A stretch of 32,976 nt of DNA from assembly GCA_015272195.1 (NCBI GenBank), contig JACYMC010000093.1, positions 1-32,976 on the forward strand. Reading direction: 5' to 3'. The notes beneath the pieces are model-generated. The model searched no databases. It had not been told where the DNA came from and worked only from the letters and a program-made list of their open reading frames with translations. The DNA is from Candidatus Sericytochromatia bacterium (lineage in GTDB: Bacteria; Cyanobacteriota; Sericytochromatia; UBA7694). Each line of letters begins with the position of its first letter. Position 1 is the first letter of the stretch. Below are positions 1-32,976 of the stretch, in pieces. The position numbers and the translations under genes were made by a program.

Positions 1-843
1 AGCACAAACAGGTACTTCCAGCCCGCGTCCTGGCATAGCCTGAAAATGGGGCCTTAGCGCGCTGCTGTCCTTGGCTGTAAAGGCTCCTGCGTCGCCAACA
101 GCCAAGGCTGGGATAGATCCCGTCAGCCAGCAGCAGGATGGGCAGCTTCGGGTAAAGTGCTTTGAGACGCCTGAGCAGACGGTAAGCCGCTTTGATCTCA
201 CAATCCTGCCTGGCAGCATCGGAATCTGTATTTTCAATAAATTCTGTCAGTACCGACAAGGCGAGGCCGTCATGAGAAATAAGCTTGAGTTCCAGCACCC
301 GGTGAAAGTATTGTAACTCCTTGTCTTTGCCCTGAGCCGCGTGCAGGCAGTTCTCACAGTGGCGTTCCTTCCAGCGGTACAGCTCGGTTCCGTCAATGGC
401 CAGAATGTAAAACTGCTTGCGGTAGCGAAAGCGCTCCAGTCGGCGACTGTGCAAGAGGGTTCTAACCATTGTGGTGCGCAGTTTTTCCAGCGCATCGGGA
501 GGCAGTTTTTTCCAGAGATAGGCCAGAGTGTCGCCGTGAGGGAGACTGGGCAACGTCAGACCCAGGGTCTTTTGCAGCAGAAGCTGGGTTTCCTCGCTGC
601 AGATGTTTTCGTTGAACTGATTCCGCGAGCCCAGCCCGGCCAGAAGCATGAGCAGGCTCATCCATAGTAAGTCAGACAAGGTATAGGAACATTTACCGGG
701 GACACGCGGATCTTGAATATCTGCAAGCCAGTCCTGCCAACGCGGGAAGTAGGTCTTAAGGGTCGCTCCGAACTGACACAGAAAACGGACTTCTCGTTTC
801 GTGGCCGATGAGAGCTTGCGTAAAGTCTTTTTTTTGTATCCAT
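1..843 (-). pseudogene. DDE transposase, IS4-like superfamily, 3' part outside window, frames disrupted
   Basis: Read on the minus strand, a continuous frame from about 835 down to about 60 encodes a recognisable transposase. It has a Leu-rich N-terminal segment containing LGSRNQF, the first catalytic Asp in ILAIDGTEL, a CENCLH Cys-His element, a YFHRVLE segment and a second Asp in LLLADGIY. It resembles IS4-like/ISNCY transposases of about 400 aa; the exact IS family is not certain. Two disruptions are visible. The only good ATG (843-841) is out of frame with the body by one base across a run of eight A residues. After the second Asp motif the expected continuation (PIFRLCQDAGWKYLFV) appears in another frame at about 1-47. 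It therefore looks like a pseudogene, unless slippage at the A run restores the frame. The catalytic Glu would lie outside the window. Confidence 0.7.
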
Positions 844-844
844 T
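830..844 (+). repeat. Left copy of 15-bp inverted repeat
   Basis: The sequence TTTTTTGTATCCATT is the exact reverse complement of 1690-1704. It covers the first codons of the minus-strand transposase. It may be a terminal inverted repeat of the IS, or a duplicated IS end. Confidence 0.65.
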
Positions 845-865
845 GGTATAGGGTCTCCTTTTGAG

Positions 866-1675
866 GTGCACGCCATTGTGAAACAGTCCGCTGTTTTAAA
901 TATGGACGAAACCGGATTCAAACAAAATAACGGCGATGCTCAGAACCCTGAAGGCAAAAAAGCCTGGGTCTGGGTCATGATGAACAAAGGGCTGACTTTC
1001 TACAAAATTAAGCTGGGACGTGGGCAAAAGCAGGCTGAAGAGCTGCTTGGTTCAAACTTTCAGGGCATTGTCTGCTCAGACCGTTACAGTGCCTACAATA
1101 TTCTTAATGAGGATCAGCACGCTTATTGCTGGGCACATTTATTGCGGGATTTTGAGCGTATAGCTGAGCGTCCCGGTGAGTGTGGTCAGATTGGAAAAGC
1201 GCTGGTAGAGCAGACCCAGCAACTATTCTGGGATTGGGCGCGCTACAGTGGTGGTAAGATAAAACCCAGTACATTCCGCTTATACATGCGGGGTCTGCGA
1301 CGAAACATCTTTGATTTGCTGAAAGCTGGTGCTGATTACAGCAAATCAAAGGGAGAACAGTCACTTCGAGCCAAAACAGCAGCGTTCTGTCGCAACCTGC
1401 TGAAAGTAGAGTCATGCCTGTGGACTTTTGTGAAGAAAGACATTGAGCCCAGTAACAATGCGGCTGAACGGGCATTGAGAATCTTTGTGACCTGGCGAAA
1501 AGTCTGCTATGGAACCCAATCAGAGCGTGGCAGCCGTTTAATGGAGCGCTTATTTACTGTTGTCAGTTCTTGTCGTCAGCAGCAACGCAATGTGTTGCAA
1601 TTTTTAACCCAGACTGTTCAAGCACATCTGGGTTTAGGAGTTAAACCTTCGCTGGTTTTAGGGGACAACTTGTGA
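866..1675 (+). pseudogene. IS66-family transposase (TnpC), N-terminally truncated
   Basis: This 269-aa open frame carries the IS66 catalytic core. The first Asp is in NMDETGF, the second in CSDRYSAYN, an HLLRDFERIAER segment follows, and the catalytic Glu is in SNNAAERALR. Intact IS66 TnpC proteins are about 500 aa, so the N-terminal leucine-zipper and zinc-finger regions are missing. The frame stays open upstream of the GTG at 866 but no IS66-like sequence is seen there. The accessory genes tnpA and tnpB are also absent. The core residues are intact, but without the DNA-binding half and both termini the copy is probably immobile. The stop is followed by the right copy of the flanking inverted repeat and a terminator. 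Confidence 0.85.
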
Positions 1676-1689
1676 AGGAGGGAGGCGTG

Positions 1690-1704
1690 AATGGATACAA
1701 AAAA
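1690..1704 (-). repeat. Right copy of 15-bp inverted repeat
   Basis: The plus-strand sequence is AATGGATACAAAAAA, just after the IS66 transposase stop. It matches the left copy perfectly in inverted orientation. It probably marks the right boundary of the mobile-element island. Confidence 0.65.
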
Positions 1705-1732
1705 TCTAGGTTTTTTGCGACATAGCCAAAAG

Positions 1733-1763
1733 CGCCCGGTCACTCCTGTTGCCGGGCGTTTTT
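1733..1763. terminator. Rho-independent terminator, probably bidirectional
   Basis: A perfect 7-bp GC stem (CGCCCGG and CCGGGCG) with a 12-nt loop is followed on the plus strand by five T. On the minus strand the hairpin is followed by CTTTT. It sits between the converging IS66 remnant and the antiporter gene and can serve both. Confidence 0.75.
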
Positions 1764-1783
1764 GAGGTGCAACTGCCGTCCGT

Positions 1784-3250
1784 TTAACGGAAGAAGAAAA
1801 AGGTGGCAATCACAAGCAGTGGGGACATAAAGCCAAAAGACCAGAGCATATAGCCGCCAAAGGAAGGCATTTTAATATTGGAGTGCTCAGCAATGGTTTT
1901 GACCATAAAATTGGGGCCGTTGCCAATATAGGTCAGTGCGCCCATAAAGACAGCACCGGCTGAAATGGCGGCCAGCAGATGGGGTTCATTCATAACAAAT
2001 TCACCCAGCGGTGCTGTCGGCCAGCCGGTTTTACTGGCCGCCAGGGTCACATAGGTCAAATAGGTCGGCGCATTGTCCAGGAAGCCACTCAGAAGGCCTG
2101 TCACCCAGAAATACTGCCAGGGTTCAGTCAGGGGCAGACTGCCGCCTTTGGCTTCCAGAATGGTTAGTGCGGGGATCATCGCACCAAAGATGCCGACAAA
2201 GATACAGGCCACTTCGGCTATAGGCTCAAATGAAAAGCTGTTGTCTTTGCGGATTTTTTCAGAGGTGAGATAAAACGAAATGCCGGTGATCAGGCCCATC
2301 GCGATCACCTGAAAGCCCTGGGCTGCCATGTCGGCGTTGCCCAGACCATAGTGGGCTTTGAAATAGGGGTGAACCACATAACCAGACGTCAGAATCACAC
2401 CCACAATCAGGCCCAGAAACAGCAGGTTAAACGCACCATCAATTTTTAGACGTTTGCCTTCGACTTTTTCCTGCACGGCATGGGTCAGAGACTCTCTGGT
2501 GGCCAGTTCTTCACGGGTAAACATCAGCGAATCCAGAATATGGAAGGCCAGCAGCAAAAAGCCGATCATAAAGAACCATTCCTGAATCAGGTTCAGGGTC
2601 CAGGCAAAGGGCACACCGCGCAGAAAACCCAGATACAGGGGCGGGTCACCCAGCGGTGTGAGCAGGCCACCACAGTTGGCCACAATAAAAATAAAGAACA
2701 CGATAATATGTGTTTTGTGTTTGCGATCTTTGTTGGCGGCAATCAGGGGGCGAATCAGCAGCATGCTGGCCCCGGTGGTGCCCATAAAGTTGGCCAGTAT
2801 GGCACCAATAGCCAGAAAGGCGGTGTTGACATGGGGGAAGCCGGCAAAAGGACCTGAAATATGGATGCCGCCGCTGATAATAAACAGGGAGGACAGGAGC
2901 ATAATAAAAGCCGCATATTCCGTGTACACATGCAGCACTTTGTGCCAGTCGCCGGTGGGCAACATGTAAAGGGTCACGCCAATCACGGCACAAACCAACG
3001 AAACCATTAACTTATTTTTGTTCTGGTGCCACCAGTGATCGACTTTGGGGACCAGCGGTAAAATAGCGATCATCAAAAGCAGAGAGACAAAGGGCAAAAT
3101 ATTCAGCAATACCATGCCTGTGTCGAGGTTTTGCCAGTGTTCTTTATTGCCGTGGTGGCCGCCATCGTCGTGGCCGGTGCTGGCATGGGTGTTATGGTGT
3201 GGATCCGTCTCGGGATGTTGATCCGTTTCGGCTGCAGCAAGTTTTAGCAT
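1784..3250 (-). CDS. nhaD: Na+/H+ antiporter, NhaD / CitMHS-like
   Basis: This 488-aa polytopic membrane protein probably exchanges Na+ (or Li+) for protons across the inner membrane. About eleven hydrophobic segments are visible from residue 45 on. The motif LLTPLGDPPLYLGFLRG, within a TM-loop region near residue 195, is characteristic of NhaD-type antiporters in the ion-transporter superfamily. The first 40 residues are polar and rich in His, Asp and Gly, which could bind metal or sense pH; that role is inference. The start has an AAGGAAAAG ribosome-binding site. It is the last gene of a minus-strand operon after glutaredoxin (64-nt gap). A citrate or other anion transporter of the same superfamily is the main alternative, so the symbol is tentative. 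Confidence 0.85.
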   Translation of the reverse strand: MLKLAAAETDQHPETDPHHNTHASTGHDDGGHHGNKEHWQNLDTGMVLLNILPFVSLLLMIAILPLVPKVDHWWHQNKNKLMVSLVCAVIGVTLYMLPTGDWHKVLHVYTEYAAFIMLLSSLFIISGGIHISGPFAGFPHVNTAFLAIGAILANFMGTTGASMLLIRPLIAANKDRKHKTHIIVFFIFIVANCGGLLTPLGDPPLYLGFLRGVPFAWTLNLIQEWFFMIGFLLLAFHILDSLMFTREELATRESLTHAVQEKVEGKRLKIDGAFNLLFLGLIVGVILTSGYVVHPYFKAHYGLGNADMAAQGFQVIAMGLITGISFYLTSEKIRKDNSFSFEPIAEVACIFVGIFGAMIPALTILEAKGGSLPLTEPWQYFWVTGLLSGFLDNAPTYLTYVTLAASKTGWPTAPLGEFVMNEPHLLAAISAGAVFMGALTYIGNGPNFMVKTIAEHSNIKMPSFGGYMLWSFGFMSPLLVIATFFFFR

Positions 3251-3314
3251 GAATCTTTTCCTTGTTTCTTGGCAGCAAAATATTGCAATGGTTCAGAGCA
3301 TTATACCTGAAATC

Positions 3315-3578
3315 TCAGGCCAGCCCAAGCATTTTGTCGAGTTGACCACTCTGGTCAAGCGCACGCAGCTCAGTAAAACCGCCAATGCTTTGGTCATTGA
3401 TAAATATTTGCGGTACAGTGCGCTGGTGGGTGGCTTCCACCAGCCACTGGCGCTTTTCATGGTCATCGGTGACATCATAGGCTGCGTAAGCAATGCCCTT
3501 GCCGTCCAACAAACGTTCTGCCATGCGGCAGAAGGGGCAGTATGTGGTTGAGTAGACTTCAACTTTGGCAGAGGTCAT
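3315..3578 (-). CDS. grxC: Glutaredoxin (GrxC-type)
   Basis: This 87-aa thioredoxin-fold protein reduces disulfides and glutathione-mixed disulfides in the cytoplasm. The dithiol active site CPFC is at residues 14-17. The cis-proline motif TVPQIFI and the GG.TEL glutathione-binding segment follow, all typical of GrxC. Length is normal for the family. An AGGAG lies about 11 nt before the ATG. It is between a small membrane protein and the NhaD antiporter on the same strand, probably co-transcribed. Confidence 0.93.
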   Translation of the reverse strand: MTSAKVEVYSTTYCPFCRMAERLLDGKGIAYAAYDVTDDHEKRQWLVEATHQRTVPQIFINDQSIGGFTELRALDQSGQLDKMLGLA

Positions 3579-3616
3579 GGTGTGTCAGCTCCTGATAAAT
3601 TAATGCAGGCAGGTCA

Positions 3617-3925
3617 TCAGGGCTCTGGTTTTTTATGGGCCTTGAACAAACTGCGCCCAGAGTGTAAGTACTCCAGCTCCAGAAATTGCAGCATGCTGAT
3701 CACCAGCAGGCTGAGTCCCACGCCCCAGAGCATCAGATCGTAATAGCGTCGTGCGCCAATAAAAAGCAATACAGCGAGAAAAAGCAGGGTGCAGGCCTGC
3801 AGGCTAAGGGCCAGCATGGACTGTCTTGCGCTGCGTCGGAGTTCTTTTTTTAGCTCCTCTGCGACTTCCTGGCGTAAGTGCTGATAATCCCGGGGATTTA
3901 AACCGGGTGGATCTGAGATCTGCAT
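3617..3925 (-). CDS. Small membrane protein with two TM helices, unknown function
   Basis: The 102-aa protein has a charged, helical N-terminal part (residues 10-35, rich in Glu, Lys and Arg, possibly coiled coil). Two transmembrane helices follow, at about 38-58 and 66-85, then a basic C-terminus. I do not recognise a family. It is the first gene of the operon with glutaredoxin and NhaD. No Shine-Dalgarno sequence is seen, and a consensus -10 box ends 7 nt before the ATG, so the mRNA may be leaderless. Confidence 0.65.
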   Translation of the reverse strand: MQISDPPGLNPRDYQHLRQEVAEELKKELRRSARQSMLALSLQACTLLFLAVLLFIGARRYYDLMLWGVGLSLLVISMLQFLELEYLHSGRSLFKAHKKPEP

Positions 3926-3932
3926 AAGCGTT

Positions 3933-3938
3933 ATTATA
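3933..3938 (-). promoter_or_regulatory. -10 box (extended) of the membrane protein-grx-nhaD operon
   Basis: On the minus strand TGCTATAAT is an extended -10 element. Its TATAAT ends 7 nt before the ATG at 3925, which would put the transcription start at or next to the start codon. Confidence 0.55.
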
Positions 3939-3970
3939 GCACTGGGATCTGCAGCTAGTGGAGCGCATTG

Positions 3971-3997
3971 TTTACAGCTTTGTGAAGGCTGTACTAA
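3971..3997 (+). promoter_or_regulatory. Candidate promoter of the YkgJ-type gene pair
   Basis: A TTTACA -35-like box (3971-3976) is followed after 15 nt by TACTAA (3992-3997), preceded by TG. The -10 ends 10 nt before the ATG at 4008, so the predicted leader is only a few nucleotides. The spacer is short for a sigma-70 promoter, hence the low confidence. Confidence 0.35.
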
Positions 3998-4007
3998 ACT
4001 GACAGAT

Positions 4008-4583
4008 ATGTCTGATCAAAACATCGTTCAGCAGGCCTGGCAGGCAGCCAGTGATAAACAGACCCAGGCTCAGGCTGATTATCCTGAACTGGGTTGTCTG
4101 AGTGGTTGCAATGATTGCTGTAAGCATCACGGTAGCCCCATGACCTATGCCCAGGAATGGGACTGCATAGCTGACTGGCTGGCGCAGCACCCACAGGTTT
4201 ATCAACAGGCCCGGATACAGTACACACAGCTCAAGCAAACCCTGCAGGTGCGTCTGGCAAAGTCTGAAGTCCCCACGATATCAGGAGCTTTATTTGAAGC
4301 GCCCTGTCCTTTTTTGCAGGATGAGCGCTGCGCTGTTTATCCCGTCCGGCCCATGACCTGCCGGGCTTTTGGCAATACTACGCTGGCACCGCATCCAAGC
4401 TCAGGTGAGCAGATATATACCTGTAATCCAGAAAAAGATCGCTGGGAGCAATTGCTGCCTATGCTCCAGGAACCCTGCGTTTTACCGGAGCGGACAGACT
4501 TATTTGCGCCCCTGGCCAACTGGGGGCAACCACGCTCACTGCTGTCGTGGCTTGAGAGGGCAATGCATGCTGACACCCGCTGA
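4008..4583 (+). CDS. YkgJ-family cysteine cluster protein (first of tandem pair)
   Basis: The 191-aa protein carries the signature of the YkgJ/CxxCC family. A first cluster CLSGCNDCC lies at residues 30-38, and a second, CPFL...RCAVYPVRPMTCR, at about 103-126. The cysteines probably bind zinc or an iron-sulfur centre; no biochemical role is established for most members. No signal peptide is seen, so it is probably cytoplasmic. It overlaps the next gene, a diverged paralogue, by 17 nt, which implies co-translation. It has no clear Shine-Dalgarno sequence. Confidence 0.88.
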   Translation: MSDQNIVQQAWQAASDKQTQAQADYPELGCLSGCNDCCKHHGSPMTYAQEWDCIADWLAQHPQVYQQARIQYTQLKQTLQVRLAKSEVPTISGALFEAPCPFLQDERCAVYPVRPMTCRAFGNTTLAPHPSSGEQIYTCNPEKDRWEQLLPMLQEPCVLPERTDLFAPLANWGQPRSLLSWLERAMHADTR

Positions 4584-5223
4584 ACAATATGACCGCCTGC
4601 CGCCAGAAACACAGCGTTTACTGGATGAAATCAATTTTTTAGCCGCTGAGTTGCGCGATCATCTTCTCCTGGAGCAATTCTATCTGGCGCTGAATGCATT
4701 AAACGCCAGACTGCAGCAGTTGCATCCAGAGATTGCCTGTGTGCAGGGTTGCAGTACCTGTTGTCAGACCCAGGGAAACCAGTGGCAGCTGCTGCCCATG
4801 GAGTGGAGCCTGATTCAGCGGGCCCTGCAGGCTTTACCTCAGGCGCAGCAGCTGCGTGTTCAGTCTCAGCTTCAGCAGCTGGCAGACCCGGCAAGCGGTT
4901 CGTCTTGCCCTTTGCTGCTGGACGGACGCTGTGCGGTTTATGCCTTTCGGCCCCTGGATTGCCGCCTGAAGGGCTACAGCTTTTCACAGGAGCGTTTGCT
5001 GCCCATGCAGCCTGCGCTGCCACAAGCTTTTAGCTGTTTGGCAGAGCAGCAGCGTATCCTGCATGACCTGAAGAGACCGGGACGCGCCCTTTTTTATATG
5101 TTCTTTCCCCAGCGGGAAGCCCTGCAGCAGGTCTTACAGCGTATTGAGCCCTCAGACGATCAGTCCCAAACCCTGGCGCACTGGCTTGAACAGCATTTTG
5201 AGGCTTTGCATTCAGCAGCTTAA
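4567..5223 (+). CDS. YkgJ-family cysteine cluster protein (second of tandem pair)
   Basis: This 218-aa paralogue of the upstream gene has the same two cysteine clusters: CVQGCSTCC at residues 58-66, and CPLL...RCAVYAFRPLDCR further on. The frame is open upstream to 4369, but that stretch lies inside the preceding gene. The ATG at 4567 begins the helical N-terminal region and gives a normal length. The tandem arrangement suggests that duplication produced the pair. A strong bidirectional terminator follows the stop. Function is unknown beyond likely metal or Fe-S binding. Confidence 0.88.
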   Translation: MLTPAEQYDRLPPETQRLLDEINFLAAELRDHLLLEQFYLALNALNARLQQLHPEIACVQGCSTCCQTQGNQWQLLPMEWSLIQRALQALPQAQQLRVQSQLQQLADPASGSSCPLLLDGRCAVYAFRPLDCRLKGYSFSQERLLPMQPALPQAFSCLAEQQRILHDLKRPGRALFYMFFPQREALQQVLQRIEPSDDQSQTLAHWLEQHFEALHSAA

Positions 5224-5255
5224 AAGCCCCTGCCTGTTCTCGGGCAGGGGCTTTT
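5222..5255. terminator. Strong bidirectional rho-independent terminator
   Basis: A perfect 13-bp stem (5222-5234 with 5243-5255) has an 8-nt loop. Its ends are AAAA and TTTT, so either strand reads a GC hairpin followed by U residues. It separates the converging YkgJ pair and the eight-repeat protein. Confidence 0.9.
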
Positions 5256-5281
5256 GTCGTTCGGTACGGCTGTGTCTGGGT

Positions 5282-7528
5282 TTAAGGTGTTGCACCTGGT
5301 ACAGCTTTGGTGGCAATGATACGTTCATACATCATCATTTCAGTCGGACTGGGCTGATAACCCTGACGGTAACGGCTCAGCAGCTCAAGGGCCCACTGCA
5401 TTTCAGGGTCTGCTGCGTTGACGTTGATCATGACAGAGCCTGGTGCCGGCTGCGGAGCAGCAGGTTGGGGGGTATATACAGGCTGCTGAGGCGCCTGGGG
5501 CTGAACAGGCTGAACCTGCCCCTGACTTTGCTGCAGGCGCTCATAGATCTGCGTATAGCGGGCCATTTCTTCAGGCGTGGCGCTATAACCCTGCTGAACG
5601 GCGCTCATCAGCTGCTGGGCCCACTGAATATCCGCTGCGGAGGGCGGACCATTCTGAAGCGCTGGCTGCTGAATGGGTGCCTGAGGCGCAACGGGCTGAA
5701 CGGGAGCCTGGGGCATGGGTTGCTGGGGAGCCGGTTGTGGCTGAGCCACACCCTGCTGCTGATAGCGATTAAAAATATTGGTATACTGCGCCACTTCCTG
5801 ATCGCTGGGCTGATAACCTTCAAACTGCACGCGCTGCTGTAACTGCAGAGCCCAGTCGATTTCTGCCTGTGAAACCGGGCCTGTCTGGCCCGTCATGCTC
5901 GGCCCTGTGGGGCCGCTGACGCCATAAGTAGCCAGCTGCATCTGAATATCGTTGTAGCGCGCAATTTCAGCGGGTGTGGCCTGATAACCCTGAGACACGC
6001 GGCTCTCCAGACGACGGGCCCACTGCACATCATCCTGGCTTGCGCCCATGGGACGGCTGGGCTGTTGCGGGGCCTGTGTTGTTGTTGGCTGCGAAGGCTG
6101 AGCTTGTACGGGCTGCTGGGCCGCTGCTTCTTCAGCCGCACGCTGAGCTGCTTCCTGCTGGCTGATCTGGTAGCGGTTGTAGATGTCGGTATACCGTGCG
6201 ATATCCTGGTGTGTCGGGCGGTAGTTCTGTGTATCTACCCGGTGCTGCAGATCAATGGCCCACTGCAGTTCCTGCTGGCTGACGCTGTTGTCAATTTCAA
6301 CCGGCGCGGTCACACCAGGGTTGTAGGCGAGTGCTTCAGGCCGGCTGGAGCTGGCCGGCTGGGTGGGCTCGGCCTGTACCGGCTGGTTCTGATAACGGTT
6401 ATAGATATCGGTATAGCGGGCAGCCTCATCTGGCGTGGGCTGATAACCCCCGGCGATCCGGTTCTGCATATCCAGTGCCCACTCCAGTTCACCCTGGGTG
6501 ACCGGACGCAACTGACCCGAAGGCTGGGGGGCCGGCTGCTGCGGCTGAGCTGGGCCTGCAGCGTAGCGCTGCTGAATGTTTTCATACATGGCGGCTTCCT
6601 GTGGCGAGGGGCGGTAACCGCCCATGATCCGCTCCTGCATGGCGTAGGCCCAGTCCAGCTCCTGCTGGCTGACCTGACCACCAGCGGGTGCGACAGGCAC
6701 CTGCTGCTGAGGCGGTGCCACGGGTGGGGTATAGGTGGGCTGCTGTGGCGGCTGACCGGGCATCGGGATGCCGGGTACGGTGGGTGAGCCCTGGGGCGGA
6801 CGCATGCCTGGATTCTGTTGTGCTTGCTGACGGGCCTGGATTTCATCATAACGGGCCCGCTCCTGCGCGTTGGGCTGGTAACCAAAGTGCTGAATGCGGG
6901 TGGCCAGGTTCTGTGCCCACATCAGCTCTTCCTGGGTCACGGGCATGGGGTTGCCGCCGCCGGGCATCTGGGGGTTGAGCTGTTTGCTGACCACGGAGTT
7001 CAGCACGCTCTGCATCTGGGGTGTGGCAATGTCTGTAATAGCCGGGTTGCCCTTGCCGTCCAGAAAGCCATCGTTAATATTCATCATGCGCTTGAATTCT
7101 TTGACGGCTTCACCGGTGGCGTAGCCATAGACGCCGTTGACGTTGGCCTGTACACCGGCAATATTCAGTTTCTGCTGCAGATCCATCACGCGGGCTTCGT
7201 TGCGATCGCCCGGCTTGAGGGTCTGGGGATCGTGATCTACCTGTTGCTGAAAGGATTTGTAGGCGCGCAGGTTTTCATCAGAGCGATAGACATCGTTAAA
7301 GTACGACTTGACCTTGTCAAAAAAGCCAACCTCCACCGCAGGTGCAGGCGGTGTCATTGGACGGGGCGCTGAAAAGCTGGTCTGATCCACGCCATAGGAA
7401 GGTTGCTGGGGAAAGGGCTGGGGAGCGGGAGCATAGCCGGGTGCAGGCTGGGGATATGGGCTGCCCTGTACGGGAACAGAAGATGCCATGGGCACCTGTT
7501 GACCGTAATTGATGTTGTTATTGTACAT
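5282..7528 (-). CDS. Large repeat protein: peptidoglycan-binding-like domain plus eight WA..GY repeats
   Basis: The 748-aa protein has three parts. Residues 1-65 are rich in Pro, Gln and Tyr. Residues about 110-187 resemble a PG_binding_1 helical domain (DLQQKLN, NGVYGYATGEAVKEF, TDIATPQMQSVL). From about 198 to the C-terminus there are eight copies of an approximately 37-aa unit whose core is Q.EL.WA..LQ.R...GY.PTP.E.ARY..IYNRYQ, separated by Pro/Gln-rich linkers. I do not recognise this repeat as a named family. No signal peptide or TM helix is visible, so its location is unclear despite the peptidoglycan-like domain. A GTG at 7534 is possible, but the ATG at 7528 has the better distance (9 nt) from AAGG. 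It is a single-gene unit with its own -10 box and terminator. Confidence 0.88.
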   Translation of the reverse strand: MYNNNINYGQQVPMASSVPVQGSPYPQPAPGYAPAPQPFPQQPSYGVDQTSFSAPRPMTPPAPAVEVGFFDKVKSYFNDVYRSDENLRAYKSFQQQVDHDPQTLKPGDRNEARVMDLQQKLNIAGVQANVNGVYGYATGEAVKEFKRMMNINDGFLDGKGNPAITDIATPQMQSVLNSVVSKQLNPQMPGGGNPMPVTQEELMWAQNLATRIQHFGYQPNAQERARYDEIQARQQAQQNPGMRPPQGSPTVPGIPMPGQPPQQPTYTPPVAPPQQQVPVAPAGGQVSQQELDWAYAMQERIMGGYRPSPQEAAMYENIQQRYAAGPAQPQQPAPQPSGQLRPVTQGELEWALDMQNRIAGGYQPTPDEAARYTDIYNRYQNQPVQAEPTQPASSSRPEALAYNPGVTAPVEIDNSVSQQELQWAIDLQHRVDTQNYRPTHQDIARYTDIYNRYQISQQEAAQRAAEEAAAQQPVQAQPSQPTTTQAPQQPSRPMGASQDDVQWARRLESRVSQGYQATPAEIARYNDIQMQLATYGVSGPTGPSMTGQTGPVSQAEIDWALQLQQRVQFEGYQPSDQEVAQYTNIFNRYQQQGVAQPQPAPQQPMPQAPVQPVAPQAPIQQPALQNGPPSAADIQWAQQLMSAVQQGYSATPEEMARYTQIYERLQQSQGQVQPVQPQAPQQPVYTPQPAAPQPAPGSVMINVNAADPEMQWALELLSRYRQGYQPSPTEMMMYERIIATKAVPGATP

Positions 7529-7559
7529 GCGCACCTACCTTGCCTTTTCGATGATCATA

Positions 7560-7565
7560 ATTATA
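7560..7565 (-). promoter_or_regulatory. -10 box for the eight-repeat protein gene
   Basis: TATAAT on the minus strand lies about 31 nt upstream of the ATG at 7528, leaving a leader of about 25 nt that contains AAGG. No good -35 is seen at the right spacing. Confidence 0.5.
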
Positions 7566-7681
7566 CTATAGGCCCTTCAGCGTTATTTCTTTCTGATGTT
7601 TGTGGAAAATTTTGTTTAAGGCGGGCATAAAATAGGGTGATCCCAAAGCCTGATGCTGTGCTGCCTTGAGATCTCTCAGCT

Positions 7682-8236
7682 TCAATGAACCCAGCGTACT
7701 TTCACCAGGGCTTTTTTCACTTCCTGCATTTCACCACAGTATGCCTGGAGTGCTTGCCTGGCAACGTCTTTCCATTCGAGCCCGTAATCCGCCAGTCCAA
7801 TGGTCGGAACGGGGGTATTGTGGCTGGAAATATTCAGTCCCAGATGAATCAGGCCTGACACTGGACTGACGGTGGCAATCGAAACCGAGAGCTTGGCCTC
7901 ACCGTCAAACAGATCGTCTCCGCTGCGCCGCAGGTTCTGACAGCCCGCTTTGCGGAGCAGATCCTGCAGTATGCTGGTAAAGAGGCGCTGGCGCAGAATC
8001 ATGCTGTCGAGCGGCACCTGAAAGTGCTCGATTAAAAAGTGCAGCATGTTTTCGCTGTAAATGGGGGCGTTCTCCTGGACATCTGCCAGATCCACCATTT
8101 CGCTCAGTCTGACATCGCAAGAACCGTGAAAAGCGATGATGGCGTCACCGCTCTGACCCGTTTGCTGGTAGATCCAGTGCGATCGCAGCGCGTGGCCGGT
8201 ATAGCTCTGGCGCTCTTCAAGTAAAAAATGCTGCAT
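7682..8236 (-). CDS. DUF366 family protein
   Basis: The 184-aa protein matches the DUF366 pattern along its full length. Visible elements are YTG..LRSHW near the start, GDAIIAFHG.CDV, MVDLADV, NAPIYSENMLHFLIEHF, RSGDDLFDGEAKLSVSIAT and SPVSGLIHLGLNI. The family occurs in bacteria and archaea and has no assigned function. No TM or signal is seen, so it is cytoplasmic. A GAGG about 8 nt before the ATG supports the start. It stands alone, divergent from the SLH-barrel gene. Confidence 0.88.
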   Translation of the reverse strand: MQHFLLEERQSYTGHALRSHWIYQQTGQSGDAIIAFHGSCDVRLSEMVDLADVQENAPIYSENMLHFLIEHFQVPLDSMILRQRLFTSILQDLLRKAGCQNLRRSGDDLFDGEAKLSVSIATVSPVSGLIHLGLNISSHNTPVPTIGLADYGLEWKDVARQALQAYCGEMQEVKKALVKVRWVH

Positions 8237-8340
8237 GACTTTGCCTCAGTTTTTAAACAGTTTTAATGCTTTGTGCGTCTATAGTGTAATGCAGGCAGGA
8301 TATTTACCGCATCCTGTTGCGCTCAGCCGGATTCAGAAAG

Positions 8341-8362
8341 CAGGTCTGATGCTCTAGACCTG
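8341..8362. repeat. Inverted repeat in the divergent intergenic region
   Basis: CAGGTCT and AGACCTG form 7-bp arms around an 8-nt loop, between the divergent DUF366 and SLH-barrel genes. There is no T tract, so an operator or mRNA structure is more likely than a terminator. The rest of 8237-8416 shows no gene. Confidence 0.4.
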
Positions 8363-8416
8363 CGCAGGGGCCGAGCTGTTAATATAGAAGTATAAACGCG
8401 CAAAGGTGGCAAAAAA

Positions 8417-10735
8417 TTGAGTGTGCTGATTCGATTTGGGACTGCAATACTTGTCTGTATGGGCATGATTTTACCTGTATGGGCACAGGCTTATCCTTTT
8501 AAAGACGTGGATTATAATCACCCGGCATACAAAGAGATCTATGTGATGCAAGATCATAAAATCATGTCTGGTATGACCTATGAAAGCTTTCGTGGTGATC
8601 TGCCGCTGAATCGCTTTCAGCTGGCTGAAGCACTGGATGCTTTACTGGGTAACCGGCGGGTTCCCCGCAGCATTGTGATTATTCTGACCGATATTAATCC
8701 CAACAATCAGCAGTACAAAAAGGTTGAGCGCGTTCTGCAGGCCAACCTGATCGAAATGGACAGCGGCAGCTTTAACGGTTTGCGCAAAGTCACACGTTAT
8801 GAGCTGGCCCAGTCACTGCATCGCTTGCTTGAGTATACGGGAGCCACGCCGCCTTTGCCCCGCGAAAAAGAAATTAAATTCCGTGATATTCAGCCCAGAT
8901 ACGAAGATTCAGTGTATCAGTTTGCCAATGTCTGGCAGATCACCCAGGGTTACCCTGATGGTTTGTTTCGGGGTGACCGTGAAGTCAGTCGCTATGATGC
9001 TGCCGTGATGCTCTCCAAAGTGGCCAGCCTGATTTACGAAGATATCCGGGCAGACCTGGCCAGACCGGCACCTTCGCCCAATATGGAAACCCTTGTGTCT
9101 TCGAGTGTTTCACCAGATCGGCCGGCCACATCAACACCTGCTTCAGCTGCACCGCTGGATAATGTCAGCGCGTTGGAAGAGATGCTTAAAAAAGAGGCTG
9201 CTGCCCGCGTGGCCAGTCCTTCACCGGCAGCTTCTGCACCACCATCACCCAGCCCTAAACCCAGCGTAACACCTACACCTGCGCCGCGTCCCAGCCCCAG
9301 CGTGAGCGCTCAGCCCAGTGCGAAGCCTTCGGTCCAGCCCAGTGCCAAACCCTCAACCCAGCCCAGCGCGAAGCCTTCATCACAACCCAGTACCAAGCCT
9401 TCGGCCAGCACAGATCCGCGTTTAGCGGAGCTGGAAGCTGCACTTCAGGGCAAGCCGACACCCGCGCCCAGTCTGGACCCCAAAAAACTGGGTGATCTTT
9501 CGGCGCTTTTTGGTGATAAGCCCTCTCCCAGCCCCAGTGTGAGTGCCAAGCCCAGCGCGAAGCCTTCGGCTCAGCCCAGTACCAAACCCTCAGTGAAGCC
9601 TTCGGCCAAGCCGAGCGCAAAGCCCTCTGTCAAACCCAGTGCGAAGCCTTCGGCGAGTCCCAGTGCAAAACCCTCTGCTAAACCCAGTGCAAAGCCTTCG
9701 GTCAAGCCGAGCGCAAAACCTTCACCCAGCCCCTCGGTGAGTCCAAAGCCCAGCGCCAGTCCTTCAGTTACACCCACGCCCAAACCGATCAGCGGAGACA
9801 CCCTTGAAGAGTTGGAGCGTCGCTTCCAGGAGTTGCGCACTGCGCCGACACCCAGTGCCACACCTTCGCCTTCAGCTATCGCAACACCGACGCCGCGTCC
9901 GACACCCAGGCCTGAGCAGCCGGATTCGCTGGTTGATATTCCTTTGCCAACACCCCAGCCTTCAGCTATGGTAACCCCCACACCTTTACCACAGGCTACC
10001 ACCCCACGCTCCCCTGTTTTGTCGCAGTCATGGCAGCCGCCTCTGCGTAGCCGCATGCTGCTGCTGGGCAATTACCGTGCCCTCTATGAGGAGCGGGTGC
10101 CGCCCAGCGTGATGCAGGCCTTGCAGATGCCAGCCAGTCTGCAGAATATTTCAGGTGACGCCGGTATTTCAGCACATCTGAACTCCTTGTTCTGGTTTGG
10201 AGAGCCGGGTACGACCCTGGGCAATCTGGGCCTGGGCGTGGATCTGGCGACCATGGGTGGCATCACCTTTGATGGTGTCAATCTGACCGATATGATCTGG
10301 GCTGATCTGGCCCTGCTGTACAAAGTGGTCAGCGGCCCCAGCTTTGATCTGGCCCTGGGTCTGGATGGCTACTTCCGCTATACCGACAGCAGCAATGATC
10401 CGCGCAGTAACTATTTCCAGGCCGCCCGCAACTATATGGGTTTTGGCGTGCCTATCAAAGCGGCTTATCGCGTGATAGAGCCCCTGACGCTGGAGCTGAC
10501 CGTCGCACCTCACTATGTGATGCAGGATTTGAGCAATATTGCTTTGCCGGAAATTCTACCGCTCAATCGTTTTGATACCCAGATTCAATTTTTGATCAAC
10601 TGGGAAGCTTTTGCGATCGGGCAGAGCAAAATATCTCTGAATCTGGGTTATCAGGGCCTGATGCTCTTTGACCTGGGATCAGAAGGCAGTGAGATGATGC
10701 ATGGCGTCTTGTTTGGCGCCGGCTATCATTTTTGA
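8417..10735 (+). CDS. SLH-domain protein with Lys-Pro-Ser linker and C-terminal outer-membrane beta-barrel
   Basis: The 772-aa protein starts with a signal peptide (residues 1-25, cleavage after WAQA). Three SLH domains follow (about 26-80, 85-140, 150-208), with the typical YPFKDV, FRDI, ITQGYPDGLFRGD and (T/S)RYELA/D elements, which in other diderms bind peptidoglycan secondary polymers. Residues about 215-540 are a low-complexity linker of KPSAKPS-type repeats, interrupted by short amphipathic helices such as LEELERRFQEL. Residues about 545-772 alternate polar and hydrophobic strands and end in GAGYHF, the terminal aromatic expected of an outer-membrane barrel. The layout recalls SLH-porins of cyanobacteria and OmpM of Negativicutes, which tie outer membrane to wall, but the barrel is not an obvious OprB porin. 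The TTG start fits AAAGGTGG 8 nt upstream; GTG at 8423 is the alternative. Confidence 0.87.
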   Translation: MSVLIRFGTAILVCMGMILPVWAQAYPFKDVDYNHPAYKEIYVMQDHKIMSGMTYESFRGDLPLNRFQLAEALDALLGNRRVPRSIVIILTDINPNNQQYKKVERVLQANLIEMDSGSFNGLRKVTRYELAQSLHRLLEYTGATPPLPREKEIKFRDIQPRYEDSVYQFANVWQITQGYPDGLFRGDREVSRYDAAVMLSKVASLIYEDIRADLARPAPSPNMETLVSSSVSPDRPATSTPASAAPLDNVSALEEMLKKEAAARVASPSPAASAPPSPSPKPSVTPTPAPRPSPSVSAQPSAKPSVQPSAKPSTQPSAKPSSQPSTKPSASTDPRLAELEAALQGKPTPAPSLDPKKLGDLSALFGDKPSPSPSVSAKPSAKPSAQPSTKPSVKPSAKPSAKPSVKPSAKPSASPSAKPSAKPSAKPSVKPSAKPSPSPSVSPKPSASPSVTPTPKPISGDTLEELERRFQELRTAPTPSATPSPSAIATPTPRPTPRPEQPDSLVDIPLPTPQPSAMVTPTPLPQATTPRSPVLSQSWQPPLRSRMLLLGNYRALYEERVPPSVMQALQMPASLQNISGDAGISAHLNSLFWFGEPGTTLGNLGLGVDLATMGGITFDGVNLTDMIWADLALLYKVVSGPSFDLALGLDGYFRYTDSSNDPRSNYFQAARNYMGFGVPIKAAYRVIEPLTLELTVAPHYVMQDLSNIALPEILPLNRFDTQIQFLINWEAFAIGQSKISLNLGYQGLMLFDLGSEGSEMMHGVLFGAGYHF
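9286..9765 (+). repeat. Low-complexity KPSAKPS coding repeats
   Basis: Degenerate 12-nt units of the kind CCCAGTGCGAAG/CCTTCGGTC recur through the linker of the SLH-barrel gene, in two blocks separated by a short helical spacer (about 9410-9520). They also create long antisense open frames that are not genes. Confidence 0.8.
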
Positions 10736-10743
10736 TGGTGATG

Positions 10744-10773
10744 CCGGGCTGACGGATTTAACCGTCGGCCCGG
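10744..10773. terminator. Hairpin between converging genes, terminator-like
   Basis: A 12-bp stem (10744-10755 with 10762-10773, one U-G pair) has a 6-nt loop. It contains the stop codon of the minus-strand lipoprotein gene and lies just past the stop of the SLH-barrel gene. No T tract follows on either strand, so termination is uncertain. Confidence 0.45.
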
Positions 10774-11948
10774 ATGGCGTCGTTGGTGACCATGTGGGTT
10801 TTTCCGCTCAACACGTTAACCATCCACAGTTCTTTGGGTTGCAGGGATTTATAGGTCTGCAGGTGATCGCTCGTAAACAAGATATATTTGTCGTCAGCAC
10901 TCCAGCGGGGCTGGCCCACCTTCTCTGCTTTCATATAGGTCAGCTGCTGCGGATTTTTGCCGTCAATGTCCATGGTCCAGATCTCCGGTTTTCCGCTGAT
11001 GGTTGAGACATAGGCAATTTTGCTGCCATCATGTGAAACGCCTGGCGCATAGTTATCGCCTTCCTGAGTCAGCTGACGGCGCTGGCCGCCGTTGGCATCC
11101 ATCATATAAATGTGACGCAGATTGGGTGAAAACCGAAAGTTTGTTTCAAAGTCCACATTATAGGCGCTGGTGACAATCCGTTGACCGTTGGGCGTCCAGA
11201 CAGGGCCAACGTCATATTTTTCGAGGGCGCTGGGGCGATTCAGGTTACCGCTGAGACTTTTGAGGCTACCGAGCTTGTGGTCATAGACAAAGGTGCGATC
11301 CTGCAGCATGAACACAAAGCGCTCAGCTCCTGGAACCCAGTCCAGATGATACAGTCGGCCTACATCCATCACAGAGGTTAATTTACGTGGCATGGTGCCG
11401 TCTGAGCGCATTATCCATACGCCATCGTCATCCAGAGTTACGCGCTGTGAGCCCTGAAAACCGATATAGCCAATCTGGCTTTTATCGCCTGACCAGACCG
11501 GATAGGTTCGGTAAATTTTTCGGCTTTGCTGACCGGTCAGATTGGTCTGATGCTGACCATAGATATCGGTGGTCCAGATATCAAAGTTACGCTCAAAGAC
11601 AATTTCCTGCTTGTTTTTGGGCTCACTGGCATTGCTCATGCGCAGGTGAATGTGTTTGGTACCAAAGGGCTCTACCTTGATTTCACGCTTCAGGGTGCCG
11701 TGGGTGGGATGAATCACTTCCAGATCGGTCCATTTGGTGGGAATATCGCGCAGCTCAAAGTAACCGTCAGCATCGGTGCGCACCTGCTTAGCGTAGCGGG
11801 GGACCGATACCAGGGCGTTTTGCAGGGGGCCATCGTAATAGCTTGAAAACACCTGCCCACGGATATCGCTGAACTCACCGGTGGGTTTAATTGGCGTACA
11901 GGCGTTCAATCCCAGCAGGGCAAGGGTTGTGAACAGGTATTTGTACAT
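10758..11948 (-). CDS. Lipoprotein with carboxypeptidase-regulatory-like domain and WD40-like (PD40) propeller
   Basis: The 396-aa protein has a lipobox LGLNAC with Cys at residue 17, so it should be lipidated and held on a membrane facing the periplasm. Residues about 28-100 look like a carboxypeptidase regulatory-like/CNA-B beta-sandwich (IRGQVFSSYYDGPLQNALV, DADGYFEL). From about 115 on there are TolB-type propeller blades: PVWSGDKSQIGYIGF, GPVWTPNGQRIV, PGVSHDGSKIAYVS, PRWSADDKYILFTS, each followed by an IW/IYMM..DG segment. Such proteins usually act by protein-protein contact; the partner is unknown. GAGG lies about 8 nt before the ATG. It is transcribed alone. Confidence 0.87.
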   Translation of the reverse strand: MYKYLFTTLALLGLNACTPIKPTGEFSDIRGQVFSSYYDGPLQNALVSVPRYAKQVRTDADGYFELRDIPTKWTDLEVIHPTHGTLKREIKVEPFGTKHIHLRMSNASEPKNKQEIVFERNFDIWTTDIYGQHQTNLTGQQSRKIYRTYPVWSGDKSQIGYIGFQGSQRVTLDDDGVWIMRSDGTMPRKLTSVMDVGRLYHLDWVPGAERFVFMLQDRTFVYDHKLGSLKSLSGNLNRPSALEKYDVGPVWTPNGQRIVTSAYNVDFETNFRFSPNLRHIYMMDANGGQRRQLTQEGDNYAPGVSHDGSKIAYVSTISGKPEIWTMDIDGKNPQQLTYMKAEKVGQPRWSADDKYILFTSDHLQTYKSLQPKELWMVNVLSGKTHMVTNDAIRADG

Positions 11949-12032
11949 GGGCGTCCTCTTTATGCTGTGGATAAAAATCTCTTGTTATATAGTATCGCAC
12001 CCTGTATCCGGATGCCAGACACCTTGCTTACC

Positions 12033-12062
12033 TTACAGTATTTGCTCAAAAACCGTTACAAT
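12033..12062 (+). promoter_or_regulatory. Candidate promoter of the 12107 lipoprotein gene
   Basis: A TACAAT -10 box (12057-12062) is preceded after 18 nt by a weak TTACAG -35. The leader to the ATG at 12107 would be about 38 nt. Confidence 0.35.
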
Positions 12063-12106
12063 AAAACTCAGCAGCTGTGTGAATCAGCTTTCTGGAGGAA
12101 ATGTGT

Positions 12107-13516
12107 ATGCGCTTCAAGTCAGGTGGTTACCGTTTAAGTGTGATGGTATCGGGTGTTCTGGCCAGTTCTTTGCTTTTAGGGGCTTGTCAGTCACCGGCCA
12201 CAGGGGGGCTGCGCTTCCAATTTGCTGCCCCGGCAGTCCGCTCTCAGGCACTGGATTTTGCGCTGCAGGCCATCCCTGAAGAGACTGAACGCTTTGAAAT
12301 TCAGGTGACAGGTGCTGGTCTGGCTTCGCCCCTGCGAGCAGAAATCAGTTTGGGCGACTCAGAAACCAGCGTCACATATACGCTGGATGCGATTCCGACA
12401 GGCCCCAAGCAGGTGCGGGTACGCGCCCTGGTTGGCAGCCAGGTGCTGGCTGAAGCCAGTGCCAGCGTTCTGATTGAAGGCGGTCAGACGGCACAGGCTG
12501 TGCTCGAATTGCAGCCTGTGAGTTCGGCGCCGGCACGTCTACGCCTGAGTGAGGCTTTGCCGCTTGAGATCCGTGCCGATTTACGCATACAGGGTGAGGG
12601 TCTGAGTATGCCGCTCAACACACAAATCACCCTGCCTGCAGGCCAGCAAACGGCTGATCTGCCAGCTCTGCCCCCCGGCAGCAAGCAGATTCAGCTGGTT
12701 TTCAGCACCCGGATTGAGGGTGAAACCGTGCGCTCAGTGCCCCGTGAAGAAAACCTTGTGGTCGCCGAAGATGGCAGTGCCGAGCTGACGATTGCCGCAG
12801 ACGAACTGATGCTGACGTTCAGCCAGACGCTGGATCGTTTGCTGGATACCCTGACCCCCGCCCAGCTGCTGGCCTTGCTGGCCCAGTTTCGTGAGGCGCG
12901 CCTGCGCACACTTTTTGCCGCTTTGCCGCCGGCTGTTCAGGCCCGTATCCTGGCCAATCCCCGTCTGGCTGCTTTGGTTGAGAGCCTCCCGGATGCCCTG
13001 CCCTCAGTTGCACCTGTTCCTGAAGTCACGCCAGAGCCAACTGCTCAGCCCGCTGCGCCGAACGCAGATACGCTGCTCGGTGATGTGCGCCTGCTGCTGA
13101 CAGCGACCAGTCAGCCCCTGCTGCAACTGCGGGAACCTGTTGAAGAAACTGAGGCGACGGCTCTGCGTATGCGCGTTCTGACGCCGGACACAGACCATCT
13201 GGTGTTTCGCAACACCTTCTGGGCCCTGCTTGTGCGGACGCGTTATCAGGGCGATCAGTTTATTCCCTATGGCGCCAGTCTGGTGCGTGAGGGTGAGTCT
13301 GAAGCTTTGTGGCGAAGCAATGGTGAAATCCGTACGGCTATTCCTTTTGATGGCCAGGATTATCTGGGTACCGCGATCTTGTTTAACCAGGATCAGACCC
13401 CGCTGACATTAGAGCCTGGCCGTTATGTGCTTACCCTGAATGCCCGCAATCCATTCAACCAGAATCCGGATGTTTATCGCTTTCGGATTCTGGTTCCCCC
13501 ACGTTTTGGCGGCTGA
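12107..13516 (+). CDS. Lipoprotein, unknown function, beta-sandwich-like
   Basis: The 469-aa protein has a lipobox LLLGAC with Cys at residue 27. Two repeated beta-rich segments (about 55-125 and 130-210) share the pattern of an Ig/fibronectin-like fold (FEIQVTGAGL.SPL, ADLRIQGEGLSMPL). A helical Leu/Ala-rich stretch (about 225-295) contains LTPAQLLALLAQF. A Pro-rich spacer and a C-terminal beta domain ending in RFRILVPP follow. I recognise no family. The ATG at 12101 would be only 2 nt after GGAGG, so the ATG at 12107 (8-nt spacing) is chosen. It converges tightly (6-nt gap) on the YibE/F gene with no visible terminator between. Confidence 0.8.
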   Translation: MRFKSGGYRLSVMVSGVLASSLLLGACQSPATGGLRFQFAAPAVRSQALDFALQAIPEETERFEIQVTGAGLASPLRAEISLGDSETSVTYTLDAIPTGPKQVRVRALVGSQVLAEASASVLIEGGQTAQAVLELQPVSSAPARLRLSEALPLEIRADLRIQGEGLSMPLNTQITLPAGQQTADLPALPPGSKQIQLVFSTRIEGETVRSVPREENLVVAEDGSAELTIAADELMLTFSQTLDRLLDTLTPAQLLALLAQFREARLRTLFAALPPAVQARILANPRLAALVESLPDALPSVAPVPEVTPEPTAQPAAPNADTLLGDVRLLLTATSQPLLQLREPVEETEATALRMRVLTPDTDHLVFRNTFWALLVRTRYQGDQFIPYGASLVREGESEALWRSNGEIRTAIPFDGQDYLGTAILFNQDQTPLTLEPGRYVLTLNARNPFNQNPDVYRFRILVPPRFGG

Positions 13517-13522
13517 CTGACT

Positions 13523-14650
13523 TTAACGGACTTTGCTCTGCAGCATGCGGCTGGCGATCACGGCGCTGACAGGCACGCTGCAGGCAAAGCCAATCAACAT
13601 AAACAGCAGGCTGGCCATTTCAGTCAGAATGGGCTCCATCTGAAGCAGTCCCGGCTGGTGTCCCTGGCCATAAGCGGAGCTGAGAATCTGCCCCAGTGTC
13701 ATGACCAGATAGAGGGTGGTGACCACCTCAAGCGCACCCCGACCCCCGTGTAGCCCTTTCTGAAACAGCGCTTTGCGTCCCAGCCCCGGTTCGTTGCGGC
13801 GACTGACGTGAATAGCCGTGACGGTAGTGATGGCAATATGGCTTAAGCCAGCAATCATCTGTAAGATCAGGCCGTTTTTCAGCAGGACGCTGACACTGCT
13901 GACACCCAGCCAGCTGCCGAGCCAGATTAATATCAGGGTTAAGGCGCCGCTGGCCAGGCAGGCACTGATACTGGCCGTTAAGCGCAGGCCGGGCCCAAAA
14001 GTGAGCAGGGCGCTGAAGGCAGCCACGGCGGCAAAGCTCAGGATGCTGTTGAGCAACCAGGGGACATGCAGTGTATGCAGCAATAAAAAGATCACCAGCA
14101 TGCCACCGCCGATTAACAGGGCTTTTAAACCGTACCAGCGGCCGAAAATCAGCAAGAGAAACAGCACCAGTAACGCCACCCAGCGCACATGATTTAAGCG
14201 CTGCACGTCAATCAGGGTGTAAGCGTGGGCGCCATCAGCAAGGGTTTCTTTATAAAAGACAAAATGCTTGCCTTCACGGGGCATGAGCTCGGTTGGTGTA
14301 TCGAGACTGTAGCTTTGCTCCAGCAGGATGGTTTCTTCAGCCTCACCAGCCTGGGGTTCGATGCGGACTTTAAAGCGTACTTTTTTTTCTTCGATTCCGA
14401 AGGTTTCATCCTCAAGCGTGGTCTCAGAAAGGATTTCAGTCACCTGTCCTGAAACGTAGGCGGGCTCATGTTCTGTATAGGGAAGAGCGGGCTCTGCTTC
14501 GCTCTGAGCCAGGGCTGCCGGTACCAGGCATGCCAGCAGCCAGAGGAACAGGCAAAGCCATCCGCACCAGATCAGATGTTGAGAAGCCCTGCGGGCAGAC
14601 GGTGCTGGTTTGGCGATGGCATATGGCGTGTTGAATTGAAAATCAGGCAT
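13523..14650 (-). CDS. YibE/F family multi-pass membrane protein
   Basis: The 375-aa protein starts with a basic N-terminus and a hydrophobic signal or TM segment (LIWCGWLCLFLWLLACLV) ending in ALAQ. An extracytoplasmic beta domain (about 50-150; YVSGQVTEIL, VRFKVRIEP) follows, then about seven TM helices. The segment LLIFGRWYGLKALL and the conserved loops after it (GLSHIAITTVTAIHVSRR, GRGALEVVTTLYL) are typical of YibE/F proteins, whose transported substrate is not established. A TTG at 14668 would add six residues; the ATG at 14650 is preferred, but neither has a good ribosome-binding site. It is divergent from the TPR gene. Confidence 0.83.
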   Translation of the reverse strand: MPDFQFNTPYAIAKPAPSARRASQHLIWCGWLCLFLWLLACLVPAALAQSEAEPALPYTEHEPAYVSGQVTEILSETTLEDETFGIEEKKVRFKVRIEPQAGEAEETILLEQSYSLDTPTELMPREGKHFVFYKETLADGAHAYTLIDVQRLNHVRWVALLVLFLLLIFGRWYGLKALLIGGGMLVIFLLLHTLHVPWLLNSILSFAAVAAFSALLTFGPGLRLTASISACLASGALTLILIWLGSWLGVSSVSVLLKNGLILQMIAGLSHIAITTVTAIHVSRRNEPGLGRKALFQKGLHGGRGALEVVTTLYLVMTLGQILSSAYGQGHQPGLLQMEPILTEMASLLFMLIGFACSVPVSAVIASRMLQSKVR

Positions 14651-14679
14651 TGGGCTTATGTTAGGCAAAGCAAGGTATT

Positions 14680-14708
14680 TTGCGGATTCAGTGCATCTAT
14701 TGTATCCT
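14680..14708 (+). promoter_or_regulatory. Candidate promoter of the TPR-dcd-ldpA-ycf45-tmk operon
   Basis: TTGCGG (14680-14685), 17 nt, then TATCCT (14703-14708). The predicted start would be about 14715, leaving only about 5 nt before the ATG at 14720. No Shine-Dalgarno sequence is seen there. Confidence 0.4.
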
Positions 14709-14719
14709 GTTCCTTGAGA

Positions 14720-15916
14720 ATGCGAAAGACAAAGTGGTTTTTTCTTTGGGGCCTCAGCGCCCTTTTATTGGCGGTTGTCACTGGCCTGACCGTTGTGATG
14801 TTGCGCTGGCTGCCAGCAGGTCCTGGTTTTGCCGTGCCGGCTCGGGCGGATGCAGAAACCTATGCAAATCTGGCGCTCAAACTGGCCGCGCAGCGGTACT
14901 GGTCTGAAGCGGAACAGCTGAATCAAGAGGCGCTGGCTTTGCAACCCTATCATCCCACCCTGCATTATAACCAGGGCTGGCTGGCCGCCCGCCAGGGAAA
15001 CTGGTCCGCAGCGTTGAATCATTTTGACCGGGCTTTAGCGCTGGAGCCGACGCATCGTTCAGCACGTCTGAACCGGGCCTGGGTTTATCAGCAGCTGGGC
15101 CAGGCTGAAGCCGCCCGTACCGATTTGCAGTGGTGTCAAAAGCATGCTGAAGGGGATGACAGCCCGCTGGAGCGCGCCCGCAGTCAGCAAATGCTGGGTG
15201 AACACGCTGCTGCGATAACCGCTTTGACGGCTCTGATCGCAGCGCAGCCGGAACAGTTTGATGTGTATTACTGGCGCAGCCGCTCTTTTTTGGCGCAAAA
15301 TCAGCCTGCTGAGGCCATTGCGGACTTAGGGCATGTTTTAGAACACTACCCTGACCCCGCGCTATATGCTGAGCGGGCCAGACTATATCTGAAGCAAAGC
15401 GAGCCGTCGGCAGCAGTGGCTGACTTTGAGCGCAGCCTTGTTCTTAAGGACCTGCCTGAAGTGCGTCTGGAGCTGGCGCGTCTCTATCTGTCGCTGGGGC
15501 AGACAGAGCGGCTGCAGCAGCATCTGCAGGTGCTGGACCCCGTTCAGGATACGGTCCTCCAGGTAGACTACACCCTGTTGCAGGTCGAAACCCTTTTGAA
15601 ACAGGGGGATTTGCAGGCTGCAGCAAAAGCCCTGGCACAGGCGCTGGAGCAGATGCCTGATCAGGGGGGGCTGTGGCTGTTGCAGGCCCGTCTGCAGCGC
15701 CAGAAGCGGCAGTATGCAGCTGCTGAGCAGGCCATTCAAAAGGCCGCAGAACGGGGATACCGCGCGTCCCGGATTGCTGCTGAGCGGGCGCTGCTGGCTG
15801 CTCAGCGCGGTCAGCGAGAAGCGGCCCGCGCTTATTTGCGTGAGGCTCTTAAAACCGAGCCAGCCCTCAAAAAAGACTTTCAGGGTGAGCGTCTTTTAAA
15901 GTCGCTGCTGGATTAA
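14720..15916 (+). CDS. Membrane-anchored TPR repeat protein
   Basis: The 398-aa protein has an N-terminal TM helix or uncleaved signal (residues about 7-31, after MRKTK), followed almost entirely by tetratricopeptide repeats. Clear units begin with ETYANLALKLAAQRYWSEAE, HYNQGWLAARQGNWSAALNHF and ARLNRAWVYQQLGQAEAA, and further units run to the C-terminus. It probably serves as a periplasm- or cytoplasm-facing scaffold at the inner membrane; partners are unknown. The open frame extends to 14468 but overlaps the divergent YibE/F gene, so the ATG at 14720 (or TTG at 14714) is chosen. It heads a six-gene run on the plus strand with short gaps (53, 9, -1, 11 and 0 nt). Confidence 0.85.
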   Translation: MRKTKWFFLWGLSALLLAVVTGLTVVMLRWLPAGPGFAVPARADAETYANLALKLAAQRYWSEAEQLNQEALALQPYHPTLHYNQGWLAARQGNWSAALNHFDRALALEPTHRSARLNRAWVYQQLGQAEAARTDLQWCQKHAEGDDSPLERARSQQMLGEHAAAITALTALIAAQPEQFDVYYWRSRSFLAQNQPAEAIADLGHVLEHYPDPALYAERARLYLKQSEPSAAVADFERSLVLKDLPEVRLELARLYLSLGQTERLQQHLQVLDPVQDTVLQVDYTLLQVETLLKQGDLQAAAKALAQALEQMPDQGGLWLLQARLQRQKRQYAAAEQAIQKAAERGYRASRIAAERALLAAQRGQREAARAYLREALKTEPALKKDFQGERLLKSLLD

Positions 15917-15969
15917 GCTTGCGATTATTCTGCTGATTTCAGGCTGTGTGCTTTGTTAAGATAAGACCT

Positions 15970-17040
15970 ATGCCTTATATGCAATATCTGTTGATTGCGC
16001 TGCTGGGACTGCTGAGTGCCTGTGGCGGTCGCTTGCCTGCGACAGAAAGCCAGGCCCGTTATGAGGCTCTGATTCTGTCACCTACCGAACGCGCGATTCT
16101 GGTGCTGGACCTGTTGACCCACCGTGTCAGGCGCCGCCTGGTTTCAGGCGATGTGCCCAGTGATCTGCTGGTGGGTTCAGGCGGGCGCATTTTTGTCAGC
16201 CACCGGCAGGAACCCGCTATTTCTGTGCTGCAACGCAACGATCCGGGCACCTGGTACCGCATTGGCAAGGTAGGGGCCGGGGTCACGCCAGGCCGCCTGG
16301 CCTGGAATGAAACCTGGCAGGAATTATTGGTGGCAGGAGAAGATCAGGCTTTGCTCAGCATCTATACGATGCCTGGCTTGCGGCGGCCTGTCCTCAGCCA
16401 GACCCTGCGGCTGGATGCGCGCAATAGTGCCCCGGCCGGTCTGGTGTTTTCACCGGAGCAGGACAGGCTCTATGTGGCCGGGGCAATACTGGAAGCCTTT
16501 GCCCGCGATGATACGGGCTATGTTTCGCTGCTGCGCCAGGTGCTGGGTGAGCCGGACCAGCAGCGTATCAGTGATATGCTCTATGCCCGTGAACATCTCT
16601 GGCTGGCTGACCAGCGCCAGGATCAGTTGCTGGTGGTGTCACCGGAAACCCTTGAAACGGTGCAGACCATTGAACTGAGCCAGCCCGGATACAGTGCCAT
16701 TTTTCCCGCCCGCATGGCTGTGAATCATACGCAGACCAAACTCTATCTGACGGGCAGTGGGGCCTCGGTGGTTCAGGTGATTGATCTGCAGGCCCGCAAA
16801 CATCTGCAAACCCTTTCTTTGCAGGCTGAGGCGCTGCGCTTTCCCGCGGGCAGCCCCTTCGGTATTGCGGTCAGTCCTGACGACCGGCGTGTGTATGTCA
16901 CGGCCCAATCCGGGCGAAATCTTGTTATTCTGGAAGCAAGCCCTGACGTTAGCGTCCCTGAGACCATTCTCCGAACCCTTGGAACAGCTGAATCAGAGGC
17001 TCTTTTGCCCCCTTTGGGCACAATTCGCATTTTTGAATGA
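15970..17040 (+). CDS. Lipoprotein with YVTN-like beta-propeller
   Basis: The 356-aa protein has a short signal and lipobox GLLSAC with Cys at residue 18. The rest is a propeller of the YVTN/6-phosphogluconolactonase-like type. Blade motifs include SPTERAILVLDLLTHRV, GLVFSPEQDRLYVAG, HLWLADQRQDQLLVVS, MAVNHTQTKLYLTGSGA and GIAVSPDDRRVYVTAQSG. It probably binds ligand or protein in the periplasm; no catalytic residues can be assigned. An earlier in-frame ATG at 15946 would put extra polar residues before the signal, so 15970 is preferred. The stop is 9 nt before dcd, suggesting coupling to nucleotide-metabolism genes that have no obvious functional link. Confidence 0.83.
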   Translation: MPYMQYLLIALLGLLSACGGRLPATESQARYEALILSPTERAILVLDLLTHRVRRRLVSGDVPSDLLVGSGGRIFVSHRQEPAISVLQRNDPGTWYRIGKVGAGVTPGRLAWNETWQELLVAGEDQALLSIYTMPGLRRPVLSQTLRLDARNSAPAGLVFSPEQDRLYVAGAILEAFARDDTGYVSLLRQVLGEPDQQRISDMLYAREHLWLADQRQDQLLVVSPETLETVQTIELSQPGYSAIFPARMAVNHTQTKLYLTGSGASVVQVIDLQARKHLQTLSLQAEALRFPAGSPFGIAVSPDDRRVYVTAQSGRNLVILEASPDVSVPETILRTLGTAESEALLPPLGTIRIFE

Positions 17041-17049
17041 GGTAACGCA

Positions 17050-17613
17050 ATGGGTATCAAATCCGACCGCTGGATTCGCACCATGGCCCAGGAGCACGGC
17101 ATGATTTCGCCGTTTGAAGAGAAGCTGGTCTGCAAAGGCAAGATTTCATATGGTCTTTCATCCTATGGTTATGATCTGCGCGTCAGCAATCGCTTTAAGA
17201 TTTTTACCAATGTCAACAATACGGTAGTCGATCCCAAGGCCTTTGATGCCAACTCTTTCATCGATTTTGAAGGGGATATCTGTACCGTACCCCCCAACTC
17301 TTTTGCCCTGGCCACTTCGGTGGAATATTTTAAGATTCCTGACAATGTCATCACCATCTGCCTGGGCAAGAGCACTTATGCGCGCTGCGGCATTATTGTG
17401 AATGTCACCCCTTTTGAGCCCGGCTGGGAGGGTTTTGTGACCCTTGAAATTTCCAATACCACGCCCCTGCCCTGCCGCATTTACGCCAATGAAGGCTTGT
17501 GCCAGGTGCTCTTTTTTGAAGGCGATGAGGCCTGCGAAACCACTTACCGCAGCCGGGAAGGCAAGTATCAGGCCCAGACGGGTATTGTGCTGCCGCGTAT
17601 TCTGGAAGCCTGA
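17050..17613 (+). CDS. dcd: dCTP deaminase
   Basis: The 187-aa enzyme deaminates dCTP to dUTP, the main route to dTTP precursors in many bacteria. Family hallmarks are plain: [10 protein letters not shown] at the start, [12 protein letters not shown], the nucleotide-binding [16 protein letters not shown], catalytic Glu in [11 protein letters not shown], and [12 protein letters not shown]. Length and sequence fit the monofunctional trimeric Dcd rather than the bifunctional dCTP deaminase/dUTPase. A GAGGTAA precedes the ATG. Its TGA overlaps the ATG of the next gene (ATGA), so the two are translationally coupled. Thymidylate kinase, which acts later in the same pathway, ends this operon. Confidence 0.97.
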
Positions 17614-18584
17614 TGCATCCCCAGATCCGTGCCGTGCTGGAGCAACAGCGTTTTTTTAAGCTGATCTGTGGCGCCAGCTACCGCAATACGGCCTTTATCA
17701 GCACCCTGGCCCGGATTTTTGCCAGTGCCGGCGCCCATGTGATTGATGTGGGGGCCCGGCCTGAGCTGGTTGAAGCGGTCAAACAGGGGCTGGCGGCGGC
17801 TGAGTTGCCCCATCCCGATCTGCCGTTGATCATGGTCAGCGTGGGCGTCAGTCAAGATGCCCATTTTTTACGGGTCAAAAAAGATGCCTCCCGCTGTGTA
17901 ACACATGGTTATTGTGCCAACGCCTGCCCGCACGGGGTTTTTGTGCCTCGACCCGAAGGGGGGCATGATCTGCGCCTTGAAAACTGCCTGGGCTGTGACC
18001 ACTGTGTGATTGCCTGCCCTGAAGATGCGCTGACCCTGGTGCCCCGCGAACCTTTGGCTGAGCTGCAAAGCCTTCTGGGCGACTGTTTTGATGCCGGTGC
18101 ACGGGCAGTCGAGGTGCACACCGGTCATGGTGATCGTGAGGAGCTGCAAACCCTTTTACAGGCCCTCGCTCCCTGGCGGCAGCAGATTGACCTGCTGGCC
18201 TTCAGTCTGGGGGCCCATGGCCAGAGCGACGCTGAGCTGCTGGCTCTGGCCCGTGATCTTGAAACCTTGGCGGGCCCCGACATTCTGATTCAGGCCGATG
18301 GCCAGCCTATTTCGGGTCGCAAGGGCAAAAAGTCCACCTTGCCCTGTTTAAATCTGGCGCAGTACTTGCGCCAGGCAGGTCTGAGTGCGTATATTCAAGT
18401 GTCAGGAGGCACCAATAATCTGACCGGCCAACTGGCCCGTGAATTAGCGGTTCCGATTCATGGGGTGGGTATGGGAAGCTTTGCCCGTAAGCACCTGGAG
18501 CTGGAACCTGATGAGCCTGTCTTGAGTCCTGAACGTTATGCCCTTGCCCTGGATCGCGCCCGCGAGCTGGTACACTCAGTTTAG
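17613..18584 (+). CDS. ldpA: LdpA-like iron-sulfur protein
   Basis: The 323-aa protein resembles cyanobacterial LdpA, an Fe-S protein that affects circadian period according to light and redox in Synechococcus. The N-terminal FFKLICGASYRN and the AGAHVIDVGA..E element (residues 14-60) match that family. A ferredoxin-like insert follows: Cys at 95, 101 and 105 (last followed by Pro), then a canonical CLGCDHCVIACP at 125-136. The first site shows only three of four expected Cys, so its cluster may differ. The C-terminal half (LdpA_C-like) has KGKKSTLPCLN, QVSGGTNNLTG and GVGMGSFARKHL. It overlaps dcd by 1 nt and is 11 nt before ycf45. The circadian role is unlikely to carry over directly; redox sensing is the safer inference. 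Confidence 0.82.
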   Translation: MHPQIRAVLEQQRFFKLICGASYRNTAFISTLARIFASAGAHVIDVGARPELVEAVKQGLAAAELPHPDLPLIMVSVGVSQDAHFLRVKKDASRCVTHGYCANACPHGVFVPRPEGGHDLRLENCLGCDHCVIACPEDALTLVPREPLAELQSLLGDCFDAGARAVEVHTGHGDREELQTLLQALAPWRQQIDLLAFSLGAHGQSDAELLALARDLETLAGPDILIQADGQPISGRKGKKSTLPCLNLAQYLRQAGLSAYIQVSGGTNNLTGQLARELAVPIHGVGMGSFARKHLELEPDEPVLSPERYALALDRARELVHSV

Positions 18585-18595
18585 AAAGGATTGCT

Positions 18596-19987
18596 ATGGA
18601 ACTTATTGAGCAGCAAATTACCGACAACCTGGAAGAACTTCTGGTGCACCTCCCGGCCCAGATTGCCGATACCCTGCGTCAGGAAGACAGTCTTTCTGAA
18701 CTGCTGGAAGTCGTGCTGGACCTTGGGCGCGAACCCGAAGCCCGCTATCCGGGCCGCATCAAGTACCTCAGCAGCACGCCCGTGACCCAGGCCGATATTG
18801 ATCATGTGGTCGAGCACATCGGCGACTTTGGCGAAGACAATCGTGCCGGTATCGAGCGTACTCTGCACCGTATTTCCTGCATTCGCAACCGCCAGGGTAA
18901 AATCATTGGTCTGACCTGCCGTGTGGGCCGTGCCGTGCAGGGCACCATTGATATCATCCGTGATCTGGTGGAGTCTGGCCGCAGTATTCTGGCGCTGGGA
19001 CGACCAGGGGTGGGCAAAACCACCAAGCTGCGTGAAATTGCCCGCATTCTGGCTGATGATCTGCAAAAGCGCGTGGTGGTAATTGATACATCCAATGAAA
19101 TTGCCGGTGATGGCGATATTCCCCATCCGGCCATTGGCCGGGCCCGCCGCATGCAGGTGCGCACCCCCGCTGAACAGCATGCGGTGATGATTGAAGCGGT
19201 GGAGAACCATATGCCTGAGGTGATTGTGATCGATGAGATCAGTACCAAGGCAGAAGCCGATGCAGCCCGCACGATTGCCGAGCGCGGTGTGCAGCTGATT
19301 GGTACTGCCCACGGCAACAGCATTGAGAACCTGATTCTGAACCCCTCACTCAATGATCTGGTGGGCGGAATTGAAAGTGTGACCCTGGGCGATGAAGAAG
19401 CCAAGCGCAGAGGCACGCAGAAAACCGTGCTGGAGCGTAAGGCGCCGCCAACTTTTGATATTGCCATTGAAATTCAGGATCGCTATCAGCTGGCCATACA
19501 TCTGGATGTTTCTGAGGTGGTGGACCAGTATCTGCGCGGCAAGATGCCCGGCCCTGAAATCCGCTATATCGATGCAGAAGGTAAGGTCAAAAAGATCAAA
19601 GAGCAGCCTGCTGAAATTGATCGGCACATGGTCAACGTGACCGGCGAGCGCGAGAGCGTGATGCATATTTACCCTTATGCCGTCAGCCGCAGCCAGCTGG
19701 AACGGGTGATCAAAACCATGCGTCTGCCGGCCCGCGTCACCAAAAACATGGATGAGGCGGACGCTCTGATGCTCTTGCAGTCATATAAAAAGCACCGCAA
19801 GATCATTGATGCCGCCGGAGCCCGTCAGATACCGGTCTATCTGGTGCGCTCCAACACCATTTATCAGATCCAGAAGAGTCTGCGTCAGATCATGCAGCTG
19901 GATGCCGCCAGTGATGAAGAAGAGGATATGTTCCGGGAAATGGATGATCCCCATTATCTTGATCACGCGGCCTACCCGGACTTTTAA
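18596..19987 (+). CDS. Ycf45-like AAA ATPase (SpoIIIAA-related)
   Basis: The 463-aa protein belongs to the Ycf45/SpoIIIAA-like P-loop ATPases known from cyanobacteria and plastids. It has Walker A GRPGVGKTT at about 135-143, TSNEIAGDGDIPHPAIGRARR, Walker B EVIVIDEIS at about 208-216, and GTAHGNSIENLILNPSL. The later conserved region IYPYAVSRSQLERVI...YLVRSNTIYQIQKSL is also present. Cyanobacterial homologues usually continue into an R3H single-strand nucleic-acid-binding domain; here the protein ends in an acidic tail (DEEEDMF) and that domain is missing. GGA precedes the ATG. The stop abuts tmk with no gap. Cellular role is unknown; nucleic-acid remodelling is inference. Confidence 0.88.
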   Translation: MELIEQQITDNLEELLVHLPAQIADTLRQEDSLSELLEVVLDLGREPEARYPGRIKYLSSTPVTQADIDHVVEHIGDFGEDNRAGIERTLHRISCIRNRQGKIIGLTCRVGRAVQGTIDIIRDLVESGRSILALGRPGVGKTTKLREIARILADDLQKRVVVIDTSNEIAGDGDIPHPAIGRARRMQVRTPAEQHAVMIEAVENHMPEVIVIDEISTKAEADAARTIAERGVQLIGTAHGNSIENLILNPSLNDLVGGIESVTLGDEEAKRRGTQKTVLERKAPPTFDIAIEIQDRYQLAIHLDVSEVVDQYLRGKMPGPEIRYIDAEGKVKKIKEQPAEIDRHMVNVTGERESVMHIYPYAVSRSQLERVIKTMRLPARVTKNMDEADALMLLQSYKKHRKIIDAAGARQIPVYLVRSNTIYQIQKSLRQIMQLDAASDEEEDMFREMDDPHYLDHAAYPDF

Positions 19988-20614
19988 ATGCCCGGCGCTT
20001 TGATCACCTTTGAAGGGGGCGAAGGGGCCGGTAAGTCGACACAACTGCAATTGCTTGCGGAGCGGCTGAAAGCCATGGGTCAGAGCGTCTGCCTGACCCG
20101 TCAGCCGGGCGGTACGCCGCATGGCCGGCGCATTCGTGAGCTGATTCTGCAGCCTGTGGACGATGACCAGCTCTCAGCGCGCGCGGAGCTGTTTCTGTAT
20201 CTGGCCGATCGGGCCCAGCATGTCGATACGGTGATTCGGCCAGCTCTGGCACGTCGCGAAATGGTGCTTTGTGACCGCTATACCGATTCAACCCTGGCTT
20301 ATCAGGGCTACGGCCGCCAGCTGGATGTTGCGGAGTTAAAGCTATTGAACGAACGGGCGACAGGGGCTTTGCAGCCCGATCTGGTTTTTTGGTTGGACTT
20401 ACCGCCAGAACTGGGTCGGCAGCGTATTCTGGGCCGTCAGGCTCTGGACCGGCTGGAGATGGAAGCGCTGAGTTTTCATCAGCGGGTGCGTGCAGGTTAT
20501 GCCACTTTAGCTGCTGAAGCGCCGCAGCGCTGGGTGCATATTGATGCTTCCCAGAACCCAGAACAGGTCTCAGGTCAAATTTGGGCTGTGCTTGAACAGC
20601 GTTTACTGCGCTGA
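19988..20614 (+). CDS. tmk: Thymidylate kinase
   Basis: The 208-aa enzyme phosphorylates dTMP to dTDP. It shows the P-loop FEGGEGAGKST (residues 8-18), the DR-Y/F motif in LCDRYTDSTLAYQG (about 94-107), the RQPGGTPHGRRIR substrate segment and a LID region with RQALDRLE. Length is normal. The ATG directly follows the ycf45-like stop, so it relies on translational coupling or a ribosome-binding site inside that gene. With dcd in the same operon it supplies dTTP. Its 3' end overlaps the converging glycosyltransferase gene by 12 nt. Confidence 0.97.
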   Translation: MPGALITFEGGEGAGKSTQLQLLAERLKAMGQSVCLTRQPGGTPHGRRIRELILQPVDDDQLSARAELFLYLADRAQHVDTVIRPALARREMVLCDRYTDSTLAYQGYGRQLDVAELKLLNERATGALQPDLVFWLDLPPELGRQRILGRQALDRLEMEALSFHQRVRAGYATLAAEAPQRWVHIDASQNPEQVSGQIWAVLEQRLLR

Positions 20615-21754
20615 CAACGCTGTATCTGATAACTGTGGCGGGTTCATGTGGTATAGCAGACTTTCCCACTCCCAGACCCGCAGATCCCAGGTCAGACCGG
20701 TTTGGACTTTGGCAGCCTGTTCCAGGGCGTTGTCCAGACAGTCTGCCGGTGCATTAATCTGTTGTGTCAGGCAGTCTGCGACGCTTTGAGTAAAGCGCTG
20801 CAAAAAGTTTTCGGCAGGATCTGTACTGACCCAGTGCACCATATCATGGCAAAAATCCCAGAGACTGCTCTGTTCGGTTGCGATCAGCTGGCAGCCTGCG
20901 CCCAGCGCGTTAATCAGACGCAGGGCTTCGTTGTGGGGCGGCATCACGGGCTGAAGCATCAGATGACATTTCAGGATATCTTCAATATGGTTGGTCCAGG
21001 GGCAGGCGTCTTTGACCTGTATGCCGGGCATCTGACGGGCCTGCGCCAGCAGGGCCATGGCGTCTGCGTTGCTGTCTTCGGCTTTAAATTCAGGTGGCAG
21101 CATAATTTGCAGCTGCAAGTCTGAAAAACCGGCCTGCAGGGTTTCAAAACAGTTTAAAGTTTCAGCCAGGCCTGCTTCGGGTCTGGCCATAAAGCCCAGG
21201 GTCAGACGTTGATGGCGTATTTGGCCAAGCTCCTGGGCGCTGGCAAAGCGCTTGCGCAGGGTTCTGACGATTGCAGGTACAAAAAAGATCACTTTTTCGG
21301 GCGGTAGCTGGTACTGTTTCAGATAAGCGCCACGGAGGTTACCCGTCTCGCAGATAATGGCGTCAAAAGCTTGCTGCACTTCAGGTACTTTTAAAGGCAG
21401 CATCGCGATGTGCTCAGGCGGCAGATGGGTCCAGAGAATCAACTTGCTGCTTTGCGGCAAATGGGGCCTGATCTGGTGCACAGCCTGTAACGAGTCCAGG
21501 CAGATAATCGCGTCAAATGCTGCGGCCGGCCAAAAATCTTGCGGCTGATCCGGGATTTGCAGATAATCGATGCCATGGGCAGTGAGCATGTGCTCACGCT
21601 CGCTCATTACACTGACCTGGTTCGGGCGCACAGCCAGCGCCTGTGAAAGATACAGAAGATCAAGCTGAGAGCGACTCAGAATCTGGGTATACACACTGTT
21701 ACCCTGGTAGGCTGCTTCCTGAAAGTCAACCAGGCATATTTTTTGGTTCAGCAT
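20603..21754 (-). CDS. Glycosyltransferase-like protein (GT-B type)
   Basis: The 383-aa protein has the look of a family-4-type GT-B glycosyltransferase. The N-terminal half contains alternating strands such as FDAIICLDSL, KLILWTHLPPEH and AIICETGNLRGAYL. The C-terminal half contains LTLGFMARPEAGLAETLNCFE and a PPHNEALRLINALGAGCQLIAT segment that matches the acceptor/donor E-x7-E region (EALRLINALGAG) in weak form. Donor and acceptor are unknown. No signal or TM is seen. No good ribosome-binding site precedes the ATG. It is divergent from the sugar-nucleotide epimerase, so both may serve surface polysaccharide synthesis. Confidence 0.72.
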   Translation of the reverse strand: MLNQKICLVDFQEAAYQGNSVYTQILSRSQLDLLYLSQALAVRPNQVSVMSEREHMLTAHGIDYLQIPDQPQDFWPAAAFDAIICLDSLQAVHQIRPHLPQSSKLILWTHLPPEHIAMLPLKVPEVQQAFDAIICETGNLRGAYLKQYQLPPEKVIFFVPAIVRTLRKRFASAQELGQIRHQRLTLGFMARPEAGLAETLNCFETLQAGFSDLQLQIMLPPEFKAEDSNADAMALLAQARQMPGIQVKDACPWTNHIEDILKCHLMLQPVMPPHNEALRLINALGAGCQLIATEQSSLWDFCHDMVHWVSTDPAENFLQRFTQSVADCLTQQINAPADCLDNALEQAAKVQTGLTWDLRVWEWESLLYHMNPPQLSDTALSAQ

Positions 21755-21837
21755 ATTTTATATCAGGCACCGTGTTAAGATGAGTTCCGTCTTTACAATT
21801 ATACAGAAAATGGCATCAAAACGTAGGAGCGCATAAG

Positions 21838-22830
21838 ATGACACGATATGCTGCCTATCAGGAAAAGAATGTTTTGCTGGTTGGCGGTCTGGGTTTGATT
21901 GGTGCCAACCTTGCCATTCTGCTGGTTCAGCAAGGCGCTCGGGTGACGATTGTGGATAATTTTTTACCCGATCATGGGGCCAATCTCTTTAATATCGAAC
22001 CGGTTCGCGAGCAGGTGCATTTTCAATCGGCGGATATGCGCGATCCTGTGGCGATGCAGGCTGCGGTGCAAAACCAGGATCTTGTCTTTAATATTGCTGC
22101 TCAGACCAGTCACAGCGACAGCATGCACAACCCCTTGCTGGATCTGGATATCAATTGTAAAGGCAATCTGATCTTGTTGGAGGCCTGCCGTCAGCACAAC
22201 CCCACTGCGCGGATGGTGTTTGTGGGGACCCGCGCTTTTTATGGCACGCCGCAGACTTTGCCTGTCAACGAGCAGGCAGCGCTGCAGCCGCAGGACATCT
22301 ATGCGGTGAACCGGCTGGCTGCAGAACAGTACCATTTTGTTTATCAGCGCCATTATGGCCTGAGTGTGACCTCTCTGCGGTTGGGCAACCTGTTTGGACC
22401 GCGCTCTCAGATGAAACATCCCCGTTATAATGTGCTGAATTATTTTATTCGTATGGCTTTGGACGATCAGTGCATTCAGATTTATGGGGATGGTCAGCAG
22501 CAGAGAGATTATTTGTTTATTGATGATGCCTGCCATGCGCTGGCTTTGGCAGGTATTGTTCCTGCCGCAGTGGGTCAGGTCCTGAATATTGCTTCAGGCC
22601 AGTCTGTGGCCTTTAAAACCCTGATCGACACCCTGGTTCAGCTCTGCGGTCGGGGACGCTGGCAGCATGCCCCCTGGCCTGCGCAGGCGCAGGCTTACGA
22701 TGTAGGCGATTTTTGCACTGATATTTCGGCAGCAGCCAGGTGTCTGGACTGGCGTCCCACAACGTCATGGCAGGATGGCCTGGCACAGACGGTGGCTTTT
22801 TATCAGCAGCACCGCCAGCATTACTGGTAA
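21838..22830 (+). CDS. NAD-dependent epimerase/dehydratase (extended SDR)
   Basis: The 330-aa protein is an extended short-chain dehydrogenase acting on a nucleotide sugar. The NAD-binding GGLGLIG is at residues 16-22 and VDN (Asp 40) ends the second strand. NIAAQTSH follows the fourth, and the C-terminal part has GNLFGPRSQ, IYGDGQQQRDYLFIDD and VLNIASGQ. The catalytic Tyr is 155 in YAVNR; the usual YxxxK Lys is Arg 159 here, confirmed by the CGG codon. Thr 131 stands in the Ser/Thr position. AGGAG lies 8 nt before the ATG. Substrate cannot be named; UDP-glucose or CDP-paratose epimerase-like enzymes are the nearest in style. Confidence 0.88.
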   Translation: MTRYAAYQEKNVLLVGGLGLIGANLAILLVQQGARVTIVDNFLPDHGANLFNIEPVREQVHFQSADMRDPVAMQAAVQNQDLVFNIAAQTSHSDSMHNPLLDLDINCKGNLILLEACRQHNPTARMVFVGTRAFYGTPQTLPVNEQAALQPQDIYAVNRLAAEQYHFVYQRHYGLSVTSLRLGNLFGPRSQMKHPRYNVLNYFIRMALDDQCIQIYGDGQQQRDYLFIDDACHALALAGIVPAAVGQVLNIASGQSVAFKTLIDTLVQLCGRGRWQHAPWPAQAQAYDVGDFCTDISAAARCLDWRPTTSWQDGLAQTVAFYQQHRQHYW

Positions 22831-22834
22831 AATA

Positions 22835-22887
22835 AGCATAAAAATTGCGGCCGCAAGGCTGTAATCTTTATGCCAAAAATTTATGCT
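22835..22887. repeat. Repeated AGCATAAA/TTTATGCT elements upstream of the 22928 gene
   Basis: AGCATAAA (22835-22842) recurs inverted as TTTATGC (22867-22873) and TTTATGCT (22880-22887). A perfect 12-bp palindrome TTGCGGCCGCAA (22845-22856) lies between. No T tract follows. The arrangement could be an operator or a stem upstream of the beta-barrel gene. Confidence 0.35.
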
Positions 22888-22927
22888 ATGACATGTTCAA
22901 GATCAAGCTAATCAAAGAGGATAAACA

Positions 22928-23497
22928 ATGATGTACCGTAATCTGACGCTCGCGATCCTGACCCTGGCTGCAGTCAGTCTGATGACACTGCAGGCGGAGG
23001 CTTCCACCATGCCCAAGGCCGAAGCCAACCGCAGTTCAATTTCGATAGGATTGGGCCCCAGCTTTTCTTATGATGCGCTGATTGCACCCAGGCTGACCCT
23101 GGGCGGCTCCATTGGCTTGCCTTTTCTGGTTGAAGGGGGTAACAACGTTACGGGCCGTTATGATGTGCGCCTGACTTATAAATTTTTACAAGAAGGTGCT
23201 TTTTCGCTTTCGGGTATTTTTGGCGTCTGGGGCAACGTGCGTTTTGATGACACGTCGCGTTCCCGCTGGGCTGGTTTGGAATTGGGTGTGGGTCTGGCCT
23301 ACCGCTTTACACCCCAGTTGACGGGCCGTTTGAATATTGTGCCCGGCTTTTTCTTGCCTTTTGGTCCGGGACGCGTTGCCGACTATTATCCGCCGGCAGG
23401 GGGCTTTGAACTGGCTTATCAGTTTACCCCTACATTTGAGGGAACACTGGGCTATAACGGCCAGGGAGACGTTATAGGACTGCGCTTTCTGCTTTAA
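22928..23497 (+). CDS. Small outer-membrane beta-barrel protein
   Basis: The 189-aa protein has a signal peptide (residues 1-25, ending LQAEAS). About eight amphipathic strands then alternate hydrophobic and polar residues: SISIGLGPSFSY, YDVRLTYKF, WAGLELGVGLAYRF, LTGRLNIVPGFFLPF, GFELAYQF, GDVIGLRFLL. That size and pattern fit an eight-stranded barrel of the OmpA/OmpW-like kind; no specific family is recognised. AGAGG precedes the ATG by about 8 nt, and a second ATG follows directly. It forms a single transcription unit with the repeated elements upstream. Confidence 0.78.
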   Translation: MMYRNLTLAILTLAAVSLMTLQAEASTMPKAEANRSSISIGLGPSFSYDALIAPRLTLGGSIGLPFLVEGGNNVTGRYDVRLTYKFLQEGAFSLSGIFGVWGNVRFDDTSRSRWAGLELGVGLAYRFTPQLTGRLNIVPGFFLPFGPGRVADYYPPAGGFELAYQFTPTFEGTLGYNGQGDVIGLRFLL

Positions 23498-23503
23498 TAA
23501 AAT

Positions 23504-23552
23504 GTTGTAATTTAAGGGTCCTAAGCCTAATCTTAAGACCCCTTTAACGTCA
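23504..23552. other. Imperfect hairpin and possible promoter before the ATT-start gene
   Basis: AAGGGTC (23515-23521) can pair with GACCCCTT (23537-23544) with one bulged C, giving a weak stem after the beta-barrel gene without a T tract. Downstream, TTGATC (23555-23560) and an A/T-rich GATTATAAG (23579-23587) could form a promoter for the next gene; spacing is about 18 nt. Confidence 0.25.
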
Positions 23553-23614
23553 GCTTGATCTAAAATTGGCGATAATAAGATTATAAGCACTGTAGAGAGA
23601 GCAAGGTAACGGAA

Positions 23615-24316
23615 ATTTCAAGACTGACCATTCAGCCGTTAAAACCTGAATATCAGACAGATCTGGGCTTTGAGCTGGCCACCGCCAAAACCCAGGGCAA
23701 TGGTATTGATGAAATTTTCTTTGAGCATCAGGGAACCAAGTACGTTGCTTTTAATTCAGATACAGCGGATATTAGCGGTATAGAAGACGCCCGGCACGGT
23801 CTGACCCTCAATGGCGAGCCTGTGCGCCTGATTCACAGTGATGACGAACACAACCACTGGCAAGAAAAAACCTGGAATACCGCCGGCAATATCCTGGTGG
23901 AAGGTATTCCCGATGGCATTGGTGGCGCTGCAGGTGCCGCTCTGGTTATCAAAGCCGGCCTCAAGCGCGATATTGTTAAAACAGCTGCTGTGATTGGTTT
24001 TATGACCAGCTTTGTCAAAACAGCCATCAGCGTGGGCATGACAGACCAGCGTGCTTATCAGGCGCCTGACTGGAGTAATCTGCAGCGTTTTACGGCTTCT
24101 GCTTCAAGCAGCCGGGTCTCACATACTGCAGACACCGCACAGGTTTCTGCCCGGCCCGTGCTGGTGACAACCGCCACGCCACCTGTCCAGAATCAGCGTC
24201 CTGCTGTTCTGGGTACAGCCACTGTCGGCGCAGCCCAGCAAAGTGCCACACCCTCTGTCGTTATCTCCCGTGCGGGTTTGCGCGGTACACTGGGCCCTGC
24301 AAGGCAGGGGCATTAA
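23615..24316 (+). CDS. Hypothetical protein with glycine-rich hydrophobic segment, probable ATT start
   Basis: The open frame runs from 23579 and contains no ATG, GTG or TTG before GTG at 23822. The codons between read as ordinary protein (LGFELATAKTQGNGIDEIFF, TKYVAFNSDTADI). An AGCAAGG lies 8 nt before an in-frame ATT at 23615, so ATT initiation, as known for infC, is the best fit; this gives 233 aa. CTG at 23624 is another option, and GTG 23822 would give 164 aa. Residues about 95-145 include a glycine-zipper-like IPDGIGGAAGAALVIKAG and a further hydrophobic stretch (VKTAAVIGFMTSFVKTAI), possibly membrane-inserting. The Ser/Thr/Ala-rich C-terminus looks disordered. No family is recognised. 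Confidence 0.6.
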   Translation: MSRLTIQPLKPEYQTDLGFELATAKTQGNGIDEIFFEHQGTKYVAFNSDTADISGIEDARHGLTLNGEPVRLIHSDDEHNHWQEKTWNTAGNILVEGIPDGIGGAAGAALVIKAGLKRDIVKTAAVIGFMTSFVKTAISVGMTDQRAYQAPDWSNLQRFTASASSSRVSHTADTAQVSARPVLVTTATPPVQNQRPAVLGTATVGAAQQSATPSVVISRAGLRGTLGPARQGH

Positions 24317-24346
24317 CTTAAAGCATTAGCTGTCCAGGCCATAGAC

Positions 24347-25249
24347 TTAAAATAAAAAGCCTGCTTTGAAACTTAAAAAGTGGGTCCAGTCGTTTGCCCG
24401 TGACCAGTTCCAGTTCCAGAGTGCGTATTCAGCGCCCAGCACACCCCGGCTGCCAAGATAAGTCTCCAGCCCAGCGCTGAACATGGCACCGGTTTCAAAG
24501 GCAGATTGATAAAAGCGCTGTCGTGTACGCGGCTGATCTGCAGGTGTTGCGCTGCCTGGGCCTGTGGGTGTTGCAGGACTTTGCTCCACGCCCTCTACCA
24601 GAGCTGCCACATCAAAAAAGGAGCCCAGGATCAGGCGGCCTGACACATAAGGGACCAGAGGGTACAAGCCATAATAACGCAGATAGGAGCCGACCTCACC
24701 CCCTGCAAACTGGGCGTCTGGCTGGGCCGGGTTTGCTTTGGGCTGACCCAGGCTGCTGGGCTGAATTTCAGGGAAGTCGGCGATCAGACTGCCAATACCA
24801 CTGCTTTGTGATTTTTGAGGCTCTTTGAACTGAACCCGTGCCAGAGTAAAACCGCCAGCCCAGCCCCATTCCAGATTCCAGGGGCTGGTCAGCTCATAAA
24901 ATAAAGGAGACTCCAGACCCAGGGTGATCAGTTGATGGTGAAAGCGAACGGTGCGCTCAATGCTTTCATTTTCTGTGTTCAGACTGGGCAAGTCGAGCAT
25001 TTCAAACAGGGTAATGCCGCGCAAAAAAATACGACTGAAGCCATGGTCAGGGCTTTCACCCCGAAGCTCCAGCTGGTAAAATTGTCGATCGGGTGCGCTG
25101 CCGTTCAGGGCAAATCCGGCCTGCATAACGGGACCTATCCGAAAATCGGAGGCTGTTTGCATACCGCGCTGGGAAGGATTGGCGTGCATCGGTAGAACGC
25201 AGCTCAGGCTTATGCCAAGACTCAGCCAGAAGGTTTTGCGGTTTGTCAA
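24347..25249 (-). CDS. Outer-membrane beta-barrel protein
   Basis: The 300-aa protein has a signal peptide (cleavage near residue 23, MHANPS) and a chain of amphipathic strands. These include IGPVMQAGFALNG, QFYQLELRGES, WNLEWGWAGGFTLARVQF, GSYLRYYGLYPLVPYVSGRLILG and GAMFSAGLETYLG, ending in FLSFKAGFLF with terminal Phe. It is therefore probably an outer-membrane barrel of about 10-12 strands with a disordered loop at about 225-245 (PATPTGPGSATPADQPRT). No family is recognised. The start is a TTG that overlaps the stop of the upstream SPOR gene as TTGA, so it is probably translated by coupling. Confidence 0.75.
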   Translation of the reverse strand: MTNRKTFWLSLGISLSCVLPMHANPSQRGMQTASDFRIGPVMQAGFALNGSAPDRQFYQLELRGESPDHGFSRIFLRGITLFEMLDLPSLNTENESIERTVRFHHQLITLGLESPLFYELTSPWNLEWGWAGGFTLARVQFKEPQKSQSSGIGSLIADFPEIQPSSLGQPKANPAQPDAQFAGGEVGSYLRYYGLYPLVPYVSGRLILGSFFDVAALVEGVEQSPATPTGPGSATPADQPRTRQRFYQSAFETGAMFSAGLETYLGSRGVLGAEYALWNWNWSRANDWTHFLSFKAGFLF

Positions 25250-25923
25250 AGGCTTACTTTGCGCACAACAACTTCATAGCCCTGCTGGGTGATTTCTTCA
25301 GCCAGGGCCAGTGCGCTCTCCTGGCTTTCGTAAACCCCCAGCTGAATACGGTAGCGGCCATTGTCTTCGCTGATGCTTGTGGCATAACCTTTTTCGCTCA
25401 GCTGAGTGGCGGCACTTTGGGCCGCTTCACGGCTGCTGTAAGCGCCGACCTGAACCCGGTAGGAAACCTTGGTTTCAGGTGTGGGCGTGGCCGTGGGCCG
25501 GGGCGTGGCCGTGGGCCGGGGCGTGGCCGTGGGCCGGGGCGTGGCCGTGGGCTGAGGCGTGGGTTCAGGTGTGCTCACAGGGGTGCTTTCAGGTGTAGGG
25601 CTGCTTTCGATGCTCGTTTGACTGTTGATGTCTGCTGTAGACGCTGAAGCGTCTGGTGAAGGCGTTGCACTTTCGAGGGTCTTGTTGTCACCGATCATCA
25701 GGGTGCTGGGCTGCAGGCTGACGTCAGGCGTGGGCGTAATCATCAGCTTGGGCGTATCGGTGGTCGGAAAGGTACGGGTGTTGATTTTGCTGGTAAGCAT
25801 ATAAAAGAACCAGAAAGACCCTGTGAAAGCCAGAATCGACAGAATAATGACGATTGGCCAGAAAGGATCTGATTTTTTCTTTTTCTTCTTCTTTGAAGGG
25901 GGAGATTTGGGCTGGTTGCTCAT
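25246..25923 (-). CDS. SPOR-domain protein with single TM helix
   Basis: The 225-aa protein has a very basic N-terminus (eight Lys in a row-like KKKKKKK), one TM helix at about 22-43, a long Pro/Thr/Ser linker with PRPTAT repeats (about 85-150) and a C-terminal SPOR domain (about 152-225). The SPOR domain has two half-repeats, YRVQVGAYSSREAAQSAA and YRIQLGVYESQESALALA. SPOR domains bind peptidoglycan stripped of stem peptides at division sites, so the topology (N-in, SPOR in periplasm) suggests a cell-wall or division role. It is the first gene of a two-gene unit with the beta-barrel downstream. Confidence 0.92.
   Translation of the reverse strand: MSNQPKSPPSKKKKKKKSDPFWPIVIILSILAFTGSFWFFYMLTSKINTRTFPTTDTPKLMITPTPDVSLQPSTLMIGDNKTLESATPSPDASASTADINSQTSIESSPTPESTPVSTPEPTPQPTATPRPTATPRPTATPRPTATPTPETKVSYRVQVGAYSSREAAQSAATQLSEKGYATSISEDNGRYRIQLGVYESQESALALAEEITQQGYEVVVRKVSL
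25483..25554 (-). repeat. Four tandem 18-bp units in the SPOR gene
   Basis: Three identical 18-bp units and a fourth with one change (T at 25553) encode the PRPTAT repeats of the SPOR protein linker. Perfect identity suggests recent expansion by slippage. Confidence 0.85.
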
Positions 25924-26028
25924 GCTGTACCTGAATTAAAAGCTTCAATTTTTTATGAATCCTACCATATTTGCGCTGCAGATGACTGTTATTAATGCAC
26001 AGTCCCGCAGCCCGGATCCTATGAATGG

Positions 26029-26034
26029 TACAAT
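26029..26034 (+). promoter_or_regulatory. Extended -10 box for the GT2-TPR gene
   Basis: TGGTACAAT is an extended -10; a transcription start near 26041 would leave a leader of about 38 nt with TGAGGAG in it. No clear -35. Confidence 0.45.
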
Positions 26035-26078
26035 GGACACACTGTTTTTAAATCCCGTGTTGTTGAGGAGTACCTGAC

Positions 26079-28133
26079 GTGTCTACCCATTATGAACATC
26101 TTTTACAGGATCTGGAGCGTGCCGATACCCGTGCCCAGACCCGTCTGAACCCCGACCAAAAGCTCAGCCTCTGTATGATTGTTAAAAACGAAGAGGCCTA
26201 TCTGGCAGACTGTCTGAACAGCGTTCAGGGTGTAGTGGATGAGATTATTGTTGTCGATACGGGGTCCAGTGATCGCACGGTGGAAATCGCTCGGCAGTAC
26301 GGTGCCAGGGTCTTTTTTAAAGACTGGGAAGACGACTTTTCGGCGGCCCGTAACGAATCTTTAAAGCACGCTACCGGTGACTGGGTGCTGGTGATGGATG
26401 CGGACGAGCGGATTCCTGAAGGCATGGGTAACAACCTGCGGGCCCTGCTGATTCCAACCGAACAGCCGCTGAGTTATCTGACTTATATTAAAAACTATAT
26501 GCGCGAGCAGGATGAAGCTTCTGTGCTGGGGCACTATGTTGTGCGCCTGTTTCGTAAAACGCCTGAAACCTTTTTCTTTGGCGTGATTCATGAGCAGCTC
26601 TACCCCAACTGGGGTGCTGTGACCATTCCTGAAAGCAGTTTTTATCTGATTCACCTGGGTTACGGCAAACTGGAGCACAAGGCCAATAAAATTGAAACCC
26701 GCAATAAGCCGCTGATTCTCAAGGCACTGGAGCAATCTAAGGATAACAATCCGCAGATGTACAGTTTTTATGCTTATTATATGGGCGGTACGACAAATGA
26801 CCCTCAAGAGGTCAAAAAGTGGATGCTGGAGTCGATTCGCTCTTGCCCGGAGCCTGAGAGAGCTGATCATATTTCGGTGGCTTATATCGACGGTTTGCGC
26901 GCCATTTATCATCTCGGGGAGTACGAAGAAGGGCTGCAGCTGGCGGAGCAAGCCCTGCATCAGCTGCCTTCGATGCGTTCTTACGCAGATCTGTGGGACT
27001 TTTATGGGTTGATGCTGTTAGCTTCTGAACGTCCGCTGGATGCTATCTCGGCCTTTGAAAAAGCGCTGGAGCATGGCGATGTGAATAAAGAGGGGACAAT
27101 GTTTTTTGCTGCCCGCAGCAAGCGCATAGGTGGCTGGGGCACGATGATGAATCTGGGGTTGGCTCATGCCATGGCCAAACAGCAGGCTGAAGCCGAGTCC
27201 TGGTTTCGTCAGGCGTTGGAGAACTATCCGGAAGCCGACAAAACCATGCTGGTTAACCGTATTGATAAGATCATGGGCGACCCTCGGCTGACGGCGACTT
27301 ATTTTGAAGAGCTGGTGGAGCGCACGCCAGAGGCCAGTCAGTATGATTTAAAAGTCCTTTCAAATGCTTATTTAAAGCAGGAAAAACCTTTTGAGGCCCT
27401 GATGTTACAGCACCAACTGCATGGGACTGAAAAGATTGAAGCTGCTGCTTTAAAGCTGGGTAAAACTTATTTGCAGCATCAGCGTTTTGACCTGGTTCAG
27501 AAAACCTGTGAAGGCTTGCTTTCGCTTGTGCCTGAATGCTTTGCTGCCCAGCTTTTGCTGTGGCAGGCAGAACTGCTGCAGCAGGCGCAGCAACCCGATG
27601 TGGTTGATCTGACAGCCTGGCAGCAAAAGGCTCAGACCTCAGCTGACTACCTCCTGCTCGGTGAATTCTGCTTGATGTTTGCTTTGTTGGACGCTGCAGC
27701 TGAATCTTTTGAGCAAGCCTATAAAAACGGTGCCGAACTTTACCAGGTTCAGTTATACCAGGCGCTGGTTGCCCAGGAAAAACAGGCACTCGAAGAGGCA
27801 CAGCGTCTGCTGATTGAGCTGATTGAACTGTATCCAGAGCGTACAGAAGCCTATACACAACTGGGCAATTTGCAGTTGGCTCTGGGCGGATTCGCCGCGG
27901 CTGAAACCCAGTTCAGGCAGATCAAAGCCCTCGAGTCGGAAGTACCTTCCTGGTATGCTTATTACGGCCTGGGCATTGCTCTGGCTGGGCAGGAGCGCTT
28001 TGAAGAAGCACAGGCAGAATTAGAGGAGGCCCGCCGTTTGGCGCCGGGTCAGACCGGACCGGCTTATATGCTTGAAATGATTGCCAATGCTCAGGCTGAA
28101 GCTGAGGAGTCTGCTTCAGAAGCTTCATCTTGA
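26079..28133 (+). CDS. Family 2 glycosyltransferase fused to TPR repeats
   Basis: The 684-aa protein begins with a GT-A (GT2) domain at about 28-250. It has LSLCMIVKNEEAYLADCL, IIVVDTGSSDRTVEIA, the RNESLKHATGDWVLVMDADE stretch with the metal-binding DAD, and a FFGVIHEQL acceptor-side segment. From about 260 to the C-terminus there are TPR units, including LWDFYGLMLLASERPLDAIS, AYTQLGNLQLALGGFAAAE and YYGLGIALAGQERFEEAQ. Such fusions often glycosylate proteins or small molecules bound by the TPR part; the target here is unknown. The GTG start is supported by TGAGGAG 8 nt upstream. Its 3' end overlaps the converging GNAT gene by 43 nt. Confidence 0.9.
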   Translation: MSTHYEHLLQDLERADTRAQTRLNPDQKLSLCMIVKNEEAYLADCLNSVQGVVDEIIVVDTGSSDRTVEIARQYGARVFFKDWEDDFSAARNESLKHATGDWVLVMDADERIPEGMGNNLRALLIPTEQPLSYLTYIKNYMREQDEASVLGHYVVRLFRKTPETFFFGVIHEQLYPNWGAVTIPESSFYLIHLGYGKLEHKANKIETRNKPLILKALEQSKDNNPQMYSFYAYYMGGTTNDPQEVKKWMLESIRSCPEPERADHISVAYIDGLRAIYHLGEYEEGLQLAEQALHQLPSMRSYADLWDFYGLMLLASERPLDAISAFEKALEHGDVNKEGTMFFAARSKRIGGWGTMMNLGLAHAMAKQQAEAESWFRQALENYPEADKTMLVNRIDKIMGDPRLTATYFEELVERTPEASQYDLKVLSNAYLKQEKPFEALMLQHQLHGTEKIEAAALKLGKTYLQHQRFDLVQKTCEGLLSLVPECFAAQLLLWQAELLQQAQQPDVVDLTAWQQKAQTSADYLLLGEFCLMFALLDAAAESFEQAYKNGAELYQVQLYQALVAQEKQALEEAQRLLIELIELYPERTEAYTQLGNLQLALGGFAAAETQFRQIKALESEVPSWYAYYGLGIALAGQERFEEAQAELEEARRLAPGQTGPAYMLEMIANAQAEAEESASEASS

Positions 28134-28909
28134 TAGGTCAGCTCAATTAAAATCCATTCGCCATAGCGCTGAAACCCCAGATTCTGGTAGAGTTTGCGCG
28201 CTGCTTGGTTGTTTTGCTCGTAAAACAGACAGGGTGTTTTGCCCTCCTGTTTCAGGCTGTGCATCAGGGCTTGCATACAATCATAGGCGTAGCGTCGGCC
28301 ACGAAAGGCTGCCGGTGTATAAACCCCACCGATCAGCGCGGAATCCTTGTTTTCACAATGGGTTAAAGCTGCTGAGACAGGTTTTCCCATTTTTTGCATA
28401 AAGTACAGCCGATTGTGCTGCAGCGTAAACTTCAGGCTGTCCAGGCTGCGGACCTGCATGTTTTCAGAGCGCTGATACAGGTGGTAAAGCTTGTTTGCAT
28501 CTTTAAGCTGTGCTTTTTTCAGGGGTAGAGTGGGTTCGGACTGATGTACAGCTGATGTGTGAATACAGAAATCCTGCAGCTCATAGCGAAAAAAGACTTT
28601 GATAGGGGCGTCTTCAGGTAGCATCTGTCCCAGCTCGCGCACCAGCTGGTAATGAGAACGGGTTTCGCCAGCCAGGATCTTGACATTATTATCCAGAAGC
28701 CACTGGGCCCAGTGACTGATGTCTGCCTGTGCAGGATTGTGATAGCTGAATCCCAGTTCTGGATCCCAGATGCCATAGCTGGGGCCTGGACCTCTGAGAA
28801 ACTGGCTTCCTTCACGTGGATGGGCAATCAGGCAACGGGCAATAATATGGTGGTAAGGGTCATCAAAAAAATCGTCGGGTATGTCAGTGACTTGAATGGT
28901 GTGGATCAT
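28091..28909 (-). CDS. GNAT-family N-acetyltransferase (FR47-like)
   Basis: The 272-aa protein has a variable N-terminal half and a C-terminal GNAT fold (about 125-260). The acetyl-CoA loop motif is in GGVYTPAAFRGRRYAYDCM (Q/R-x-x-G-x-A/R type, here FRGRRYA), followed by FYEQNNQAARKLYQNLGFQR, which is typical of FR47-like acetyltransferases. Substrate is unknown. No strong ribosome-binding site is seen before the ATG. It is convergent with the GT2-TPR gene, overlapping it by 43 nt. Confidence 0.86.
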   Translation of the reverse strand: MIHTIQVTDIPDDFFDDPYHHIIARCLIAHPREGSQFLRGPGPSYGIWDPELGFSYHNPAQADISHWAQWLLDNNVKILAGETRSHYQLVRELGQMLPEDAPIKVFFRYELQDFCIHTSAVHQSEPTLPLKKAQLKDANKLYHLYQRSENMQVRSLDSLKFTLQHNRLYFMQKMGKPVSAALTHCENKDSALIGGVYTPAAFRGRRYAYDCMQALMHSLKQEGKTPCLFYEQNNQAARKLYQNLGFQRYGEWILIELTYQDEASEADSSASA

Positions 28910-28946
28910 GGCAATAAGCTTTCAATAAAGAGTCAATAGCAAAAGA

Positions 28947-28970
28947 GCGTCAGGTTGTACAACCTGACGC
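28947..28970 (-). terminator. Terminator after flgE
   Basis: A perfect 24-bp palindrome (arms GCGTCAGGTTGT and its complement) lies just past the flgE stop. On the minus strand it is followed by TCTTTTGCTATT. It probably ends the flgD-flgE transcript. Confidence 0.7.
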
Positions 28971-28988
28971 CCTTCAGCTTAAATTAAA

Positions 28989-30791
28989 TTATCGGATCAG
29001 ACCGTTCAGGTCATCAACGATGGTGTTACCGACGTTGACCACTTTGGTGTTCGAAGTGAAAGACTTCTGAGCGATGGTCAGGTCAGGCAGTGCCTCGGTG
29101 ATAGAGGTGTTAGAGGCTTCCAGTGCGGACGCAATAATCTGGTTCTCTGCACCGACAATGGAGGAACCAATTGTTTCCGTACCAAACTTGCTGTCGATGA
29201 CTTTACCGCGATCCTGACCTGCATAGCCCACGATGATGTCACCCGCAGCTTCCGTATACTGGAACTGTGATGAACCGCGTTGCTTGGCAAGACCCTGGTT
29301 GTTGGCAAACTTGGTCAGTGCCAGGTGGATACCGGTAGCAAACGGCGGCGCGGAAGCCTCATCCTGGCCGCGTGAGGTGTTGATCAGCTGGCCGCTGCCG
29401 TCAAACTGGAAGCGGTCGCCCGACTGGGGTACAAATCGGGGTGAGCGACCGATCAAGCTCTTGAGGTTGACGCGATGCAACACGTTGCCACGGCTGTCGC
29501 GAACGTTCTCCAGAACACCTGCAGCTGTGTTTTCCAGGGCGGTGAACAGGTTGGTGTTGGTCTGACCAACCGGCGTTTCAACGTTGACCGCCAGACGGGT
29601 GACGGTGGTTGAAATGGCGCGCTGAACGTGGGTCAGAACAATGGCTGCTTGATCCAGACGGTTTTGGTTGATAATGATGCTGGCACCAATGCCAGTCGTC
29701 GGCGCCAGGTCATTAATGGCCTGAGCAATCAGACGGGCGTTATCCAGTGAGGTGTTGGCAAAAGTGTTGTTGGTGTTGGTCAGGTTCAGGATGACTGCGT
29801 ACTCACCAAATGTTGCACGAGGCTGACCCGTGGGGTTGCTGTCTGCGATCGGTCCAGCAATGGTTCCCAACAAAATGGTGCCAGTGAAAGCTTCAATATC
29901 ACCACTGTTATTCTGCAGTGTACCAATGGCACCTGCTGAAATGAATGTTTGTGGCAGAACGCGATCCTGCAGGCCTTCCACACGATCCAGATCCAGGAAG
30001 GAGAAGAGGGTGACAATGCCGTCTTCTACACCAGTGAGGTCTAAAGCTGCTGTGCTTGTGTTAGCTGCTGCGCCAAGCGCGTTACCACGCTGTGCTGCGA
30101 CATCACTGCGGCCAAGCGTAAATGACAACACACCATATTGATCGCTTGTGATGTTGCCCACTGCACCGGCTGCTACACCACCGGTCTGAGAGCTAATGGT
30201 ATTTTGGTTGATGTTGATCATGGGGATGGCGCCCATGGAAGCAAAGTTCATACTTACACCAAAACGACCATTTACAGCAGCAGCCAGGGTGGGCTGGGTT
30301 TCTTCTGCAAAGTCAATGGTCTGGTCAAAGTCAACAAACTTAGCGTTCTGGGTCACTTCACGCAGGTCATCCATGACGCCCAGTACAAACAAGCCTTCAG
30401 AGGTGACCAGGTTGCCCTGATCGTCGAAGTTGAATTCACCGTTACGGGTGTAGGTGATGCGGCCGGAGGCGTCAGCCGCTGCATAGAAAGCGTTACCCTG
30501 AATGGCAACGTCGCCCTGGTTTTTGGTTTGAACCACAGCACCCTGAGAGAAGTCAGTAACGGTTGCGCCCACGGAAATACCGCCGGTGCCGATCTGGATC
30601 GGGTTCAGACCACCAGAGCCACCGGTGGCGCCAGTGCCGGAACGCAGGACGCTGACCAGCGTGTCTGCAAATGAGAGGCGAACCCCTTTGTAACCAAAAA
30701 TACTGGCACCTGTCAGGTTGCCAGAAATAACCTCAATGGATCGGTTTAATGCAATCAGTGTTGATTTCGCCGAAATTCGTACGTCGCCCAT
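28989..30791 (-). CDS. flgE: Flagellar hook protein FlgE
   Basis: The 600-aa protein is a flagellar rod/hook family subunit. The C-terminal region is typical (IIASALEASNTSITEALPDL, TIAQKSFTSNTKVVNVGNTI), and the central GNAFYAAADASGRITYTRNGEFNFD is the conserved domain of hook and rod proteins. The large insertion between makes FlgE (hook) much more likely than FlgF or FlgG (about 260 aa). The N-terminal motif is unusual: VISGNLTGASIFGYKG in place of the common NNIANxNTxGFK. GGAGG lies 11 nt before the ATG. It follows flgD by 54 nt, the normal order for hook cap and hook. Confidence 0.9.
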   Translation of the reverse strand: MGDVRISAKSTLIALNRSIEVISGNLTGASIFGYKGVRLSFADTLVSVLRSGTGATGGSGGLNPIQIGTGGISVGATVTDFSQGAVVQTKNQGDVAIQGNAFYAAADASGRITYTRNGEFNFDDQGNLVTSEGLFVLGVMDDLREVTQNAKFVDFDQTIDFAEETQPTLAAAVNGRFGVSMNFASMGAIPMININQNTISSQTGGVAAGAVGNITSDQYGVLSFTLGRSDVAAQRGNALGAAANTSTAALDLTGVEDGIVTLFSFLDLDRVEGLQDRVLPQTFISAGAIGTLQNNSGDIEAFTGTILLGTIAGPIADSNPTGQPRATFGEYAVILNLTNTNNTFANTSLDNARLIAQAINDLAPTTGIGASIIINQNRLDQAAIVLTHVQRAISTTVTRLAVNVETPVGQTNTNLFTALENTAAGVLENVRDSRGNVLHRVNLKSLIGRSPRFVPQSGDRFQFDGSGQLINTSRGQDEASAPPFATGIHLALTKFANNQGLAKQRGSSQFQYTEAAGDIIVGYAGQDRGKVIDSKFGTETIGSSIVGAENQIIASALEASNTSITEALPDLTIAQKSFTSNTKVVNVGNTIVDDLNGLIR

Positions 30792-30845
30792 GGGTTAAAA
30801 ATCCTCCAAAAATTATGAATTTTTTATTATTAAATGAATTGTTAC

Positions 30846-31472
30846 TTAATTGATGACCCGAATAACATCTGACAGAGGAACGGATGTGCCATTGATGGTC
30901 ACCAGACCCTCCGCAGAAACCAGATCAACTTCATCCACAACGCCGACAGCCGGGTTGCCGCTGAGTGGGTCAAAGTACTCAACGGTTTTACCCAGCATTT
31001 GCAGCTGCTGCAGTTTTGGGGTTTCAACGGAGCCGCCGACGCCCCCACCATTCAGCAGATGATCGCCATCCATACGGGTAATGCTTTCCATGCTGATTGC
31101 TTTACCATTAATAATCAAGCTGGGAGGTGTTGTTGAATAATCAGCACCATCAATAATGCCAGTATCCAACAAACCGGTGCCGGGATCAACATATTCGGCG
31201 ACCTTGCCCATGCTTCTGAACGAAGTGGCAATTTGCTCATAGTGCACCATCTGGTTGGCCAGACGCACGGTAGCCAGTGAAGACGTAAACTGCGCGTTCT
31301 GTGAGATGATTTGTGTCATGTCTACGGGTTCTTCCGGATCCTGATTCTGGATCTGGGCCACCAGAAGTTTTGCAAACTCTTCCGCCATCGCCCCAGCGTC
31401 CTGGTCGACGACGTTGACTCTGCTTGCGCTGCCCTGTGCCTGAGGCAGCAGAGATTGTATTGAAAAATCCAT
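30846..31472 (-). CDS. flgD: Flagellar hook capping protein FlgD
   Basis: The 208-aa protein caps the growing hook and is lost when the hook is complete. The conserved N-terminal region is EFAKLLVAQIQNQDPEEPVD (about 32-51) and SQNAQFTSSLATVRLANQM. The C-terminal half shows two similar Tudor-like units, starting GKVAEYVDPGTGLLDTGIID (about 90) and GKTVEYFDPLSGNPAVGVVD (about 161), each ending in LxING/TING plus a hydrophobic strand. The usual FlgD Ig-like domain is not seen. A TATAAT on the minus strand lies 2 nt before the ATG, too close for a normal leader. It is divergent from fliJ. Confidence 0.9.
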   Translation of the reverse strand: MDFSIQSLLPQAQGSASRVNVVDQDAGAMAEEFAKLLVAQIQNQDPEEPVDMTQIISQNAQFTSSLATVRLANQMVHYEQIATSFRSMGKVAEYVDPGTGLLDTGIIDGADYSTTPPSLIINGKAISMESITRMDGDHLLNGGGVGGSVETPKLQQLQMLGKTVEYFDPLSGNPAVGVVDEVDLVSAEGLVTINGTSVPLSDVIRVIN

Positions 31473-31648
31473 GGATTATAAAACCAACAACCCTTTCTCG
31501 AGATTCTAGTTGCTCTTTCTAAGTATAGGCGATGCACTCGGGGATGTAAAATTAAAAAGTTGTTAAATCAAGCTGTTTTTGTTTTGTGTTAGTTAAAAAA
31601 TAATTAATAAACAGGGTCTGGACATGGATTTTAAGGGGTCAGGCATGC

Positions 31649-31654
31649 TATATT
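31649..31654 (+). promoter_or_regulatory. Extended -10 box upstream of fliJ
   Basis: TGCTATATT is an extended -10 element about 100 nt before the fliJ ATG. The 280-nt divergent flgD/fliJ intergenic region (31473-31752) is A/T-rich and shows no gene; no clear sigma-28 or sigma-54 box was found in it. Confidence 0.4.
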
Positions 31655-31752
31655 CAGGATGAGCTTCACAAGGCTGTGCAAAATACTGGCTTTCAAACTG
31701 CAAAACAAGCCCAGCCTTTAAATACGATGACGGAAGACCCTTTGGTACCAAC

Positions 31753-32301
31753 ATGGCTGTCAGAAAATTTAAATACCGTCTGGAAAAAGTTCTGGAGTTC
31801 CGCGAACGAAAGGTTGAGCAGCTCCAGGCAGAGCTTGCGCTGGCCATTCGGGACCGTGATACAGAGGTTGCCATGCTGAATGCCCTGAGTGAAAAGCGAC
31901 AAAAGGCCCAGAAGAGCCTGGAAGGCTATCTCGCACGTGGTGAAGTGGCTGAAGTGCAGCAGACAAATTCATTTTTAGAGAACATGACTAAAAAAATTGA
32001 GTCGCAAAACCGTGTGGTTTCAAAGATGAATGAAAATGTTGAGCTGATTCGTAAAAAGCTTGTTGTGGCTTCCAAAGAGAAAAAAATCATGGAAAAACAC
32101 AAAGAGAAAAAACATGAAGAGTGGAAAATTGAGCAGGGCAAGCTTGAAGCCAAAGAGTTGGATGAAATGGCCGGCACCATTTTTCGTAAAAACCTCGCCA
32201 TGAAAATGCTGGCTCAAGAAGAAGAAGAGCGTCGTCAGGAACAAATGGAAAAGAGAATGCTTCTGGCTGCTTTAAAAGCAAAAAAGAAGAAAAAAATCTA
32301 A
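31753..32301 (+). CDS. fliJ: Flagellar export protein FliJ
   Basis: The 182-aa protein is almost wholly charged alpha-helix, predicted coiled coil, with FKYRLEKVLEFRERKVEQLQ at the start as in FliJ. FliJ is the stalk-like component of the flagellar type III export ATPase and escorts chaperones. The protein is longer than the typical 145-150 aa and ends in a lysine-rich tail (KAKKKKKI). No clear ribosome-binding site precedes the ATG. The hook-length-like gene follows 22 nt later, the usual fliJ-fliK order. Confidence 0.85.
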   Translation: MAVRKFKYRLEKVLEFRERKVEQLQAELALAIRDRDTEVAMLNALSEKRQKAQKSLEGYLARGEVAEVQQTNSFLENMTKKIESQNRVVSKMNENVELIRKKLVVASKEKKIMEKHKEKKHEEWKIEQGKLEAKELDEMAGTIFRKNLAMKMLAQEEEERRQEQMEKRMLLAALKAKKKKKI

Positions 32302-32323
32302 GTGTAGTGGATGTTTTTTTAAT

Positions 32324-32976
32324 ATGCTGAATTTTGAACAGTTAAATTTTTCTGCCGTTTATCTTACGCCAGGTTTACCAGCTGCTGGAATCAATCCGCC
32401 ATTGGAGAATACAGGTGAGCCAACCCCTTCTTTTGCCCAGTACCTGCTGGCACAGGGTGAGTCATCTCCTGCCCTGCGCAGCCCTTCTTTTTCTTCTTCC
32501 CCGAAAAAAAGCGTGTTTCAATCTAACTTTATACCTTTGCCGGCTTTGCGGCTGGCTGAGCGCCTGAGTGGTTTTGTTAAGCCTGCTGCACTATCTTCAC
32601 GGACCCATCTCATTGCTGATAAAGCGGTGCTCTTTGATCCAGTTCAGTTGTTGTGGAGCAGTGCTGCTCAGCCCTTAACACCGTTTTTTGCTGGTCAGCC
32701 TGCCTTGGACGCGCTTAATTTGAATGCGGCTACGGCAACTGCATATAATAATATGTTGTTTGGCGAGTGGCCTGCACTGACAGCGCTGCCTGTTGTTGTG
32801 TCTGAATCGGAAGCAACGCCTGCCGCCCCCGCAGCGCCTGTGGTTGCGGCGCCTGCATCGGAAGCAACGCCTGCCGCCCCCTCAGCCCCCGCTGTTGTGG
32901 TGTCTGGCTCTGATGTGCCCTCTGTGGCTCCTGCCGCTCCCGCAGCCCCCGCTGTTGTGGTGTCTGAAGCTGATGC
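32324..32976 (+). CDS. fliK: Probable flagellar hook-length control protein FliK, 3' end outside window
   Basis: The frame opens at an ATG 22 nt after fliJ and stays open to the right edge, giving at least 217 residues. The N-terminal part (MLNFEQLNFSAVYLT) is followed by a Ser/Ala/Pro-rich region, then, from about residue 160, Ala/Pro/Val repeats such as EATPAAPAAP and APAVVVS. The conserved FliK C-terminal domain is not in the window, so identity rests on position and the typical disordered, Ala/Pro/Gln-rich N-terminus. No strong ribosome-binding site is seen. Confidence 0.65.
   Translation, partial: MLNFEQLNFSAVYLTPGLPAAGINPPLENTGEPTPSFAQYLLAQGESSPALRSPSFSSSPKKSVFQSNFIPLPALRLAERLSGFVKPAALSSRTHLIADKAVLFDPVQLLWSSAAQPLTPFFAGQPALDALNLNAATATAYNNMLFGEWPALTALPVVVSESEATPAAPAAPVVAAPASEATPAAPSAPAVVVSGSDVPSVAPAAPAAPAVVVSEAD
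32801..32976 (+). repeat. Degenerate Ala/Pro/Val coding repeats in the fliK-like gene
   Basis: Segments such as TCGGAAGCAACGCCTGCCGC (two copies) and GCAGCCCCCGCTGTTGTGGT-like units (two copies) recur in frame. They probably lengthen the disordered ruler-like part of the protein and continue beyond the window. Confidence 0.7.

Follow-up and report, generated by a model that had tools for sequence, protein, structure and literature searches.

What might a protein do that repeats a unit of about 37 aa eight times behind a single peptidoglycan-binding-like domain and lacks an export signal? The gene that raises this question lies in a 32,976-nucleotide stretch of DNA (the window), which is part of the 4.17-Mb draft genome (G000, contig C15) of a Candidatus Sericytochromatia bacterium. 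The original prediction assigned the repeat to no named family, expected two short helices per unit, and considered a beads-on-a-string scaffold. The gene indeed occupies positions 5282–7528, as had been stated; its strand, previously left open, is minus (Table 1).

Table 1. Parts of the repeat gene and its neighbours (positions in the window; residues of the 748-aa protein)
Feature	Positions	Strand	Basis or remark
748-aa repeat protein (scaffold candidate)	5282..7528	-	start codon ATG at 7528, stop at 5282; five further genomes of the order have orthologs
Residues 1-65, disordered, nearly uncharged Pro/Gln/Asn tail	7334..7528	-	pLDDT < 50; charged fraction 0.03
Residues 67-84, amphipathic helix VGFFDKVKSYFNDVYRSD	7277..7330	-	helix 69-77 in model; hydrophobic moment 0.68
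Residues 85-184, PG_binding_1-fold bead, Pfam core 112-157	6977..7276	-	Pfam, Foldseek and PDB profile matches
Hairpin unit 1, residues 196-237	6818..6943	-	repeat profile
Hairpin unit 2, residues 285-326	6551..6676	-	repeat profile
Hairpin unit 3, residues 342-383	6380..6505	-	repeat profile; unit modelled at pLDDT 95
Hairpin unit 4, residues 415-456	6161..6286	-	repeat profile
Hairpin unit 5, residues 495-536	5921..6046	-	repeat profile
Hairpin unit 6, residues 551-592	5753..5878	-	repeat profile
Hairpin unit 7, residues 628-669	5522..5647	-	repeat profile
Hairpin unit 8, residues 704-745, C-terminal	5294..5419	-	stays last unit in complete orthologs; distant copy C-terminal in a protein of another order (G007)
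Inverted repeat AAAAGCCCCTGCC..GGCAGGGGCTTTT, probable shared terminator	5221..5254	.	sequence and scan
DUF366 protein, conserved neighbour	7682..8236	-	Pfam E 2.6e-62
SLH-domain envelope protein, conserved neighbour	8417..10735	+	Pfam E 1.1e-9; synteny

A plausible ribosome-binding site precedes the ATG, and an in-frame TAG lies just upstream of it (TAG GTG CGC ATG), which rules out a longer N-terminus and means that no signal peptide was overlooked. The protein carries no Sec signal, and the original remark on the lack of an export signal is correct, although the protein might leave by another route. Beyond the stop codon lies a palindrome with T-runs, so the repeat gene is probably a single-gene unit. 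The DUF366 and SLH genes adjoin it in four other genomes of the family. The SLH protein has a long Pro/Ser/Lys linker of the PSAKPSAKPS type and, C-terminally, a possible outer-membrane barrel. Elsewhere in the window are a tandem pair of neighbouring CxxCxxCC (PF03692) proteins (4008–5223) and an LdpA-like protein (17613–18584), found here in a non-photosynthetic lineage; its top match is to LdpA, a circadian clock protein of cyanobacteria, but at 159 bits falls short of the cut-off of 450.

That the protein contains eight units is borne out by a jackknife, in which profiles of seven units recovered the held-out eighth in each of eight tests (E from 4e-12 to 2.5e-23); 1000 shuffled versions of the protein scored at most 8.4 bits against the unit profile. 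The units are spaced 56–89 aa apart, have a mean pairwise identity of 41% (range 26–56%), and are separated by Pro/Gln linkers (24% Pro, 21% Gln), as originally described. The motif once thought to be constant is partly so: ‘WA’ is present in all eight units (W at residues 204, 293, 350, 423, 503, 559, 636 and 712), whereas ‘GY’ becomes NY in unit 4, and only units 3 and 4 have the exact ending YNRYQ, with FNRYQ in unit 6. The turn P is replaced by A in units 5 and 7. The consensus of 97 units, drawn from many proteins, is [ST]QxE[LI]xWAxxLEx[RK][VI]xxGYxP[TS]xxExxxYxxIxxR[LY], with W (99%), an acid at position 6 (98%), Y31 (98%), A (97%), E27 (97%), P23 (88%), G20 (87%) and I34 (87%) conserved. 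Hydrophobic positions 7, 10, 13 and 17, together with 31, 34 and 38, make up the faces of two amphipathic helices, and each hairpin helix starts with S/T-x-x-E, which we take to be a capping box.

Structure prediction agrees with the expectation of two helices joined by a GY.P turn. For unit 3, supplied with 54 aligned units, AlphaFold2 returns a helical hairpin (pLDDT 95.3, pTM 0.69) with helices at 4–18 and 25–39 (pLDDT 95). In the whole-protein model, built from five aligned orthologs, the units reach a pLDDT of about 70–85, the linkers stay below 50, and the pTM is 0.25. The 748-aa protein is, on this prediction, a set of ordered beads without a fixed mutual arrangement, and the beads-on-a-string layout is reproduced at the level of a model. 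The amphipathic helix ahead of the beads is short and of low mean hydrophobicity, which weighs against the envelope scaffold favoured below.

The view that the unit belongs to no named family also stands, as it has no match in Pfam, NCBIfam, PHROG or the PDB sequences. Hits of single units to Pfam/NCBIfam entries (DUF7785, YozD, ribulokinase and PPR) fell below cut-off, differed from unit to unit, and were rejected. A profile search of solved-structure sequences with the unit gave E-values of 0.18 and 0.67 at best, and Foldseek with the single-hairpin model gave no match (best E 8.4), a hairpin of 42 residues being too small for significance. Phages, plasmids and viral contigs contained no relatives (the viral contigs were scanned with patterns of the N-terminal domain), a defence-system search found none, and the literature yielded no paper describing the hairpin repeat or type III secretion in the class Sericytochromatia. 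The hairpin unit is a new domain family, without an entry in the libraries searched and with a confidently predicted fold.

The domain that precedes the units had been called peptidoglycan-binding-like, and rightly so. It matches PF01471 (PG_binding_1) over residues 112–157 with an E-value of 3.2e-7 and 30.9 bits (curated cut-off, 23). Foldseek relates it with a probability of 1.0 to the PG_binding_1 structures 4xxt, CtpB and 5tv7 (rmsd 1.6 over 78 columns to 4xxt); the Foldseek E-values are weak because the query was a long, mostly disordered model. Profile matches in the PDB include an endolysin and SleB.

Carriers of the unit were gathered by profile search in 18 genomes of the class, seven of them in this order; the genomes are drafts or MAGs throughout, with gene starts set by eye or by the longest frame. 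The relatives that have names, Candidatus Sericytochromatia MAGs and UBA7694, come from the non-photosynthetic sister groups of Cyanobacteria. All seven genomes of the order were positive: this one has 28 copies of the unit, spread over at least eight proteins, and the six others, from two families, have 5–27 copies each. Among the starts that could be assigned, no carrier in the order has a Sec signal. Because it is found on many other proteins of the order, the unit looks like a shared scaffold part rather than a curiosity of one gene.

Seven architectures were distinguished: (i) the PG_binding bead followed by eight units (11 in one genome), the type of the 748-aa gene; (ii) four to seven units with an amphipathic helix, for instance PGFMDRLKNAWGALWE, at the end; (iii) two units with a Gly-rich hydrophobic domain; (iv) LysM, one unit, a hydrophobic segment and a C-terminal domain shared with proteins of ~1100 aa; (v) one unit with a different Gly-rich hydrophobic domain; (vi) five or six units in a compact array; and (vii) one unit with a transmembrane helix. 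Array proteins across the order have 4–11 units. In family (i), units 1–8 come in much the same order in different genera; hence the array is old, and separate constraints seem to act on its positions. Families (i) and (ii) have a common N-terminal motif, Y.[SQ]Q[VI]P, recognized by eye. In the LysM proteins, the unit precedes the hydrophobic segment in one genome and follows it in another, as expected of a mobile module. The C-terminal domain common to the LysM carriers and the ~1100-aa proteins (L069, L082, L083, L080 and L116) is about 170 aa long and undescribed. Two more Gly-rich hydrophobic proteins, with no evident Sec signal, adjoin a single-unit carrier (L071:8736-10111).

Outside the order, the unit is rare. 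Among the 11 other class genomes, only G007 matches it, and weakly (E 4e-4). The G007 protein (600 aa, from another order of the class, without a Sec signal) contains a clear relative of the 748-aa protein's PG_binding bead (E 9.5e-39, which is optimistic because this sequence is one of the six profile rows; Pfam independently gives 27.2 bits), a sub-threshold LysM match, and a divergent final unit that aligns with unit 8. A profile search of 41 other genomes of the phylum found the unit in none, and a scan of 84,980 species with two peptide patterns added one case, a Bacteroidetes MAG. Its protein (L089:7920-9242) has seven units behind a clear Sec signal (by eye), of which units 1–3 are mostly like those of family (i) and units 4–7 like those of family (ii). 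It is the sole carrier in its own genome and among 396 Bacteroidota genomes, and its gene adjoins a low-GC restriction-modification island in an otherwise ordinary Bacteroidetes neighbourhood. Horizontal transfer would be the simplest reading of these sequences.

The PG_binding bead has a distribution of its own. The family (i) bead occurs once per genome in the order (one draft genome gave none), and the same bead is found 2–17 times per genome in other families of the class (f4–f7). The f4–f7 proteins (L150–L157) have a disordered tail, an amphipathic helix (e.g. NVLTSIWNGLVSAVKTLFSWLGHLF) and one to four PG_binding beads on Pro-rich linkers, and they have no Sec signal. Apart from one recurring secreted protein, the PG_binding-array genes of the sister families have no consistent functional neighbour. 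Since sister families have similar proteins with PG_binding arrays, the array beads have apparently been swapped. One design is common to the class, and the hairpin became its repeated bead in this order; we infer the direction of this change. The exchange of a PG_binding bead for a hairpin, with the architecture staying similar, clearly exemplifies module replacement.

Taken together, we favour the interpretation of the 748-aa protein as a multivalent scaffold of beads on a string, to which we give a probability of about one half. The disordered, uncharged tail, followed by the amphipathic helix and the PG_binding_1 bead, would place the protein at the cell envelope, and eight small alpha-hairpin beads would follow on flexible Pro/Gln tethers. 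Each hairpin is predicted to consist of two N-capped helices joined by a Gly-Tyr-x-Pro turn and packed via invariant Trp/Ala/Leu and Tyr/Ile. The likeliest targets of the hairpins would be a common partner or one another, given that the unit is single on many proteins and arrayed on three or four scaffold types. Arrays on few proteins, singles on many, flexible linkers, and amphipathic, hydrophobic or wall-related parts give the set the look of a scaffold with clients. Amphipathic helices recur near the N-terminus in family (i), at the C-terminus in family (ii), and ahead of the PG_binding arrays of the sister families, and the retention of the SLH envelope gene as a neighbour supports a scaffold at the envelope. 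Where the protein acts is the least secure part of this reading. The cytoplasmic side is suggested by the missing Sec signals in the order and by two carriers whose units are cytoplasmic by the positive-inside rule. Against this, a cytoplasmic scaffold leaves unexplained the PG_binding_1 bead and the LysM relatives, which normally act outside the cytoplasm, and the Bacteroidetes protein, the only relative outside the class, shows through its Sec signal that the unit can work outside it. How Sec-less PG_binding and LysM proteins reach the cell wall, or why they need not, is the puzzle that this locus raises. Nearly all sampled members of the order have tens of copies of the unit per genome (five in the poorest), and through it about ten proteins per genome that otherwise lack annotation become one candidate system.

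One answer to that puzzle would be export through a flagellar-type (type III) gate, after which the bead would grip peptidoglycan and the hairpin array would form a surface or wall-bound filament or adhesin. Here, PG_binding_1 without a Sec signal, the LysM domains of relatives (one protein combines PG_binding_1 with a weak LysM match), and the Sec signal of the Bacteroidetes relative all fit, as do FlhA-family genes in 17 of 18 class genomes, a pair of FliP and a pair of FliF genes in all five genomes checked, and a FlgE/F/G-like gene (by eye) that divergently adjoins one carrier in two genera. The uncharged Ser/Thr/Asn/Gln/Pro N-termini appeared to fit as well, but the linkers are nearly as uncharged; the composition of the tail is thus not specific for type III export, and we rejected it as proof. 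Moreover, no carrier lies within any flagellar operon seen in the analysis, and in two carriers (L120 and L122) the unit flanks a transmembrane helix on its positively charged, cytoplasmic side. We hold this export route to be a possible, if unlikely, alternative. There are two flagellar-type export systems per class genome (noted at G000:C62 and G000:C117, L162 and L163, and at G008:C15, L176 and L177), most genomes encoding two full-length FlhA proteins; C-terminal fragments of FlhA also occur as separate ORFs. One of the two systems is a flagellar cluster that reads, by eye, as fliF, fliG, a hook gene and chemotaxis genes.

The bead exchange also admits a reading in which the hairpin is itself the binder of a glycan or cell-wall ligand and took over from the PG_binding beads of the sister families, making the protein a multivalent wall binder with no protein partner. 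The same tail and amphipathic-helix design does bear two to four PG_binding beads in those families, and in the order a single PG_binding bead is accompanied by many hairpins. Yet some proteins with the unit have no wall-related domain, in a membrane protein the unit faces the cytoplasm, and arrays are common in scaffolds too; we consider this reading improbable. A chance or low-complexity repeat without a folded unit, for which the Pro-, Gln- and Ala-rich composition might speak, deserves practically no credence, being contradicted by the jackknife E-values (to 2.5e-23), the near invariance of W, A, E and Y in 97 units, and the unit pLDDT of 95.

The multivalent scaffold, our preferred reading, could be extended to an undescribed network in which array scaffolds and single-hairpin clients are exported through the flagellar gate and assemble on the wall, replacing an older network of PG_binding beads. 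This extension is quite unlikely in our estimation; if true, an order of uncultured Cyanobacteria relatives would have a multivalent network joined by one small hairpin module.

Several known systems resemble parts of this one. Like other PF01471 proteins, the 748-aa protein has a PG_binding_1 fold in its N-terminal bead; unlike them, it lacks a Sec signal and an enzyme domain, and the bead is part of a scaffold-like protein. With the alpha-hairpin repeats (TPR, PPR, HAT and Sel1), the unit shares a helix-turn-helix of 34–42 aa, and its G-x-x-P turn resembles, by eye, the turn of PPR. There is, however, no family-level match to TPR, PPR or HAT (a single unit out of 54 reaches PPR, at E 0.096, and Pfam gives none), and the units are parted by disordered linkers instead of forming the stacked superhelix of a solenoid (pTM 0.25). 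The multi-PG_binding proteins of other Sericytochromatia families are alike in their tail, amphipathic helix, Pro-rich-linked beads and missing Sec signal, but their beads are PG_binding folds and not hairpins. By analogy, cohesin/dockerin-type scaffoldins and SH3-type multivalent scaffolds also place module arrays on few proteins and singles on many; their fold is unrelated, and in the order described here arrays and singles carry the same module, through which the proteins may bind.
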